From: Flavobacteriia bacterium
GTDB lineage: Bacteria; Bacteroidota; Bacteroidia; Flavobacteriales_D; Crocinitomicaceae
Direction: 5' to 3'
Assembly (NCBI GenBank): GCA_016183815.1
Contig: JACPDW010000010.1
Location: 186,001 to 250,000, forward strand
DNA length: 64,000 bases
Below are positions 1-64,000 of this stretch, one piece after another. A model generated the notes under the pieces. That model searched no databases. It was given only the letters and a program-made list of their open reading frames with translations, and was not told the DNA's origin. The first letter of the stretch is position 1; each line of letters opens with the position of its first letter. The position numbers and the translations under genes are program-made.

Positions 1-353
1 CATGGTGAAAATGCGTCTTCAATATGTTCCCATCGCATAAAATGATCATTTTTAATAATGGAAAAGACATCAAATCTTGTATTAAATTGCAAGTCTTTTT
101 CTAATATATAGGCGTTGGCTACTTTATAAATTTGTTTTTGTTTTTTTTTAGTAACCGATTGCCACGGCTCTCCAAATTCATCTGTAAATCTTGTTTTCAC
201 TTCCACTATCACTAAAACGTCTTCTTTCATTGAAATAATATCCAACTCCCATTTGTGGAAATAATAATTTTTTCCTAAGATTTTATATCCTTTTTCTTGA
301 AGAATTTTCATTGCAAAATCTTCACCCCATTTTCCCAATTCTATATGATTCAT
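1..353 (-). CDS. YraN/UPF0102-family putative endonuclease (3' part missing)
   Basis: The reading frame starts at an ATG at 353 and runs off the left edge, giving about 117 residues of a family that is usually 115-125 long, so only the last few residues are missing. The N-terminus MNHIELGKWGEDFAMKIL, then WELDIIS and VIVEVKTR, match the UPF0102 pattern G..GE..A, E.DII and V.VEVKTR. The Asp, Glu and Lys are the catalytic set of a PD-(D/E)XK nuclease fold. Family members are cytoplasmic and their substrate is not settled; a role in DNA processing is inferred from the fold. The divergent neighbour at 538 is a sensor kinase with no obvious link. Confidence 0.85.
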   Translation of the reverse strand, partial: MNHIELGKWGEDFAMKILQEKGYKILGKNYYFHKWELDIISMKEDVLVIVEVKTRFTDEFGEPWQSVTKKKQKQIYKVANAYILEKDLQFNTRFDVFSIIKNDHFMRWEHIEDAFSP

Positions 354-516
354 CTTTCTAAAATTTTGTTCCAAAGTCTTTTTAAGAAAACCATAAAACT
401 GTAAGTGTTTTTATATAGACACAACATAAATTTAATAAAAAATTTATACTTGAACAACATTATTAAGTTAAAAATGTAATTTTTTGTTCAATATCAAAGG
501 AATAGCATATTTTTTT

Positions 517-524
517 TAATTTTG
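517..524 (+). promoter_or_regulatory. Possible -7 element (TAATTTTG) of the sensor kinase gene
   Basis: The string matches the Bacteroidota -7 consensus TAnnTTTG. It lies 14 bases before the TTG start at 538, so the leader would be very short. No clear TTTG -33 element sits about 20 bp upstream. Confidence 0.35.
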
Positions 525-537
525 CTCAAACTTTATC

Positions 538-2112
538 TTGAAAAAATTTTCCATATACATATTATTTCTTTTCGCTATTTTGTTTGCTTTTATACTTCTC
601 ATCAAATTAGATGGGAAGAGAAAACAAAGTGAGTTAGATTCTTTTAATCTAAACTTAGAGCATGAACACAAAGATATTTTAAGTGTATTACAATCAAACA
701 TTAAAATCTATACTGGTTTTGTAGCAGCTTTACGTTCTTTTACTATCAACAATAGTGCTTTTCCAAACGAAAATGAAATGAAAAATTTTTTGTTGGAAAT
801 TGTGAATGAATTGCCTTTTAAAGACAGTTTAATCGTTTCATTTATAGACACTTCACAGGTGTTTAAATATAGTGTAACTCCCTATAAAATAGACCCTTCA
901 AATTTAAAAGGCAAAAATGTTAAAAATATTCGAAGTACAAAAGAAATTGCAAAATTAAAAACATTAATTGAAAAAGGAAAACACATCACATTGTTTAAAC
1001 CAATCAATTTAATAGAAGGATATCCAGCTTTTCCATTTAATTTCCCTGCAATAGATAAAAATGGTAAAAGATTGGGTTACATAGCTCCTTTAATCAGACT
1101 CCACTATTTTTTAAGTGCTATTTTAGACAAAAAATCCGAATTCTATCATCGATTTTCCATTGATGGAATTGTTTTTACTCGCTTTGCCGTTTATGACAAA
1201 AGTAAAATTTATCATTCAAAAAAAGACACAGATTTTGTAAATAATTTTGATGAAAAAGAGTATAAAATAAAAACTAGTATTCTTCCTTTTCATGGTCTTC
1301 CATTAAAAGTTGAAACAAGATATAAATCTAAACCAGTAGAAAGTACTTCTTTAAACTATTTGATTTATGCTTGGTGTATTTTGTTCCTAGTTTTTGTGAT
1401 TATAAGTTTTTTACAAGCAAAACACAATCAAAAAATTGTTGAGAAATTAGCTTTTGCACATAGAGAATTAAGAAATATTAATAGGCAACAAGAAAAAAAT
1501 CTTAACAAAATTAAAAATCTAATTCGTGAAATACACCATAGAGTAAAAAACAATTTACAGATAATTTCTAGTTTACTTAACCTTCAAAGTCAAGAAGAAA
1601 TTAGTATTGAAGTAAAAAACGCATTGTTGTCCACTAAATCTAGAGTTCAATCTATGGCCTTGGTGCACAATAAATTATATGGAAATGAAAATTTTGACGC
1701 CATTAATGCTAATGAATATATTACCTCATTGTGTGAAAACATTTCTCAAATGTATGAAAGTAAAAAAGATGCTGTAAAAACAGAAATTCTTATAGATAAA
1801 ACATTAACACTTTCTATAGATACAGTAATTCCACTAGGTTTAATGTTGAATGAATTATTAACAAATACTTTTAAATACGCTTTTGGTGAACAAAAAAAGG
1901 GTCAAATAGGTATTCAACTCACCAAAAATGAAGATGATTATTATGCTTTGATATATAAAGACAGTGGACTTGGTTTTGATTTTGAACAAAAGAGTAAAAA
2001 TTCATTTGGTTTAGAACTAATCTTAATGCTTACTGAACAATTAAAGGGGAAAATTGAATACAATAGAACTCAAGGACCAAATTTTGTAATAAAATTCAAA
2101 GAAGTATTTTAG
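538..2112 (+). CDS. Membrane sensor histidine kinase, HisKA_2 type
   Basis: A 524-residue two-pass membrane kinase. Residues 5-24 form a first transmembrane helix, about 25-270 an extracytoplasmic sensor region without a domain I can name (CHASE-like in size), and about 274-297 a second helix followed by a short coiled coil. The phosphoacceptor region around residues 330-350 reads EIHHRVKNNLQIISSLL, the hallmark of HisKA_2 kinases, with the phosphorylated His in the HH pair at 333-334. A HATPase_c domain follows (LGLMLNELLTNTFKYAF, then DSGLGFDF). HisKA_2 kinases often act with partners not encoded beside them; no response regulator is adjacent here. The start is a TTG, chosen because it begins the signal-anchor helix and no ATG lies nearby in frame. 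Confidence 0.85.
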   Translation: MKKFSIYILFLFAILFAFILLIKLDGKRKQSELDSFNLNLEHEHKDILSVLQSNIKIYTGFVAALRSFTINNSAFPNENEMKNFLLEIVNELPFKDSLIVSFIDTSQVFKYSVTPYKIDPSNLKGKNVKNIRSTKEIAKLKTLIEKGKHITLFKPINLIEGYPAFPFNFPAIDKNGKRLGYIAPLIRLHYFLSAILDKKSEFYHRFSIDGIVFTRFAVYDKSKIYHSKKDTDFVNNFDEKEYKIKTSILPFHGLPLKVETRYKSKPVESTSLNYLIYAWCILFLVFVIISFLQAKHNQKIVEKLAFAHRELRNINRQQEKNLNKIKNLIREIHHRVKNNLQIISSLLNLQSQEEISIEVKNALLSTKSRVQSMALVHNKLYGNENFDAINANEYITSLCENISQMYESKKDAVKTEILIDKTLTLSIDTVIPLGLMLNELLTNTFKYAFGEQKKGQIGIQLTKNEDDYYALIYKDSGLGFDFEQKSKNSFGLELILMLTEQLKGKIEYNRTQGPNFVIKFKEVF

Positions 2113-2117
2113 TTTTG
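2083..2117 (+). promoter_or_regulatory. Possible promoter of the YfhO gene
   Basis: TTTG at 2083-2086 is followed after 23 bp by TAGTTTTG at 2110-2117, a match to the Bacteroidota TTTG/TAnnTTTG pair with a long spacer. It overlaps the stop of the kinase gene and lies 45 bp before the GTG at 2162. Confidence 0.35.
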
Positions 2118-2161
2118 CAAAATTTTCCATAATTTCAACCCAAATTTTTAATTTTTTTCTC

Positions 2162-5137
2162 GTGAAAACATTTCTTATTCAAAACAAACATCATTTTATA
2201 ATCCTTACTTTATTTGTTGTAATTACTTTAAGTTATTTCAAACTTCAACTCAGCGATTACAATCTAAAACAGCACGATATTGAGCAACATAAAGGAATGT
2301 CGCGTGAAATTGTAGATTATCGTGAAAGAAATGGGGAAGAAACATTATGGACAAACTCAATGTTTGGAGGAATGCCCTCTGTTCAAATATCATTGTTATA
2401 TCATGGAAATTATTTTAAAGACATTCAAGACAAATTCATGAAACTTTTACCTCCACCTGCAGGAGTTGTTTTGCTTTATATGATTGGCTTTTATTTTTTA
2501 TGTATTTGTTTTTGTATCAACCCATGGATTGGATTTTTTGGTGCTTTAGCTTTTGCTTTTTCAACTTACGATTTAATTATTTTACAAGCTGGTCATAATT
2601 CTAAAGCCCTTGCTGTGGCCATGATGGCACCAGTTGTGGGCTCTTTTTACTGGAGTTTTAAACGCAATATGTATTGGGGTTTTGCATTATCAGCTTTATT
2701 TATGAATATGCAAATTGCTCAAAATCACCTTCAGGTAACTTATTATCTTATTATTTTGTTGATAGGGCTTGGATTGCTATTTTTTATCGAATCTATCCTT
2801 AAGAAGGAAATCCTGCCTTTTGTAAAATCCGTAGCTGGAATTGCTGTTGCTTATTTAATAGCATTGATGATAAATTATGGAAACATCTCTTTAACATCCG
2901 ATTATGCCAAACACACCATTCGTGGTGGAAATGATTTAACCCTTACACCTGATGGCTTATCCAATAAAGCAATTGAAACGGGTGGTTTGGATAAAGAATA
3001 CATCACTCAATGGAGTTATGGAGTGGGTGAATCATTCACTTTACTCTCTCCCTATGTAAAAGGTGGAGGAACTGTTGCATTGCAGGAAAGTCCTTTTGCT
3101 GAAGATGCTTTGAATTCAGACTTAACTTCAGAACAGCTAAAAGGAGCTATGAATTATCCTGTTTATTGGGGAGATCAACCCATCACTTCTGGACCGGTTT
3201 ATTTAGGCATTGTAGTTGTGTTTTTAGCCTTTTTATCCCTTTTCTTCTCAAAATCAAAAATGAAATGGGCGTTTTTAGGTGTCAGCTTTTTAGCGTTATT
3301 TTTATCTTGGGGGAAAAATTGGATGGGATTTACGGAGTTTTTTCTTGATAATATTCCAGGATATAATAAATTTAGAGCAGTAACAATCATCTTAGTATTG
3401 GTTGAATTGTGTATTCCTATCTTAGCTGTAATTGGATTACAAGATATGTGGAAAAATAAAATAACAATAGCTGAAAATAAAAAGAAGTTTTTTATTATAA
3501 CTGGTTCATTTATTGTGTTTTTATTTCTTGTAAAATTAGTTGGTTTAAAAGATAATTATACTTCAAAACCTGAAATAGAACAACAAGAGAACATTGAAGA
3601 AAAAATAAAATCCCAACTTGCAGGAATGGATCCCAACACTTTAAAAACTCAATATAATTTGGATGTAAATGACGCAAATCAAGTGAATGATTTTGTGGGT
3701 CAGCAAGCAAAACCTTATCGTGAAAGTTACGAAGCAATCAAACAAATTAGAAAAGATATTTTTTCATCAAGTATGAATCGAAGTATTTTGTTTTCGATAC
3801 TTACATTAGCTTTGTTGTATATATTATTGTTCACCTCTATCAATAGCTATTTTGCTATTGTTGGAATAGGTTTGCTCATTTGCTTTGATTTGATTCCTGT
3901 TTCTTATCAATATCTAGGCAATCAAGAAACAGAAAACGCTTACAAATATTGGGAATTAAAAGGGAAAACTTTATATCCTATCAGTGTTTCTGACGCTGAC
4001 AAACAAATCATGGAAATAGAAACCACAATGAATCCAAAACTCAAAACAGTTGTTGAAATCGGAGAAAAGGAAGGAAATCAAAAGGCAAATGAATTGGGTT
4101 ATAGTGGAAATGAAAGACAAAGAGTAATCGATGCGTATCGTTTTTCAGCATTAAACAGAGCAACTAATTATAGGGTTTTTGATATGAGTCGTGGATTTGG
4201 AAGTGCTGACCCTTCGTATTTTCACAAGTCTTTAGGGGGATACCATGGTGCTAAGTTGAGAAATATTCAAAATGTATATGAATTTCACCTCACCAAAGGA
4301 AATAATAAAGTGTTTGATATGTTAAATGTGAAATATTTTATCCAACAACAAGAAAATTCACAAATAGCTAGTCCAAATAACAATGCAATGGGAAATGCTT
4401 GGCTTGTTCAACAAATTAATACAACAAAAACTCCAGATGATGAAATTAGGTCTTTAGGTAATGTTTTTGAAGTTGTTAATATTGGTCAAGGTAAAGTTTT
4501 AGTCAATAATGAAAACAAAACAACAGCAAAAGTTTTTGGAAGTGAAAAAGTTCAATATTTATTGAAAAATGACAGTTTAGATGTTCGTTTATCCAATGGA
4601 ATGACAGAGGGTATGGAAGCTGTTTTTGTCATGGATATTCAAGGTAACACTAATTTAGTTCCAAAAATAACTTTAGAAATGGACACTGCACAATCATTTC
4701 TTAAACTATGTGAAATCAAAGTTAAAGAGGAATTTAAGCCAAAAACTGAAGCTTTAATGTTGGAAAGTCAAGCAAAAGGACTAAAAAACAAACAATTTAA
4801 TGCACAGGGAACTATTAAAATGAAATCTTATGCACCAAATAAAATCACTTATGAGTTTGAAAGTCAGAGTGATCAGTTTGCTGTCTTTTCTGAAATTTAT
4901 TACCCAGAAGGATGGACAGCAACCATAGATGGTAAAGAAAGCCAAATTTATAAAGTGAATTATTTGTTAAGAGGATTAGAAGTTCCAAAAGGAAAACATC
5001 AAATTGAGTTTAAATTCTATTTACCTAAATATGATCGAGCAGCAAACTTAGCAAGAGTTGGAAATTTTATCATTTTTATCCTTTTTGCCTTTTTGATATT
5101 TAATGAATATAAAAAGAGAAAAAATAAGTTGCTTTGA
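2162..5137 (+). CDS. YfhO-family integral membrane protein
   Basis: A 991-residue polytopic membrane protein. An N-terminal anchor helix is followed by a conserved extracytoplasmic loop (MFGGMPSVQIS), many hydrophobic helices to about residue 460, a further helix pair near 545-590, a long soluble C-terminal region and a last helix near 965-985. The segment EIYYPEGWTATIDG near residue 915 is typical of the YfhO C-terminal beta domain of Bacteroidota. YfhO proteins resemble GT-C glycosyltransferases and some Gram-positive members glycosylate teichoic acid; here a role in adding sugars to an envelope polymer is an inference. The GTG start places the first helix at the N-terminus; the gene follows the kinase by 49 bp and may be co-transcribed with it. 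Confidence 0.8.
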   Translation: MKTFLIQNKHHFIILTLFVVITLSYFKLQLSDYNLKQHDIEQHKGMSREIVDYRERNGEETLWTNSMFGGMPSVQISLLYHGNYFKDIQDKFMKLLPPPAGVVLLYMIGFYFLCICFCINPWIGFFGALAFAFSTYDLIILQAGHNSKALAVAMMAPVVGSFYWSFKRNMYWGFALSALFMNMQIAQNHLQVTYYLIILLIGLGLLFFIESILKKEILPFVKSVAGIAVAYLIALMINYGNISLTSDYAKHTIRGGNDLTLTPDGLSNKAIETGGLDKEYITQWSYGVGESFTLLSPYVKGGGTVALQESPFAEDALNSDLTSEQLKGAMNYPVYWGDQPITSGPVYLGIVVVFLAFLSLFFSKSKMKWAFLGVSFLALFLSWGKNWMGFTEFFLDNIPGYNKFRAVTIILVLVELCIPILAVIGLQDMWKNKITIAENKKKFFIITGSFIVFLFLVKLVGLKDNYTSKPEIEQQENIEEKIKSQLAGMDPNTLKTQYNLDVNDANQVNDFVGQQAKPYRESYEAIKQIRKDIFSSSMNRSILFSILTLALLYILLFTSINSYFAIVGIGLLICFDLIPVSYQYLGNQETENAYKYWELKGKTLYPISVSDADKQIMEIETTMNPKLKTVVEIGEKEGNQKANELGYSGNERQRVIDAYRFSALNRATNYRVFDMSRGFGSADPSYFHKSLGGYHGAKLRNIQNVYEFHLTKGNNKVFDMLNVKYFIQQQENSQIASPNNNAMGNAWLVQQINTTKTPDDEIRSLGNVFEVVNIGQGKVLVNNENKTTAKVFGSEKVQYLLKNDSLDVRLSNGMTEGMEAVFVMDIQGNTNLVPKITLEMDTAQSFLKLCEIKVKEEFKPKTEALMLESQAKGLKNKQFNAQGTIKMKSYAPNKITYEFESQSDQFAVFSEIYYPEGWTATIDGKESQIYKVNYLLRGLEVPKGKHQIEFKFYLPKYDRAANLARVGNFIIFILFAFLIFNEYKKRKNKLL

Positions 5138-5171
5138 TTAGACTTTGTTAAATAAAACTTCATCGTTTTTT

Positions 5172-6173
5172 TTACAGCTTTTGAAGATTGGTTGGGATGA
5201 TGTCATTGAAACAGTTTATCCCTTTGTCTTTAATATGTCTCGTTAATTCTTCAATATTTAAAACTTTGTCGTATTGGCTTTTTATTTTCCCCAGTTTACA
5301 GTCCTCAGTTATAAATTTAAGGAAATCTGAAAAGTCGGAGTTTTCATTTGCAAGACGATTAACAGTATCCCAGTCAATTGATTGTTTTATACTTGCAGGA
5401 AATAAAATTTCACTTTCAAATACATTATCAGTGTTAAGCTTTATTATACCAATTCCAAAAGCATTGTTGAGGCGTCTTAATTCATCTCTAAATGTTGGAT
5501 CATCATTAATGTTAATTGCAACCAAATAGCCCTCGTTAGCCCAACTTGAATTAGACACTGCTTGGAAAAAACATTCTCTAAGGTTTACAAAACTCAATGA
5601 TATTTTTAACTCAAATGAAAATAGTTTTATAGAACTAATAGTTAGATGACTTTGGATTTCTAAAGTTTCCTTTTTGTAGTCTTTAAAAGGGAAATACACG
5701 CCAACAAGGTCTGGATGAATCCATTCGTTTTGTCCCTTTGTCCCTTTATTCGAGGTTTCGTGAAAAATGGTTTTTAAGTTCGCTTTAAAATGTGTGTCGC
5801 CCAATGCATAGGCGACTAATAGAGAATGCAAGTCTCGTTCGTTAAATTTTTTTGATATAACTTTTTCCTTTTTTGATACTTCGTTTTCTTTTTGCTTTTG
5901 GACTTTTTGTACATCAATTATGTCGACAAGTTTTCTAAGAAAAAATTGTGCAGGTCTTTCACTTGTTTGAATAATTATTGAACTGTCACCATTGTTATTA
6001 ATATCAGTGTAGCAATAAGCAGCAATAGTAGCCCAAGGTGTTTTTCCGGTGGTTGTATAGTCGCCAATTATACCAAGTTCATTCGCTTTTTCCCAGATTT
6101 CTTTTGCTGAAAGAGGTGTTGCCGTTTTTTCAATTGTTCTTTCGATGATGTCCCAAAATGTTGTCTTTGCCAT
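5172..6173 (-). CDS. HARE-HTH domain protein with possible nuclease-like C-terminus (COG2958-like)
   Basis: A 333-residue soluble protein. Residues 5-85 form a HARE-HTH winged-helix domain (TPLSAKEIWEKANELG, then TPWATIAAYCYTDI, then FFLRKL), a module known from restriction systems and chromatin proteins that is thought to read modified DNA. A lysine-rich linker near 90-110 leads to a C-terminal domain with HPDLVGVYFPF and, about 30 residues later, FSFELKISLS. The spacing of D and E-x-K resembles a PD-(D/E)XK core, but this is my reading and not proven. No methyltransferase or helicase is adjacent. The convergent neighbour ends 34 bp away. An orphan restriction-like or regulatory role is the best guess. 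Confidence 0.65.
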   Translation of the reverse strand: MAKTTFWDIIERTIEKTATPLSAKEIWEKANELGIIGDYTTTGKTPWATIAAYCYTDINNNGDSSIIIQTSERPAQFFLRKLVDIIDVQKVQKQKENEVSKKEKVISKKFNERDLHSLLVAYALGDTHFKANLKTIFHETSNKGTKGQNEWIHPDLVGVYFPFKDYKKETLEIQSHLTISSIKLFSFELKISLSFVNLRECFFQAVSNSSWANEGYLVAININDDPTFRDELRRLNNAFGIGIIKLNTDNVFESEILFPASIKQSIDWDTVNRLANENSDFSDFLKFITEDCKLGKIKSQYDKVLNIEELTRHIKDKGINCFNDIIPTNLQKL

Positions 6174-6558
6174 ATTTTTTATTTATTTTGATTTGGATTT
6201 ACTATGCCTTAATAATTTAATATTAAAGGAATTTCCTCAATTTTTCACACAGCTAACAAGTTTAACTTATTGTATATCATTGATATAAAAATTAAATCGA
6301 GAATAAAGTATTTTTTTGATATTTGAAACGAAAGCATGCTATAAATTTATAAATTAAACAATACAAAGCTAACTTTTTAATTTAAGAAATCCAAAATAGA
6401 TAACGAATATTTCATTTCAAAAAATGACTTCCAAATTAAACGACAAAAGAATTAAAAAAATAATGGAAAAACTATAAAAAAGTGATGAATTTTAAACTTT
6501 TTCGGGAAACTATTTCATTAAAAGATTGGTTGGGAAGATTTTAACTCTTTTTTTCATT
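6174..6558. other. AT-rich gap without a convincing gene
   Basis: The 385 bp between two minus-strand genes are strongly AT-rich. Two very short plus-strand frames are present, 17 codons at 6424 and 19 codons at 6485, but neither has a recognisable product or promoter. I see no RNA gene. Confidence 0.5.
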
Positions 6559-6993
6559 CTATTTTTTGTTAAGATTAATTACTCCAAGTTGAATCATAAG
6601 ACCATAAGTGTCTCGAACTACCCAATCTTCAATTATTTTTCCTTTTTCAAGTCTATGAGTAATATAACCGAGCATTTTAACTTGCTTTTCAGTAGGTGGG
6701 ATAGGGCCAAATTGTCCTTTATGCGTGCCTGTAGCCAAGAAGCGAACAACTACTTTGTCCTTTTCAGCCACAATTTCCTCTAAGTCAAAGCGGATATCTG
6801 GAAATGCTTGTATTAACTCCTTCATCCTTTTGATGTTTCCTTCGGATCCACCTCCAAGGTCATTTGGGTTTGAATTATCATGATGCACCCAATTTTCAGA
6901 ATGGGTTTGGTGTAAAATTACAAAATTACGACCATTCCATCCTTCTTCGTAAAATAGTTGAACTATTTGTTTATTTTTTTTCAAAATGTTCAT
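6559..6993 (-). CDS. SnoaL-like (NTF2-fold) ester cyclase family protein
   Basis: A 144-residue protein starting MNILKKNKQIVQLFYEEGWN. The pattern fits the SnoaL-like polyketide cyclase/ester cyclase group: an N-terminal helix with F.EGWN, the segment ENWVHHD, EGNIKRMKELIQAFPDIRFDLEEI, GTHKGQFGPIPPT and a closing W.V.D..GLMIQLG. Family members are small NTF2-fold proteins with varied small-molecule substrates, so the reaction cannot be read from sequence. The frame stays open upstream to 7080, through a repeated terminator/promoter module, so I chose the internal ATG at 6993 that lies downstream of the promoter-like element at 7045-7052. Confidence 0.75.
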   Translation of the reverse strand: MNILKKNKQIVQLFYEEGWNGRNFVILHQTHSENWVHHDNSNPNDLGGGSEGNIKRMKELIQAFPDIRFDLEEIVAEKDKVVVRFLATGTHKGQFGPIPPTEKQVKMLGYITHRLEKGKIIEDWVVRDTYGLMIQLGVINLNKK

Positions 6994-7040
6994 AGCATTT
7001 TCAAATTTTTGTTGATTGAAATCATTATTTCTTGCCTTTT

Positions 7041-7096
7041 CAAACAAAGATACAAAATAAATTTCAAAAAAAACTCCCAATAGAAAGTAAAGAGCT
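7041..7096 (-). promoter_or_regulatory. Terminator+promoter module, copy 1
   Basis: On the minus strand a decayed hairpin ending in GGGAG and a run of T is followed by TATCTTTGTTTG (RC of 7041-7052), a -7 element pointing at the SnoaL-like gene. The same arrangement recurs at 7718-7775 and, with a mutated -7 element, at 9655-9715. It would end upstream transcription and start the next unit within about 50 bp. Confidence 0.5.
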
Positions 7097-7111
7097 TAAA
7101 AAAAATCATAA

Positions 7112-7126
7112 TAATGTTTAACATTA
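7112..7126. repeat. Short perfect inverted repeat
   Basis: TAATGTT, one T, then AACATTA form a perfect 7-bp inverted repeat between the DUF2442 stop and copy 1 of the terminator/promoter module. It has no T tract on either side that would make it a clear terminator; it may be an operator or chance in AT-rich DNA. Confidence 0.3.
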
Positions 7127-7149
7127 GACGCAATCCCCTACCTCAAAAT

Positions 7150-7455
7150 TTAAAGCGATTTTTTTTCATCCTTTATATCTGGCAAATTATATGCAAATTC
7201 AGGCGAAATATCATAATTCCAAATATTTTCTTCACCATTTTGAAATGTATTAATTATATTATCCCAAACAATTTCTCCAAATTTTCCAATATATACTTTT
7301 TTGAAACATGATTCATCATAAAGCTTTTCAATTCCCTGAAGATGTTTATGTGCATTTAAAAGTCCTTTGATATCTATTGTTTTTATTAAACCATCGTTAA
7401 ACTCACATGTAATCAAATAAGGTTTTACATCTATTATTTTTTTTACTTTTATCAT
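7150..7455 (-). CDS. DUF2442 family protein, probable antitoxin-like partner
   Basis: A 101-residue protein, MIKVKKIIDVKPYLITCEFNDG then KTIDIKGLL, matching the DUF2442 layout: a short beta hairpin with F.DG followed by D...L and a C-terminal stretch (FGEIVWDN...WNYDISPEFAYNL). DUF2442 genes are commonly found right after DUF4160 genes, as here, and the pair is regarded as a putative type II toxin-antitoxin-like system; the activity is not firmly established. Its ATG shares one base with the stop of the upstream DUF4160 gene (TAATG), indicating translational coupling. Confidence 0.75.
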   Translation of the reverse strand: MIKVKKIIDVKPYLITCEFNDGLIKTIDIKGLLNAHKHLQGIEKLYDESCFKKVYIGKFGEIVWDNIINTFQNGEENIWNYDISPEFAYNLPDIKDEKKSL

Positions 7456-7703
7456 TAGCTTAAAGGTTTAATTTTGTGAAAGTTTTTGGTATTCCACATT
7501 TCTAATAATTCTACTTTATGAATTTCAGCCCATGCTTGTACAAGTTTCATTTTACTTAAAGGTAAATCTCCATTAAGTAAATTTCCGTTTTCAATAATAA
7601 TATTTGCTTCGAACTCACCATAAGAAACTTTAAAATGTGGGGGATTGTGATCATTAAAAAACATAAAAACTACAAGACCATAAAATCTGCTTATCTCAGG
7701 CAT
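7455..7703 (-). CDS. DUF4160 family protein, probable toxin-like partner
   Basis: An 82-residue basic protein with the DUF4160 signature: MPEISRFYGLVVFMFFNDHN, then PPHFKVSYGEFEA, and the C-terminal WAEIHKVELLEMW followed by KIKPLS. The PPHF.V.Y core normally reads PHFHV.Y; here the second His is replaced by Lys. It begins 18 bp after a TATCTTTG -7 element (7721-7728 on the plus strand as its complement) and is coupled to the DUF2442 gene by a one-base overlap. A second, broken copy of the same pair lies just upstream at 7798-8045. Confidence 0.75.
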   Translation of the reverse strand: MPEISRFYGLVVFMFFNDHNPPHFKVSYGEFEANIIIENGNLLNGDLPLSKMKLVQAWAEIHKVELLEMWNTKNFHKIKPLS

Positions 7704-7717
7704 TTTTTTCCATTTTC

Positions 7718-7775
7718 AAACAAAGATACAAAATATTTTTCAAAAAAAAACTCCCAACAAAAAGTTAAGAGCTCA
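7718..7775 (-). promoter_or_regulatory. Terminator+promoter module, copy 2
   Basis: Read on the minus strand: CTCTTAAC, a T5 loop and GTTGGGAG form an 8-bp stem with one mismatch, followed by a T9 tract (intrinsic terminator), then TATCTTTG at 7728-7721, the -7 element of the DUF4160 gene. The terminator serves the T9SS-tail ORF ending at 7798. Confidence 0.6.
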
Positions 7776-7797
7776 AAAATTTTGTGTTTTTTAAAAT

Positions 7798-7923
7798 CTA
7801 CTCTACTACAAATTTTTCTCTTAGGTTTCCAATTTCTATAAACAAAACTTCAATACTTTTTGTTTTATTATATTTTAAGTTTGAAAATTTATATTTGGCT
7901 TCAATTATTGCAATATTTTCCAT
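7798..7923 (-). pseudogene. Chimeric 41-codon ORF: DUF2442-like start fused to a T9SS sorting tail
   Basis: An ATG at 7923, 11 bp after the stop of a broken DUF4160 gene, opens a frame whose N-terminus (MENIAIIEAKYK) sits where a DUF2442 gene would begin. Its C-terminus (FIEIGNLREKFVVE) is the end of a T9SS type A sorting domain, nearly the same as the orphan tails ending at 9377 and 9739. The frame is continuous, so recombination between a DUF2442 start and a T9SS gene end seems to have produced it. No signal peptide is present, so the tail cannot work as a sorting signal. Probably a non-functional fusion. Confidence 0.5.
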
Positions 7924-7934
7924 ATAATTTTAAA

Positions 7935-8045
7935 CTATGATAAAGGTTCGATATTTTTAAGAGGTTCCCTTTCAACTGCTTTTTGTCAATTTTCAAATAA
8001 TTCTAGCTTGTGTATTTCTAGCCATTCAAAAATTATTTTATGTCT
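7935..8045 (-). pseudogene. DUF4160 gene remnant (3' part)
   Basis: The minus-strand frame reads IIFEWLEIHKLELFEN, a stop, then QKAVEREPLKNIEPLS and a TAG at 7935-7937. This matches the DUF4160 C-terminus, where EN is normally followed by W, so a TGG-to-TGA change explains the internal stop. The 5' half is missing; the sequence joins directly to the broken yoeB end. Confidence 0.6.
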
Positions 8046-8320
8046 TCAATTGTAATAACCTTTAAGAGAAATGCTTAAAACCTTTCAAATTCTTCTTCTA
8101 CTTTATTAATCATTCTATCTTCTTGATTAATGCGTCTTGACCATAAGCCTTGAAGATTATATTTTAATGCTTCCGGTTTTCCAGTTCCTCTATATGGATT
8201 TTGTGTAATTTCAATTAAAATTTTCTTAATTTTATTATAAGAAACCAAATTACCTGTCATCTTATAATTTTCAAGTTGTTTGTCGGCAGTTTCCGAAATA
8301 ATTAATTTATATTTACTCAT
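8046..8320 (-). pseudogene. yoeB: YoeB/Txe-family toxin gene, frameshifted near its end
   Basis: From ATG 8320 the protein reads as a YoeB-type RNase: LIISETADKQLENY, then RGTGKPEALKYNLQGLWSRR, then INQEDRM. The frame stops at 8075 after EEEFERF, 81 codons in. In the neighbouring frame the DNA continues VLSISLKGYYN to a TGA at 8046, which resembles the end of YoeB proteins, although that position usually carries a catalytic His (GHY or RYHY) where this has Tyr. Either the frameshift or the His loss would disable ribosome-dependent mRNA cleavage. The tail could alternatively belong to the adjoining DUF4160 remnant, which is in the same frame. Confidence 0.65.
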
Positions 8321-8523
8321 AATTTTAAAGGATCAATCTCTTTAAAATTATCGTTTTTTAATATTTTATTTATTCCCTCAACAAATTCTTGGTTATAGAT
8401 TTTATCATCAGTCTTAACAGAACTAAAATCAGTGTCTATAATTTTCACAAAAGAAAGATTTTTCAAATACTCCAAAAGAGCTTTAGCTTCTTTTCTTTTG
8501 TTATTTATCGATAGTTGTACCAT
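8317..8523 (-). CDS. Putative YoeB-cognate antitoxin
   Basis: A 68-residue acidic/basic protein, MVQLSINNKRKEAKALLEYL, ending EIDPLKL. It overlaps the toxin start by four bases (ATGA), the usual organisation of antitoxin-toxin operons. The central helix K.A.ALLEYLKNL is common in small Bacteroidota antitoxins paired with YoeB, although I see no full YefM or Phd domain. It starts 19 bp after a TAACTTTG -7 element (complement of 8542-8549). An upstream in-frame TTG at 8544 lies on the promoter itself and is unlikely. With its toxin broken the gene may persist as a leftover. Confidence 0.6.
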   Translation of the reverse strand: MVQLSINNKRKEAKALLEYLKNLSFVKIIDTDFSSVKTDDKIYNQEFVEGINKILKNDNFKEIDPLKL

Positions 8524-8541
8524 GATTTTTAGTTTATTACA

Positions 8542-8576
8542 CAAAGTTACAAAATATTTTTAAAATAAAAAACTCC
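8542..8576 (-). promoter_or_regulatory. Promoter with half of a type-B terminator module
   Basis: TAACTTTG (complement of 8542-8549) is preceded on the minus strand by GGGAGTTTTTT. The same block stands at 9296-9354, where the partner arm is intact; here the second arm is lost, so only the promoter part is likely to work. Confidence 0.45.
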
Positions 8577-8654
8577 CGATTTTTGAAAGCAAGAAGGATG
8601 ATTTACCAACGAATTTCTCGTTAACGAAGCAACGAGGAATTTACAAAACAGTAG

Positions 8655-9290
8655 TTAATCAATTGTATAAAAATCAGCAGTAAGATAAAAAACAGTATCT
8701 ATAAAAAACAAATCCCCATTTTTAGTTAATACATTTTCATCGTGTAAATCTTCAAGAATTATCCCTAATTCAGGGCTGTAGTAATCATTATTTTTTGTGT
8801 TATTAAAGCCATTTTCTGTTAAAAAGGTTTTAACATTTTCTAATTCTGTGGCCTCATTTGCTTTTACATAAACTTGTTCAACGACGGCATATAGTGAACC
8901 ATTGAAATAATAAAATCCTTTCAAATCATATGCGGTAGCTGGGAAAAAGTAATTGTTTACTAATAAATTGTGCAAATAATCTATCCATGAAGTGTAATAT
9001 ATGGAATCATTAAGCTTTAGAACTGTTTTGCTATTTTTTAGATATACTCTTTGTTCAGCTCCTTCTGAAACGAATTTATTAAAATCTATATCCTTTACCC
9101 AAAGGTTGTTATTTTCAATGAAATGAGTTAATTTTTCTGTTTCTTGATTTTTGTTTTGCTTACCGTTTTCAACCAAAGCACTTGTTCCTTCGCTTCCTTT
9201 AAGGTAACAGGTAATTGTTTGGATAAGTTTTCCAAATTTAACTTTGCTCTTTCCTGAAATGATATTTTGTAGTTCATATTTTAAATTCAT
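8655..9290 (-). CDS. Polyvalent-protein-type kinase (small protein kinase-like domain)
   Basis: A 211-residue protein with a minimal kinase fold. A glycine-rich start EGAEQRVYLK leads to TVLKLND, which would supply the ATP-binding Lys. The catalytic region reads GIILEDLHDENVLT, with Asp and Asn in H/D..N spacing, followed by LFFIDTVF, whose Asp would act as the metal-binding DFG-like residue. This pattern fits the kinase domain described from phage and conjugative-element polyvalent proteins. Its targets are unknown. It stands alone with its own terminator and promoter, and the start ATG is only six bases from the -7 element, so the mRNA should be nearly leaderless. Its presence supports a mobile-element origin for this patch. 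Confidence 0.6.
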   Translation of the reverse strand: MNLKYELQNIISGKSKVKFGKLIQTITCYLKGSEGTSALVENGKQNKNQETEKLTHFIENNNLWVKDIDFNKFVSEGAEQRVYLKNSKTVLKLNDSIYYTSWIDYLHNLLVNNYFFPATAYDLKGFYYFNGSLYAVVEQVYVKANEATELENVKTFLTENGFNNTKNNDYYSPELGIILEDLHDENVLTKNGDLFFIDTVFYLTADFYTID

Positions 9291-9295
9291 TTATA

Positions 9296-9354
9296 CAAAG
9301 TTACAAAATATTTTTAAAATAAAAAACTCCCGATTTTTGAAAAAAAGGGAGTTT
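9296..9354 (-). terminator. Type-B terminator+promoter module
   Basis: AAACTCCC (9324-9331) and GGGAGTTT (9347-9354) form a perfect 8-bp stem with a 15-base loop. On the minus strand the stem is followed by TTT-A-TTTT, an intrinsic terminator for the T9SS remnant ending at 9377. TAACTTTG (complement of 9296-9303) follows as the promoter of the kinase gene. Confidence 0.65.
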
Positions 9355-9376
9355 GATTAATACTGTATAATTAGGT

Positions 9377-9560
9377 TTATTCTACTACAAATTTTTCTCG
9401 TACATTTCCGATTTCTACAAAATAAATGCCTTTGGAAAAGTTGGAAACAGCGATAGTTTCTGTTGTTCCGTTAACTTTTTTTCAGTAGTTTTTGCCCTGA
9501 ATTAAAAGTACAAATTTTCATTTTGTAAAGGTGTATTGAATTTTAGGTCTAATAGACTAA
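9377..9560 (-). pseudogene. T9SS-cargo gene remnant: sorting domain with a frameshift
   Basis: On the minus strand one frame reads LLDLKFNTPLQNENLY and, after a one-base slip at the AAAA run 9504-9507, the next reads FNSGQKLLKK, VNGTTETIAV, SNFSKGIYFVEIGN and VREKFVVE to a TAA at 9377. Joined, this is a classic T9SS type A C-terminal sorting domain. The body of the gene is absent: the remnant abuts the palindromic repeat at 9564-9619, and beyond that an ATG at 9654 follows a promoter-like module. The gene seems to have collapsed around the repeat. Confidence 0.65.
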
Positions 9561-9563
9561 ATT

Positions 9564-9619
9564 CTTACTTTCTCAGTGGTTAATATTTTTACAAGTAAGA
9601 CAGTAAGAGAAGTAAGGGG
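9564..9619. repeat. Solo copy of the palindromic repeat family
   Basis: The left arm CTTACTTTCTCAGTGG is followed by TTAATATTTTT and then ACAAGTAAGACAGTAAG and AGAAGTAAGGGG. The arms pair as CTTACTT/AAGTAAG plus CTC/GAG. The same unit forms tandem arrays at 13541-13745 and 14249-14370. Confidence 0.7.
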
Positions 9620-9654
9620 TTTATTATGTTGATTGTTTTCAATATTCGAAACAT

Positions 9655-9715
9655 TTTCAAACAAAGACACAAAAATTATTCCAAAAAAAAACTCCCAACA
9701 AAAAGTTGAGAGCTT
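9655..9715 (-). promoter_or_regulatory. Terminator+promoter module, copy 3 (decayed promoter)
   Basis: Minus strand: CTCTCAAC, T5 loop, GTTGGGAG, then a T9 tract, a good intrinsic terminator for the T9SS tail ending at 9739. The following -7 position reads TGTCTTTG, so TA has become TG and the promoter is probably weak or dead. Only the collapsed T9SS gene lies downstream. Confidence 0.55.
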
Positions 9716-9738
9716 AACTATATTTGATTTAACAAATT

Positions 9739-9854
9739 TTATTCTACTACAAATTTTTCTCTAACATTTCCGATTTCTACAAAATAAATGCCTTTGGAAA
9801 AATTGGAAACATCAATGATTTCTTTAGTTCCATTAATGCTTAATGTTATTAAAT
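9739..9854 (-). pseudogene. Orphan T9SS type A sorting tail
   Basis: The minus-strand frame EIDLITLSINGTKEIIDV then SNFSKGIYFVEIGN and VREKFVVE stops at 9739. It is almost identical to the tail ending at 9377. It has no start codon, and a stop lies just upstream in frame, inside the lipoprotein gene. It is a detached 3' end of a secreted-protein gene. Confidence 0.6.
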
Positions 9855-10286
9855 CTATTTCTTTCCTTTTTTAATTGGTATAATTTGTTTTGAATTAAAG
9901 TCTTTGTTTAATTCGAGTAAAGGAATTTCTTCTTTTGTAATTGGTCTGAAATTTTTATATTTACCAGGATAACCCATAACAACAACTTTTGTTTCTTTAA
10001 AAGATTGAGAAATTTCAAAAATTGGCTCAATTATTACATCTGAATTTGATTTTTTCATAGCATTATAAATAGCATTTGTTTTAGCTATTTCAATTTCCAC
10101 ACCTCTCTCTTCAATTGATTCTCCAGTTACTTTGTTCTCGTCTATAATCAAATCAACTAACACTTGTTTTTGAATCACCCCAGTATCAATAATTTTCATT
10201 GTTTTAAGAGTTCTTGTTTTTACAGTTCCGCAAGAACTAACAAGTAGAGTTGTACAAATTATTCCAAAAAAAATATTTTTGTTCAT
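9855..10286 (-). CDS. Putative lipoprotein of unknown function
   Basis: A 143-residue protein with a lipoprotein signal: MNKNIFFGIICTTLLVSSC, lipobox LVSSC with Cys19. The mature part contains TRTLKTMKIIDTGVIQKQ, VLVDLIIDENKVTGE and VEIEIAKTNAIYNAMKKS, then DVIIEPIFEI. It suggests a small periplasmic-facing alpha/beta domain resembling conserved Bacteroidota lipoproteins with no known function. The frame is open upstream to 10340, but the ATG at 10286 starts the signal peptide directly. A TATCTTTG element (complement of 10385-10392) in the duplicated promoter region would drive it with a leader of about 95 bases. The protein ends KKGKK. Confidence 0.65.
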   Translation of the reverse strand: MNKNIFFGIICTTLLVSSCGTVKTRTLKTMKIIDTGVIQKQVLVDLIIDENKVTGESIEERGVEIEIAKTNAIYNAMKKSNSDVIIEPIFEISQSFKETKVVVMGYPGKYKNFRPITKEEIPLLELNKDFNSKQIIPIKKGKK

Positions 10287-10383
10287 TTTTAAATTTTTTA
10301 AATTCCTGCCTACTCTTCGGTTTTTCTGCTTCCACCACAATTTTTAAACCTACTAATATCAGTTGTATTTTAAAAATACTACG

Positions 10384-10565
10384 ACAAAGATAACAAAATT
10401 TCTCGATAACGTGCATATTATGTACATTATTTTTCACATTTACTTACTCAACTTTGTAACTTTATGATACATAGAGGAGAAGTAATTGAGCAGGCTGTGA
10501 GAAATAGTGGGATGTCAATTACTAAAATTGCTCAAAAAATAGGTAAAAGTAGAAGATGGATGTAT
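10384..10565. repeat. 182-bp direct duplication, copy 1
   Basis: The sequence matches 12972-13153 with one visible mismatch (a C/T difference in the GTAYATTAT stretch). It contains a minus-strand TATCTTTG promoter element and, on the plus strand, the first 34 codons of an HTH gene. The copies lie 2588 bp apart in the same orientation. Confidence 0.9.
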
Positions 10566-10750
10566 CTCCAAATGTGGATTTGGAAATTATTATGAAAATT
10601 GGCTTACTACTAAATTACGATTTTTCAAAAAAAATAAAATTTCCTAATAACACTTATATTTTATCAGAACCACCTGCGCAAAGTTACTAGCTCAATGAAA
10701 ATTCTGAAAATTATTAGAGAGAGAAGTATTCTTTTCGCGTCTGCTTCTAG
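10464..10750 (+). pseudogene. HTH regulator gene, broken copy
   Basis: ATG 10464 begins MIHRGEVIEQAVRNSGMSIT with KIAQKIGKSRRWMY, identical to the gene at 13052. After WMY the frame is lost by a deletion. In the next frame the protein continues PNVDLEIIMKIGLLLNYDFS, KKIKFPNNTYILSEPPAQSY, then a TAG, LNENSENY, another TAG and REKY. Together these give the body that the 13052 copy partly lacks. At least one frameshift and two stops make it non-functional. Confidence 0.7.
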
Positions 10751-10777
10751 TTGAAATACATTAAAGCCAAATTATAT

Positions 10778-10936
10778 TATGGAAATGTTTTATAAATATC
10801 TTCTCGTTTATCAAAAACAACAAAAGTAACAACATTACATTCAAATTGAATACCAAATCTATTAATACCTAATTTTATTCTATAAAGGTAGAATAACCAA
10901 TTTCTTAATTTTTTATTGATTTTAAAAATTAACTTT
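10778..10936 (-). pseudogene. RelE/StbE-type toxin remnant (3' half)
   Basis: The minus-strand frame reads LRNWLFYLYRIKLGINRFG, IQFECNVVTFVVFDKREDIY, KTFP and stops at 10778. Y.IR.G..R.G, then V.F...F.KR.DIY..FP, is the C-terminal half of RelE-family toxins. An in-frame stop lies just upstream and there is no start codon or antitoxin. Confidence 0.6.
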
Positions 10937-10970
10937 TATAAACAAAATTCATTTACCTAATTCATATAAA

Positions 10971-11456
10971 TCAAATTAATTGAGGTAAAATATTATTTCT
11001 AACCAGATTAAATATTGCCTGTAAATAGAAATTCAAACTCGTTTGTCTATCTGTTTTAGCTGTTATTTTTGCTAATGGAACAACTGTTGTATTTTGATCA
11101 GTTAAACCAATTTTCTCAATTGTTTTTGTGTATAGACTATCAGGTGGAATTCTAGATGCCATAACAACTAAGTTTAAGTGAATGTTTTTTTGTTTTATAC
11201 TTTTAAGATAATTTTTTAACCAGTCAATAGATGTTTCATAATCAGCCCATGAATAGCATAAAATGTATTTTTCGCCGTTTTTCAAAACAACATAAAAATC
11301 ATGTACATCTATAGGCAGACCATAAAAATCATTATCAGTTGTATCTCGAAAATCGTCCATAATTTCAAAGCCTTGTCTGTTCAATTCTAATGCAATCCTA
11401 CCAACTAGAGTAGTTTTTCCTGAATTTTGTTGACCGGCTAAAAGTAAGTACATCAT
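10971..11456 (-). CDS. P-loop NTPase of unknown function
   Basis: A 161-residue soluble protein opening with MMYLLLAGQQNSGKTTLVGR, a Walker A loop (GQQNSGKT). Residues 60-67 (KYILCYSWAD) could provide the Walker B strand, and NLVVMASRIPPDSLY looks like a later strand of the same fold. This resembles a small NTPase or kinase-like protein rather than a complete GTPase, since I see no NKxD motif. Two adjacent ATGs are possible starts. The gene follows the T9SS beta-propeller gene by 17 bp on the same strand, so the two are probably co-transcribed, although a functional link is not obvious. Confidence 0.6.
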   Translation of the reverse strand: MMYLLLAGQQNSGKTTLVGRIALELNRQGFEIMDDFRDTTDNDFYGLPIDVHDFYVVLKNGEKYILCYSWADYETSIDWLKNYLKSIKQKNIHLNLVVMASRIPPDSLYTKTIEKIGLTDQNTTVVPLAKITAKTDRQTSLNFYLQAIFNLVRNNILPQLI

Positions 11457-11473
11457 GTTTATCCAAATAAATA

Positions 11474-12961
11474 TTATTCTACAACAACTTTTTCAATCCA
11501 TCTTTTGTTTTCTTCAATTATTGAAACAAAATAAACTCCACTTTTTTCTACATTGATTTCCATTTTTTTTCCTGAATGCATTGTTTCATCATAAATAATT
11601 TGACTCAAATAATTTTGAATTAAAATCTTAGAATTATTAAAAGGAAAAACAATTTTAACTTTTCCTGTTGTAGGATTTGGCGAAAGCTGCATTTTTATAT
11701 CTTCACTTAATTCCTTAGAATTTGCTATATAATTTTCCGAAAGTTTTACAGTTAAAATTTTAATCCCTATAGATCCAGTAACATAAATATTATTATTTAA
11801 ATCAAGATATAACTCACGACAAACTGGATTTTCATTTACTAAAAAAATACTGTCCCAAATTAATTCTCCATTAGATGAATAATTAAGCAGTAAATATTTA
11901 CGTCCTAATACATGAATATTATCATTATTATCTACAGCCAAATCATTAGGATATTCATTATTATTAAAATATTCTTTTTGCCAAATTAAATTCAAATTAC
12001 TGTTTAACTTTTGAACTACAATATCATAATTGTTATTAGGTTTTTTACACCATCCAGTAGTAATAATGTTATTTTCACTATCATGTGCAATAAACCTTAA
12101 ATCATTACTAATATAATCCGCTGCAACAAAGGTTGAGTTATAGAGTAAATTCCCTTGAGTATCATACTTCTTTATAATATTACCAATTGGACTTGTATAA
12201 AATACATTTAAATCTGAATCTATTATAACATGCACTGAAGACTCATTTGCTTGTGCAAAAGTTAAATTAACATCAGACCATAATAATTGTCCATTAATGT
12301 CATATTTTAATAATCCAAAAAATCCTGCAACATAAATATTGTCATTTTCACTAACTTTAATTTCTAAACCTTCATCATCCCACGATGTATTGCCACTGTC
12401 AAATATAGAATGCCATAATTCATTTCCATTTGTATCATACTTTATTGTTAGACAATCTATATTTGTACCCTCAAAATCACCTGAACCAGTTACAATTACT
12501 CCTCCAGAATTATCTAAACTTAAACTATTTGCCTGATCCATACCACCACTGTCAAATGTTGTAAACCAAATAATTTCTCCAATTTTATTTATTTTTACAA
12601 CAACTATATCAAATCCTGTATTTACTTCTGTAAAACAAACATATACATTACCAAGCTCATCACAAGTTATCATTTGATCACCACCCCCGTTTACAGTACC
12701 AACATGCACATTGTTTAATAATTTTTTCGTCCAAATTGTATCTCCAAAATTATTTAATCTCACTATAATAAAGTTGTAAAAAGGATTTACACCATTACAA
12801 CTTCCAGCAACATAGATAAAACTATCTTTTAAGACTATGTCCTCACCTATAGGTTGAACGAAATTTTCAACATCATTATTATTAGACCAATTTACGAATG
12901 GTTGGGCAATGCAATTTGTTGTTAAGACCACCATTAATAAAACAATTTTTTTCATTTTCAT
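11474..12961 (-). CDS. T9SS-secreted beta-propeller (SBBP-like repeat) protein
   Basis: A 495-residue secreted protein. The signal peptide MKMKKIVLLMVVLTTNCIAQ is followed by about seven repeats of roughly 50 residues with the pattern I.V.GS..., D....KYD.NG..LW, as in LTIKYDTNGNELWHSIFDSG and GLLKYDINGQLLWS. This is typical of SBBP-type beta-propellers. The C-terminal 70 residues are a T9SS type A sorting domain (SPNPTTGKVKIVFPF, then KSGVYFVSI, then EKVVVE), so the protein should cross the outer membrane and be displayed or released. Its promoter (TATCTTTG, complement of 12973-12980) lies in the duplicated 182-bp block. Ligand unknown. Confidence 0.85.
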   Translation of the reverse strand: MKMKKIVLLMVVLTTNCIAQPFVNWSNNNDVENFVQPIGEDIVLKDSFIYVAGSCNGVNPFYNFIIVRLNNFGDTIWTKKLLNNVHVGTVNGGGDQMITCDELGNVYVCFTEVNTGFDIVVVKINKIGEIIWFTTFDSGGMDQANSLSLDNSGGVIVTGSGDFEGTNIDCLTIKYDTNGNELWHSIFDSGNTSWDDEGLEIKVSENDNIYVAGFFGLLKYDINGQLLWSDVNLTFAQANESSVHVIIDSDLNVFYTSPIGNIIKKYDTQGNLLYNSTFVAADYISNDLRFIAHDSENNIITTGWCKKPNNNYDIVVQKLNSNLNLIWQKEYFNNNEYPNDLAVDNNDNIHVLGRKYLLLNYSSNGELIWDSIFLVNENPVCRELYLDLNNNIYVTGSIGIKILTVKLSENYIANSKELSEDIKMQLSPNPTTGKVKIVFPFNNSKILIQNYLSQIIYDETMHSGKKMEINVEKSGVYFVSIIEENKRWIEKVVVE

Positions 12962-12971
12962 CAGATTTTTT

Positions 12972-13153
12972 ACAAAGATAACAAAATTTCTCGATAACGT
13001 GCATATTATGTATATTATTTTTCACATTTACTTACTCAACTTTGTAACTTTATGATACATAGAGGAGAAGTAATTGAGCAGGCTGTGAGAAATAGTGGGA
13101 TGTCAATTACTAAAATTGCTCAAAAAATAGGTAAAAGTAGAAGATGGATGTAT
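12972..13153. repeat. 182-bp direct duplication, copy 2
   Basis: It is near-identical to 10384-10565. Here the minus-strand promoter faces the beta-propeller gene and the plus-strand part starts the HTH gene at 13052. The shared divergent region probably also carries the regulator's own binding site; a candidate is the GTGCATATTATGTA stretch. Confidence 0.9.
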
Positions 13154-13351
13154 CATATAGAAACAATGTTTAAAATCGGGAAAATAATCAATTATAATTT
13201 TTCTTCGGATATAAACATATCAAATCTAAGCATAGAAAAATCCTCTTATACTATGCAAGTTGAAGAAAACAAAAACGAAAACTATTGGCAAGAGAAATAC
13301 TTGGCTCTTTTAGAAGAACATGCAGAATTGTTGAGAAAACTGAATAAATAG
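13052..13351 (+). CDS. Small HTH regulator with coiled-coil C-terminus
   Basis: A 99-residue protein. Residues 1-34 (RGEVIEQAVRNSGMSITKIA, QKIGKSRRWMYH) form the first helices of a lambda-repressor-like HTH. Compared with the broken copy at 10464, about eight codons after WMYH seem to be missing in frame, removing part of the helix that would follow. The C-terminus NENYWQEKYLALLEEHAELL is a short coiled coil, likely for dimerisation. It is transcribed divergently from the beta-propeller gene and could repress both. Because of the internal deletion, DNA binding may be impaired. Such regulators are common in Bacteroidota accessory DNA. Confidence 0.6.
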   Translation: MIHRGEVIEQAVRNSGMSITKIAQKIGKSRRWMYHIETMFKIGKIINYNFSSDINISNLSIEKSSYTMQVEENKNENYWQEKYLALLEEHAELLRKLNK

Positions 13352-13375
13352 AGTTTGTTTTTTCGTCTTAAATAA

Positions 13376-13538
13376 TATTTTTTTAAATCCCTTTCGTTCT
13401 TCGATGGAAACAATGGCTATATTATCAATATTATCTCTGAAAACGAACGTAGATTGTACGAAAAACAAATTGAGGGTTTAAAAAAAAGAGGAGGTTGAAC
13501 ATTTGAAGGGTATGTTGGAGAGGTTTGCTTTAAAGTGA
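13376..13538 (+). pseudogene. Coiled-coil tail of another HTH gene, frameshifted
   Basis: The frame LSFFDGNNGYIINIISENER then RLYEKQIEGLKK is broken in an A8 run (13480-13487). One base less would continue EEVEHLKGMLERFALK to the TGA at 13536. This resembles the C-terminal half of regulators of the same general type as the 13052 gene. No start codon is present. Confidence 0.5.
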
Positions 13539-13540
13539 GG

Positions 13541-13745
13541 TTAAAATTTTTACAAGTAAGACAGTAAGAATAGTAAGGGGGTTTTAGATAATAATTGATT
13601 AATTTCTTACTTTCTCAGTGGTTAATATTTTTACAAGTAAGACAGTAAGAGAAGTAAGGGGTTTTTAGATAATAATTGGTTAATTTCTTACTTTCTTAGT
13701 GGTTATTTTTTTTACAAGTAAGACAGTAAGAATAGTAAGGGGTTT
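13541..13745. repeat. Tandem array of the approximately 81-bp palindromic repeat
   Basis: The core ACAAGTAAGACAGTAAG starts at 13552, 13633 and 13714, exactly 81 bp apart. Left arms CTTACTTTCTYAGTGG precede the second and third cores. The first unit lacks its left arm. Between units lies a conserved linker of the form TTAGATAATAATTGRTTAAT. Since the linker is conserved, this is a tandem repeat and not a CRISPR array. Confidence 0.85.
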
Positions 13746-13781
13746 TGGATATGTATTTGTTACAAGGAAGTTATATAAAAA

Positions 13782-14186
13782 CTATTCTAAAAGATTGAAA
13801 TATTCTCCAACAAATGTTTTAAATCCATCCTCATAAAGATTGTAACTATTAAAATTTACAAGTAAACCTTTTGGAGATTTAAGCAATTTCATATAAGTTA
13901 GAACTTGTGCATCAAAGATAGGCGAAAATTCTTTAACAGATTTTAGTTCTACAACAACACAATTTTCAATAAATAAATCACATCTTAATTGTGTATTAAT
14001 TTCTAATCCTTTGTAAACTACAGGTATAATCAATTCTTTATCATAAGAATAATTATTCAACTCTAATTCTTTAACTAAACAAGAATGATAAACACTTTCT
14101 AACAAACCTGGACCTAAGTTTTTATGAACTTCAATGCATAAGCCAAAAACTTTATAAGCGATATTATTAACTTCTTTTTTTTTCAT
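13782..14186 (-). CDS. GxxExxY family putative nuclease (PDDEXK_3)
   Basis: A 134-residue protein carrying the defining motif GLLESVY within HKNLGPGLLESVYHSCLVKE. RCDLFIENCVVVELKSVKEF follows, with the Asp and E-L-K of a PD-(D/E)XK core, then AQVLTYMKLL and GLLVNF. Length and order match the family. GxxExxY proteins are widespread in environmental Bacteroidota and have no settled function; a nuclease fold is clear, activity is inferred. The gene lies alone between two arrays of the same palindromic repeat, 13541-13745 and 14249-14370, with the stop 37 bp and the start 63 bp from them. This suggests that the gene and repeats move or are maintained together. Confidence 0.8.
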   Translation of the reverse strand: MKKKEVNNIAYKVFGLCIEVHKNLGPGLLESVYHSCLVKELELNNYSYDKELIIPVVYKGLEINTQLRCDLFIENCVVVELKSVKEFSPIFDAQVLTYMKLLKSPKGLLVNFNSYNLYEDGFKTFVGEYFNLLE

Positions 14187-14248
14187 ATTTATTTAAATTG
14201 GAAATTGAATTTAATAATTAATTTAGACTTTTACAAATTTTAGTGAGA

Positions 14249-14370
14249 TTTTTTTCACAAGTAAGACAGTAAGAGAAGTAAGGGGTTTATTGGTTAATTA
14301 TTGATTTAATTCTTACTTTCTTAGTGGTTTATTTTTTCACATGTAAGACAGTAAGAATAGTAAGTGGGTT
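14249..14370. repeat. Second tandem array of the palindromic repeat
   Basis: Cores start at 14257 (ACAAGTAAGACAGTAAG) and 14339 (ACATGTAAGACAGTAAG), 82 bp apart. The second has its left arm CTTACTTTCTTAGTGG at 14312-14327. As in the first array, the leading unit lacks a left arm. Confidence 0.8.
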
Positions 14371-14680
14371 TACGAAATGTTTTACTATTTACCTTCGGTT
14401 CTACTTCGCGGTCATACAATCTTTGTGTTTTTTTTCTCAACTCGAAAAATCGCATCTATTCTCTACATTAAACCCGAAAAAGTTATCACTTTTAACGAAC
14501 TAATGGTGTTTAATTTGATTCAAATTTAATTGATGAATAAATAGTACAAAATCCAATCACATATACTTAAAAAATGTGGAATAGCTATGAAAATAAGAAT
14601 TATGGTGACGCAGAGTTAGGAAATCCAGCGAAGCTTTGTGTATTTTTAACATCTTTTTACATAAAACAATCAAGAATACT
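14371..14680. other. Spacer without a recognisable gene
   Basis: About 310 bp between the repeat array and gpmI. I see no open frame with family features. AAATCCAGCGAAG at 14619-14631 is shared with the hairpin at the right end of the mnmE island (27339-27351), probably a piece of a dispersed intergenic repeat. Confidence 0.4.
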
Positions 14681-14688
14681 TAACTTTG
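14681..14688 (+). promoter_or_regulatory. -7 element of gpmI
   Basis: TAACTTTG matches TAnnTTTG and ends eight bases before the ATG at 14696, which implies a nearly leaderless mRNA. Confidence 0.5.
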
Positions 14689-14695
14689 TTGGATC

Positions 14696-16225
14696 ATGAA
14701 CAACAAATTAGGTTTAATAATTTTAGATGGATGGGGCATTGGTAATCGTTCTTCATCTGATGCAATATATAATGCGAACACGCCATTTATGGATCAACTT
14801 TGGCAGAAGTATCCACACGCTACTTTATGCACTCATGGTGAATCCGTTGGTTTGCCTGAGGGTCAAATGGGTAATTCTGAGGTCGGTCACATGAATATCG
14901 GTGCTGGTAGAATCGTTTATCAAGAACTTACTCGAATCAATAAATCCATTCGAGAAGGAGATTTTTTTCAAAATCCAACTTTGTTAGAGGCCTTTACTTA
15001 TGCTAAAAAGGAAAATAAAAATATCTTTTTCATTGGTTTACTCTCAAAAGGTGGTGTTCATAGCTCACAAGAACATCTTTATGCTCTCTGTCAAATGGCA
15101 GAAGAGTTTGATGTGAATTCTTACGTTTTTGCATTTACAGACGGAAGAGATTGTGACCCAAAAAGTGGGATTCACTTTATGCAAGAATTTTTAAATAAAA
15201 AAAATTGTAGAAACACCAAAGTCTCGGGCATAATTGGTCGGTACTATGCCATGGATAGAGATAAAAGATGGGAAAGGATTAAAAAAGCTTACGACTTAAT
15301 GGTAAATGGTATCGCTGAGTTTAGCAATAATCCTTTAAACGTCTTTGAAAATTCTTATCAAAATGGAATCACCGACGAATTCATAGTACCTCATCTCATT
15401 ATACAAGAAAATGGAGAAAAAGTTGCTTTAAACCAAGGCGATGTAATCATTTCTTTTAACTTCCGTACAGATAGACCAAGAGAAATTACTACTGTATTAA
15501 CTCAACAAGATTTTCCTGAGTTTGGAATGAAAACCATTCCACTTAAATTCGTTTCGATGACCAATTATGATGACCAATTTAAAAACATTTCGGTCGTTTT
15601 TGAAAAAGACAATTTAAGTCAAACTTTAGGTGAAGTATTGGCGAACAATCAAAAAACTCAGTTGAGAATTGCTGAAACAGAAAAATATCCTCATGTAACC
15701 TTTTTTTTCAATGGAGGTCGTGAAGAAACTTTTTCTGGAGAAGAACGAATTTTAGTCCCTTCTCCAAAAGTAGCCACTTATGATTTACAACCAGAAATGA
15801 GTGCGAATGAAGTGAAAGAAAAAATGCTTTCCTTTATTGAAGAAAAAACTCCTGATTTCTTTTGTTTAAATTTCGCTAATCCAGACATGGTGGGACATAC
15901 AGGAGTATATTCAGCCATTCAAAAAGCGGTAGAAACGGTAGATCAATGTTTAAAAGAATTGGTCGATAAAGCTCGTACTTTTCATTATGAATTGATTATT
16001 ATTGCAGACCATGGTAATGCTGATTTTGCTCTCAATGAAGACGGAACTCCCAATACTGCCCATTCGATGAATCCTGTGCCTTTTATTTTGGTAACAGAAG
16101 ATAAGTTGAGTTTAAAGAGTGGTATTTTAGCAGATATGGCTCCTACTATCTTATCGAGAATGAAACTTCCAATTCCAGAAAAAATGTCTGGTCAAGTGTT
16201 GACTTCAATCAATGAAAAAGCATAA
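14696..16225 (+). CDS. gpmI: 2,3-bisphosphoglycerate-independent phosphoglycerate mutase
   Basis: A 509-residue cytoplasmic glycolytic enzyme interconverting 3- and 2-phosphoglycerate with two metal ions. All landmarks of the iPGM family are present: LIILDGWG at the N-terminus, MGNSEVGHMNIGAGR with the catalytic Ser of the alkaline-phosphatase fold, TDGRD, YYAMDRDKRWER, NFRTDRPRE, FFFNGGREE and VPSPKVATYD. The C-terminal metal sites NFANPDMVGHTG and ADHGNAD follow. Length is normal. Its stop overlaps the start of the glycosyltransferase gene by 14 bp, so the two are translated from one message. No 2,3-BPG-dependent enzyme is in the window. Confidence 0.97.
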   Translation: MNNKLGLIILDGWGIGNRSSSDAIYNANTPFMDQLWQKYPHATLCTHGESVGLPEGQMGNSEVGHMNIGAGRIVYQELTRINKSIREGDFFQNPTLLEAFTYAKKENKNIFFIGLLSKGGVHSSQEHLYALCQMAEEFDVNSYVFAFTDGRDCDPKSGIHFMQEFLNKKNCRNTKVSGIIGRYYAMDRDKRWERIKKAYDLMVNGIAEFSNNPLNVFENSYQNGITDEFIVPHLIIQENGEKVALNQGDVIISFNFRTDRPREITTVLTQQDFPEFGMKTIPLKFVSMTNYDDQFKNISVVFEKDNLSQTLGEVLANNQKTQLRIAETEKYPHVTFFFNGGREETFSGEERILVPSPKVATYDLQPEMSANEVKEKMLSFIEEKTPDFFCLNFANPDMVGHTGVYSAIQKAVETVDQCLKELVDKARTFHYELIIIADHGNADFALNEDGTPNTAHSMNPVPFILVTEDKLSLKSGILADMAPTILSRMKLPIPEKMSGQVLTSINEKA

Positions 16226-17321
16226 ACTTGCATTTGTTTGTGGCTCAAAAGCTTGGGGAGGTTTAGAAATAAATCAATTTAATGCTTGTTGTTGGTTTTC
16301 AGAAAGAGGTTATGATACTTTGTTGTTTTGTAAAAAAGACTCAGAAATTGAAAAAAGAGCAAAAGATAAACAACTTCCTGTTGAATATTTAAAAGAGCAT
16401 CGAAGATACAAATATTTTTTTGCTGGTTTGTATTTTTCAAAACTCATTAGAGAACATCGTATTACTCATCTTATTTGCCGTGACTCAAAAGATTTAAACA
16501 TCTGTTCAATTGCTAAATCTTTTGCTTTTCAAAAGTTTTTTTTAACTTATATAATGGAAATGCAATTGGGAGTTTCAAAAAAGAACTTTCTTCATACCGC
16601 AAGATACCTCAAAATAGATGCGTGGATTTGTTTATTACCTTATCTAAAAAAACAAGTTTTAGAGAAAACAAAATTTCCAGAAAATAGAATTTTTATTTTG
16701 CCAAGTGCTATTGAAATTGAACAGTTTACTTTAAGCAAAGAACAACTTAAGGAAAAATACGCTTTGTCTTTAAACAGTTTTATTTTTGGGATTTTAGGAA
16801 GAATTGATCCATTAAAAGGTCAAGAGGAAGCAATAAATGCATTTAATTTGCTCCCAGATTTGTCTTTTATTTTACTCATTGTTGGATCACCAACCTTAAA
16901 CGAACATTCTGAGTATTTTGAGCAAATTCAACAATTAATTGAGAAATCAAATTTAAATTTTAAAAATAAAAAAATCTACTATTTTCCTCACGTTGAAAAA
17001 ATTAATGAAATTTTTCCTCTATTTGACGTTAGTTTAGTCTGCTCAAAATCAGAGACTTTTGGTATGGTGACTATTGAATCATTGGCTTTTGGAATTCCAG
17101 TGATTGGTACTCAAAGTGGCGGCACACCTGAATTATTAGATAATGGTAAATATGGATTGCTTTATACTCCTGGAAATATAGAGCAATTAAAAGACAGAAT
17201 GCTTCAAATGTATCAAAATCATCCCTTTGATGCAAATCAATTAAAAAAATATTCAACTAATTTTGAAAAAAATCATATTTTAAATCTCTTTGAAAAAATT
17301 CTATTTAAAAATGAAAAATAA
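16212..17321 (+). CDS. GT4-family (GT-B fold) glycosyltransferase
   Basis: A 369-residue protein of the GT1/GT4 type. The N-terminal Rossmann half begins KLAFVCGSKAWGGLE with a glycine-rich acceptor loop. The C-terminal half contains GILGRIDPLKGQEEAI, LLIVGSP and then CSKSETFGMVTIESLAFG followed by PVIGTQSGGTPELL, the E-x7-E nucleotide-sugar binding region. No membrane segments are seen, so it is probably a cytoplasmic or membrane-associated enzyme that extends a glycan on a lipid carrier or glycoprotein. Donor and acceptor cannot be told. It overlaps gpmI (14 bp) and is followed by a hexosaminidase gene. Confidence 0.85.
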   Translation: MKKHKLAFVCGSKAWGGLEINQFNACCWFSERGYDTLLFCKKDSEIEKRAKDKQLPVEYLKEHRRYKYFFAGLYFSKLIREHRITHLICRDSKDLNICSIAKSFAFQKFFLTYIMEMQLGVSKKNFLHTARYLKIDAWICLLPYLKKQVLEKTKFPENRIFILPSAIEIEQFTLSKEQLKEKYALSLNSFIFGILGRIDPLKGQEEAINAFNLLPDLSFILLIVGSPTLNEHSEYFEQIQQLIEKSNLNFKNKKIYYFPHVEKINEIFPLFDVSLVCSKSETFGMVTIESLAFGIPVIGTQSGGTPELLDNGKYGLLYTPGNIEQLKDRMLQMYQNHPFDANQLKKYSTNFEKNHILNLFEKILFKNEK

Positions 17322-18876
17322 ACTAACTTTTTTGTGTTTATACCTGATTAATAGCTTATTATTGCTCTCTCAGGATTCGTATCACATAATCCCTCAAGTA
17401 CAACAAATTCGATATTCTTCAGGATTTTTTCAATTGAATGAAATAACAGAAATTGAGGATGAAGAGCATTTTTTTGCATTTGAACAACAACTTTTAAAAA
17501 AAGAACTAAATTTAATAAATACTAAAGCTATTATCACTAAAAATAAAACAAACAACTTTCAATTAATACAGAATCCCTCTCTTGAGGAGAATGAATATAA
17601 AATTGAAATTAACAATAAGGGAATTAAGTTGTCTTCTAAAACAAAAACTGCGATGTTTTATGCTGTTCAAACATTTATTCAAATGAATGAATCCGTTAAA
17701 AATGGAAATTTTCCTTTTGTAGAGATTAAAGATAAACCACATTTTAATTGGAGAGGAATGCATTTAGATGTCAGTCGTCATTTTTTCTCCATTCAAGAAG
17801 TTAAGCAATACATAGACCTCTTGGCAAGATATAAGATGAATACTTTTCATTGGCATTTAACTGATGATCAGGGCTGGAGAATAGAAATTAAAAAATATCC
17901 ACTATTAACAAGTAAGAGTGCTTGGCGTAATGGAAGTATGGTTGGACATTATCGTGACCAAAAAATGGACTCAATAAAATACGGAGGATTTTACACACAA
18001 GAAGAAATAAAAGAAGTAGTAGCATACGCTAAAGAAAGACAAATAAATATAGTTCCTGAAATTGAAATGCCTGGACACGCTTTAGCCGCATTATCTTCCT
18101 ATCCAGAATATTCTTGTCAAGGAGGTCCTTTTGAAGTGGCCAAAACTTGGGGTGTTTTTGAAGATGTTTTTTGTGCAGGCAATGAAAAAACGTATCAATT
18201 TTTAGAAGATATTTTAGACGAAGTTCTTTCTTTGTTTCCTTCAGAATGGATTCATATCGGTGGAGATGAATGTCCCAAAACCAGATGGAAAGAATGTTCA
18301 AAATGCAAAAAGAAAATAAATGAACAACATCTAAAAGACGAACATGAGTTACAGAGTTACTTCATTCAAAGGATTGAAAAGTACCTATTAAGTAAAGGGA
18401 GAAAAATTATTGGATGGGACGAAATTTTAGAAGGTGGTTTAGCCTCTAATGCTGCGGTGATGAGTTGGAGAGGAACAGAAGGAGGTATAACGGCTGCTAA
18501 AATGAAGCATTTTGTAGTGATGTCACCCGGAAAACCGTGTTATTTTGATCATTATCAAAGTGAAGAGATTAAAAATGAGCCCGTTGCAATTGGAGGACTA
18601 AATACATTAAAAATGGTCTATGATTATAATCCAATTCCAGAATCATTAAACGAAGAGGAAAAAAAGTACATTTTAGGTGCTCAAGGCAATGTTTGGACGG
18701 AATACATGAACGATTTTAAACACGTGCAATACATGATTTTGCCAAGAATGACTGCTTTAGCAGAAGTATTATGGTCAAATCCAATGGATAAAGATTATTC
18801 TGACTTTATAAAAAGACTATCAACGCATCAAAATTATTTTGAAAAACAAAAATTGAATTATTTTAGGGGTTTTTAA
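17311..18876 (+). CDS. Beta-N-acetylhexosaminidase, GH20
   Basis: A 521-residue secreted glycoside hydrolase. A signal peptide (MKNKLTFLCLYLINSLLLLS) is followed by a GH20b domain (about 25-145) and the TIM barrel from about 150: WRGMHLDVSRHFF, FHWHLTDDQGWRIEIKKYP, EIEMPGHA and the catalytic pair in HIGGDECPKTRW with D319 and E320. WDEILEGG and GAQGNVWTEY complete the substrate pocket. Enzymes with this arrangement remove terminal GlcNAc or GalNAc by substrate-assisted catalysis. A TTG further upstream (17290) would add seven residues; ATG 17311 fits the signal peptide better. It overlaps the glycosyltransferase end by 11 bp. Confidence 0.95.
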   Translation: MKNKLTFLCLYLINSLLLLSQDSYHIIPQVQQIRYSSGFFQLNEITEIEDEEHFFAFEQQLLKKELNLINTKAIITKNKTNNFQLIQNPSLEENEYKIEINNKGIKLSSKTKTAMFYAVQTFIQMNESVKNGNFPFVEIKDKPHFNWRGMHLDVSRHFFSIQEVKQYIDLLARYKMNTFHWHLTDDQGWRIEIKKYPLLTSKSAWRNGSMVGHYRDQKMDSIKYGGFYTQEEIKEVVAYAKERQINIVPEIEMPGHALAALSSYPEYSCQGGPFEVAKTWGVFEDVFCAGNEKTYQFLEDILDEVLSLFPSEWIHIGGDECPKTRWKECSKCKKKINEQHLKDEHELQSYFIQRIEKYLLSKGRKIIGWDEILEGGLASNAAVMSWRGTEGGITAAKMKHFVVMSPGKPCYFDHYQSEEIKNEPVAIGGLNTLKMVYDYNPIPESLNEEEKKYILGAQGNVWTEYMNDFKHVQYMILPRMTALAEVLWSNPMDKDYSDFIKRLSTHQNYFEKQKLNYFRGF

Positions 18877-18891
18877 GAACTCTGTTTTACA

Positions 18892-19725
18892 TTATTCAAT
18901 AATAATTTTTTTCGTCCATGTTTTTTCCTTGGAATTTACTTGAATAAAATAAATACCTTTTTTCCAGTTTAAAGTAGAAAGGTTTTCATTATTGTTTTTG
19001 TTTATTAATAGATTTCCATTAAAATCAAATACTTTAACATTTTGAAAAATCATCTCTTTAGAAAAGCAAATTTGATTTTTTTCATGTTGATAGTAAATAT
19101 AAGAATTTTTATTCAATTCATTAATTGAATTTTCATTACAAGTAAATGAATGTTGAGAAAGATGAATTAAATCACCACTATCGTTATTGTTGCTATTACT
19201 CACACAAGAAGCCACGTAAAATTTAATTTCTCCAACATTATCAGAAGGTGCTGTCCATTTAAAAAAGAATTGTGAATTAGTATTAGAGGTAGAAGTATGA
19301 TTAATAAATTGTTTAGTGCCAGATGTTAAAATGGCAGTTGAGGGCGTAATTGCTTGTAATGTTCCAGCTGTTGTATTAGAACTAACAATTCGAGCGGTTG
19401 TTTGAAATCCTTTTTTAACAGCCGAATTATTTATTTCTAACATTACGTCATAAACTGTATTGGGCACGTATTCATTTACTATCTGACCATCTTTACTTAC
19501 CTCAATAATATTGATGGCAGAATTTGTGGTAGCAGTACCATTGTGGCAAGCTGTACAATTCGTTTCTCCAGGAGCACCAGTTCTTCCAGCAGGAGCACCA
19601 TTTCCATTTAAAGCATGGTTACTTTTAGTTTTTGAAATATAATTAATTGAAACAGAATTAACCGACAAAAAAGAAAAACCTACTATTGCTAATAGGAATA
19701 AAAAGAGGATTGATGATGATTTCAT
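18892..19725 (-). CDS. T9SS-secreted choice-of-anchor V domain protein with one haem motif
   Basis: A 277-residue secreted protein: signal peptide (residues 1-24), then GAPGETNCTACHNGTATT with one CxxCH c-type haem site. A beta-rich domain follows (YVPNTVYDVMLEI, QTTARIVSS, FFFKWTAPS, GEIKFYVASCVSN), the choice-of-anchor V/reeler-like pattern seen in Bacteroidota. The end (VKVFDFNGNLL, WKKGIYFIQV, TKKIIIE) is a T9SS type A sorting domain. It is the last gene of a four-gene minus-strand run with two other haem proteins and a beta-barrel. An extracellular electron-transfer or redox role is inferred from that context. Confidence 0.8.
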   Translation of the reverse strand: MKSSSILFLFLLAIVGFSFLSVNSVSINYISKTKSNHALNGNGAPAGRTGAPGETNCTACHNGTATTNSAINIIEVSKDGQIVNEYVPNTVYDVMLEINNSAVKKGFQTTARIVSSNTTAGTLQAITPSTAILTSGTKQFINHTSTSNTNSQFFFKWTAPSDNVGEIKFYVASCVSNSNNNDSGDLIHLSQHSFTCNENSINELNKNSYIYYQHEKNQICFSKEMIFQNVKVFDFNGNLLINKNNNENLSTLNWKKGIYFIQVNSKEKTWTKKIIIE

Positions 19726-19756
19726 TTCACAAATTTAAAAAAAGATTTATTTGAAA

Positions 19757-20098
19757 CTAATTATTTAATTTACCTTGTTCTATCCAACAAGAAAATTTTT
19801 TAATCAAAGAATCATTTACTGCTTCGTTTGGAGGTGGTGGCATTTTTTGAATGCCCTCTCCAGAAAATGAAGACAATATTGTTGAAGCATTTGAAGAAAT
19901 ATTTCCGTAATCAGAAATTTTTGGAGCTATACTTCCGTCTTCGTGACAAGAAAAACAAGAATTTTGTATCAGTGGGTATATCTCATTTTGAAAAGAGATG
20001 GTATCTGTACAATCAATATTGGCTGTATCACCTATTTTCATTTCATCTTTACTACATGAAACAAATAAAAATACTATAAATAAAGTAAAAAAACGCAT
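19757..20098 (-). CDS. Small lipoprotein cytochrome c
   Basis: A 113-residue lipoprotein: MRFFTLFIVFLFVSC gives lipobox FVSC with Cys15. The mature part reads DTISFQNEIYPLIQNSCFSC with H next, one CxxCH haem site, then a Pro-rich stretch KMPPPPNEA and a final helix SLIKKFSCWIEQGKLNN. Similar short haem lipoproteins with I.P.I...C..CH accompany choice-of-anchor proteins and cytochromes in Bacteroidota. It should sit on the outer membrane or in the periplasm and pass electrons. It lies 31 bp before the choice-of-anchor V gene and two bases after the barrel gene. Confidence 0.8.
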   Translation of the reverse strand: MRFFTLFIVFLFVSCSKDEMKIGDTANIDCTDTISFQNEIYPLIQNSCFSCHEDGSIAPKISDYGNISSNASTILSSFSGEGIQKMPPPPNEAVNDSLIKKFSCWIEQGKLNN

Positions 20099-20100
20099 AA

Positions 20101-20952
20101 CTAAAATTTAAATGTTCTACTAATGGTAAATCCTAATCTGTATTGTCCTAAATCCCATCTTTCAATAGTTGCAGGGATAAATTGGGTTTCATTAAAAAGA
20201 GAGGAATTACTAAAAGAAACACTAAAACGATGTCCGTTTGTAAGATATTCAAAACCAACAGCTAATGCATCTTGATAAACATTTCCTGGATTGGTTTTTC
20301 TAAATGCATGAAAATAGTCAATTAAAAGTCCCATGCTTTTTGAAAATTTAATATTCAATCCAGAACCCAAAGCAAAAAGTGTGTTTTCATCGCCAGGACG
20401 AACATAATTTCTGTGTATTAATGTAGGTTGAAGAGCAAAACTAAGCCAAGAGCCAAACTTTTTTGCAATAATAAGTTGAGAACAATAAGCCAATCGATGA
20501 ATACTTTTAGTAAAATAATGAAAATCATTAATATTACTTGATTTACCTACATAAGAATAGGTGGAAGAAGCATAGAAAGAGATTGAAAAAGGAAATCCTT
20601 TTGTTTTTTGTTCGAATATTTTATATTTTAAAGAGCCATCTAAAACACTTTTATAAGCTGAAAACGACCCTTTACTTCTTCCAAAACCAACTAATAGTTT
20701 ATCACTCAAACCGTATAAAACAGCAAAACGAATGTCTGCAGCATTGTCAAAACCAAAACCATTATCAACTCCACCTGCTTTACCTCCTGCATCACCAAAA
20801 CGATGTTCAATATGGTATTCAAAATGTCTTTTTTTTAAGGTTTCTACACTTTGTGCGTTAATAATTTTTGAAGAGGAAAAAGTCTCAGTAATCGTTTGAT
20901 TTATTGAGAAAAAAGGAAGAATAAAAAGAAGAAGGAGTACATTATTTTTCAT
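20101..20952 (-). CDS. DUF5777-family outer-membrane beta-barrel protein
   Basis: A 283-residue protein with a signal peptide (MKNNVLLLLFILPFFSINQT), a conserved N-terminal stretch (AQSVETLKKRHFEYHIEHRF then GFDNAADIRFAVLYGLSDKL) and alternating beta strands ending in an aromatic (GFTISRTFKF), as expected for an outer-membrane barrel. The pattern fits DUF5777 barrels, which in Bacteroidota are found with cytochromes c, as here. It is one base from the upstream dihaem cytochrome gene, so co-translation is likely. It may form the channel or scaffold of a haem-protein complex; this is inferred from neighbours only. Confidence 0.75.
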   Translation of the reverse strand: MKNNVLLLLFILPFFSINQTITETFSSSKIINAQSVETLKKRHFEYHIEHRFGDAGGKAGGVDNGFGFDNAADIRFAVLYGLSDKLLVGFGRSKGSFSAYKSVLDGSLKYKIFEQKTKGFPFSISFYASSTYSYVGKSSNINDFHYFTKSIHRLAYCSQLIIAKKFGSWLSFALQPTLIHRNYVRPGDENTLFALGSGLNIKFSKSMGLLIDYFHAFRKTNPGNVYQDALAVGFEYLTNGHRFSVSFSNSSLFNETQFIPATIERWDLGQYRLGFTISRTFKF

Positions 20953-20953
20953 A

Positions 20954-21988
20954 TTATTTACTTTTTTTTGCTAGTGTTTTAATATAAGCTACCAAATCTT
21001 CTATTTGTTGGTCGCTCATTTTTTCTTTAGTATAATGTGGCATGTATTGTTTTCTACCAGCTTTGGCATAAGTACCCCATCTAATAATTTGATATAAATT
21101 TAAATCAGAATAATCCTTTAAATGCTTGACGAACATTTTTGCAGACAAACGGTCTTTTGATAAAGAAAGAAATGTAACTCTCTTGTTCTCATGACAATAC
21201 ATACAACTTTTTTCATAAATAAATTCGCCATTTTTAACATTACCTCCTTCACCATATTTTCTTTGTTCACGTGGCATAGTGGGTAGAAAGGTAGCAGGAA
21301 AAGCAGTAGAATAGGCACTTTCTATTTTGTTTACAAGTGCTTTTTTCTCATCTGAATCCAATTTTTGCCAATATAAAATGTTTTTATACTCTTTTTTATC
21401 AAGAGATAAATCTTTTATTTTTAGTTCGTTCTTTTTAAAATAATGCAATACAGCTTCTAACTCCCAAGTATTTAAATATCTACCTGAGGAACAATACTTA
21501 CCACACACTTGAATTGCATTACTTAAACTGTCTTTGGCATTTTTGATGATGTCTTTATATTTTTTTATATAATCATCGTTATAAAAACTCGTTCTATTGT
21601 AAATGCCCCAAAAAGTTGAACCTTGTAAAAAGGGTAGATTATTTTTTTGTGCGTATTCCAGTCTTTTTTCAGGAGAGGTTTCTTTAAGTAATTCGGTTTC
21701 TTTAACAGTATTGTGACAATCCGTACAAACAAAAAATGGAGAAATTCTTTTACCTTTTTTAGCTTTTCCATCAAAAATTATTTGACGACCTATTTCTACT
21801 TTATCGAGGTCAATTTTTTCTATTTTGTGAGAATATTTTTGTCCTTTTAAATTTTCTAACACCAATTCTACAGGTAATTCATTGACATCAACTTCATCTA
21901 ACAATACCGTTTTTTTATGCAAAATTCGAAAGCCAACAATAAGAAATAATATGACTAAAAAGAAAAAAAAATGTTGTTTTTTAAACAT
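20954..21988 (-). CDS. Dihaem cytochrome c
   Basis: A 344-residue exported protein with an N-terminal signal or anchor helix (residues 6-22). The first haem site is FVCTDCHNTV, the second SCMYCHENK, with MPHYTKEKMSDQQIEDLVAY near the end supplying the usual Met ligand of a class I cytochrome domain. SoxA/thiosulfate-type cytochromes have a similar two-domain layout, but I see no Sox genes, so the electron partner remains open. It heads the minus-strand operon 21988-18892. Its start region overlaps a possible long form of the divergent cyclo-ligase gene, for which I prefer a later start. Confidence 0.8.
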   Translation of the reverse strand: MFKKQHFFFFLVILFLIVGFRILHKKTVLLDEVDVNELPVELVLENLKGQKYSHKIEKIDLDKVEIGRQIIFDGKAKKGKRISPFFVCTDCHNTVKETELLKETSPEKRLEYAQKNNLPFLQGSTFWGIYNRTSFYNDDYIKKYKDIIKNAKDSLSNAIQVCGKYCSSGRYLNTWELEAVLHYFKKNELKIKDLSLDKKEYKNILYWQKLDSDEKKALVNKIESAYSTAFPATFLPTMPREQRKYGEGGNVKNGEFIYEKSCMYCHENKRVTFLSLSKDRLSAKMFVKHLKDYSDLNLYQIIRWGTYAKAGRKQYMPHYTKEKMSDQQIEDLVAYIKTLAKKSK

Positions 21989-22046
21989 CTTAAAATTTTT
22001 TATAAAATTAATTTATTTTTTTATAGTTTTACCAATGAAAGTAGTG

Positions 22047-22628
22047 ATGAATAAAAAAGAAATCAAAGAGCTATATCAAAATAAAAGAAAAAACCTTTCT
22101 CCTAAGGAATTAAATAGTATTTCTGAAAAAATTTGTCAATTATTATTTCAACAATTTAATTTTGAGAATAAAATACTAAGTGTTTTCCTTCCCATTGAAA
22201 AAGAGAAAGAAATAAATACCTATTTGATACTTAATAAAGCACTTAGCATTGAAAGTTTAGTTGTTGTTCCTAAAATGAACGAAGAAAAAACTTCATTAAA
22301 ACATTATCTTTTTGAAAAAGAAAGCGAATTAGAAATCAACACATTCGGAATACCAGAAATAAAAAAAGGAAAATTAATAGCAGCAGATAGATTGGATTTT
22401 GTAATTGTACCACTGTTTGTAAGTGATAAAAAAGGTCACAGAGTGGGTTATGGAAAAGGGTTTTATGATCGTTTTTTGAAAAAATGTCGAACAAATTGCA
22501 TTTTTATAGGTATTTCACATTTCAATTCTTTCGAAACAATTGATGATCTTCATCAAGGTGACGTTAAGTTGCATTATTTAATTTGTCCTGACAAAGTATA
22601 TCGATTTCCAGTATTCGATGAAAAGTAA
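22047..22628 (+). CDS. 5-formyltetrahydrofolate cyclo-ligase
   Basis: A 193-residue cytoplasmic enzyme that converts 5-formyl-THF to 5,10-methenyl-THF using ATP. MNKKEIKELYQNKRKNLSPK supplies the Arg/Lys-rich N-terminal motif. LVVVPKMNEE and DFVIVPLFVSDKKGHRVGYG then KGFYDRFLKK are the conserved nucleotide and folate region of the family. An open frame extends upstream to 21882 across the divergent cytochrome gene and a hydrophobic stretch unlike the family; starts at 22047 or 22035 give the standard length. The next gene overlaps its end by 11 bp. Confidence 0.92.
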   Translation: MNKKEIKELYQNKRKNLSPKELNSISEKICQLLFQQFNFENKILSVFLPIEKEKEINTYLILNKALSIESLVVVPKMNEEKTSLKHYLFEKESELEINTFGIPEIKKGKLIAADRLDFVIVPLFVSDKKGHRVGYGKGFYDRFLKKCRTNCIFIGISHFNSFETIDDLHQGDVKLHYLICPDKVYRFPVFDEK

Positions 22629-23157
22629 AAAAATTTTGTGCATTCTAAATGCTCTTTTAATCTATTTTTTTTCGTTGTTTTCTATAACATTTTCTCAAGA
22701 AAATTCATTTTTACTTTCTATTGAAATTCAAAAGAATCCAAATGATTTTTTTTTACAATCTAAAATAGAATTAAAACAAAAAAAACAACTATTAAGCATT
22801 GGACAAGGGTTAGGGATAAATAAAACTATTTTTCAAAAAAGTATATTTCCAAAGTGGCAAATATCCTATTCTTTTGCACTCATAAATTATAAGAAAATAA
22901 AATTTTATAGCGGTTTTGAGTTTAATTATTCCAATTTAAAATGGAATCAAAATAAAAATTTGTATTGGCATTATTTTGATTATTCCTTATGTTTTCAGAT
23001 AGAACTTTTAGAAAAAAGTCCTTTTTATGTGAAATCAAATATTGGATTTTTTTCAGAATTGGGTAATCCAAAACTTCAAAACAATTTAAATTATATACTT
23101 GGATTAGGATGGAAGCCCATCGAATTTTCAAAAAAAGTTCTAGGTAGAACTAATTAA
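22618..23157 (+). CDS. Exported protein of unknown function, probably outer-membrane
   Basis: A 179-residue protein beginning with a signal peptide (MKSKKILCILNALLIYFFSL, cleavage likely after FSQ). The mature part is rich in aromatic residues and alternating polar/hydrophobic strands (WQISYSFALINYKKIKFYSG, LYWHYFDYSLCFQIEL, NYILGLGWKPIEF), which suits a small beta-barrel or beta-sandwich. I recognise no family. It overlaps the cyclo-ligase gene by 11 bp and so is probably expressed with it, but the functions look unrelated. Confidence 0.6.
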   Translation: MKSKKILCILNALLIYFFSLFSITFSQENSFLLSIEIQKNPNDFFLQSKIELKQKKQLLSIGQGLGINKTIFQKSIFPKWQISYSFALINYKKIKFYSGFEFNYSNLKWNQNKNLYWHYFDYSLCFQIELLEKSPFYVKSNIGFFSELGNPKLQNNLNYILGLGWKPIEFSKKVLGRTN

Positions 23158-23215
23158 AAATTAAGTTGTCTAAAAAATTTTTAAAATACTTTATAAAATA
23201 TTGCTAGTAATACGC

Positions 23216-23445
23216 TTATACTGGTTTAATTTTCACAATTTTATTATCACGCAAAACTACCAATTCACTGTTTTTCATTTTTTTATATTCTAAAAGTTTT
23301 TCATATACTTTTTCAAGTCCTTTAAGGATATTGTTTTTTTCTTCTGTCTGAATTTCAATTGTTGTCTTAAAAGTGTTTTTTTTCGGTCATATTTATGCAA
23401 ATTTATATATATATTTGGTTTAGTTTGCTTTTCATTTGTTTCCAT
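23216..23445 (-). pseudogene. Small gene with a frameshift in a T8/A8 run
   Basis: ATG 23445 opens METNEKQTKPNIYINLHKYD then RK. At the T8 run 23376-23383 the frame must change to read FKTTIEIQTEEKNNILKGLE, KVYEKLLEYKKMKNSELVVL and RDNKIVKIKPV to a stop at 23216. The second half looks like a real small soluble protein, with helices and a closing beta hairpin; I do not know the family. Without a frame change the product ends early after about 50 residues. One added A would restore a full 76-77-residue protein, so this is either a pseudogene, a sequence error or a slippage site. Confidence 0.45.
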
Positions 23446-23556
23446 TTTATAAGTTAATCGTCTTTTATAAACTTAATGATCAGCAAAAAACAACTTATCT
23501 ACAATTTATTTTTAAAAACTTTTTCAGAAACATTTTTATTATTATAAAATAATTCT

Positions 23557-23564
23557 TAATTTTG
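23557..23564 (+). promoter_or_regulatory. -7 element of the small lipoprotein gene
   Basis: TAATTTTG matches TAnnTTTG and lies 19 bases before ATG 23584. Confidence 0.5.
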
Positions 23565-23583
23565 AACGAAATCTATAAACGTG

Positions 23584-23721
23584 ATGAAAAAAATTGTTTT
23601 TTTTACCTTAACAAGTGTTTTATTTTCTTTAATCATTCAGTCATGTGGTTCTTCAAAAGGCAATTGTGACGCTTATGGAGAAAATTCCTCAGACCAAAAA
23701 TCTGAATTGGCGGCTAAATAA
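23584..23721 (+). CDS. 45-residue lipoprotein
   Basis: MKKIVFFTLTSVLFSLIIQS is followed by CGSSKGNCDAYG and a Lys/Ser-rich end ELAAK. The lipobox IIQSC predicts acylation at Cys21, leaving a 25-residue mature peptide with a second Cys. Tiny lipoproteins with C-G-S-S-K and C-D-A-Y-G motifs are a recurrent feature of Flavobacteria, without known function. A -7 element lies 19 bases upstream, and another lipoprotein gene follows after 19 bp, so the two probably form one unit. Confidence 0.65.
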   Translation: MKKIVFFTLTSVLFSLIIQSCGSSKGNCDAYGENSSDQKSELAAK

Positions 23722-23740
23722 TCAGCTAAAAATAACACTT

Positions 23741-24532
23741 ATGATTAAAAATATCTTAGAAAGCAAGAGTGCTCTTGTGCTTCTTTTGTTGTTTTTTTTG
23801 TTTTATTCTTGTCAATCTAATGAAGAATCATCAAAAAGTAAAATAAAAAAATCTCTTGATATATTTCAGCAATTAAATGCGTATGAAGATTCTATTTTGT
23901 CGAGTGGACAAATTGCTACTTCATTAAAATATGAAAAGGAAAATGGATCTACCTACCAAGTTAGTGCTCATTTAAATCCTAATAATGAAATATTAATGCT
24001 TGAAGAAAAAATATCAGAAAACAACAATCAATTTTTGCAAGCCAATTATTTCTATATTCAAAAAGGAGCACTTTATGCAAGTAAGGAATTAACCCAACAC
24101 AACAAAGACTCTCTAAATGAAGAAAAATACACTGAAAGGATTGTTTTTTATGACAAGGAAAAAGTTTCGAAAGCATATGAAAAAACATCGTCTAAAGAGT
24201 CAACTATCAGTCAATTAGATTATACACAAATAAATTCTAAAGGTCTTTCTTTTGAAAAAGCTAAACATTGTTTAAATCAAGAAGGTGAATTTATTACTAC
24301 TTTTCAAGGATTTGTTTTCCATAACAATATGGTATATATTGTCGTTGGTGGACTTGGTGATGATTCCTATTCTAGTGCTTTGAGAGTAAACAATAAAGAT
24401 GATTTGGTTTTATTTTTAATGAAAGATCAAAAAAAATACCTCAACAGAAAACTTAAAATTATTTTTGAAAACATTGACGAACAAAATGGATATTCTTATC
24501 AATCGTATATCCAGGGTACATTTTCAGATTAA
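23741..24532 (+). CDS. Putative lipoprotein of unknown function
   Basis: A 263-residue protein starting MIKNILESKSALVLLLLFFL then FYSC, a lipobox with Cys at about residue 22. The mature part is soluble and polar, with strands such as IATSLKYEKENGSTYQVSAH, NEILMLEEKI and GEFITTFQGFVFHNNMVYIV. I see no known domain. A longer frame from 23645 would put residues in front of the signal and overlap the small lipoprotein, so ATG 23741 is preferred. It ends three bases before mnmE and is probably co-transcribed with it. Confidence 0.65.
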   Translation: MIKNILESKSALVLLLLFFLFYSCQSNEESSKSKIKKSLDIFQQLNAYEDSILSSGQIATSLKYEKENGSTYQVSAHLNPNNEILMLEEKISENNNQFLQANYFYIQKGALYASKELTQHNKDSLNEEKYTERIVFYDKEKVSKAYEKTSSKESTISQLDYTQINSKGLSFEKAKHCLNQEGEFITTFQGFVFHNNMVYIVVGGLGDDSYSSALRVNNKDDLVLFLMKDQKKYLNRKLKIIFENIDEQNGYSYQSYIQGTFSD

Positions 24533-24535
24533 CTA

Positions 24536-25915
24536 ATGATTTTAGGCGAACAAGATACTATTTGTGCTCTAGCTTCGACACCAGGGAAAAGTGCAATTTC
24601 TATCCTTCGTGTTTCTGGTAAAAATTCAATTGATATTTGCGAAAAAATATTTTCTAAGAAAATAAAAGATAAAAAAAGTCATACCCTTCATTTTGGAAAA
24701 ATCGGTATTGACAAAGACAACTGGATTGATGAAGTACTGGTTAGTGTATTTCATCACAACAAAAGTTTTACTGGAGAAGAATCTGTCGAAATTTCCTGCC
24801 ATGGTTCAACATATATCCAGCAAGAAATATTGTCTTTATTAATAAAAAACGGTTGTAGGTTAGCCAAAGCGGGTGAATTTACCATGAGGGCATTTCTAAA
24901 TGGAAAAATGGATTTAACTCAAGCTGAAGCAGTTACAGACTTAATTTCTTCTGAGAACAAAAAAGCACATGAGATTGCTGTCCAACAAATGAAAGGAGGA
25001 TTTTCCAACGAACTGGCATTGTTAAGAGAAAAAATGATACAATTTGCTTCTTTATTGGAGTTAGAATTAGATTTCGTTGAGGAAGATATTGAATTTGCTG
25101 ATAGATCTTCTTTGATTTCCTTAATTGAAGATACAGACAAACATTTACAACAACTTATCTCCTCATTTGAATATGGAAATGCTATAAAAAATGGAGTTCC
25201 TGTGGCCATCATTGGAGCACCAAATACTGGTAAATCTACTTTATTAAATCAACTTTTAGGAGAAGAAAGAGCAATAGTTTCTAATATTGCTGGTACCACG
25301 AGAGACAGTATTGAAGAAATACTAAACATTGATGGAATTGCATTTCGTTTGATTGATACTGCCGGTATAAGAGAAAGTAATGATGAAATTGAAGTCATTG
25401 GAATAAATAAATCAAAAGAAAAAATTAAGTTGGCCAAACTCATTTTGTTAATGAATGACAATGTTCGTTCTATTGAAGATACAAAAGAGTGGGTACATTT
25501 AGCCAACACCATACATCAATCCTTTCCTGAAAAAAAAATACTTTTAGTAATGAACAAAATAGACTTGTTTGATTACTACACTGATTTTACAAAAGAATTA
25601 CCTTATCCTTTAATTGGAATTTCGGCTAAAACAGGAATTGGAATTGAAGAGTTGAAATCTACCATGCTGGAGTTATTTCAGCAAGAGTTTGATTCACAAT
25701 CTGTAATAATCAGTAATGTTAGACATCTTGAAGCCCTTCAGAAAGGAAAAGAAGCACTCTCAAGAGCAAAAAAATTGCTATTAGAAAAAGTAAGTAATGA
25801 TTTTATTGCGTTAGATATTAGAGATTGTTTGCATCACATTGGCAGTATAACAGGAGGGATTAGTCACGACAATCTATTAGAGCATATTTTTAGTCGCTTT
25901 TGTATCGGGAAATAG
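24536..25915 (+). CDS. mnmE: tRNA modification GTPase MnmE
   Basis: A 459-residue GTPase that works with MnmG to add the carboxymethylaminomethyl group to U34 of certain tRNAs. The N-terminal THF-binding domain starts LGEQDTICALASTPGKSAIS. The G domain shows GAPNTGKSTLLNQLLG (G1), GTTRD (G2), DTAGIRE (G3) and NKID (G4). The C-terminus FSRFCIGK carries the conserved Cys of the C-I-G-K end. The last 48 bp are repeated at 27355-27402, so this 3' end has served as an integration site. Expression from the lipoprotein genes upstream is likely. Confidence 0.97.
   Translation: MILGEQDTICALASTPGKSAISILRVSGKNSIDICEKIFSKKIKDKKSHTLHFGKIGIDKDNWIDEVLVSVFHHNKSFTGEESVEISCHGSTYIQQEILSLLIKNGCRLAKAGEFTMRAFLNGKMDLTQAEAVTDLISSENKKAHEIAVQQMKGGFSNELALLREKMIQFASLLELELDFVEEDIEFADRSSLISLIEDTDKHLQQLISSFEYGNAIKNGVPVAIIGAPNTGKSTLLNQLLGEERAIVSNIAGTTRDSIEEILNIDGIAFRLIDTAGIRESNDEIEVIGINKSKEKIKLAKLILLMNDNVRSIEDTKEWVHLANTIHQSFPEKKILLVMNKIDLFDYYTDFTKELPYPLIGISAKTGIGIEELKSTMLELFQQEFDSQSVIISNVRHLEALQKGKEALSRAKKLLLEKVSNDFIALDIRDCLHHIGSITGGISHDNLLEHIFSRFCIGK
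25868..25915 (+). repeat. Left attachment-type repeat, the present mnmE 3' end
   Basis: 48 bp from GACAATCTATTAG to the mnmE TAG recur at 27355-27402 with three differences. All three are third- or first-base synonymous changes in the mnmE frame (CTA/TTA Leu, CGC/CGT Arg, GGG/GGA Gly). The stretch includes TTTTGTATCGGGAAATAG, the position equivalent to the attB used by SGI1-type islands in gamma-proteobacteria. Confidence 0.85.
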
Positions 25916-26072
25916 TTATCCTTATCTATATTGTTGTACAATTATTAATGTGTTACGATATAGCTAAAGACAGAGTGTGATTTGGTGTATATAAATCTTG
26001 GATTAGAAATAAAATAGCGTATGATATATCACTCATAAATTAATTATTTGTTTCTTATTGACTGAAAAATCA

Positions 26073-26146
26073 TACATATGTAGTAATTTATTTTACATTT
26101 TTGATTAATTGATTGAAAATTATCATTAAATTTGTATGAAAATTCA
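26073..26146 (+). promoter_or_regulatory. Promoter and candidate operators of the HipB-like gene
   Basis: TTTG (26100-26103), a 23-bp spacer and TAAATTTG (26127-26134) form a Bacteroidota promoter. A perfect palindrome TACATATGTA (26073-26082) lies upstream and an inverted repeat ATGAA-AA-TTCAT (26135-26146) covers the likely start of transcription, suited to autoregulation. Confidence 0.45.
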
Positions 26147-26172
26147 TTCGTTAATGCCAATAAATGTAAATT

Positions 26173-26520
26173 ATGTACGATATTTCATACAATAAATGGA
26201 TTTCCATGAGTGATGATGTCTTATCTAAACAAGTAGGACTTTTTATAAAACATCATCGGCTTGAGCAGAACAAAACACAAAAATCTGTGGCTGAAGCCGC
26301 AAGTATCAGTCGTTCTACCCTCAGTTTACTCGAAAAAGGAGAAACTGTTACACTTCCTACACTTATTCAGGTGCTTCGTGTTTTAGATAAGTTGGAAGTA
26401 ATGGATGCTTTTGATATAAAACAAAGTATAAGTCCGCTTGCATTAGCCAAAGCTGAAAAGTCAAAGCGAAAAAGAGCCAGTAATACAAAAACTAACAACG
26501 ATGAAGAACCAAATTGGTAA
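26173..26520 (+). CDS. HipB-like HTH regulator (antitoxin)
   Basis: A 115-residue protein with a clean XRE-type HTH at about residues 17-72: LSKQVGLFIKHHRLEQNKTQ, KSVAEAASISRSTLSLLEKG and TLPTLIQVLRVLDKLEVMDA. The basic tail KAEKSKRKRASN is disordered. The next gene starts two bases after its stop with MKTAYVKIWDELVGAVAW, the beginning of HipA kinases, so this was the HipB antitoxin and repressor of a hipBA pair whose toxin is now truncated. A second possible start is ATG 26206, just before the HTH. Confidence 0.8.
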   Translation: MYDISYNKWISMSDDVLSKQVGLFIKHHRLEQNKTQKSVAEAASISRSTLSLLEKGETVTLPTLIQVLRVLDKLEVMDAFDIKQSISPLALAKAEKSKRKRASNTKTNNDEEPNW

Positions 26521-26522
26521 GT

Positions 26523-26615
26523 ATGAAAACAGCATATGTTAAAATATGGGACGAATTAGTGGGTGCAGTAGCTTGGGCCGCCCCGCTACCGAACGAATCT
26601 TTGGTTTATTTTTGA
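26523..26615 (+). pseudogene. hipA: hipA 5' stub
   Basis: The frame MKTAYVKIWDELVGAVAW matches the N-terminus of HipA Ser/Thr kinases, which are normally about 400 residues. After codon 18 the sequence switches to a GC-rich stretch (GGCCGCCCCGCTACCG) and ends after 30 codons at TGA 26613. The rest of the kinase is deleted, so no toxin is made. Confidence 0.7.
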
Positions 26616-26635
26616 GAAAAAAATCTATTAAACTC

Positions 26636-26660
26636 CTTGGTTTATCAACCAGGGATTTAT
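26636..26660. terminator. Hairpin after the hipA stub
   Basis: TCCTTGGTT, TATC and AACCAGGGA form a 9-bp stem with one G-T pair, then a weak T-rich tail. It lies between the hipA stub and the convergent toxin gene and could end either transcript. Confidence 0.4.
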
Positions 26661-26953
26661 TTCACCCAATATCCTTTTGGGTCTCTGCTCGTGTTTATAA
26701 TTGAGTGGATATAAACCGTATTTATTTGCTCATCTACTGTAAAATGAATCATGAAAGGGTATTTTTTCATAGGTAGGCAACGAATGTTGTCATATCGAAT
26801 TTGATAGAATGGATTTTTAGCTAAAGTTTTGATGTATTTATTGAGATAAGATTCAAATTTTTCACCCAATCCAATCAATTGTTCATCATAATAATCGATT
26901 GCTTCTTGAATGTCTTGAATTGCTCTAGAATCTAGTTCTAATGTAAACTTCAT
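26657..26953 (-). CDS. ParE/RelE-superfamily toxin
   Basis: A 98-residue protein with the compact fold of type II toxins: LELDSRAIQDIQEAIDYYDE at the start, GLGEKFESYLNKYIKTLAKN, then IRYDNIRCLPMKKYPFMIHF and the closing strand TVYIHSIINTSRDPKGYW. This order (A..D...A..YY, IR......FPY.I.Y, V....I....R.P..W) fits the ParE/plasmid stabilisation group, which act on gyrase or mRNA. It overlaps the antitoxin gene by one base. The conserved residues look intact, so the pair may be active. Confidence 0.8.
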   Translation of the reverse strand: MKFTLELDSRAIQDIQEAIDYYDEQLIGLGEKFESYLNKYIKTLAKNPFYQIRYDNIRCLPMKKYPFMIHFTVDEQINTVYIHSIINTSRDPKGYWVK

Positions 26954-27165
26954 TAATTTTTCTTTTTAAATTTGAGTTGTTTACGAGCTTCATCCCAAGG
27001 TATGTAATCTTCTTTTTTTGCTGTTTTGATTCTGTTTCTTACAAATTTCTTGTGTTCCTCTGGAATATGTAAATTATTTACATTTGCTTCAAATCCTAAT
27101 TGCTGTATTAGTTCCATAAAGAAATTAAGTTTTGTGTCTGGAATTTTTAGAGTTATTTCTACCAT
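26953..27165 (-). CDS. Antitoxin of the ParE-type pair
   Basis: A 70-residue protein: an N-terminal beta strand (MVEITLKIPDTKLNFFMELI) then QQLGFEAN and a Lys-rich C-terminus (WDEARKQLKFKKKN). The IPDTKLNFFMELIQQLGF pattern is frequent in small antitoxins encoded before ParE/RelE toxins in Bacteroidota. Its stop shares a base with the toxin start. A TATCTTTG element (complement of 27214-27221) about 50 bp upstream is the likely promoter of the pair. Confidence 0.75.
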   Translation of the reverse strand: MVEITLKIPDTKLNFFMELIQQLGFEANVNNLHIPEEHKKFVRNRIKTAKKEDYIPWDEARKQLKFKKKN

Positions 27166-27278
27166 TTATTTACTTATATTTTTTAAATATTTTAATATAA
27201 TTGAATTATACCTCAAAGATAAACTATTAATTTATAATTGCAAAATCATTTTTAAGAGAACCTCTCCGCTCTCGCACT

Positions 27279-27348
27279 CCCGAAACTTCGGGTTTACCCC
27301 CCCCCCGCTCCGCTGGATTTACAGCTCCGCAGGATTACAAATCCAGCG
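27279..27348. repeat. GC-rich hairpin block with a C10 run
   Basis: CCCGAA-AC-TTCGGG (27279-27292), a run of ten C (27297-27306), and CGCTGGATTT (27311-27320) paired with AAATCCAGCG (27339-27348). This is the only such GC-rich block in the window and lies immediately before the right mnmE-end repeat. It may be an element boundary or a mobile intergenic repeat. Confidence 0.6.
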
Positions 27349-27354
27349 AAGATT

Positions 27355-27402
27355 GACAATTTATTAGAGCATATTTTTAGTCGTTTTTGTATCGGAAAAT
27401 AG
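27355..27402 (+). repeat. Right attachment-type repeat, displaced mnmE 3' end
   Basis: 48 bp identical to 25868-25915 except for three synonymous differences; the frame still reads NLLEHIFSRFCIGK to TAG. The mnmE-type terminator follows at 27422-27454, as would be expected if this is the resident gene end that was displaced when the island entered. Confidence 0.85.
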
Positions 27403-27421
27403 ATACTTTATACTAAGAAAA

Positions 27422-27454
27422 AAGCCACCTTAAATTAATAAGATGGCTTTTTTT
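27422..27454. terminator. Bidirectional terminator between mnmE end and groEL
   Basis: AAGCCACCTTA and TAAGATGGCTT pair over 11 positions with one mismatch and are flanked by A and T runs on both sides. It can end the mnmE side on the plus strand and groEL on the minus strand. Confidence 0.75.
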
Positions 27455-27470
27455 AAAAAATTTAGTGATA

Positions 27471-29117
<1,647 letters not shown>

Positions 29118-29140
29118 TTAAATTGTTAAACTATTAATAA

Positions 29141-29419
29141 TTACTCTATTATTCCGTAAATATCCGATTCTTTCATAATCAAATAAGTATTTCCATCTAA
29201 TTTGATTTCTGTACCTGAATATTGACCATAAATCACAGAATCACCCACTTTTACTGTCATTGGTTCATCTTTTTTGCCATTTCCTGCGGCAATAACTTTT
29301 CCTTTTAATGGTTTTTCTTTAGCTGTGTCGGGGATTATAATCCCACTTGCTGTTTTTTGTTCTGCTGGCGACGGTTCAATCAAAACGCGATCAGCCAAGG
29401 GTTTTAATTTTGTTGACAT
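29141..29419 (-). CDS. groS: Co-chaperonin GroES (Hsp10)
   Basis: A 92-residue co-chaperonin: [20 protein letters not shown], then the mobile loop around [25 protein letters not shown] and [18 protein letters not shown], ending [13 protein letters not shown]. GroES caps the GroEL ring. It is the first gene of the groESL operon, and a leader of roughly 90 bases separates it from a promoter-like pair at 29518-29546. No CIRCE element is present, so heat control would have to work differently. Confidence 0.99.
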
Positions 29420-29517
29420 ATTTCTAAATTATTTTTGTTTGTGCTTTTTCAAAGCGATTTTTATGCCATTCTAATAAGTAAGACAAGTTAGCAGGGTTTT
29501 GTGCTATAAAAAAGTGC

Positions 29518-29546
29518 TTTATAATTGTTTTATGACAATTTGTCAA
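29518..29546 (-). promoter_or_regulatory. Sigma70-like promoter of groESL
   Basis: On the minus strand TTGACA (29546-29541), exactly 17 bp, then TATAAA (29523-29518). This matches the textbook -35/-10 pair instead of the Bacteroidota TTTG/TAnnTTTG type. The -35 overlaps an inverted repeat TGACA-ATT-TGTCA (29533-29545). Confidence 0.45.
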
Positions 29547-29651
29547 GAAATATGACTATTTTTATATGCATTCAAATCAAAAATTGATTTGTTATTTTGA
29601 ATTTTTGTAATTTTATAAATTGAATAAAATTTAACTAATAAAAAAGATTAA

Positions 29652-31091
29652 ATGAAAAAGTATTTATATTTTTTGCTTATTTTTTTAATTATTGATAAAT
29701 TTGCTCATACTCAATGTACAAAAATTGGAACATATATAGGTTCATTTAATTCAACCTTCTTAACATTCGTAGATTTAGAAAACCCACAAGTACTAAGAGC
29801 AATAGTTTCAGACAAACAGATTTCATTTATATTAAATAATCCTATCGCTTTAAATGACTTTAACGCTTTTTTGGACTCAATCAAAAAAAGAAATATTGAG
29901 TTTGTTCTTACAATTCGATTTGAATATAGTGATTCGCTAAATAAAGAAGATAGAATAATTACTAACTCTGATGAACTAGATTTTGTAATATCAAATATTC
30001 AAGAATTATTAAATATTTCAGATAATAGAATAACATACTTGCAAGTATTGAATGAAACATTTGGGGTAGGCAGTTATACTGCAACTATTGATTCGTTAAC
30101 TAATATTTATAGTCAGCTCACAGCAGAAAACATGGTATTATCTTGGATTGATACAATTTCAAAAAGATTTAAGTATTTAATCAATTCAAATAATTATTCT
30201 ATTGAATTGCTTTCTCCATCTATTCAATCAAAAGGATTAGAATCAGTTAAAAATAATCAAACTAGCTCTTGGACATATAAATTGACATTGAAAATATTTG
30301 AAGTAACAAATTTATATTGTGATGCACTTAATTTTCATTGGTATCCTGAAAATTACAATACAATGTATGATCTTGTTTTGTTTTCAGATACCTCTTCATT
30401 ACTTCAAATTAATGCACCTATTTATAAAACTTGCACAGAGTGGTCACAAGCTCATGAAGTAAGAAATATTTTGCAAAGCAACACTAATTATTGGAATAGT
30501 TTGTTACAAACACATTGTGAATCCAACGATTCAAGTTTAACAACAGAATACCTTGCACTAATTAATGACAGTCTTGATATAAATCATTATTATACATATG
30601 AAATGTATCAGTTGATGAATCAATATAATTATAAATTTGCTTCCTATTTTGCAATGGTTCAAGATCACTATATGTGCGGTGAAATGAATGGTGTATGGTA
30701 TGCTTTATGTGATTTGTATGCTACTCGTTTTACTGCTAACAATATTCCTAATGGGAATTTTTACAATCAGTTTCAAAACATTAAGGAATTCATTTACTCA
30801 AATTGCACTAACAATATAACCGAAAAAGGAATTGAGTCAAGAAATACAATCCAAGTTTTTCCAAACCCCTCTTATTCAAACATTACTATTGAGTGGAAAA
30901 TGTCTAACCCAAATAATTATAGTCATGTTTTTTTATATGATACATATGGAAATTTAGTGTTTGAAAAACAAAATTTAAAAACAAATAAAATTAGTTTTTC
31001 TACTTCAAAGTTTAATTGTGGTATATATTATTTAAAAATATTAGATAATTCTAATAATTATAGAGGATTTGAAAAAATTGAAATAAAATAA
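29652..31091 (+). CDS. T9SS-secreted protein with a glycosidase-like TIM barrel
   Basis: A 479-residue secreted protein. The signal peptide (MKKYLYFLLIFLIIDKFAHT) is followed by a domain of about 370 residues and a T9SS type A sorting domain (VFPNPSYSNITIEW, VFLYDTYGNLVFEK, NCGIYYLKIL). In the barrel, ITYLQVLNETFG has the N-E pair typical of the acid/base in clan GH-A, and YKTCTEWSQ near residue 260 could hold the nucleophile Glu after strand 7; FHWYPENYN suits strand 6. I cannot assign a GH family. It is monocistronic, with 550 bp from groES and a convergent neighbour. Confidence 0.65.
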   Translation: MKKYLYFLLIFLIIDKFAHTQCTKIGTYIGSFNSTFLTFVDLENPQVLRAIVSDKQISFILNNPIALNDFNAFLDSIKKRNIEFVLTIRFEYSDSLNKEDRIITNSDELDFVISNIQELLNISDNRITYLQVLNETFGVGSYTATIDSLTNIYSQLTAENMVLSWIDTISKRFKYLINSNNYSIELLSPSIQSKGLESVKNNQTSSWTYKLTLKIFEVTNLYCDALNFHWYPENYNTMYDLVLFSDTSSLLQINAPIYKTCTEWSQAHEVRNILQSNTNYWNSLLQTHCESNDSSLTTEYLALINDSLDINHYYTYEMYQLMNQYNYKFASYFAMVQDHYMCGEMNGVWYALCDLYATRFTANNIPNGNFYNQFQNIKEFIYSNCTNNITEKGIESRNTIQVFPNPSYSNITIEWKMSNPNNYSHVFLYDTYGNLVFEKQNLKTNKISFSTSKFNCGIYYLKILDNSNNYRGFEKIEIK

Positions 31092-31108
31092 AATTGTCTC
31101 ATTCTCAA

Positions 31109-32026
31109 TTAAAACAAAGGACAAATAGCTCTTCCTTCAATTTTGTTTTTACAAGTTCCGAAAGAAAACCCAATTTCATGAGAGGGATATAAGTTTTTTC
31201 CAAGACTCGAGATTACATGATCATAAGAATAGGAAAGTACAAAGTTTTCTTTAAATTTATATTGTATCAAAAAAAGTAAAGCGTCTTTGTTTCTAATTCC
31301 AAAGGCAAAATCTATCTTGTTTTTATAACTCAATACAAAATCAAAATCAGTTGAAATTTTACCTTTTGGTGGAAAACGTACGATATAATAGGGTAAAAAT
31401 GTCCATTTATCACTTAATTTAAAACGAAACCCTCCATGAAAAAAAGTATGGATTTTATATTTTGAACTGCCTATTTTCCAAGAACTTCCTGTAAGTTCAT
31501 TAAAACTTAAACCAATAAAATAATTTGTTCCATTCCACCAAATTCCAAGATTAGCATCAGGACTTAAAACAGATCGACTTTCATTCACCACTGGGTCAGG
31601 ATAAAGTGTTGTAGTTTTGTTTTTATCAAAGCTCCATTGTTTGAATCCAGCTGATAAACCAATAGATAATCTTGTTTCTGTAGTAAAATTAAAATGCCCT
31701 GCATAACTTAATAGAAAATGATTCATGTTAAAAGGTCCAAAAAAATCACTCTCAAGTTTAAATCCTATTCCTTGACGTGGAGTTAAGAATTTCTTTTTTT
31801 CAGTGTAAATCGGAGTACTGAAAGTAAAAAAACCACTTTTAGGAGCTCCTTCAAAATGAACATATTGATCTCTGTACAACGCTTTCATCTCTAAGCATGG
31901 TTTTAAACCTACAAAAGCTGGATTAACGGTGTATAAATTCCAAAACCATTGACTGTATTGTGGGATTTGCTGTCCATGTATAAAAACAAATAATAGCAAG
32001 AAAAGGAAAGTATAAATTAATTTCAT
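31109..32026 (-). CDS. PorP/SprF family T9SS outer-membrane protein
   Basis: A 305-residue barrel-like protein. Signal peptide, then QQIPQYSQWFWNLYTVNPAF followed by GLKPCLEMKALYRDQYVHFE, the opening signature of PorP/SprF proteins. Then GIGFKLESDFFGPFNMNHFL, LSIGLSAGFKQW and LSPDANLGIWWNG, with strands through to the end. Members help deliver and anchor cargo with type B sorting domains, often the gene just upstream. That fits here: the 32023 gene carries a type B domain and overlaps this start by four bases (ATGA). Confidence 0.9.
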   Translation of the reverse strand: MKLIYTFLFLLLFVFIHGQQIPQYSQWFWNLYTVNPAFVGLKPCLEMKALYRDQYVHFEGAPKSGFFTFSTPIYTEKKKFLTPRQGIGFKLESDFFGPFNMNHFLLSYAGHFNFTTETRLSIGLSAGFKQWSFDKNKTTTLYPDPVVNESRSVLSPDANLGIWWNGTNYFIGLSFNELTGSSWKIGSSKYKIHTFFHGGFRFKLSDKWTFLPYYIVRFPPKGKISTDFDFVLSYKNKIDFAFGIRNKDALLFLIQYKFKENFVLSYSYDHVISSLGKNLYPSHEIGFSFGTCKNKIEGRAICPLF

Positions 32027-33366
32027 CGGATAAGTGTCAAAGTTCCTCTTAAAACATTTTCGTCTTTGTCCCTTAATTGTATTACATAATAATAAACGGA
32101 CTCACTCATTAACTTTCCTTTGTTTTTTCCGTCCCAAGCTTTACTTTCTGTATATGAAGTGGCAGAATAGACTAATTGACCCCATCGACTGTATATTTCC
32201 ACTAAACAATTTGGATAAAGCGACAATCCAGGTATTTCCCATTTATCATTTATTCCATCATTGTTAGGCGAAAAAGTGTTCATTATTTCTAAATTTAAAC
32301 CTACTTTAACAAACACAGCATCGGTATAACTACATTGAAGCGAATCCGCTTGTAAATAATAGAGTGTGCTTTCTTTTGGACTGACGGTTGGGGTTAAACT
32401 TTTATCACCAAACAAATTGTCTGAAGGATACCATTGATAAGTCGAAGTGTTAGTTGTTCCATTTAATTGAATGCTTTCTCCATATTCTATTTCTCTATCC
32501 TCGCCAGCATCAACCTCAATTTGAATCACTTCAAATGAAGAAATCTCTGCAGATGGATATATTTTACACGATTGATAACACGAATTTGTTACTTTTACCA
32601 CATCACCTTTTTGTACTGCTGTTGTTTGAAAAAATGTATCAATAGTTGTTGCTACCAACACATCATTAATAGTCCATTCATAAAACGAACTATCGGGACA
32701 GTTTTTTAATTCAGTAGAAAAGGTAATGATTTCATCTCGACAAATAGAATCTTTATCTGCAGTAATACTAATTATAGGTTGTGGTCGAGTTACTCCAGGT
32801 CCTAAAAGAAAAACATCGGTTGAAAACTCTGCTGCTTGAGTAATTCCTACTCCAGACATTGCTCCATTTAAAACGACATAATATACTTTTAAAGGAGCTA
32901 AATTGGCTGTTAAAGTAAATCCAGCAGTTGTACCCGATTCGCAATTGCTAATAGGAGTGTAAGTGCTGGCATCACATGCCGCTGCTGCATCTAAAATCAA
33001 TGCTTGTATACGATTGTCTTGTCCAATTTCATTTTGAAATTGAATGTTTGAAAATACTACTTGGCCTTCCCCACCTGTTTCATTTGTGTAAAATTTCAGC
33101 CAAACGGTGTTATTTGCTGTAAAACAAAAACTTGCAGGAAAAACATCAGGTGAACCAGGGAATTGTAATTTTGTAGCGTCGATATTATTTACGTTTGAAG
33201 ATACAAATGGACACAACTCAAATGCCTTTGTACAATCATCATAAATAGGAGCTTGACTATTACCAACATGATGAAATGAACAAAAAAGTAAAGTCAATAA
33301 GGTCACCCTCCAAACATTAAAACACTTAGAATTTTGATGATAAATAGTATAAAGTATTTGACCCAT
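32023..33366 (-). CDS. T9SS cargo with type B (gliding-associated) C-terminal domain
   Basis: A 447-residue secreted protein. A long signal region (residues 1-38) precedes a beta-sandwich starting YDDCTKAFELCPF, which has the CUB-like look seen in SprB-type proteins. A PKD/Ig-like domain follows (about 200-345), then CHU_C/type B sorting domain: NTFSPNNDGINDKWEIPGLS, VEIYSRWGQLVYSA, WDGKNKGKLMSESVYYYVIQ. Type B domains are exported by T9SS with the help of a PorP/SprF protein, here the next gene. The surface function is not visible from the sequence; adhesion is possible. Confidence 0.88.
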   Translation of the reverse strand: MGQILYTIYHQNSKCFNVWRVTLLTLLFCSFHHVGNSQAPIYDDCTKAFELCPFVSSNVNNIDATKLQFPGSPDVFPASFCFTANNTVWLKFYTNETGGEGQVVFSNIQFQNEIGQDNRIQALILDAAAACDASTYTPISNCESGTTAGFTLTANLAPLKVYYVVLNGAMSGVGITQAAEFSTDVFLLGPGVTRPQPIISITADKDSICRDEIITFSTELKNCPDSSFYEWTINDVLVATTIDTFFQTTAVQKGDVVKVTNSCYQSCKIYPSAEISSFEVIQIEVDAGEDREIEYGESIQLNGTTNTSTYQWYPSDNLFGDKSLTPTVSPKESTLYYLQADSLQCSYTDAVFVKVGLNLEIMNTFSPNNDGINDKWEIPGLSLYPNCLVEIYSRWGQLVYSATSYTESKAWDGKNKGKLMSESVYYYVIQLRDKDENVLRGTLTLIR

Positions 33367-33459
33367 TTCGGGGATAAAATTAGTTAAATGAATGTTAATT
33401 GTAATATTTTTCCCATTTTTGGCATAATAAATGAAGCGTTTTTAACAAAATAACGGATT

Positions 33460-36400
33460 ATGAGAGCAAATATTTTTACTTTATTCTTTTTACTAAGCAT
33501 TTTTTCTGTACAAGCTCAGTCTAAAATTGATTATAACCAAGATACCAAATGGTTTTGGGGATTAAATGGTGGAGTAACATGGCACAATACCGATGTAAGA
33601 ACAAAAACAGAATGGGGTTGGGGAGCTGTTTTAGGAAAATCATTTAACTATGATTATGGAAAAGCCATTTCCTTCGATTTTCGTGCTCGATTTTTATATG
33701 GTGAATGGTTAGGACAAAACAACATTAAAACAGATACTGTTTATGAAAATATTGCCCTCAGTGCTGAAAATTCGAATTATAAAGACTCTCTTAATTATTA
33801 TGTTTTAAATTTTAAAAACAAACTGTATAGCGTTGATTTAGAATGGGTTTTGCACACTAATTCACTACGTGAGAGAACTGGTTGGGATTTATACTTTTTT
33901 GGAGGAGTTGGAATCTCTGCTTTTAAAACAAGAGGTGATTTATTAGATAAAAACAATAAATTGTACAACTACAACAACTTAAATGATTTAAAAGACGGCA
34001 CCTTGTCCTCAACCTTAGATAAAAAATACGAATCGTATTTAGATGGAACTGGAAAAGCCGTACGTTACTATTTTATGCCAAGTATCGGAGCTGGATTAGG
34101 TTATCAAATTACAAGAAATATCTCTTTAGGAATCGAACACAGAATGACTTTTTCAAGAGTTGACCATTTTGATGGATACAATAATCCAAAAGGAAATAAT
34201 AATAAAACGATTAGAAGAGAAAATGATATTTTTCATTATTCAAATGCATATATTCGTTTTCAATTACACCACAATAAAGTAGTTGATGAAAAACCTGATG
34301 ACATTAAAAAAGACCCAATTGAAACTCAAAAAATACCAGAAATTCAATTTACTAATCCTGCTTTGTCTGGAACAACAGTTAATCAAGAATCTTTTTCTTT
34401 AAAAGCAACTATTCAACATATTGAGAGCCGAGAAAATATAAACTTTAAACATAATGGGGTTTATGTACAAGGATTTTCATATAACAATACCAGTAAAAAA
34501 TTTGAAAGTAATATCATCTTGCATCCTGGTCAAAATAATTTTGAAATTATAGCCACAAATCCTTTTGGATACGATCAAAAAAATACAATCGTAATTTATA
34601 AAGAAACACAAAGTGCACCTCCTGTCGTAAATTTTGTCAATCCTTCTAGTAATCCATTCAATACTAATCAATCAAATTTAAGAATTCAGGCAACTGTACT
34701 AAATGTAGTTCAGCAAAACCAAATCACTGTTTTGGTAAATGGCGTAAATAATAGCCAATTTAGTTATTCAAGCACTTCCAACACTTTAATGTTACCAGTA
34801 AATTTAAGCATGGGAAGCAATATTATTACTGTTCAAGCTAATAATAACTCAGGATCTGATTCAGAGACCATTACTATATTGTATAATCCTGTAATCACTG
34901 AATCCATTCCAGTAGTTTATTTTACCGACCCAAGTCGAAATCCGTATCAAACAAATCAAAATTCTTTTTCTCTTGATGCAGTTGTTCAAAACGTCAATGG
35001 AAAAGAAAACATAATATTCAAACAAAACGGAAATTTGAATCAAAACTTTATGTATTATCCACACAACAACCATTTTGAAAGTAATGTTATTTTATCCCCT
35101 GGTCAGAATGTATTTGAAATAATTGCAAGTAATTATTCAGGAGTAGCACAAGCAAGTACAATTATAATATATGAAGTCAATGCGCCAAAACCACCAATTA
35201 TAAATTTTGTTAATCCTTCAATAAGTCCGTTCCAAACAGAAAATGAATGGTTTCCTTTGCAAGCTTCCATCTTGAATGTGGACCAAAACAATCAAATACA
35301 GTTGTTGTTGAATGGAAGTGTTATCAATAATTTTATTTTTAACTCACAAACAAAAGTTCTAAGTTCCAATTTGTCACTTAAAGAGGGTCAAAACATCGTA
35401 CAGATAATTGCAAATAATTCTGATGGTTCTGACTCAAAACAAGTTGCAATAATTTATCGAAAATCAACTCAACTTGCTAGTCCTATTGTAAATTATATCA
35501 ACCCTGCCTCAAATCCCTATCAAAGCAATCAATCCAGTATTCAAATTTCTGCTTTAGTTCAAAATGTTCAGCAAAACTCTGGAATAAATATTGTTTGTAA
35601 CAATCAAATCATTAAAAATTTTCAATTTAATGGTACAACTCAAGAATTGACTTTTACTCTTACACTTATTGAAGGTTCCAATTCCATCACCGTTACTGGT
35701 TCAAATGAGGCGGGAACAGATAGTAAAACATTAAATATTGTCTATAAAAAAACAGAACAGGTATATCCTCCTAGTGTTATTTTTATAGACCCCAAACAAA
35801 ACCCTTCAACTGTCTATTCTCAACTGTATGACCTTTCTGCAAAAGTGAGTGGTGTAAAAAGTAAACAAGACATACAGATTTTGGTTAATGGCAATCTATT
35901 AACTCAATTTGAATACAATTCATCAACTGAGTTGGTTACTTTTTCCTCTTCTCTTTCATTAGGATCGAATATATTTGAAATAATTGCTAGCAACAGTGCG
36001 GGAACAGACAAAAAATCAAGCACACTTATTTATAAAGTTTCTGAACCACTTTTGCCTCCAAATGTTCAAATATTTAATCCATTATCAAACCCTTATACCA
36101 GTTCAATACCTTCACAAAATGTTGAAGCAACAGTTTTAAATATTTCCAATACACAACAAATTAATATTACAGTAAATGGACAAAGCGTTAGCAATTTTCA
36201 ATACGACGAAAAGAAAAAAACGCTTACATTCAATATGCCTTTGCAAGAAGGAGCGAACACAGTTCAAATTTTAGCAACAAATGCAGCTGGTTCACATACA
36301 GACAGCAAAACTATTTTGTACAAAAAAGAAAACAAATTACCTCTTCCCATCATCTCTTTTATTCAACCAAATCAAAGTGGTACTTCAGTTGAGACTGTTC

Positions 36401-39021
36401 AATATATTATGAAATCAACCATCTTAAATATTGAAAATGCTTCTCAAATTTCTTTGTCTTTTAATGGAGCATTGGTTAATCCACAATTGTATTCATTTTC
36501 ATCATCAACTAAAGAGTTGAAATATAATTGTAATTTGACTTTAGGGAATAATGTTTTTTCTGTAACAGCAAGTAATAGTTCGGGTACTCAAAACGCTTCA
36601 ACATCAATTGTTTACAAAAATAATGAAAAACCTTGTAATCCTCCAATTATAACTTTTGTTTATCAAGTTAAAAATAACTCAGAGGTAACATCAGATAAAA
36701 TCACTGTAAAATTTAAAGCTGAAAATGTTGAAACAAAAAACCAAATTGAGTTTTTTCATAATGGTAAAATTGTTACAACTCAATTTAATTTGTCTTCAAA
36801 ACTAGGAGAAGCCAATTTGATTTTAAATGCAGGACAAAACACTATTGAAATAAACGCAAAAACCAACTGTGGGGAGTCAAAAATCAGCCAAATAATCAAT
36901 TACAAACCAGTGAATACGCCTTGTTCAAACGTGCCTTCTTTTCAATTGATTCAACCAATTTTACAAGAAATTACTACAGAAAAGACCAAAGCAGATGTCC
37001 GTTTAGGTTTGATAAATGTTAGTAATAGTGCTGATGTTCAAATGAAAGTAAATGGACAAAATCAAACTTTTCAATTTGATCAAGTAACAAAAATTATTTT
37101 CTCTAATATCAATTTGAAAGAAGGGTTAAACAAAATAGAATGTTTCGCAAACAACGAATGTGGTTCAGCTAGTTTTACAGTGAAAATTACAAGAGTTGCC
37201 TGCAATAAACCAGAGGTCAATATTACTCAAACGTCAATTCCAAACCAATCGGAAAGTAATATGGATCAAGTTCAAATAAATGCTAGTATTTCCAATGTAG
37301 AGGGTAAAAGCGAGATTGAAGTTAGTAGAAACGGACGTCCAATCAACTTTACCTATATGAATATTACTAAAACGCTTTCAATTCAATCCGGACTTGATGT
37401 AGGAGTAAATACTTTTGTCATTAAAGCAAAAAATTCTTGTGGAGAAGACAGTAAATCTTATGTTGTTACAAGAAAAAAAGAAGTAAAAATTGACCCACCA
37501 GTCGTTCAAATCACCAGTCCAAGTACTTCTCCATTTTCAACAAACAACCAGTCATATAATTTACAAGCCGTTACACAAAATGTAATTTCGCCACAGCAAG
37601 TCTCTTTAACAATTAATGGAAAACCTGTTAACCCTCAATTTAACAGTTCAAATGGGTCGGTAACTTATAATATGAATTTAGCGGTTGGAAACAACAATAT
37701 TGTGATTACAGTAAGTAATGAGTCTGGTACTGCAAGCGACACTAAAGTGATTAAATACACCAAAATAATAACTGAATATAAACCCGAAATTACTATTTTG
37801 AATCCAGCTTCATGTCCAATGACAATTACTAAAGGTGTATTTACTGTAAGAGGATTTGTAAAAAACGTACAAAATGTAAGTCAAATGACTATAAAAGTTA
37901 ATGGTAAATCCTTGAGTAATGTCAATCCTATTTCATCTGGGGATAAAATTAATTTTCAGTTTGATATTAATGCAGGAATTGGTCAAAGTTCGATTGAAAT
38001 TACAGCGAATAATACAGCTGGTTCTGATTCAAAATCTTGTATTCTAAAAGTAGAAGACAATTCAAATCAAAATTGTTTACCAAAAGTATCGGCTTCATTT
38101 TCAGCTGATGACAAAACGGTAAATGTGAGTAGCGATAAAGACATTTCAAATGTTGTTATAAAATATCACGATCAAAGTGTACAAAAAATAGACAATTTGA
38201 GTGGAACCTCAAAATCTTTTACTGCATCTGGCTTATACGCTGGAAAATGTATTATTGGTGTTTGGATTAAATCTGGTTGTAACCAAAGTTCTGATGGACC
38301 AGGGTACGGAGAATACGTTAAAAACCCTAAAGTTAAAACAGCTTGTATGAATGACGGTGGCAATCCAAATGGGTGTAAACCTGTTGTCAGTGCTGTTTTT
38401 ACTACTGACTCAAAAAGTGTTACAGCTACAAGCACTAAAGATTTGTCCAATGTTGTGTTAAAATATTTTGATGGTTCAGTTCAAAAATTTGAAAATTTAA
38501 CAGGAAAATCAAAAAGTTTTTCAGGAACAGGTCAAAATTCAGGAAAATGTATTGTCGGAATATGGATTAAATCTGGGTGTAATCAAAGCAACGACGGACC
38601 AGGATATGGAGAATTCGTCAATAATTCATCTGTTTCCTCTTCTTGTTCAGGAAATAAAAGTGATTGTAAGCCAAAAGTCAATGCTCTTTTCAATCCTGAT
38701 TCAAAATCTGTAACTGTAAATAGTGATAAAGAGTTAATAAATGTTGTATTGAAATTTCACGATGGACAAGAACAAAAAATGGACAATTTAAGTGGTTTTA
38801 CAAAAACATTTAAAGGCAGTGGAATTAATGTAAATAAGTGTATTGTTGGCGTTTGGGTTAGGTCAGGTTGCAATGAAAGTAAAGCGGGAACAAATTATGG
38901 AGAATGGGTTTCAAATCCTCAAAACACACAATCTTGTGGTGGTGACGATGGAAAAAAAGACGACGATGGTAAAGGAAAAGGAGGTTTAGGAGGATCAAAT
39001 CGAATCCCACCTGGGAGATAA
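33460..39021 (+). CDS. Giant outer-membrane barrel plus 13 Ig-like repeats protein
   Basis: An 1853-residue protein. A signal peptide (ends VQAQ) is followed by a barrel-like domain to about residue 275 (WFWGLNGGVTWHNTD, ISFDFRARFLYGEW, MPSIGAGLGYQITRNISLGI). Then come 13 repeats of about 90 residues with the theme P.V.F.NP..NPY.TNQ, NV..., NG, L..G.N.I.I.A.N.AG.D; starts lie near residues 290, 386, 483, 580 and so on. From about 1540 three Cys-rich repeats share KCIVG.W.KSGCN and DGPGYGE. The tail is GGDDGKKDDDGKGKGG. Probably an anchored surface fibre; there is no T9SS tail. Transcription is divergent from the PorP/SprF operon. Confidence 0.7.
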   Translation: MRANIFTLFFLLSIFSVQAQSKIDYNQDTKWFWGLNGGVTWHNTDVRTKTEWGWGAVLGKSFNYDYGKAISFDFRARFLYGEWLGQNNIKTDTVYENIALSAENSNYKDSLNYYVLNFKNKLYSVDLEWVLHTNSLRERTGWDLYFFGGVGISAFKTRGDLLDKNNKLYNYNNLNDLKDGTLSSTLDKKYESYLDGTGKAVRYYFMPSIGAGLGYQITRNISLGIEHRMTFSRVDHFDGYNNPKGNNNKTIRRENDIFHYSNAYIRFQLHHNKVVDEKPDDIKKDPIETQKIPEIQFTNPALSGTTVNQESFSLKATIQHIESRENINFKHNGVYVQGFSYNNTSKKFESNIILHPGQNNFEIIATNPFGYDQKNTIVIYKETQSAPPVVNFVNPSSNPFNTNQSNLRIQATVLNVVQQNQITVLVNGVNNSQFSYSSTSNTLMLPVNLSMGSNIITVQANNNSGSDSETITILYNPVITESIPVVYFTDPSRNPYQTNQNSFSLDAVVQNVNGKENIIFKQNGNLNQNFMYYPHNNHFESNVILSPGQNVFEIIASNYSGVAQASTIIIYEVNAPKPPIINFVNPSISPFQTENEWFPLQASILNVDQNNQIQLLLNGSVINNFIFNSQTKVLSSNLSLKEGQNIVQIIANNSDGSDSKQVAIIYRKSTQLASPIVNYINPASNPYQSNQSSIQISALVQNVQQNSGINIVCNNQIIKNFQFNGTTQELTFTLTLIEGSNSITVTGSNEAGTDSKTLNIVYKKTEQVYPPSVIFIDPKQNPSTVYSQLYDLSAKVSGVKSKQDIQILVNGNLLTQFEYNSSTELVTFSSSLSLGSNIFEIIASNSAGTDKKSSTLIYKVSEPLLPPNVQIFNPLSNPYTSSIPSQNVEATVLNISNTQQINITVNGQSVSNFQYDEKKKTLTFNMPLQEGANTVQILATNAAGSHTDSKTILYKKENKLPLPIISFIQPNQSGTSVETVQYIMKSTILNIENASQISLSFNGALVNPQLYSFSSSTKELKYNCNLTLGNNVFSVTASNSSGTQNASTSIVYKNNEKPCNPPIITFVYQVKNNSEVTSDKITVKFKAENVETKNQIEFFHNGKIVTTQFNLSSKLGEANLILNAGQNTIEINAKTNCGESKISQIINYKPVNTPCSNVPSFQLIQPILQEITTEKTKADVRLGLINVSNSADVQMKVNGQNQTFQFDQVTKIIFSNINLKEGLNKIECFANNECGSASFTVKITRVACNKPEVNITQTSIPNQSESNMDQVQINASISNVEGKSEIEVSRNGRPINFTYMNITKTLSIQSGLDVGVNTFVIKAKNSCGEDSKSYVVTRKKEVKIDPPVVQITSPSTSPFSTNNQSYNLQAVTQNVISPQQVSLTINGKPVNPQFNSSNGSVTYNMNLAVGNNNIVITVSNESGTASDTKVIKYTKIITEYKPEITILNPASCPMTITKGVFTVRGFVKNVQNVSQMTIKVNGKSLSNVNPISSGDKINFQFDINAGIGQSSIEITANNTAGSDSKSCILKVEDNSNQNCLPKVSASFSADDKTVNVSSDKDISNVVIKYHDQSVQKIDNLSGTSKSFTASGLYAGKCIIGVWIKSGCNQSSDGPGYGEYVKNPKVKTACMNDGGNPNGCKPVVSAVFTTDSKSVTATSTKDLSNVVLKYFDGSVQKFENLTGKSKSFSGTGQNSGKCIVGIWIKSGCNQSNDGPGYGEFVNNSSVSSSCSGNKSDCKPKVNALFNPDSKSVTVNSDKELINVVLKFHDGQEQKMDNLSGFTKTFKGSGINVNKCIVGVWVRSGCNESKAGTNYGEWVSNPQNTQSCGGDDGKKDDDGKGKGGLGGSNRIPPGR

Positions 39022-39078
39022 TTAATGATTTTTATTTATAGTTATAAAAAGAATAATTCTTACTTAAAAGATTTTCTT

Positions 39079-39086
39079 TAATTTTG
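39079..39086 (+). promoter_or_regulatory. -7 element of the ammonia-lyase cluster
   Basis: TAATTTTG lies 31 bases before ATG 39118 and matches the TAnnTTTG consensus. No good -33 TTTG is seen. Confidence 0.45.
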
Positions 39087-39117
39087 TAAGTTTCAATTTT
39101 GAGTTAATACAAACCCT

Positions 39118-40644
39118 ATGTCTTTTTTAAATATCGACCAGATTGAAGCTTATGTATTTGATAAACATGAATTACAAATCTGTGAAGAACAATTTTTACA
39201 TTTAAAGAATTCTTTTTCTTTTTTAAGTAAGTTTTGCTCAGACAAAATTATTTATGGAATAAATACTGGTTTTGGGCCGATGGCTCAGTTTAATATATCA
39301 AAGGGAGATTTAAATCAACTACAATACAATTTGATTAGAAGTCATTCCTCTGGTATGGGGGAGCCATTATCTGAATTATACACTCGTGCAGTGTTGTTGG
39401 CTAGGATCAATAATTTTCTTCAAGGAAATTCAGGTATTAGTCCTGAAGTAGTGGAAACTTTATTGTCCTTTTTAAACAAACAAATTCATGTCGAAATTTT
39501 TGAACATGGTGGAGTAGGAGCTAGTGGTGATTTAGTTCAATTGGCTCATCTTGCATTAAATTTAATTGGTGAAGGGCACTTATTTGAAAATGAAAAAAGG
39601 GTAAAAGCTTCTGAATTGTTGAAGAAAAAAGGAATACAACCTCTCAAAATACAATTAAGGGACGCTTTAGGTATAATGAATGGAACTTCTTGCATGACCG
39701 GAATAGCTTCTGTAAATGTTATTTACTCTAAACGATTAATGGAATGGGCGATAGTAACTTCCTCCATTTTAAATGAATTAATGGAAGCTTACGACGATTC
39801 TTTTTCTGTTGAATTAAATTCTACTAAAAAACATATAGGTCAACAGGAGGTGGCTAATAGAATGCGAAAATTATTGTCAGATAGCAAGTTAATAAAATCA
39901 AGGGCAACTTTATATTCTAATAAAAAAGAGAAAGAAAATTCAGAATTTTCTCATAAGATACAAGAATTTTATTCATTACGTTGTGTGCCTCAAATATTAG
40001 GACCAATTTGGGATACAATTGAATACACTCAAAGGGTTGTAGAAAATGAGATTAATTCAACAAATGACAATCCAATAGTATCTTTAGAAAATGAAAATGT
40101 TTTTCATGGAGGAAATTTTCATGGAGATTATATTTCGTTAGAAATGGATAAATTAAAAATTGTTTTATGCAAATTAAGTATGTTAGCTGAACGACAATTA
40201 AACTTCTTAATGAACCACAAGATAAATGAGAAATTTCCTCCATTTTTGAATGGAAAAAAATTAGGATTTAATTTTGGAATACAAGGAATTCAATTTACAG
40301 CTGTCTCAACAACTGCAGAGAATCAAACATTGTCTAATCCAATGTATGTTCATTCTATTTCTAACAATAATGACAACCAAGACATTGTGAGTATGGGAAC
40401 AAATTCAGCTATTCAATGTAAAAAAGTATTAGATAATTCATTTCAAGTGATGGCTATTCATTTAGTAGCAATTTGTCAAGCTATCGATTTATTGAATGAA
40501 AATCAAAAAAAATGTTTATCTTCGTCTGCCAATTCAATTTATCAAGAAACAAGAAAAATATTTCCAAAAATGAATGAAGATTTTGTTTCAAGTGATTTTT
40601 TGAAAAGTATAGTAGAGTATATAAAAAATAAAAAAATTGCATAA
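39118..40644 (+). CDS. Tyrosine ammonia-lyase (MIO enzyme, flexirubin type)
   Basis: A 508-residue member of the HAL/PAL/TAL family. IIYGINTGFGPMAQF is the N-terminal signature, GGVGASGDLVQLAHLALN carries the A135-S136-G137 triad that cyclises to the MIO cofactor, and TNDNPIV and NFHGDYISLEMDKLK line the site. LQYNLIRSHSSGMGEPL has the RSHSSG selectivity loop found in the Flavobacterium johnsoniae tyrosine ammonia-lyase, which I remember as nearly the same in this stretch. The enzyme would convert tyrosine to 4-coumarate, the aryl starter of flexirubin-type pigments. Histidine is a less likely substrate. It shares one base with fabG. Confidence 0.88.
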   Translation: MSFLNIDQIEAYVFDKHELQICEEQFLHLKNSFSFLSKFCSDKIIYGINTGFGPMAQFNISKGDLNQLQYNLIRSHSSGMGEPLSELYTRAVLLARINNFLQGNSGISPEVVETLLSFLNKQIHVEIFEHGGVGASGDLVQLAHLALNLIGEGHLFENEKRVKASELLKKKGIQPLKIQLRDALGIMNGTSCMTGIASVNVIYSKRLMEWAIVTSSILNELMEAYDDSFSVELNSTKKHIGQQEVANRMRKLLSDSKLIKSRATLYSNKKEKENSEFSHKIQEFYSLRCVPQILGPIWDTIEYTQRVVENEINSTNDNPIVSLENENVFHGGNFHGDYISLEMDKLKIVLCKLSMLAERQLNFLMNHKINEKFPPFLNGKKLGFNFGIQGIQFTAVSTTAENQTLSNPMYVHSISNNNDNQDIVSMGTNSAIQCKKVLDNSFQVMAIHLVAICQAIDLLNENQKKCLSSSANSIYQETRKIFPKMNEDFVSSDFLKSIVEYIKNKKIA

Positions 40645-41375
40645 TGAAATGCGCACTTATTACAGGAGCATCAAGAGGAATTGGTAGAGCGATTGCTATA
40701 CAAATTGCGAAAGACTTGGGCTTTCATATATTAATCAATTATGCATCTAATGAGGAAGCAGCAAAAGAAACTTTACAACTAATTAAATCTGAAGGTGGAA
40801 GTGGAGAATTAATCCCTTTTTCTGTTGAAAACGGAGAGGAAGTTCAAAAAAAAATGCAGGATTGGTTTAATAATAATCCAGAGAAAGAAATTACTGTTTT
40901 AGTCAATAATGCTGGAATAACCAAAGACAATTTGTTTTTATTAATGCCTGAGGAAGATTGGGACAAAGTAATACAGGTTTCAGTTAAAGGAATGTATAAC
41001 TGTACTCAAGCTATTTTACCAAAGATGGTAAGAAAAAGATACGGTAGAATTATTAATATGGCATCTGTTTCAGGAGTAAAAGGTAATGCTGGTCAAGCTA
41101 ATTATGCAGCCGCAAAAGGAGCGGTTATTAGTGCCAGTAAATCTCTTGCACAAGAATTGGCTAGAAGAAATATAACTGTAAATTGTGTAGCTCCAGGGTT
41201 TATTAAAAGTGATATGACAAGCCATCTTAACGAAAAAGAATTGGCTCCAATTGTTCCTGTGAATCGTTTTGGTTTACCTGAAGAAGTTGCCTATTTAGTC
41301 AGTTTTTTAGCATCAGACAAAGCTGCATACATCACAGGCGAAGTAATAAATATTAATGGTGGTATATACGCATAA
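40644..41375 (+). CDS. 3-oxoacyl-ACP reductase (FabG-like SDR)
   Basis: A 243-residue short-chain dehydrogenase. The NADPH site TGASRGIGRAIA, NNAGITKDNLF, catalytic Ser in MASVSGVKGNAGQ and the YAAAK motif (Tyr and Lys) are all present. CVAPGFIKSDMTSHL and a closing ITGEVININGGIYA are FabG-like. It would reduce the 3-keto group of an ACP-bound aryl-acyl chain. Position inside the lyase/ketosynthase operon indicates a pathway-specific copy and not the housekeeping fabG. Start ATG overlaps the lyase stop (TAATG) and the stop is directly followed by the next ATG. Confidence 0.92.
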   Translation: MKCALITGASRGIGRAIAIQIAKDLGFHILINYASNEEAAKETLQLIKSEGGSGELIPFSVENGEEVQKKMQDWFNNNPEKEITVLVNNAGITKDNLFLLMPEEDWDKVIQVSVKGMYNCTQAILPKMVRKRYGRIINMASVSGVKGNAGQANYAAAKGAVISASKSLAQELARRNITVNCVAPGFIKSDMTSHLNEKELAPIVPVNRFGLPEEVAYLVSFLASDKAAYITGEVININGGIYA

Positions 41376-42599
41376 ATGGAACACAGAGTAGTCATTACTG
41401 GTTTTGGGATTTACTCCTGTATTGGTGAAAACAATCAAGAAGTCCTTAATTCTTTGCAAACGGGTAAAAGTGGTATTATTTACGATAAATCAAGAGAGGA
41501 TTTTGGTTATCGTTCTTGTTTGACTGGAATGGTAAAAGATCCCGATTTGAAACCATTTCTGAACAGAAGAGAAAGAATCGGAATGCATCAACCTGCAATG
41601 TACGCTTATATGTCCACCAAAGAGGCCTTAGAAATGGCAAAATTAGATGCTGATTTTTTTGCTAAAAACGAAACGGGAATAATCTACGGAAACGACAGTA
41701 CTGCTGGCTCAATTGTGGAGACAATAGACAAAGCTAGAGATAGAAAAGACACTACTTTAATAGGAAGTGGGGATATTTTTCAAAACATGAATTGTACTGT
41801 AAACATGAATTTATCTACCATTTATAAGTTAAAAGGAATTAATCTTACTTTAAGTGCTGCTTGTGCATCTGGTTCTCATGCAATTGGAATGGGATATTTA
41901 ATGATTAAAGCTGGTTTACAAGATCGTATTATCTGTGGTGGGGCTCAAGAAATAAACATCTATACTATGGGTAGTTTTGATGGATTAAGTGTTTTTTCTA
42001 TTAAACAGGACACTCCAGAAAAAGCATCAAGACCTTTTGACAGAGATAGAGACGGATTAGTACCATCGGGTGGTGCAGCAACTGTTATTCTTGAATCATT
42101 AGAATCAGCTAAAAAAAGAAATGCAAAAATATACGGAGAAGTGATTGCATATGGTTTTTCTTCAAACGGAGATCATATTTCCAATCCAAATTTTGATGGT
42201 CAGTACCGTTCACTACAAATGGCATTAAAAAATGCAAAATTAAAGGGGGAAAAAATTGATTACATCAACGCACATGCTACTTCTACCCCTGTTGGCGACG
42301 CTACTGAGGCTGAAGCACTATTTCAAGTATTTGGAAGTAAAACACCCATTAGTTCTACGAAAAGTATGACAGGTCATGAATGTTGGATGGCTGGAGCTAG
42401 TGAAATTGTATATTCATTATTGATGATGCAAAATGATTTTATAGCACCTAACATTAATTTTGAAAATCCTGATGAAAATTCAGCAAAAATTAATATAATT
42501 GCTGAAAAAAAAGAACAGAAACTAGATAATTTTTTGTCTAATTCCTTTGGTTTTGGTGGAACAAATTCTTCATTAATTATTAAAAAATATAAACATTAA
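41376..42599 (+). CDS. Beta-ketoacyl-ACP synthase (FabF-like KAS)
   Basis: A 407-residue ketosynthase. The Cys-His-His triad is visible: TLSAACASGSHAIGMGYLM with the nucleophilic Cys, NAHATSTPVGD and STKSMTGHECWMAGASE. FGFGGTNSSLI is the usual C-terminal signature. The DRDRDGLVPSGGAA segment is FabF-like. It would extend the coumaroyl starter or an acyl chain with malonyl-ACP units. No chain-length-factor partner, dehydratase or thioesterase is found beside it, so the operon would need enzymes from primary fatty-acid synthesis or another locus. It starts directly after the fabG stop. Confidence 0.9.
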   Translation: MEHRVVITGFGIYSCIGENNQEVLNSLQTGKSGIIYDKSREDFGYRSCLTGMVKDPDLKPFLNRRERIGMHQPAMYAYMSTKEALEMAKLDADFFAKNETGIIYGNDSTAGSIVETIDKARDRKDTTLIGSGDIFQNMNCTVNMNLSTIYKLKGINLTLSAACASGSHAIGMGYLMIKAGLQDRIICGGAQEINIYTMGSFDGLSVFSIKQDTPEKASRPFDRDRDGLVPSGGAATVILESLESAKKRNAKIYGEVIAYGFSSNGDHISNPNFDGQYRSLQMALKNAKLKGEKIDYINAHATSTPVGDATEAEALFQVFGSKTPISSTKSMTGHECWMAGASEIVYSLLMMQNDFIAPNINFENPDENSAKINIIAEKKEQKLDNFLSNSFGFGGTNSSLIIKKYKH

Positions 42600-42602
42600 T
42601 AT

Positions 42603-42610
42603 TATCTTTG
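42603..42610 (+). promoter_or_regulatory. Internal -7 element before the ACP gene
   Basis: TATCTTTG is the preferred form of TAnnTTTG and stands 12 bases before ATG 42623, so the ACP and acyltransferase may also be transcribed separately from the lyase. Confidence 0.5.
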
Positions 42611-42622
42611 CTTTTTTAAAGA

Positions 42623-42874
42623 ATGAATAGAGAAGAAATTATTACGATAACTAGAAAATTCTTATCAGAAGAATTTGAAGTAGATCCCTCAACTATAGAA
42701 GGAGAAAACAATTTAAAAACAACATTAGATTTAGATAGTTTGGATTATGTGGATTTGGTTGTTGTAATTGAAGAAAACTTTGGATTCAAAACAAACGCAG
42801 ATGATTTTCAAAAGGTTATTACCTTTAATGATTTTTATGATATGGTCGAGCGTAAGCTCTCTAAGATTGTATGA
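42623..42874 (+). CDS. Acyl carrier protein
   Basis: An 83-residue ACP. The phosphopantetheine site is the Ser in DLDSLDYVDLVVVIEE, preceded by FEVDPSTIEGENNLKTTLDL. The sequence departs from the standard FabD-type ACP (usually DSLDTVE), so a pathway-dedicated carrier is likely. Its stop overlaps the acyltransferase start by four bases (ATGA), a sign of tight coupling, and it has a good -7 element of its own. Confidence 0.92.
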   Translation: MNREEIITITRKFLSEEFEVDPSTIEGENNLKTTLDLDSLDYVDLVVVIEENFGFKTNADDFQKVITFNDFYDMVERKLSKIV

Positions 42875-43740
42875 GAAAATGGGATGGAAAATCTAAAGGA
42901 ACAGTTTTAGGTTACCGATTTTTTATTTTTTCAATACAAATATTTGGACTTAGGGCAACCTATTTTTTTGCTTCTATAGTTTCTCGATATTTTTTTCTTT
43001 TTGCAAAAAAACAAAAAAATGCTTTATTGGATTTTTATGTCAAAGGGTTTCAATATACTTTGCCTTTAGCCCAAAAAACTACTCGTCAATGCTTTAATCT
43101 TTTTGCTCAAACTTTAATAGACCGTTTTGCTTTTTTTACATCATATAAAAAAAAGTTTTCCTATGACTTTGAAAACGAAACCGTTTTACATCAATTATCT
43201 GAAGAAAAGAAAGGAGGTGTGTTGATTTCGGGTCATATAGGTAATTGGGAAACAGCAGCTAATTTACTGAATGACAGGGTTACAGATACAATAAACGTGT
43301 TGATGTTAGATGAAGAAGTTGAAAAAATTAAATCTTTTTTACAACTTAAAACAGGAGGTCCAAAATTTAATCTCATTGCGGTAAAAAACGATTTGTCTCA
43401 TGTAATCTTAGTACATAAAGCCCTTAAAAAAGGAGAGTTAGTAGCAATGCACGCGGATAGACCAATTAGAGATAATAAAAATTTTGTGTTGACTTTTCTA
43501 AACAAAAAAATACATATACCCTCAGGTCCATTTATTTTAGCTCATAAATTTAAAGTGCCTGTAAGTTTTGTTTTTGCTGTAAAAGAAAAAAAATTTCATT
43601 ACCATTTGACAGCTACAAACCCAGTAATTTCTTCATTATCAGAATTGGATTTGGCAAAAGAATATGTCGTTCAATTAGAAAAAATGGTTAAAAAATACCC
43701 AAATCAATGGTATAATTTTTTTCCATATTTTGTGGATTAA
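42871..43740 (+). CDS. LpxL/HtrB-like lysophospholipid acyltransferase family protein
   Basis: A 289-residue membrane-associated acyltransferase. A hydrophobic N-terminal segment (about 14-42) is followed by LISGHIGNWETAANLL with the H-x4-E catalytic pair of the LpxL family. MHADRPIRDNKNFVLTFLNK and IPSGPFILAHKFKVPVSFVF provide the later conserved blocks. Such enzymes occur in aryl polyene and flexirubin loci, where they are thought to move the ACP-bound aryl acyl chain onto an alcohol or glycerolipid-like acceptor. Here it closes the five-gene operon. Confidence 0.85.
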   Translation: MRKWDGKSKGTVLGYRFFIFSIQIFGLRATYFFASIVSRYFFLFAKKQKNALLDFYVKGFQYTLPLAQKTTRQCFNLFAQTLIDRFAFFTSYKKKFSYDFENETVLHQLSEEKKGGVLISGHIGNWETAANLLNDRVTDTINVLMLDEEVEKIKSFLQLKTGGPKFNLIAVKNDLSHVILVHKALKKGELVAMHADRPIRDNKNFVLTFLNKKIHIPSGPFILAHKFKVPVSFVFAVKEKKFHYHLTATNPVISSLSELDLAKEYVVQLEKMVKKYPNQWYNFFPYFVD

Positions 43741-43762
43741 TGGCAAATTATAAAAAAACAAA

Positions 43763-44407
43763 TCAAATTCCTGCTTCTTTCTGAAGTTGAGGTAAATTTA
43801 AAATATGAATGTTTTTTCCAATGTTTTCAATCAACTTTTCTTTATTAAATTCTGCCAAAGTTCTGATTAATGTTTCATAACGTGTACCTGCCATACTGGC
43901 TAAATCTTTTCTAGACAAAGTGTAATTTAAAGCGGAGGAATTTTCATCCCAACCAAATGTTTCTAGTGTTTTTATTAAAACCCACGCAATTTTGTTTCTG
44001 ATTGGTAATTGATTGGCTAGATGTTCTGATTCTCTTAATTCATTGGCAAAAAAATCAAGCATAAAGACAGCAAAATTTGGATTTGAAACAACTAAATCTG
44101 TATAAATTTGTAGTGGCAAAAACAATACTTCAACATCAGACAAAGCATTCGCAGTTACTGTATAAGTCCAATTTCCACCAAATCCTCGATGCCCAACAAA
44201 ATCGTCTTTTTTAGCTAAACGTATTATACGTTCTTCGTTGTCATTGGTTTTTTTTGTAATTTTGACAAACCCTGAGGTGATAATAAATATTCCTTCCGTT
44301 TTTTGACCAACAGAAAATATGATGCAATCCTTTTTAAATTGTAATCTTTTGCTGTAAAATTCAGCATAACTACACCATGAAGGAGAACAATAATTTGACA
44401 ATAACAT
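43763..44407 (-). CDS. Crp/Fnr family transcription regulator
   Basis: A 214-residue regulator with an N-terminal cyclic-nucleotide-binding-type barrel (IIFSVGQKTEGIFIITSGFV, KITKKTNDNEERIIRLAKKD) and a C-terminal HTH: LSRKDLASMAGTRYETLIRT then LAEFNKEKLIENIG. In the recognition helix Glu and Arg occupy the positions that contact the TGA half-site in FNR and CRP, agreeing with the ATGAT-N4-ATCAT boxes nearby. The N-terminus has Cys7, Cys12 and Cys28, but the spacing is not that of E. coli FNR, so an iron-sulphur cluster is not assured. It is the last gene behind hemerythrin and moaA. Confidence 0.85.
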   Translation of the reverse strand: MLLSNYCSPSWCSYAEFYSKRLQFKKDCIIFSVGQKTEGIFIITSGFVKITKKTNDNEERIIRLAKKDDFVGHRGFGGNWTYTVTANALSDVEVLFLPLQIYTDLVVSNPNFAVFMLDFFANELRESEHLANQLPIRNKIAWVLIKTLETFGWDENSSALNYTLSRKDLASMAGTRYETLIRTLAEFNKEKLIENIGKNIHILNLPQLQKEAGI

Positions 44408-44468
44408 TTACAGTACTCTATAAAAAAACATACTTTAAACCAAAATAGTTATCAAAAACATATTAAAA

Positions 44469-45470
44469 TTAACCACCTATTGTAACCATCGATCGATTTT
44501 TATACTCTTTGGATATTAAATTATTTTCATCAAAAACATTAGCTCTTTGTTTTTTCTTATTTTGAATATTTTGAATTATTAAAGAATTAATATCCATTCC
44601 TTTTCTTAATGAAGATAGTAAATCCGTTTCTTCACCTGAAAAAAGACAATTTTTTAATTTTCCATCTGCTGTTAGACGAATTCTATTACAAGTATCGCAA
44701 AACGGATTTGTGATTGAACTGATTATTCCAAAATCTCCTTTAGAGCCAACGATTTTAAAATTTTTGCTCGTTTCGTTTGCTATAATTTCAAGAGGAACTA
44801 CATTTTCTTTTCCAAAAAATTGACTTGTTTTGTCTATAATTTCTTTAAAACTAATTTGTTTTGAAAAATCCCATTTATTTCCGTCAAAAGGCATGAACTC
44901 AATAAATCGAATTTTAACCTTTTCGTTTTGAGTCCATTGTATAAAATCAATAATTTCGTCGTCGTTAATACCTTTTATTAAAACTACATTCACTTTTAAA
45001 TCAAAATTTTCTTTGATTAATAAACGTATATTTTCCATTATTTTTTGAAAATACGTTCGTCTAGATATGCGATTAAATTTTTCTTCGTTTAAAGAGTCAA
45101 GACTAATGTTTAATTTTTTTATTCCCAGCCGTTTAAAATCTTCAATGTATTGATCAATTAATACTCCATTGCTTGTAATTGCAATTTCGATTGGCATTGT
45201 TGCTAAACCTTCAATTATGGAAAGAAAATCTTTTTTCAGCAAGGGTTCACCTCCAGTTAATCTGATTTTTTTCACTCCGAATTGTACAAAAGTTTTTGCA
45301 ATATACAACAATTCTTCTGTACTCATAAAATGTGTTTTATCTCTTAGTGCGATACCTTCTTCTGGCATACAATAAAAACATCTAAGATTACATCTTTCAG
45401 TTAATGATATTCTTAGATAGTCGTGTTTACGCCCAAAACCATCGAGTAAAACGGAATTTTTATTGTCCAT
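44469..45470 (-). CDS. moaA: GTP 3',8-cyclase MoaA (molybdenum cofactor synthesis)
   Basis: A 333-residue radical SAM enzyme. The N-terminal cluster motif is RCNLRCFYCMPEEG, the C-terminal [4Fe-4S] site is NPFCDTCNRIRLTADGKLKN with a further Cys, and the protein ends in Gly-Gly (MVTIGG), as MoaA should. TGGEPLL and SNGVLI are further signatures. It makes the first intermediate of molybdopterin, needed by nitrate reductase and other molybdoenzymes. No other moa genes are close. It overlaps the hemerythrin gene by 11 bp and sits in an operon with the Crp/Fnr regulator, consistent with anaerobic nitrate respiration. Confidence 0.96.
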   Translation of the reverse strand: MDNKNSVLLDGFGRKHDYLRISLTERCNLRCFYCMPEEGIALRDKTHFMSTEELLYIAKTFVQFGVKKIRLTGGEPLLKKDFLSIIEGLATMPIEIAITSNGVLIDQYIEDFKRLGIKKLNISLDSLNEEKFNRISRRTYFQKIMENIRLLIKENFDLKVNVVLIKGINDDEIIDFIQWTQNEKVKIRFIEFMPFDGNKWDFSKQISFKEIIDKTSQFFGKENVVPLEIIANETSKNFKIVGSKGDFGIISSITNPFCDTCNRIRLTADGKLKNCLFSGEETDLLSSLRKGMDINSLIIQNIQNKKKQRANVFDENNLISKEYKNRSMVTIGG

Positions 45471-46173
45471 GTATATAAAGAAAATCTTCTTTTGTTAATA
45501 ATTTTTGAGAAAGTGGAAATAAAGTTTCATCTTCTCTGAAAATATGTAAACGAATTAATTCAACTAATTCTCTAGCTGTATTGTAAGCTAAATCAAAAGT
45601 AAGCATTTGTGATTCTGTGTCTCTCAATCTTGTAGCTAAACCAAACAAATTGAAAGAAAGAGCTCCTAATTGTATAAATTTAACGTGGTCATCTTCCATA
45701 AGATCAATAGCCGTTTGTGGATTATCACCTTCGCCGTGTTCACCAGATTCAATAAAACGTGTATGTAATATTCTAAAGTAATCTCTTTCTTCTTTTCTGT
45801 TATGAGGTAAAATATGCTCGTCAAAATAAACGTAAAACAAATTCATTTCGTCAGCTATTTCTCTTGTAAATGAATAATTACTTTCTCTGAACTTAGATAG
45901 ACACTCATCAAAAATTTTAACTTTTTCTTTGACTTCCTTGTGTTCATTTACTAATTCTTGAATAAATGGATGGAGTGTTTCATAATCTAATCCCACCGTT
46001 TTACTGCTATCATAAGCATCAGGAGGATCCATAGCTGAAAACTCTTCGTCACCTTCTTCTTTTTCTGCGTTTCTTAAAATTGGATCATTTTCTTTTATCT
46101 TTTTCTTGAATGTTTTTTCATCAATCTCCTTAGAATCAAAACGTTTACCAGTTGATTTATCTATAATTTTCAT
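45460..46173 (-). CDS. Hemerythrin-like HHE domain protein
   Basis: A 237-residue soluble protein. An acidic, polar N-terminal 75 residues precede a four-helix HHE domain: NEHKEVKEKV, YFDEHILPHNRKEERDY, DLMEDDHVKFIQLG and LHIFREDETLFPLSQ. The His and Glu residues fit a di-iron site. The DPPDAYDSS part and the HILPHNRKEE order recall Bacteroidota proteins that sit with nitrate/nitric oxide genes; repair of damaged iron-sulphur clusters (as YtfE/RIC) or NO sensing are reasonable suggestions. It heads the hemerythrin-moaA-crp operon, and an FNR-like box lies 54 bp upstream. Confidence 0.85.
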   Translation of the reverse strand: MKIIDKSTGKRFDSKEIDEKTFKKKIKENDPILRNAEKEEGDEEFSAMDPPDAYDSSKTVGLDYETLHPFIQELVNEHKEVKEKVKIFDECLSKFRESNYSFTREIADEMNLFYVYFDEHILPHNRKEERDYFRILHTRFIESGEHGEGDNPQTAIDLMEDDHVKFIQLGALSFNLFGLATRLRDTESQMLTFDLAYNTARELVELIRLHIFREDETLFPLSQKLLTKEDFLYIHGQ

Positions 46174-46226
46174 TTGAAAAGCGTTATATTTTTTTGTAAA
46201 TATCGGTAGCTTTGCATATTCAAAAC

Positions 46227-46240
46227 ATGATATAAATCAT
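46227..46240. promoter_or_regulatory. FNR-like operator ATGAT-N4-ATCAT
   Basis: ATGAT, ATAA and ATCAT form a perfect inverted repeat, with the same half-sites as at 52911-52924. It precedes the hemerythrin operon by 54 bp. The core TGAT-N4-ATCA is the FNR/CRP-type site. Confidence 0.6.
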
Positions 46241-46282
46241 ATATTTAGATGAAAAATTGATAATTTACACAATTTCAAATAG

Positions 46283-47293
46283 TTATGGTTTTGAAAATTG
46301 AGGATTATTCAAAAAAGAAGTATCACTTAAGGTTTTTAAAAAAGCAATTAAATCATTTTTATCTTGAGTGGACAAGCCCAATCCAAATTCTTTTCCTGGT
46401 TTAGTCATAATTGGATCAACATACGGTGAAATTTTAACTCCATTATTATAAAACTCAATCACTTGTTCTAAAGTCAAATACCTTCCATCGTGCATATAGG
46501 GTGGAGTGAATTCAATATTTCTTAAAGTTGGAGTTTTAAATTTGCCAATATCAGCTGAGTTGTTTGTAAATAAATAACGACCTGAATTGAGTTCATTAAA
46601 ATTATCATCTAATCCCGTATTATGATAGGAATTATCTGTAAAAAGTCCTAAAGTATGGCAATGAAAACAGTCACCTCGTTCAGTAAAAAAAATATCTAAA
46701 CCATTTAATTCTTGTGGAGTGAGTTGAAGTTCTCCTTTTTTATAACGATCATATTTTGAATTACTTGAAATCATACTTCTTGTAAATTGTGCCAAAGCAA
46801 AAGCTACTTGATTGACACTAATTTGTTTACTCCCAAACACCTTTTCAAAAAGTGAAGGATACTCAGAATGGTTTTGAAGTTTTGAAACATCCGTGCCAAA
46901 AAAAGTGCCTACTTCAAAAATCATCGCATCTTCCAAAGTTGAGCCAACACTTCCGTCCCACAAAAAGGAACTGTGCCATGCTAAGTTGATGTGAGCCAAA
47001 CTATTAACACTTTGTTTTGAAAATGATTCTGTTTGATTATGACAAGAACTACAACTCCTACCATCGTTTGAAAGTAAAGTGTCGTAATATAATTTTCTTC
47101 CCAAAGCAACTCCTTCTTTAGATAATCTATTAGAAGTATTTAGAGTCATTTCAGGAAAATAGTTAGGATAAGTTAGTTGAATATATTCTAAAGGTTCTTT
47201 ATAAGGGGTAATTTCTTCCTGTTTTTTTTTACAAGAAAAAATTAAAAGGATAAACAGAAATAAGAATAAATTAATTTTTGAAATAAAATACAT
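46283..47293 (-). CDS. Dihaem MauG/CcpA-family protein, MbnH-like
   Basis: A 336-residue lipoprotein-type exported dihaem enzyme. MYFISKINLFLFLFILLIFS with Cys21 is a lipobox. Haem sites are RSCSSCHNQTES and GDCFHCHTLGLF; DIGKFKTPTLRNIEFTPPYM, HDGRYLTLEQVIEFYN and a late FLKTLSD match the cytochrome c peroxidase/MauG group. Next to an MbnP-like gene, the closest reading is MbnH, which oxidises a Trp of its MbnP partner to kynurenine. A general H2O2 peroxidase is the alternative. An earlier ATG at 47317 is possible; the chosen start overlaps MbnP by 23 bp. Confidence 0.82.
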   Translation of the reverse strand: MYFISKINLFLFLFILLIFSCKKKQEEITPYKEPLEYIQLTYPNYFPEMTLNTSNRLSKEGVALGRKLYYDTLLSNDGRSCSSCHNQTESFSKQSVNSLAHINLAWHSSFLWDGSVGSTLEDAMIFEVGTFFGTDVSKLQNHSEYPSLFEKVFGSKQISVNQVAFALAQFTRSMISSNSKYDRYKKGELQLTPQELNGLDIFFTERGDCFHCHTLGLFTDNSYHNTGLDDNFNELNSGRYLFTNNSADIGKFKTPTLRNIEFTPPYMHDGRYLTLEQVIEFYNNGVKISPYVDPIMTKPGKEFGLGLSTQDKNDLIAFLKTLSDTSFLNNPQFSKP

Positions 47294-47987
47294 CTTGCCC
47301 ATTCTTTTTAAGTACATTCATTACCGAATCATTATTCATTGAATACGCTTCATGAATTGTTAAATCATAAGTTAGAGGATTTTTAAACCATTCTAAGATA
47401 TCATGAACAATTTCAATTTTATCTGAAGTATTTTTGATTTCCTTATTTAATGGTAATTCATAATGAATTCTCATTTTAGATTTTCCTAGGTGAAAAGCAT
47501 AACCGTAATATGAGCCGTTTAACAAATATCTTCCTTCTAATTTCATAAAATGATAACCACCACCCATTGGTTCAGGCCAAATCATGTTCTGATTTTCTAT
47601 GGTATTATCCAAATAAGCAAACACATTACGAGCGGAATCAATACCTAAATCAAAATGAAGAGAAGTGTATTTTCCTAGAGGAATATCGTTGAGTTCAAAA
47701 AATAAAGTTTCTGATTTTTTTAAATCTAAATAATGTATTTGTGAATCAACTATTGAGTCAGAAAATTCGTTTGAAAACAAAGTAATATTACTTATATAAT
47801 AATGTAAATCGGTTAAAGTGAACATATTGCCCGCTTCATTCGTGTAGGTATGAGGGTCAAAATTTATATAATCAGAACCAAGCTGATGGGTGAAATTAAT
47901 TTTAACTTTTGCAACTAGTTTTTGTTCGCTTTTTGAACAAGACAAAACAATCAGCAATAAATTCAAAACTACAAAAACTTCCTTCAT
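47271..47987 (-). CDS. MbnP family protein (lipoprotein)
   Basis: A 238-residue lipoprotein (MKEVFVVLNLLLIVLSC, lipobox Cys17). The mature part has the MbnP pattern: INFTHQLGSDYINFD, TLTDLHYYISNITLFS, DIPLGKYTSLHFDLGID and MIWPEPMGGGYHFMKLEGRY. MbnP proteins bind copper and are modified on a Trp by MbnH, encoded here just downstream. The Trp of MIWPEP is a candidate, though I cannot align it to the modified residue. Copper acquisition for nitrite or nitrous oxide reduction is a possible link with the neighbouring nitrate genes. Confidence 0.78.
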   Translation of the reverse strand: MKEVFVVLNLLLIVLSCSKSEQKLVAKVKINFTHQLGSDYINFDPHTYTNEAGNMFTLTDLHYYISNITLFSNEFSDSIVDSQIHYLDLKKSETLFFELNDIPLGKYTSLHFDLGIDSARNVFAYLDNTIENQNMIWPEPMGGGYHFMKLEGRYLLNGSYYGYAFHLGKSKMRIHYELPLNKEIKNTSDKIEIVHDILEWFKNPLTYDLTIHEAYSMNNDSVMNVLKKNGQDVFYFKN

Positions 47988-48031
47988 TTTATCTAAATTC
48001 GGAAGTATAAAGTTAGTATTTTTTTTTTAAA

Positions 48032-48075
48032 TCTGAGTTCGATTTTACAAGAATATTTGAAAAATCGAACTCAGA
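48032..48075. terminator. Very strong hairpin (15-bp perfect stem)
   Basis: TCTGAGTTCGATTTT (48032-48046) and AAAATCGAACTCAGA (48061-48075) are perfect complements with a 14-base loop. It stands between the porin end and the MbnP start. Read on the minus strand there is no T run after the stem, so transcription end or mRNA 3'-end protection are both possible. Confidence 0.6.
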
Positions 48076-48092
48076 GTAATAATTTAAATGCT

Positions 48093-49406
48093 TTACATTT
48101 TTAATCCAGAACGAGGAAATAACATTTTAGTGTTTGGTCTGATAATCAACATCAAGTATGCCCAATTACTATTATTAGAAACACTTCCTCCTTTAAGAGC
48201 TTTCATCGTTCCTGTTCCAAACATTTGTGAATAACCACCTTGAATTGAAACATTATCAGTGTATTTATACAAAACAGTAAAATCAAATTCAGAACCTAAA
48301 TGAGAATCTCTTGCTTTATATTCCAATGGAAATTTCATATCTCTTACTGGAGCCGCAGCATTGAAATAATGACTATTTAAAGAAAGAACCCAATTTTTCA
48401 TTTTATAACTTATTCTTAGATAAGCATCAAGTAACCCAACAGAATTGGTGTGATTTCCAACATAAAAATAGTCCATATATCCATTAAATCTATGGTTTGT
48501 TCCATAAAACGGATTAAAAGAATTATTTACTTTGTTAGCTGTATCAATTTGACTTGTACCTGAAAGCATTTCAGCACCTAAAGTAAACAACCATGATTTT
48601 GTCGGTTTATACCCTATTTCGGCACAGAAATTGAAAGCACTTAAATCGCTTGTTTTGATATTTGTTACACCATTTTTACCCATTTGATAATAAAAATATC
48701 CTAAAAAATTAAATTTATCATTAGAATATTCCCCCCTTAACCCTAAAGTTTGAGTATAAATAGTCGTAGAGTCCGTAATTTTTGTTACCGTATCTAATTT
48801 ATTGTAAGACATTCCGTTATTTAAAAACAAAAATGAATAATTACCTTTTCCAAGCACTTTATTCACCCATAAATATTGGAATGTTTTATAATTAGCTACA
48901 GAATATTGTATAAATTTACTTTTGTCTTCATTCTGATTATAAGCAAAACCAGCATCCACCGACCAAGTACTGTCTTTATACCTTACTAGAGCAGCATCAT
49001 GTCTTCTAGCTTGCATTGCCCAATCCAAAGAACCAAATATTCTTTCATCGTCGTAAGCAATAGTTTGACGACCTATTTTTGCAGAAAATCTTTTGTTAAA
49101 AAACAACTCTGCATTGGCTTCAAAAACAGACAACAATCCTTTCGTGTCAATAGCTGAATTCGCTACACTACCCCATGTTCTTATGTCTTGAACAGATAAA
49201 TTTAATTTATAAAGACTATGTTTATACGTCGCCCCTAATCTTGCTCTTTGAGAGATAAAAGCACCTGGTTTAAAATTTTGAGGTGCTAACGATTGGAAAC
49301 CATGACGAATTTCACCTCTCGACATATACTGCCCATTTATTTCGAACTGAGAAAATAAGTTATTTAATGTAAATAAACTTAAAATTAAAATTACTTTTGT
49401 TTTCAT
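48093..49406 (-). CDS. Outer-membrane porin, alginate-export type
   Basis: A 437-residue protein with a signal peptide (MKTKVILILSLFTLNNLFSQ) and a barrel typical of the alginate-export/AlgE-like group: INGQYMSRGEIRHGFQSLAP, FISQRARLGATYKHSLYKLN, VQDIRTWG, AELFFNKRFSAKIGRQTIAY and DWAMQARRHDAALVRY. The strands end with NWAYLMLIIRPNTKMLF. In Bacteroidota such porins are often beside nitrate or nitrite genes, probably letting small anions across the outer membrane. It follows the narK pair, after a terminator. Confidence 0.8.
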   Translation of the reverse strand: MKTKVILILSLFTLNNLFSQFEINGQYMSRGEIRHGFQSLAPQNFKPGAFISQRARLGATYKHSLYKLNLSVQDIRTWGSVANSAIDTKGLLSVFEANAELFFNKRFSAKIGRQTIAYDDERIFGSLDWAMQARRHDAALVRYKDSTWSVDAGFAYNQNEDKSKFIQYSVANYKTFQYLWVNKVLGKGNYSFLFLNNGMSYNKLDTVTKITDSTTIYTQTLGLRGEYSNDKFNFLGYFYYQMGKNGVTNIKTSDLSAFNFCAEIGYKPTKSWLFTLGAEMLSGTSQIDTANKVNNSFNPFYGTNHRFNGYMDYFYVGNHTNSVGLLDAYLRISYKMKNWVLSLNSHYFNAAAPVRDMKFPLEYKARDSHLGSEFDFTVLYKYTDNVSIQGGYSQMFGTGTMKALKGGSVSNNSNWAYLMLIIRPNTKMLFPRSGLKM

Positions 49407-49442
49407 TATTTTGTATTTAATTTGTTAACTATTTTTTTAAAA

Positions 49443-49499
49443 GAAGGAACTCAAGCCGTACCTAAAACTTAAAATCAAAAAAATGGAAAGAGTTCCTTC
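49443..49499 (-). terminator. Terminator of the narK operon
   Basis: GAAGGAACTC (49443-49452) and GAGTTCCTTC (49490-49499) form a perfect 10-bp stem with a 37-base loop. On the minus strand it follows the narK stop by a few bases and ends in TTTT. Confidence 0.65.
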
Positions 49500-49505
49500 A
49501 AATTT

Positions 49506-51104
49506 TTAGCTAGGTCTAACACAACCTTTTCTATGATAAAAATTCCAATTTATTAAAGTTGCAATCACTGCAAAAATACATAAGCCAATAAAAAACGCAT
49601 TTGGTGTACCAGAAGCATTAATTGAACTCATTATTAATATAGAGAACAAAAATGGTCCAAAAGCAGCCACAGCAGCAGTCCACCCAATAACACCAGCAGC
49701 TTGTCTTGGATTATGTTGGAAAATAATTGGATATTGACGGAAAGTTGCTGCGTTTCCAATACCTGTAAAGAAAAACAATCCAAGCATTACGGTAACGAAC
49801 ATTGGAAACTGATCTAAACTCGTAGGAGCAACTAAACCTAAACTTACCAATAAAATTGTACCAATTATTAAACCTAATCCAGAAATAGTTGTTAAAATAC
49901 CACCACCCGTTTTATCTGCAACAAATCCAAACAATACACGACTTGCCGAGCCAATAAGTGGGCCATAAAAAGCATAGGTTAATGGGTCTGGAGCATTTGG
50001 AAAACTACCATAAACAGATTTAATCAACATTGGAAATGCAGCTGCAAGTCCAGAAAAACCACCAAAAGTCATGATATAAGTAATAGTACAATACCATGTA
50101 TGTTTATCACTGAAGATGTCTAATTGTTCTTTAATAGAAGCTTTTACAGGAACACTTCTTAGTTTAATCCAGCTTAACACTCCAAATATTAGAAGTAAAG
50201 GAATATACCAAAAAGCAGCCGTTTGTAAATATATATTTGAATTTTTAACTCCATTTTCTGTTTCTGAAAACAGTTTTAAAGTACTTTCAGCTTTTTTAGG
50301 ATGAATATTTGTAAAAGATTTTGCTTTAACAGCAACTGGCAATTTCTCAAAAAACACAATTGGATCTGAAGGCACATTATCAGCAAAAACTTTTTTTACT
50401 ACTTTTTTGTCAAGTTTTTCAGCGATTGTTTTTTGGATTTCTGGTTCAATAGTTTTATAAACCTCCATCACTTTTTCCTCGCCTAATTTTGTAAACATCG
50501 TTTCCACTTGTTTTGGTTCAATTTTCGTGAAAACGGCTGAAGCACCATAAATTCCCACACCAATCATAATAGGAGTTAAAAACTGAACTAAACTTACTCC
50601 AAAATTTCCAATACCAGCTTGAATTCCTAAGGCAGTACCTTTAAGTTTTTTTGGAAAAAACAAGTTTGTACTTGGCATATAAGAGGAGAAATCACCTCCA
50701 CCAAAGCCAGTTAAAAAAGCCAAGACCATAAATACCCAGAATGGTGTTGTCGTGTCCATTACAGCAAAACCTACTCCAATACATGGAATGAGTTTTAAAA
50801 ATGTTGAAATGGAAATTACATGTCTAGTTCCATAAATAGGAATGATAAAAGAATGGATAATTCTCAAACTACCTCCTGCTAAACCAGGCATCGCAGCTAA
50901 CCAAAACAATTGGTCTTGAGTAAATTTAAATCCTATTCCATTTAGCTTCACCACTAAGGCACTCATAATAAACCAAGTAGCAAAGGAAAAAGTCAGTGCA
51001 CCTGTTGTAATCCATAAGGTTTTCCAAGCCATTTGCTTTCCACCTTCGTTCTCCCAAAAATGCTCATTTTCAGGATCCCATGTTGTTAACCACGTTTTTG
51101 ACAT
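49506..51104 (-). CDS. narK: NarK-type nitrate/nitrite transporter with a cytoplasmic insertion
   Basis: A 532-residue MFS transporter. The nitrate signature regions are FFPKKLKGTALGIQAGIGNF with GVSLVQFLTP in helix 5 and GPLIGSASRVLFGFVADKTG, GLFFFTGIGNAATFRQYPII in the second half. Between helices 6 and 7 there are about 95 extra charged residues (around 200-290, with IEPKQVETMFTKLGEEK and AEKLDKKVVKKVF), more than in usual NarK proteins. It should exchange nitrate for nitrite or take up nitrate with protons. It lies 28 bp after the first transporter gene. Confidence 0.88.
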   Translation of the reverse strand: MSKTWLTTWDPENEHFWENEGGKQMAWKTLWITTGALTFSFATWFIMSALVVKLNGIGFKFTQDQLFWLAAMPGLAGGSLRIIHSFIIPIYGTRHVISISTFLKLIPCIGVGFAVMDTTTPFWVFMVLAFLTGFGGGDFSSYMPSTNLFFPKKLKGTALGIQAGIGNFGVSLVQFLTPIMIGVGIYGASAVFTKIEPKQVETMFTKLGEEKVMEVYKTIEPEIQKTIAEKLDKKVVKKVFADNVPSDPIVFFEKLPVAVKAKSFTNIHPKKAESTLKLFSETENGVKNSNIYLQTAAFWYIPLLLIFGVLSWIKLRSVPVKASIKEQLDIFSDKHTWYCTITYIMTFGGFSGLAAAFPMLIKSVYGSFPNAPDPLTYAFYGPLIGSASRVLFGFVADKTGGGILTTISGLGLIIGTILLVSLGLVAPTSLDQFPMFVTVMLGLFFFTGIGNAATFRQYPIIFQHNPRQAAGVIGWTAAVAAFGPFLFSILIMSSINASGTPNAFFIGLCIFAVIATLINWNFYHRKGCVRPS

Positions 51105-51132
51105 AATTTTTAAATTTAAATGTTACAAAATA

Positions 51133-52860
51133 TTAACGAACGATTCTTAAAATGGGACACGGTGATTCTTTAAATACACTGTACGTTCTTGCACCCATTA
51201 ATAACTTACCCTTTGGAGAAGCATGGTGGCTCGCCAAAATAATCAATTCAGTATTTTTTTCTTTAGCAACTGATATTATTTCCTCTGCCACATCACCTTG
51301 ACCAAAAACAGCTTCAATGTTGTTTACTTCCATATTTTGGAGTTTTTTTGCTTCATCTATCAAAATAGTTTTTCCTTCTGCAACCCAAGATTCTCTAATT
51401 GCTTCCCATTCAGGTGAATCGGTGGCTAATAAACCTGTACTATGAAATTTAGAATTTACATATAATAATACAATTTTACTTCCCGTCTTTTTGCTTAAAT
51501 AAGCTGCGTGTTCTCTCGCTTTGTCAGCCAATTCTGAATTTCCAACAGGTAATAAAATGGTTTTGTATTCTAGTTTTCCGTCTTTACTTCTTTCAACTGC
51601 TTGTAAAGCTAAATCAGGAATATGATGTTTAATTTCAAAATCAATTTGTTCGTTTACAATACGAGCTTTACCTCCTTTTTCAATCCAAACTTTAGTCCAT
51701 TTTCTTTGAGCTAATCTCAAAACCACAAAAGCAATTACAGCTAACAATGCAAAAGATAAGAATCCATAAGTGAATGACCCAGTAGTTTGTTTTGAAATTC
51801 CCATTGCATTTGGAATAAAACTACCTCCTAATGCACCAATCTCACCAATCATACTACCTGCTACAGCTGTTGCTAGTGGCCATCTCAAAGGTACCAGTTG
51901 AAACAAAGCACCATTTCCAGCTCCTAAAGCGGCAAAAGCAAACATGAAAATTATAGTCGTAACAGTAACATTTATAGGAAAAGCTGCAGCAATGATAAGC
52001 AAAATAATAAATCCAAAAACGGCAGTTAAAGTGTTTACACCACCCCATCTATCCGCAGCCCATCCACCTGCCACACGTACAGCTGAACCCATTATGGCTG
52101 CTAACATAGTAAGTTGACCAGCTTCTACTTTTGTTACACCAAAGTTGTCGTGAAAATAAGTTGGTAAAAAGTTGGCCAAACCAATAAAACCACCAAATGT
52201 TATGATATAGATTAAATTAAATGACCACCCATCACGTTCAAATAAACAAGCTATGTGCTCTTTAAGACTTTGTTTTTCAATATCTGGTGGTTCTTTAGCG
52301 AAAATTATCATTACCACTATTGGTATTAACATGAATAATGCTGCCATACCATAAACGGCTTGCCAACCAAAATTAACTGCTAAAGGAGGTGCAAACAACA
52401 TGGCCAAAACTGTTCCACTATTTCCCGCACCTGCTATTCCCATTGCTAAACCTTTATATTTAGGTGGAAACCAACCAGATCCTAGAGATAAAGCGACTCC
52501 AAAACTTGCACCTGCAATCCCAAGTAATACTCCCATTGCCAAAACATCTGAATAAGTGTCAACCATGTAATACCCGAAAATCATCGCAAAGAAAATCAAT
52601 GACATTTCCGTAAGTGCAGCGTTTTTACGTCCAATGTATTGTGCTAATACACCTAGAGGAAAACGCATAATTGCACCTGCTAATATAGGTACGGATATCA
52701 TAAACCCTTTTTGAGCATCTGTTAATCCAAATTCTTCACTAATAAAAGGTGCCATCGCTCCATTGAGGACCCATATAGCGAAACAAAAATCAAAATATAA
52801 AAAGGACGCAAATAATGTTGGAGCGTGTCCTGCTTTTAAAAAAACCTTAAAATTTCCCAT
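51133..52860 (-). CDS. narK: NarK-type nitrate transporter fused to a universal stress domain
   Basis: A 575-residue fusion. Residues 1-420 are a 12-helix MFS with nitrate signatures: SGWFPPKYKGLAMGIAGAGN with SGTVLAMLFAPPLA, and VRVAGGWAADRWGG, GAGNGALFQLVPLRWP. From about residue 430 there is a UspA domain: YKTILLPVGNSELADKAREH, KIVLLYVNS, and the ATP-binding end LIILASHHASPKGKLLMGA followed by PCPILRIVR. It is first in a two-transporter operon with a strong FNR-like box upstream. A regulatory role for the stress domain on transport is inferred. Confidence 0.9.
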   Translation of the reverse strand: MGNFKVFLKAGHAPTLFASFLYFDFCFAIWVLNGAMAPFISEEFGLTDAQKGFMISVPILAGAIMRFPLGVLAQYIGRKNAALTEMSLIFFAMIFGYYMVDTYSDVLAMGVLLGIAGASFGVALSLGSGWFPPKYKGLAMGIAGAGNSGTVLAMLFAPPLAVNFGWQAVYGMAALFMLIPIVVMIIFAKEPPDIEKQSLKEHIACLFERDGWSFNLIYIITFGGFIGLANFLPTYFHDNFGVTKVEAGQLTMLAAIMGSAVRVAGGWAADRWGGVNTLTAVFGFIILLIIAAAFPINVTVTTIIFMFAFAALGAGNGALFQLVPLRWPLATAVAGSMIGEIGALGGSFIPNAMGISKQTTGSFTYGFLSFALLAVIAFVVLRLAQRKWTKVWIEKGGKARIVNEQIDFEIKHHIPDLALQAVERSKDGKLEYKTILLPVGNSELADKAREHAAYLSKKTGSKIVLLYVNSKFHSTGLLATDSPEWEAIRESWVAEGKTILIDEAKKLQNMEVNNIEAVFGQGDVAEEIISVAKEKNTELIILASHHASPKGKLLMGARTYSVFKESPCPILRIVR

Positions 52861-52880
52861 GACTTTTCTGTTTTATGAAA

Positions 52881-52924
52881 CAAAGCTAAGTCGGTTTGTC
52901 ATTTTAATTTATGATTCATATCAT
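52881..52924 (-). promoter_or_regulatory. narK promoter with FNR-like operator at about -40
   Basis: On the minus strand TAGCTTTG (52888-52881) is a -7 element 20 bases before the start codon. The perfect inverted repeat ATGAT-TCAT-ATCAT spans 52911-52924, centred about 40 bp upstream of the expected transcription start, the class II activator position. Confidence 0.65.
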
Positions 52925-52973
52925 ATATATAGCTATTTGTTGTCATAATATTCATTGTAAAACCTTATATAAT

Positions 52974-52987
52974 ATGATTTATATTAT
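52974..52987. promoter_or_regulatory. Second, weaker FNR-like site
   Basis: ATGAT-TTAT-ATTAT differs from the 52911 box by one base in the right half. It is centred 63 bp further upstream and may be an auxiliary site. Confidence 0.35.
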
Positions 52988-53839
52988 ATTTAAAATTTTT
53001 ATAAAATTTTTTGATTTTTTATTTAAATAATACTTTTTTAGCAAATAATGTTAAAAAAATTCTTTTTTTCCCACTCCTTTTTGTTTTATTCTTTTGCATG
53101 ACCTTTAATTAAAATTTTTTTTTTAAAATCTGTATTATGATTATGAATTACAAGCTAATTAAAATATTAGTCAGGGCAAACTCACTCTTTTAAATTTTAG
53201 GAGATGAGATTATGTTAATTTTATCACTAAATTAAGTTTTGGATCGTAATTTTGTACTTTTTTGTTATGAAAAACTGAAAATGATACCTATTACATATTC
53301 AAGATAGACCAATTAAAAATTATCTTCGATGCTGCCTTTGGTGGTGTCTAATTTCATATTGTATCGGCATTTTTTAATTCCGCTTTTTTCGTGGATGCTT
53401 ATTATTTTAGACTTATTTAATAAATGTATTTGGTATAAAATTGGAAATCGATAATAATTGTATTTGGTTTAGATGCAAGCTCAATGAAAATTATCGATTT
53501 TTAAAGAATGAAAGTTTTGAGGAACAAATAGTACTAGAACTTAGCCAATGGTAATTACAGCGAAGCTACTTTTTGCTTACTTTTTTGGTAATGAACTTTT
53601 CTCATGAGCACCTTTAAAAACAAAAAATAAGCGTAAAAAAAGTATCAGAATAAACACTTAGTATGCAGTTTTTTTTAAATTAAAGTAAAGGTTTTAAACT
53701 TTTAAATTGACACAAAATTAGTAGATACTTTATAATCAGAAATTCGATTTTTGGTAATTTGTTTTGGTAATTTTAAAAAAGTATTCGTTTGCCCTGAAGA
53801 CACAATATAATTTCTATTAGCGTTCAATTCAGAATTCTT
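52988..53839. other. Long spacer without a convincing gene
   Basis: About 850 bp between the divergent narK and panD units. A frame at about 53411-53552 (plus strand) reads TYLINVFGIKLEIDNN then CIWFRCKLNENYRFLKNESF and ends EEQIVLELSQW, without a start codon. It may be the relic of a gene I cannot identify. I see no tRNA, rRNA or clear riboswitch. The rest is AT-rich with many short stops. Confidence 0.4.
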
Positions 53840-53847
53840 TATCTTTG
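53840..53847 (+). promoter_or_regulatory. -7 element of panD
   Basis: TATCTTTG, the preferred TAnnTTTG form, ends 18 bases before ATG 53866. Confidence 0.55.
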
Positions 53848-53865
53848 CAAAAGAAATAACAAAGT

Positions 53866-54219
53866 ATGTTTTTACAAATTCTTAAATCTAAAATACATAG
53901 AGTGAAAGTCACTCAAGCAGAATTAAATTACATTGGAAGTATTACAATAGACGAAACTCTAATGAAAGCATCACACCTCATTGAAGGAGAAAAAGTACAA
54001 GTCGTTAATATCAACAACGGTGAACGATTAGAAACGTATGTGATTAAAGGTAAAGCCAAAAGTGGTACTATTTGTTTAAACGGTCCAGCGGCAAGAAAAG
54101 CTGCGGTTGGAGATAAAATTATTATTATATCCTACGCCTTTATGACTGAAGAAGAAGCCCTGTCTTTTAAACCTTGGATTATTTTTCCAGACGAGGAGAC
54201 TAACTTAATGAAAGAATGA
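53866..54219 (+). CDS. panD: Aspartate 1-decarboxylase
   Basis: A 117-residue proenzyme that makes beta-alanine for pantothenate and coenzyme A. The self-cleavage site is Gly24-Ser25 in [10 protein letters not shown], which yields the pyruvoyl group. [34 protein letters not shown] and [20 protein letters not shown] match the family throughout. Length is typical. The last four bases overlap the start of the next gene (ATGA), and a TATCTTTG element supplies the promoter, so panD heads an operon with the flippase-like and adenylyltransferase genes. Confidence 0.97.
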
Positions 54220-55256
54220 AAACAAAATGGTTTAAAGGTTTAAAAATAATACTCCCCTTATTTTTTGGACTTTATTTGATGTGGTATTTTTACTCATCAA
54301 TGTCTGATGATAACAAAAAGTACTTTTTTGAGGCCTTTAAAAGATGTAATTATCTTTGGATAGTTATTGGAATGGCATTAAGTATATTCGCTTATTTTAT
54401 ACGTGCTTGGCGTTGGAAACTAGTTCTTGAACCCTTAGGATATACCACTAGTTTTTGGAACAGATATCATTCACTAATGATTGGATATTTAATCAACATG
54501 ACCATTCCTAGAGCTGGTGAAGCTTCAAGAGCTTTAATGCTGTATCGTTCAGATAAAATCCCATTTGCAAGTTCATTTGGCACTATCATTCAAGAAAGAA
54601 TTGTTGATTTATTCATGTTGTCTCTCCTTACTGGAGCAAGTTTGGTTTACTCTAAAGAAACATTTATTTTGTTGTTTCAACAGATTAAACAACGATTTCC
54701 AAAATCAAATCAAGAGTCGAATTTTTTGGTTTTGTCTATTTCCATTTTTCTTTTTTTTCTACTCGTTTTTGTAGGGTTTTATATGTTAAATAAAAAATAT
54801 CCTGACATTAAGAAAAAAGCCATACATACAGGAAAAGAATTGATTAAAGGAATATTTTCATTAAAAAATTGTTCAAATATTTATTTCTATATTTTGAGCA
54901 CCTTGTCTATTTGGATATTGTATGTTGTCTATTTTTCTATTGCCTTTCTTTGTTTACCCGAAACACAAAATATTTCATTTGAAGGTATATTATTGGCTTT
55001 TATTTTAGGGGCTGTTGGTATTTCTTTTACAAATGGTGGTATTGGTGCTTTTCCTCTTTTAGTGGGACTGGTAGTAACACACTTTTTAAAAGATAAATAC
55101 GATAATGCACATGCCATAGGAAATGCAATTGGAATGATTATTTGGGTTTCTCAAACAATACTTTTATTGATTATGGGTTTAATTTCACTTATTTTATTGC
55201 CAAAAAAACACAAAACAGAATATGATGAATCAACAGATAAACTTATTGTTGAATAA
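54216..55256 (+). CDS. Flippase-like/LPG synthase TM-domain protein (UPF0104)
   Basis: A 346-residue polytopic membrane protein with eight or so helices. [56 protein letters not shown] and [20 protein letters not shown] match the lysylphosphatidylglycerol synthase transmembrane family (PF03706-like), without the cytoplasmic synthetase domain. Members are thought to flip lipids or lipid-linked sugars; the substrate here is unknown. It is coupled to panD by a four-base overlap, and its end overlaps the next gene by 35 bp. Confidence 0.85.
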
Positions 55257-55746
55257 AATTGTAGATCAGAATAAAGCTGCTGAAATCATTCAACTTTGGA
55301 AAAGAGAAGGACAAAAAATTGTTTTTACCAACGGCTGTTTTGATATTTTACATAAAGGACATATTATGTACCTTTCAAAATCAGCAGATTTAGGAGATAA
55401 ATTAGTTATCGCTGTAAACACCGATGTTTCTGTCAAACAGCAGAATAAAGGAGAAAACAGACCCATCAACAAACAAGAAGATCGTTTACTTTTACTTTCT
55501 GCTCTTCAGTTTGTTTCTTTGGTGTTTTTGTTTAACGAAAGTACTCCTCTACAAGCGATATTGGAGTTAAAACCTGATGTTTTGGTAAAAGGTGCCGATT
55601 ATGATGAAAATCAAAGAGAGAAAACTGAAAAAAATTATATTGTCGGCTCAAATGAAATATTATCAATGGGAGGCGAAGTAAAAACAATTCGATTAGAAGA
55701 AGGATATTCATCTACGTCAATAATTAATAGATTTAACTCAAAATAA
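55222..55746 (+). CDS. rfaE2: D-glycero-beta-D-manno-heptose 1-phosphate adenylyltransferase
   Basis: A 174-residue nucleotidyltransferase of the cytidylyltransferase-like fold. VFTNGCFDILHKGHIMYLSK contains the H-x-G-H motif for ATP binding, LVIAVNTDVSVKQQNKGENR the substrate loop, LKPDVLVKGADYDE and the closing GYSSTSIINR the ISSTKII-like motif. It would make ADP-heptose for the LPS core; the kinase half (as in bifunctional HldE) is not fused or adjacent. The start is one of two ATGs at 55222/55225, deep within the preceding gene, a 35-bp overlap. Confidence 0.92.
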   Translation: MMNQQINLLLNKIVDQNKAAEIIQLWKREGQKIVFTNGCFDILHKGHIMYLSKSADLGDKLVIAVNTDVSVKQQNKGENRPINKQEDRLLLLSALQFVSLVFLFNESTPLQAILELKPDVLVKGADYDENQREKTEKNYIVGSNEILSMGGEVKTIRLEEGYSSTSIINRFNSK

Positions 55747-55756
55747 ATACATTTAA

Positions 55757-55788
55757 TTTGTATAAGCTTTAAAAAAAATGTAAGTTTG
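55757..55788 (+). promoter_or_regulatory. Bacteroidota promoter of the 1358-residue protein gene
   Basis: TTTG (55757-55760), a 20-bp spacer and TAAGTTTG (55781-55788) give the best complete match to the TTTG/TAnnTTTG consensus in the window. It lies 17 bases before ATG 55806. Confidence 0.65.
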
Positions 55789-55805
55789 TTCAAAGTTTTC
55801 GACTG

Positions 55806-58800
55806 ATGACAAAAACATTATTGTTTTTATTGTTTCCAACATTTATTTTTACTCAATCCTTAATTGGAGTAAATAAAAGCCCAAATATATCCATTTTAAA
55901 GGCAGGTTGTTCTCCACCCAAATATTCCACTATGATGGAATTGAACAATGTGCGTGCTTTAATCCATACAGCGGGAAATATGTGGCAAAAACCAGGTCAA
56001 AATTTATCTCAATATGAAGTGCCAAAAAATTCTGGAATCATGGCTCTTTTTACCTCTGCTTTATGGCTTGGTGGAACGGATGTGAACGGTCAGTTGAAAT
56101 TAGCTGCTTTACGATATAGAGAAGGTCAGGATTATTGGACAGGTCCACTTACAAAAGGACTTGCCACGGTTACTTCTGAGATTTGTTTACAATACGATAG
56201 ACATTTTGTTACCTCTCAAGATGTGATTAAGGAGTTTGACGCGTGGTATGAAGCAGGATTAAGCGATCAACAAAAAGGAACATCAACTCAAAGTGTATTA
56301 TTTCCAAATTATACTATTCCTGAAATGATTAAAAATTGGCCTGCACATGGTGAAGTTTCTTTAGGTCAAGATTATTATTTAGCCCCTTTCTTTGACAGAG
56401 ACATGGATGGCGTTTATAACTGGGAACAAGGCGATTACCATTGGTATGATTTCAAAAAAGACAAACAATGTAGTGTGGATAGAAAAGTTTCACTTTATGG
56501 AGACCAAAATTTTTGGTGGGTTATGAATGACAAAGGAAATATCCATACTGAAACAGGTGCAGACCCCATAGGAATGGAGATAAGAGCCCAAGCTTTTGTA
56601 TTTACTACAAACGATGAAATTAATAACATGACCTTTTACAATTATGAATTAATTAACAGAGGTACTCAAACTTTAACCAATACTTACTTTGGATATTTTG
56701 TCGATGGGGCTTTGGGTGATCCATTCGACGATTTTGTTGGTTGTGATGTAAATAGAGGTCTTGGTTACTTGTACAATGGTGACGATTACGATGGAGACAA
56801 CTTAGGGTTTTTTGGTTATGGAGAAACGCCACCAGCTGTTGGGGTCGATTTTTTTGAAGGTCCTTTTCAAGACAATGATGCAATTGATAACAGCATTGGA
56901 ATAGGTGAAAACCAAGCGTTGAATGGTATTGGTTATGGTGATGGAGTGATTGACAATGAGCGTTTTGGAATGAGAAGATTTTTGTATTATGTCAACACTG
57001 GAAGCACTGCAAACATCAACACCACAGACCCAATCAGTGCCAGTGATTATTATAATTATTTAAGAGGATTTTGGAAAGACAATACCCCATTTTATTATGG
57101 AGGAAGTGGACATTATTCAGACCCCGAAGCAAATACCAATGTGGCTTGTTCTTTCTTATTTCCTGGAGACACGGATCCTTTAGGGTGGGGGACAAGTGGA
57201 TTTCCACAAAGTCCATGGACAGAAGAATCCTCTGGAAACACTCCTTATGACAGACGATTTTTACAGTCGGCTGGACCTTTTGTATTAAAACCAGGTGCGG
57301 TTAATAATATAACGGTTGGGGTAGTTTTTGCAAGAGCAAATTCTGGAACGCCTTATGCTTCAGTTGAAATATTAAAACGAGCTGATGATAAAGCACAATC
57401 ACTTTTTGAAAATTGTTTTAAAGTGTTAGAAGGGCCACACGCACCTATTTTAAAAGCTCAAGAATTAAGTAATGAAATAATTTTAACGATACAAAATCCA
57501 GTAAATTCAAATAATTATCTTGAGAGATATGAAGAAATTGACCCGACTATTGTTCCAGAAGATCCAAATGCAGATAAATCCTATCGTTTTCAAGGATATT
57601 TAATTTATCAACTTAAAGACGAATCGGTTTCTGTTTCAGACATCGAAGATTTAGCTAAAGCACGTTTGGTAAGTCAATGTGATATTAAAGACGATATTTC
57701 TCGTATTGTTAATTTTGAGTTTGACCAAGACTTACAGGCCTCAATTCCAGTTGAAAAAGTTAATGGAGTAAATAAAGGAATTCAACATAGTTTTAGAATA
57801 ACGGAAGATCAATTTTCTTCTGGAACACGCACTTTAGTGAATTTTAAGAAATATTATTTTGTAGCCCTTTCTTATGCTTACAACAGTTACAAAAACTTTG
57901 TCCCAGACGACCCAAATTTTCTAGATGGACAAAAAAAGAAATTTATTGCAAGCAGAAAAGCAGCTTTTGGTGAAATAATTCCCATCGAGGTAATTCCACA
58001 CAATCCTATACCAGAAAATGGTGGAACAAATTATTTTTTGAATTATGGAGAAAGTCCTGAAGTAACAAGACTTGATGGAAGAGGAAATGGAGGACTTGCG
58101 GTATATCTAACACAAAAAAGTATTGATGAAATTTGTTCAAATGGGAAAGTTAATGAAATTACCTATAAAAAATCTTCAAGTCCAATTGAAATTAAAGTTA
58201 TTGACCCTTTAAATGTCGTTTCAGGCGTTTTTGAATTAAAATTTTATGGATATGTCAACGAACAAAGCAATGAAGCAATAAACGGAAAAGGTATTGACTC
58301 CGCCAAATGGGTAATTTATCGATATGATAAAGCAGACGGAAAATTATTAGATTCGATTTTTTCAGAGATAAGCATTTCAAATGAAGATGATTTTAGTAGA
58401 ATTGAAAATCCGAATTTATTTACTTATGTGAACCCACCTTTAAACAATGAAAACGAACAATTAATCCCTGAGTGGGGAATCTCAGTGCAGATAAGTCAGT
58501 CTTTTTTTGTCAAAGTAGCCGAAACATCTACCGATGGAGAAAGAAGATACACTTATCCTCTTGAAGCCAAATTGATTTATAAAGATTCAACAAAAAATTG
58601 GTTGGATTTCGTGAACGATGAAAATGGTTTTAATGTAAAAAATTGGATTAGAAGTGGCAATTATGTCCCAGGTGAAAACGATTGTTTAGATCCAGAACCC
58701 TATATTAATCCGTGTTTATACCCAGATGAGGACGGCATAGATATAGACGATAATTATTCTAAACTTCTCGACGGAGGTATTGCCCCTTTTCGTTTAGTTG

Positions 58801-59882
58801 GTTATCTCGGTCCTTTTATGCCCATTAAAAACCCTGCTTCATCGGGTTCTATGACCCAAGCCAGACAAAAAAACAGTTTAATGCGTTTACCAAATGTGGA
58901 CATATATTTCACCAATGATAAAAGCAAATGGACTCGTTGCCCTGTGATTGAATTGGGTTTCTACACAACACTAAACATAGGTGACGCTCCTCCAGGAACC
59001 ATAAGAAGAAGTGGAAGCGTGGATAAGGAAGGTAAACCTGATGGAACAGGAAATGGAATGGGTTGGTTTCCAGGTTACGCTATTGATGTTGAAACAGGAG
59101 TTAGATTAAATATGGCGTTTGGAGAAAATTCCTTTTTAGGGGAAGAAAATGGTAGTGATATGCTTTGGAATCCCACTGAAAACATGGGAGATCCAGCTCA
59201 AGCCCCTTTGCTTGGTGGTCAACATGCGATATATGTTTTTGGATACAACATTAGTGGCGAAATACAAAGTGATAAAAATTGTCCTTATTATAATCCTAAC
59301 TCAACTAACGATTGGTTGTATAACAAATATACTCAAGGGGATAATAGTGATTATTTAGACCTTTTCTCAAATTTAAGTTGGGTTGTCAATCCAATTTTAA
59401 AATCTGGACATTCTGTTCTTGAAAGTGATGCGGTGATTCACGTTAGAGTTCAGAAAGAATACAACGATTATATTGCTACTGGTAAAAACAACGGCAAACC
59501 AATGTATTCGTGGGACATGACTACTTTAATGACTCAATTGGGAAGCTTAGATCAATTAAAATCCGCTTTAGACTTAATCAATGTAGTACCAAACCCCTAT
59601 TATGCTTATTCTGAGTATGAACGAAGTAAAATTGACAGTAGAATTAAAATCATTAATTTGCCCGAGAAATGTCACATTAAAATTTTTAATGTAAGTGGGA
59701 AATTAATCAAAACCTATAAAAAGGACAGTCCACTAACTTATCAAGATTGGAATTTAGTGAATGAAAAATCAGTTCCAATAGCTTCGGGTATTTATCTAAT
59801 TCATGTCCACGTACCCGATGTTGGTGATAGAATTCTCAAAGCATATATTAGTCAGAGGGCTCCAGATTTACATGGGTATTGA
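55806..59882 (+). CDS. Large secreted protein, probable T9SS cargo
   Basis: A 1358-residue protein with a signal peptide (MTKTLLFLLFPTFIFTQS). MMELNNVRALIHTAGNMWQK opens a conserved N-terminal region; FFDRDMDGVYNWEQGDY resembles a calcium-binding EF-hand-like loop, and acid-rich stretches such as DGDDYDGDN (roughly) recur to residue 470. The C-terminal 100 residues (INVVPNPYYAYSEYERSKID, HIKIFNVSGKLIKTYKKDSP, GIYLIHVHVPDVGDRILKAY) have the VPNPY and GxYxxxV features of T9SS sorting domains. Similar proteins are common in Crocinitomicaceae-type genomes, without known function. Single-gene unit. Confidence 0.75.
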   Translation: MTKTLLFLLFPTFIFTQSLIGVNKSPNISILKAGCSPPKYSTMMELNNVRALIHTAGNMWQKPGQNLSQYEVPKNSGIMALFTSALWLGGTDVNGQLKLAALRYREGQDYWTGPLTKGLATVTSEICLQYDRHFVTSQDVIKEFDAWYEAGLSDQQKGTSTQSVLFPNYTIPEMIKNWPAHGEVSLGQDYYLAPFFDRDMDGVYNWEQGDYHWYDFKKDKQCSVDRKVSLYGDQNFWWVMNDKGNIHTETGADPIGMEIRAQAFVFTTNDEINNMTFYNYELINRGTQTLTNTYFGYFVDGALGDPFDDFVGCDVNRGLGYLYNGDDYDGDNLGFFGYGETPPAVGVDFFEGPFQDNDAIDNSIGIGENQALNGIGYGDGVIDNERFGMRRFLYYVNTGSTANINTTDPISASDYYNYLRGFWKDNTPFYYGGSGHYSDPEANTNVACSFLFPGDTDPLGWGTSGFPQSPWTEESSGNTPYDRRFLQSAGPFVLKPGAVNNITVGVVFARANSGTPYASVEILKRADDKAQSLFENCFKVLEGPHAPILKAQELSNEIILTIQNPVNSNNYLERYEEIDPTIVPEDPNADKSYRFQGYLIYQLKDESVSVSDIEDLAKARLVSQCDIKDDISRIVNFEFDQDLQASIPVEKVNGVNKGIQHSFRITEDQFSSGTRTLVNFKKYYFVALSYAYNSYKNFVPDDPNFLDGQKKKFIASRKAAFGEIIPIEVIPHNPIPENGGTNYFLNYGESPEVTRLDGRGNGGLAVYLTQKSIDEICSNGKVNEITYKKSSSPIEIKVIDPLNVVSGVFELKFYGYVNEQSNEAINGKGIDSAKWVIYRYDKADGKLLDSIFSEISISNEDDFSRIENPNLFTYVNPPLNNENEQLIPEWGISVQISQSFFVKVAETSTDGERRYTYPLEAKLIYKDSTKNWLDFVNDENGFNVKNWIRSGNYVPGENDCLDPEPYINPCLYPDEDGIDIDDNYSKLLDGGIAPFRLVGYLGPFMPIKNPASSGSMTQARQKNSLMRLPNVDIYFTNDKSKWTRCPVIELGFYTTLNIGDAPPGTIRRSGSVDKEGKPDGTGNGMGWFPGYAIDVETGVRLNMAFGENSFLGEENGSDMLWNPTENMGDPAQAPLLGGQHAIYVFGYNISGEIQSDKNCPYYNPNSTNDWLYNKYTQGDNSDYLDLFSNLSWVVNPILKSGHSVLESDAVIHVRVQKEYNDYIATGKNNGKPMYSWDMTTLMTQLGSLDQLKSALDLINVVPNPYYAYSEYERSKIDSRIKIINLPEKCHIKIFNVSGKLIKTYKKDSPLTYQDWNLVNEKSVPIASGIYLIHVHVPDVGDRILKAYISQRAPDLHGY

Positions 59883-60002
59883 GAGAACTATTTTCTAAAT
59901 GAATGTTTTTTTTGAATGTTACTTATGTATTTATTTTTTTTTCTTTTGCTAAATTATTTGATTTTTAATTTGGGTGTCCCAGCGACGAAAACAGGAAAAA
60001 GT

Positions 60003-60120
60003 TTTTCACGCAAAGAAACGCAAAGTTTTTTTCGCAAAGAAAATAAAGAATTTGTTGAAACGAATGAAATTTTATGAAAAAAGTTTTCACGCAAAGAAAC
60101 GCAAAGTTTTTTTCGCAAAG
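60003..60120. repeat. Two identical 37-bp repeats, CACGCAAAGAAACGCAAAG type
   Basis: 37 bp at 60003-60039 recur without change at 60084-60120, 81 bp apart. A partial inverted version (CTGTTTCTTTGCG, then CTTTGCGAG) follows at 60156-60191. Such CGCAAAG-rich repeats are frequent intergenic elements in Bacteroidota. Short reading frames on either strand here are products of the repeat. Confidence 0.8.
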
Positions 60121-60268
60121 TTTACAAACAAACCATTTAAACTTAACTTTTCTCTCTGTTTCTTTGCGTTTAAACTTACCGAACTTTGCGAGATAAAACT
60201 TTTCCATCTATACATAAACAATATGTATTTGAAGTTTATAATTTATTCGATTTAACTTTTTTTAGACC

Positions 60269-62749
60269 CTATTTGTTTTCAAATTCTTTAATATTAATTA
60301 CAGTATCGTAAAGTCCAATTTTGTCTTCAGGGTGTTTATTTATTCCTGTGTATGATAAACTAGCATCTTCATATCGTTTGAATTTATATACAGCATCGTT
60401 CATTAATGCACTATTGAATACTCCAAGACTAACTAATAATTCAAAATCTTGAACATTCAAACCTGTAACTTTTTTAAATAATGCTGGTTCTAATTGTGTG
60501 ATAACATCTTTTAAACTTCGTTCTCTATAATCTGTTAGATACATGAAAACTGGTATGCGAGTTGCAAACTTGATTAATTTTTCTTGTATTTGTTTTCTTA
60601 AACTTTTATATTCTTTTTCTTCGTCTGTTAATTCTTTTTTCTCTTGTCTTGTTAATTCCTTTTCATTTGCCTCTGCCTTTGCTTTTTTAATGGATTCTGA
60701 CTTATTAATAATGGTTTCTATATCTTGGTTCAAATTTCTAAAGCCTTCAATGTTTGCCAATGCTTGCATGGCTTCCTGATTGTCCATTAATCTTTGAAGT
60801 GTGAAATTATCTACATTCACTAATAATGCACTTTCCCATCTTCTTGCCAATAAGGTAGCGGTTGTGCCACTCATTGCAATATCTAAAATCCCTGCTGCAT
60901 CAATTTCTTTCATTGAGCTACCATCGTATGCTAAAACTGGTAAAAAGTTAATAAATTCTTCAACTTTCTTTTCGGGATTACTTTCTCCTACATTTAGTCT
61001 ACAACTGTAATCTGCTATTTGACGTAATGCTCTATCTGGTGCGAAATCAAAAACATAACATTCATGCTTAATAATTTCTTCTCGGTTTGGTGCAGTTTTG
61101 TCAGGGTTTTTAACTGTCCAAGGTGTTTGTACTCTAAATGCTGCTTGAAAGTAAGTTTCAGGACTTGATGAATTTCGTAACATAAAAATACCCGTCCAAG
61201 GTTTCACTGAAACTCCTGTTGTTAATTTACCACATGAAAGCGTAATTGTTTTGGTTAGCAATGGGTTACCTAATGCTTTTTCAACTGGTTTTAATGCTTC
61301 AACACCAATACCAGCACCTGTACCTGCACTTACCACCACATCATAATCGTGGTAAAATTTGTTTTGTTTTTGATCTATTAGATTTTTCATTGCATGACAT
61401 GATGCAACGGTTGGTAAAAACCAAAATGTATGTTGCAACACATTTAATAAACGAGTGTCTGAATAAGGCATAGGTGGTTTTTTTGCACCCATTTTTAAAT
61501 TATCAATGGTTGTTTCAGACAAATTACCTCTAATTAAATCTAACCATTTTTGTACGTATTCTTCATACTTAAATTTTGCTTTATTTCCTTCCCCATCAGC
61601 TGAAAAAAAGACGTTTAAATCAAATTCATTAAATTCTCCTTTCATAGCGACTTCTATGATGGTGTCTGGCATTTGATAGGTGAGCATAACCATTCTTGGC
61701 AATGATGAATAGGGATTATCTCCACCTTTCCATTCTGCCTTTGCTCGTTGTTCGTCTGAATATGTCCAGTTGAAAATTTGCTCTTCTATAAATTCTCCCG
61801 ATGATATTGCCCTAAAAGGTGTGCCCGATAAATATAAGTAATGGTTTGTTGTGATTGGCATATTACTTTCATCAAAATAATCAATACCTACACCTTCCCC
61901 AAACTGTTGTTCTTTAGCACTTTCTGCTTCAAATAATTCTTTTGCATTTTCACGCCAAGCACCGTAATGGTATTCATCAAAAATAATGCAGTCCCAATTT
62001 GTTGCATGAACCCATTCGTTTTTAGATTTTATACCTCCAGCGGAATTTGTTCCTAATAAATCTTGAAACGAACCGAAAAAGACAAATGGTTTTGTGGTAT
62101 CTATTGTTTCATAACTCAAATCTTCTTCTTTATTCGACACAAATTGCCATCCAGCAAAATCAATATGGGATTCTAAGTCTTCTTTCCAAGCACTTTGAAC
62201 AGCAGGTTTAAATGTTAAAACCAATAGTTTAGACCAACCCATTTTTTTCGCCAATTGGTAGCTTGTAAATGTTTTACCAAAACGCATTTTTGCGTTCCAT
62301 AGAAAATGAGGGATTTGATTTTTATTCTCTTTTTTAGAACTTAAAAAATATGCTTCTGTTTTTATAATAGCATCTGTTTGTTCGGGACGTAATCCAAAAT
62401 CTAAGGTACGCTTATCCTCATTTACAACACCTGTTTTGATTTCAAGAATACACGCTTTTAACTCATTTAGTGAGCATTCGAACCATTCTCCATTGATGTG
62501 TTTTACTTTTTTCGAAATTAACAGTCTATGTATGTCTTTATCTGTAAATAAAGTGCCATTATTGCGCATAGCCAATTCTTCCAGTATGATTTCATAACTC
62601 ATAGTAGGCAGTTTTACAGGGTATTGTTCTGCAACTCTTTCCTCTGCTGTTTTAGTTGTGTAGCCAACTTTAATGCAATTAGGATAGCGTGTATCTGTAT
62701 ATGCATATACTTTTGGGATACTTTTTTCTGGAAAATAATTTTTACTCAT
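60269..62749 (-). CDS. GIY-YIG (T5orf172-like) nuclease fused to a DEAD/DEAH helicase
   Basis: An 826-residue protein. Residues 10-105 resemble GIY-YIG domains of the T5orf172/MUG113 kind: KVYAYTDTRY, CIKVGYTTKTAEERVAEQY with the catalytic Arg, and GEWFECS with the metal-binding Glu. Residues 120-600 are a superfamily 2 helicase: LRPEQTDAI, NAKMRFGKTFTSYQLAKKMG (Walker A-like), IIFDEYHYGAW (motif II DEYH), SGTPFRA (motif III) and FQAAFRVQTPW (motif VI). The rest is helical. The layout resembles restriction-type defence proteins. It follows a Fic gene across an operator-rich gap; a methyltransferase might lie beyond the right edge. Confidence 0.8.
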   Translation of the reverse strand: MSKNYFPEKSIPKVYAYTDTRYPNCIKVGYTTKTAEERVAEQYPVKLPTMSYEIILEELAMRNNGTLFTDKDIHRLLISKKVKHINGEWFECSLNELKACILEIKTGVVNEDKRTLDFGLRPEQTDAIIKTEAYFLSSKKENKNQIPHFLWNAKMRFGKTFTSYQLAKKMGWSKLLVLTFKPAVQSAWKEDLESHIDFAGWQFVSNKEEDLSYETIDTTKPFVFFGSFQDLLGTNSAGGIKSKNEWVHATNWDCIIFDEYHYGAWRENAKELFEAESAKEQQFGEGVGIDYFDESNMPITTNHYLYLSGTPFRAISSGEFIEEQIFNWTYSDEQRAKAEWKGGDNPYSSLPRMVMLTYQMPDTIIEVAMKGEFNEFDLNVFFSADGEGNKAKFKYEEYVQKWLDLIRGNLSETTIDNLKMGAKKPPMPYSDTRLLNVLQHTFWFLPTVASCHAMKNLIDQKQNKFYHDYDVVVSAGTGAGIGVEALKPVEKALGNPLLTKTITLSCGKLTTGVSVKPWTGIFMLRNSSSPETYFQAAFRVQTPWTVKNPDKTAPNREEIIKHECYVFDFAPDRALRQIADYSCRLNVGESNPEKKVEEFINFLPVLAYDGSSMKEIDAAGILDIAMSGTTATLLARRWESALLVNVDNFTLQRLMDNQEAMQALANIEGFRNLNQDIETIINKSESIKKAKAEANEKELTRQEKKELTDEEKEYKSLRKQIQEKLIKFATRIPVFMYLTDYRERSLKDVITQLEPALFKKVTGLNVQDFELLVSLGVFNSALMNDAVYKFKRYEDASLSYTGINKHPEDKIGLYDTVINIKEFENK

Positions 62750-62865
62750 AGCGTTTAGGATTTACTTTGCAAATAAAAACAAATTGTTTTTCAATTGTTT
62801 ACGTTCATTTATGTTTTCCTTTGCAAATAAAAAAACTGTTTTAAATTTTGTTACTATTTTAATCA

Positions 62866-62993
62866 TGTCGAAAAAATACAGAAAAATCGACACAATGAAT
62901 ATGTCATGTCGATTGAAACGACATTTACTATTTATATGTCGAAAAAAATGAAAAAAATCGACACATTTAATTGATGTGTTTATTGTATCGACA
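62866..62993. promoter_or_regulatory. Array of seven TGTCGA/TCGACA half-sites
   Basis: TGTCGA at 62866, 62907 and 62937; TCGACA at 62887, 62958 and 62988; ACGACA at 62918. They form three inverted pairs (spans of 27, 17 and 27 bp) and one single site in 128 bp between the Fic and GIY-YIG/helicase genes. The order suits a dimeric repressor controlling the helicase promoter. Confidence 0.65.
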
Positions 62994-63017
62994 TATATTT
63001 TTTGATTGATTTTCATC

Positions 63018-64000
63018 TTATTTTGATAATATATCAATTAATTTGTGGTTAATGAAATAAACTTCTCTTCCTATTTTGATGGGCTGTAACCAACCTAAAT
63101 TTTCAATTTTTTTCAAGTATTCAGATGCAGTTTGACGCTTTGCAATTCCTGCTTGTTCTAATATGCTAATTTTAATGTAAGGGTTACTAAACAGCAAATC
63201 AACTAATTCTTTTGAAAAGGATGCTTTAAATTCCGATTTTATAGCTATTTCGGCCTGTTGTTTTAAAAGCAATATGGCATTTATTTTTTCTAGGGTCATT
63301 TTTGAAGTTTCTGCTACACCATTCACAACAAACAAAACCCATTCTTCCCAATTATTTTCTTCTGTAATAGACTTTAATAAACGGTAGTAATCGGATTTGT
63401 TTTGAATGATGTAATGACTTAAATACAAAACAGGCAAACCTAATAGCTCTTGTTGAATGAGATATAACACATTTAAAATTCTACCTGTACGACCGTTACC
63501 ATCGCTAAAAGGGTGAATGGCTTCGAACTGATAATGAATTAGCGCCATTTTTATCAATGGGTCTAAATCTGAAAAAACATCATCATTGATGAAAACTTCT
63601 AATTTGGCAAGTTTTTCTCTTATGGTGTTTTCTCCTTCTGGCGGTGTATAAACAACTGTATTGTTGGTAGGGTTGGCTAATTTAGTACCTGAATTTTTAC
63701 GAATATTGTCTGATGTATTTCTCAAACGTTGCATAATACCTACCAACAAGTTAGTTGATATTATTTTTGTTTTAGTCAATTCTTCTATGCCCCAATACAT
63801 TGCTTGACGGTATTGAAGTACTTCTTTGGCTGCTTGATTTTTTACAGCATCACCCATTAAAGTTGCTTTGTATAACTCATCTTGAGTAGTGACAATATTC
63901 TCAATTGCATTAGACTCCTTACTTTCTTGCAAAACAATGGTGTTTAAAAGCATTTCAGGATTTGGTAATGTTTGACAATACCCTTTTAATTCTGCCAATA
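63018..64000 (-). CDS. Fic family AMP-transferase (5' end beyond the window)
   Basis: About 326 residues of a Fic protein, entering from the right edge with roughly 40 residues missing. QESKESNAIENIVTT holds the inhibitory helix motif (S-x3-E-N) found N-terminal of class II Fic enzymes. The active site is HPFSDGNGRTGR, preceded by ALIHYQFEAI. A C-terminal winged-helix segment (ISILEQAGIAKRQTASEYLK then GREVYFINHKL) is the usual DNA-binding end, so it may bind the TGTCGA array next to its stop. Fic proteins modify targets by AMPylation. No start codon is visible. Confidence 0.9.
   Translation of the reverse strand, partial: LAELKGYCQTLPNPEMLLNTIVLQESKESNAIENIVTTQDELYKATLMGDAVKNQAAKEVLQYRQAMYWGIEELTKTKIISTNLLVGIMQRLRNTSDNIRKNSGTKLANPTNNTVVYTPPEGENTIREKLAKLEVFINDDVFSDLDPLIKMALIHYQFEAIHPFSDGNGRTGRILNVLYLIQQELLGLPVLYLSHYIIQNKSDYYRLLKSITEENNWEEWVLFVVNGVAETSKMTLEKINAILLLKQQAEIAIKSEFKASFSKELVDLLFSNPYIKISILEQAGIAKRQTASEYLKKIENLGWLQPIKIGREVYFINHKLIDILSK

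Follow-up and report, generated by a model that had tools for sequence, protein, structure and literature searches.

The palindrome ATGAT-N4-ATCAT recurs at a fixed distance before genes of nitrate and low-oxygen respiration in a genome of the Crocinitomicaceae and in many of its relatives. Probably it serves as operator for a transcription activator of the FNR type, which would bind it centred at −41.5; its main reader would most likely be a four-cysteine protein that we call C4-type. We read the target genes as a regulon of the FNR type whose candidate binding site, the palindrome, has a changed outer base.

Results

Boxes in the window and the narK promoter

In the window, by which we mean the whole 64,000 nt stretch analysed, a scan found the exact box, ATGATNNNNATCAT, both at the hemerythrin operon and at narK, together with a one-mismatch copy, ATGATTTATATTAT, further upstream of narK (Table 1); in these sites and in the two operons that share them the original prediction was right. 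If one mismatch is allowed, the whole window holds 12 matches against 5.97 ± 2.49 expected, and because 12 was reached in 1 of 100 shuffles, their number by itself is just mildly unusual. Window-only statistics are thus too weak to decide whether the box is non-random. What sets the window boxes apart is position relative to genes, not number: the two exact sites and the copy at 52974 lie upstream of genes, while one further match (7012) lies between called ORFs and eight are inside genes.

At narK the box centre is at 52917.5, and the first T of TAGCTTTG, a TAnnTTTG element, is 29.5 bp away from it. In flavobacteria TAnnTTTG lies at −12 to −5 (PMC9723704), so the narK box is predicted to be centred at −41.5, in agreement with the activating position, some 40 bp before the start, that had been proposed for it. 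The distance from box centre to start codon is 57.5 bp, much like the 60.5 bp at the hemerythrin gene, and paired boxes upstream of narK are also found in three other loci (L072, L074 and L090). The −7 place of the hemerythrin gene reads GATATTTA, a poor match to the −7 element, which counts against a class II reading there. We ruled out the copy of TAGCTTTG at 46207-46214 as the promoter of hemerythrin, since it is on the + strand and points away from that gene.

Table 1. Coordinates, in the window, of the boxes, promoter elements and genes discussed in the text.
Feature	Position	Strand	Remark
Crp/Fnr regulator, helix YETLIR	43763..44407	-	without the cysteine set of FNR; may be a second reader of the box
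MoaA (molybdenum cofactor)	44469..45470	-	
Hemerythrin-domain protein (weak Ric-like match)	45460..46173	-	
Second conserved palindrome, CCGATAT-N12-ATAACG	46182..46206	-	overlaps −7 region of hemerythrin gene
Box of hemerythrin-moaA-crp operon, exact ATGAT-N4-ATCAT	46227..46240	.	centre 60.5 bp before ATG; kept at orthologous hemerythrin genes
Di-haem enzyme, CCP_MauG / MbnH kind	46283..47317	-	
MbnP-family protein	47271..47987	-	
Outer membrane protein, Alginate_exp family	48093..49406	-	
NarK-family transporter, second	49506..51104	-	
NarK-type transporter fused to universal stress domain	51133..52860	-	
narK −7 element, TAGCTTTG (TAnnTTTG)	52881..52888	-	predicted start near 52876; offset from box as in 38/74 box-gene pairs
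narK box 1, exact ATGAT-N4-ATCAT	52911..52924	.	centre at −41.5 from the predicted start; recurs upstream of narK in other Bacteroidota genomes
narK second box, one mismatch	52974..52987	.	63 bp upstream of box 1; centre about −104.5

Conservation at narK loci

From named genomes we took 80 narK loci, 22 of them Bacteroidota by title, and kept 20 of these after dropping near copies (L069 and L075, near copies of L068 and L074); L071 and L080 apparently represent the same genomes as G023 and G013, used below, and are not independent of them. When every 5-base palindrome with a gap of 0-12 was counted in these 20 loci, ATGAT-N4-ATCAT ranked first, with 47 intergenic and 0 coding occurrences (304 kb of coding DNA) spread over 19 loci. 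TTGAT-N4-ATCAA, the site by which an FNR regulon would be recognized, gave 0 intergenic and 1 coding. Among 390 composition-matched motifs the box (47) is followed by its own frame-shifted registers (19, 9, 5 and 4), and the mean of all others is 0.28. The pattern-reversed control contains TAG and is hence not fully fair, so we put the weight on intergenic versus coding place, on spacing and on the composition-matched motifs.

Upstream of narK the exact box occurs in 10 of the 20 Bacteroidota loci and in 0 of 58 from other phyla; with at most one mismatch the counts are 16/20 and 1/58 (shuffled Bacteroidota: mean 0.85, maximum 5). The 42 of these 58 non-Bacteroidota loci that were scanned hold 0 intergenic and 3 coding boxes, and since no common FNR box was found there either, they cannot serve as a positive control. 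Spacer letters vary among orthologous genes that carry the box. The recurrent targets are narK, a narG cluster, hemerythrin, Ric/ScdA, moeA and an FNR-like gene.

Distribution in the genome and its relatives

A random distribution over the genome had been named in advance as the outcome that would speak against the box. The genome itself (3.24 Mb) holds 18 exact sites, and their distribution is not of this kind: 11 lie between genes, all but one of these 30-120 bp before a start codon. The other seven are inside genes, which counts against a regulon reading. Five of the ten start-proximal sites stand at narK, a second narK, a cytochrome-like gene ahead of narG, hemerythrin, and moeA divergent from an FNR-like gene. 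The others precede HSP20 and genes for a cNMP-domain protein, a small membrane protein, a pectate-lyase-like protein and a 2-hydroxyglutaryl-CoA dehydratase-like protein. These genes were assigned by family, apart from moeA, which was named by eye. The regulon had been suggested to be local, which does not hold, as sites occur throughout the genome and across the class. A search of this genome's nosZ stretch (L218) gave no box at class II geometry within two mismatches, counted over box and −7 element together.

A NarK-Usp query found some match in 22 of 59 relatives, near full-length just in G013 and G023; G028, a third carrier, has a related cluster. These three carriers have 54 exact sites, of which 26 are intergenic and 17 proximal, compared with 7 and 6 of the 42 sites (out of 81) sampled from eight genomes without narK. 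When the genome itself is pooled with the three carriers, the intergenic counts are 37/72 versus 7/42 (Fisher P = 0.0003; proximal sites, P = 0.01). Each relative without narK nevertheless has 5-17 exact sites, which counts against the regulon reading.

Promoter geometry and the outer base

The spacing seen at narK is general: the commonest place of TAnnTTTG, with at most one mismatch, is +29.5 bp from the box centre (38 of 74 box-gene pairs), whereas the runner-up position has 5 and shuffles give at most 8. Combined with the −7 coordinates in PMC9723704, this spacing yields −41.5, the class II position expected in an FNR regulon. We can also leave the outer base free and search for TGAT-N4-ATCA, 23 free bases and TAnnTTTG, which gives 77 matches in 21 genomes and 0 for the control. 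By hand count, the base after ATCA is T in 53, A in 8, C in 9 and G in 7 (P = 1.6e-9 against 0.35). The preferred form is thus ATCAT (53 of 77) and not the classical ATCAA (8 of 77). In 30 loci the ends are ATGAT/ATCAT in 12 of 32 matches and the classical TTGAT/ATCAA in 6 of 32. The description of the box as FNR-like therefore stands for its overall form, its activating position and its nitrogen-oxide regulon, but not for the outer base, which is A instead of the T of the FNR box.

In a search of 148 genomes of the phylum, 94 matches came from the 37 genomes of the same class, which include the genome itself, its family and its order (T 57, A 8, C 11, G 18), and 14 came from the 111 of other classes (A 7, T 4, C 2, G 1). 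The control gave 0, and the bases were counted by hand. Among matches from other families of the class, 23 of 25 are intergenic, and boxes with the exact geometry precede ccoN in three loci and a cytochrome c in two, as well as OmpW, PPDK and PEP carboxykinase, a set that in part resembles the FNR targets known elsewhere.

Candidate regulators

Five Crp/Fnr genes of the genome score above the Pfam HTH cut-off. The product of the one at 43763 has the recognition helix GTRYETLIRTL, with the Glu and Arg that had been predicted, and lacks both the central Cys and the N-terminal Cys pattern of FNR. The C4-type protein, encoded elsewhere in the genome (contig C4, 95196-95900), contains CTNCEHGKSIFC and, at the central place of FNR, a further cysteine; its helix is GTTTESAIRTL. 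Aligned to the solved Aliivibrio FNR, the type has three N-terminal cysteines (CxxC..C) and the central Cys, as FNR does, apart from a few orthologues without the third N-terminal Cys. Against the NCBI Fnr model NF008365 it scores 92.6 bits, under the curated cut-off of 228, and its helix reads E-x-x-I-R in 30 of 32 rows rather than the E-x-x-S-R of FNR. The FNR recognition helix is numbered here as Glu209, Ser212 and Arg213, and a search of open-licence PMC gave no paper on the FNR recognition residues; in this numbering, the C4 helix differs from that of the solved FNR at the Ser212 place, where it has Ile. In the tree neither the C4-type nor the C40-type labels form one clade, and we use 'C4-type' as a practical label that goes by best match.

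Of 18 named genomes, 16 encode a C4-type protein and a 17th has a fragment of one; the box precedes the C4-type gene, on the moeA side, in 4 of 4 carrier genomes and in several further ones. At the narK of G068, which lacks the C4-type protein, there is neither an exact nor a one-mismatch box. The helix E..[IV]R is common to the 43763-type (19/19), C4-type (30/32) and C40-type (24/29) proteins, so that judging by the helix both the 43763 and C4-type proteins may bind the box. Together with the pattern in G062 and G068, these observations favour the C4-type protein as most likely the better candidate for main reader than the 43763 product, and suggest that the box is likely shared by more than one regulator.

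It is unlikely that the 43763 regulator alone reads the box, as a DNR-like sensor of NO or redox state, and that the C4-type protein reads something else. Its gene does sit in the boxed hemerythrin-moaA-crp operon, its orthologues accompany many Bacteroidota narK clusters and its helix, YE..[IV]R in all 19, fits. However, G062 has boxes, including at its two C4-type genes, and its best hit to the 43763 protein is a C4-type protein; in G028 the 43763 orthologue has an in-frame stop and the boxes are intact; and C4-type promoters carry the box themselves. The 43763 product as the regulator, as originally proposed, therefore keeps its fitting helix, but without the FNR cysteines and with no good orthologue in boxed G062 it is not the best candidate. 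Still less probable is a C40-type reader, a regulator widespread across the family: the helix reads TE..IR in 21 of 29, but C40-type genes are seldom boxed, and several of the eight narK-less genomes, with their low intergenic fraction, have C40-type alone. That the boxes are AT-rich palindromes lying near promoters by chance is hardly credible. The window number is just twice expectation and many exact sites are inside genes, yet the 47 intergenic versus 0 coding occurrences, the fixed spacing and the spacers that differ at orthologous genes contradict chance.

Discussion

In the mechanism that we favour, with the C4-type protein as most likely main reader and autogenously boxed, a regulator dimer would read ATGAT on each half-site and, bound at −41.5, would contact RNA polymerase carrying the Bacteroidota primary sigma factor (class II activation), at promoters that have a −7 element of their own yet would need help. 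Low oxygen would then switch on nitrate uptake and reduction, proteins that repair NO damage and molybdenum cofactor synthesis, and in relatives also the high-affinity cbb3 oxidase. The 43763 regulator probably answers to a different signal but uses this box too. DNR and ANR have a common box in Pseudomonas, to which we liken the sharing of a box by the 43763 and C4-type proteins.

The system resembles FNR and ANR of Proteobacteria in its 10 defined bases, N4 spacer, TGAT/ATCA core, −41.5 position and anaerobic-respiration targets, and in the alignment of the C4-type cysteines with those of FNR. It differs in the outer base (A/T here versus T/A), in the Bacteroidota −7 element instead of −10, and in the Ile at the Ser212 place and the score below the curated Fnr cut-off. 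The DNR box, TTGATnnnnATCAA in PMC1274295, likewise concerns nitrogen-oxide genes, with a possible cysteine-free partner using the box, but has different outer bases, and the 43763 protein matches the solved DNR weakly (24.5 bits). HcpR2 of Bacteroides, with the site GTAACnnnnGTTAC in the same source, is also a Crp/Fnr-family protein of Bacteroidota but differs in its half-site, in its Pro (or Ser/Gln) at the Glu position and in its hcp-only regulons in most Bacteroides (PMC1274295). Within open-licence PMC, the titles and passages searched contain neither ATGATNNNNATCAT, ATGATN4ATCAT or ATGAT-N4-ATCAT nor a described site for a Bacteroidota FNR or anaerobic activator.

In Rodionov et al., residues 180 and 181 are related to two site positions (PMC1274295). 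From this code we infer that a protein with no Arg at 180 and with Glu at 181 should have a TTGAT-like site, so the preference for ATGAT would need another cause, for which the change at the Ser212 place is the obvious candidate. We put forward, tentatively and as slightly short of an even chance, that a class-wide low-oxygen activator reads ATGAT-N4-ATCAT since the Ser212 place became Ile/Val, which would be a third specificity position beyond the R180 and E181 of that code. Both an Fe-S oxygen sensor and a partner lacking the cysteines would then use the box, acting from −41.5 at promoters of the Bacteroidota sigma factor.

In soil and wastewater, much denitrification and N2O reduction is due to Bacteroidota. 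A motif with exact promoter geometry would make their regulon predictable from sequence and would allow a test of a protein-DNA recognition rule. Specifically, a mirror-image word, a changed form of the FNR site, at one fixed distance before genes of nitrate and low-oxygen respiration here and in many relatives, may be a predictable on-switch of this group of genes.

Promoter elements

Two copies of the box (ATGAT-N4-ATCAT, the candidate FNR-type operator) are frequent in narK promoters, as in the window (52911-52987) and in the fetched loci L072, L074 and L090; the box-to-box distance is 63 bp in the window and 62 bp in L072. Hemerythrin promoters carry a second conserved palindrome, CCG[AT]TATTT[AG]C..AAACATAACGG, which overlaps the -7 region (table) and also lies between genes in L080, L092, L211 and L081. 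The protein that would bind it is perhaps a repressor.

Second palindromes, and the Crp/Fnr gene near a likely nosZ (L-numbers, fetched loci)
Feature	Position	Strand	Context
Second palindrome	window 46182-46206	-	hemerythrin promoter
Second palindrome	L068 14905
Second palindrome	L070 9686
Second palindrome	L074 17706
Second palindrome	L076 16596
Second palindrome	L079 14453
Second palindrome	L085 13234
Second palindrome	L090 16622
Crp/Fnr gene, helix EK..SK	L022 1042-1746 (contig C31)		adjoins cytochrome c and likely nosZ (named by eye)

Nitrate cluster genes and regulators

The nitrate cluster encloses genes for MbnP and an MbnH/MauG-like di-haem enzyme (window 46283-47987), and the box also occurs elsewhere at MbnP-like genes, named by eye (L097 10704, L103 4049). 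In the second NarK (window 49506-51104), residues 190-278, in mid-transporter, match Pfam MgtE_N.

An in-frame stop interrupts the orthologue of the 43763 Crp/Fnr regulator in the related genome G028 (G028:C88:30023-30649), where boxes are still present. In several genomes the box lies in the own promoter of a cNMP-domain protein gene (L018 5082-5696; also L068, L070 and L150), and the L018 protein has no match to Pfam HTH models. The recognition helix of the L022 Crp/Fnr protein, encoded next to the likely nosZ, is unlike the E..[IV]R shared by three Crp/Fnr types, so the nos genes may be under a code other than that of the box regulon.
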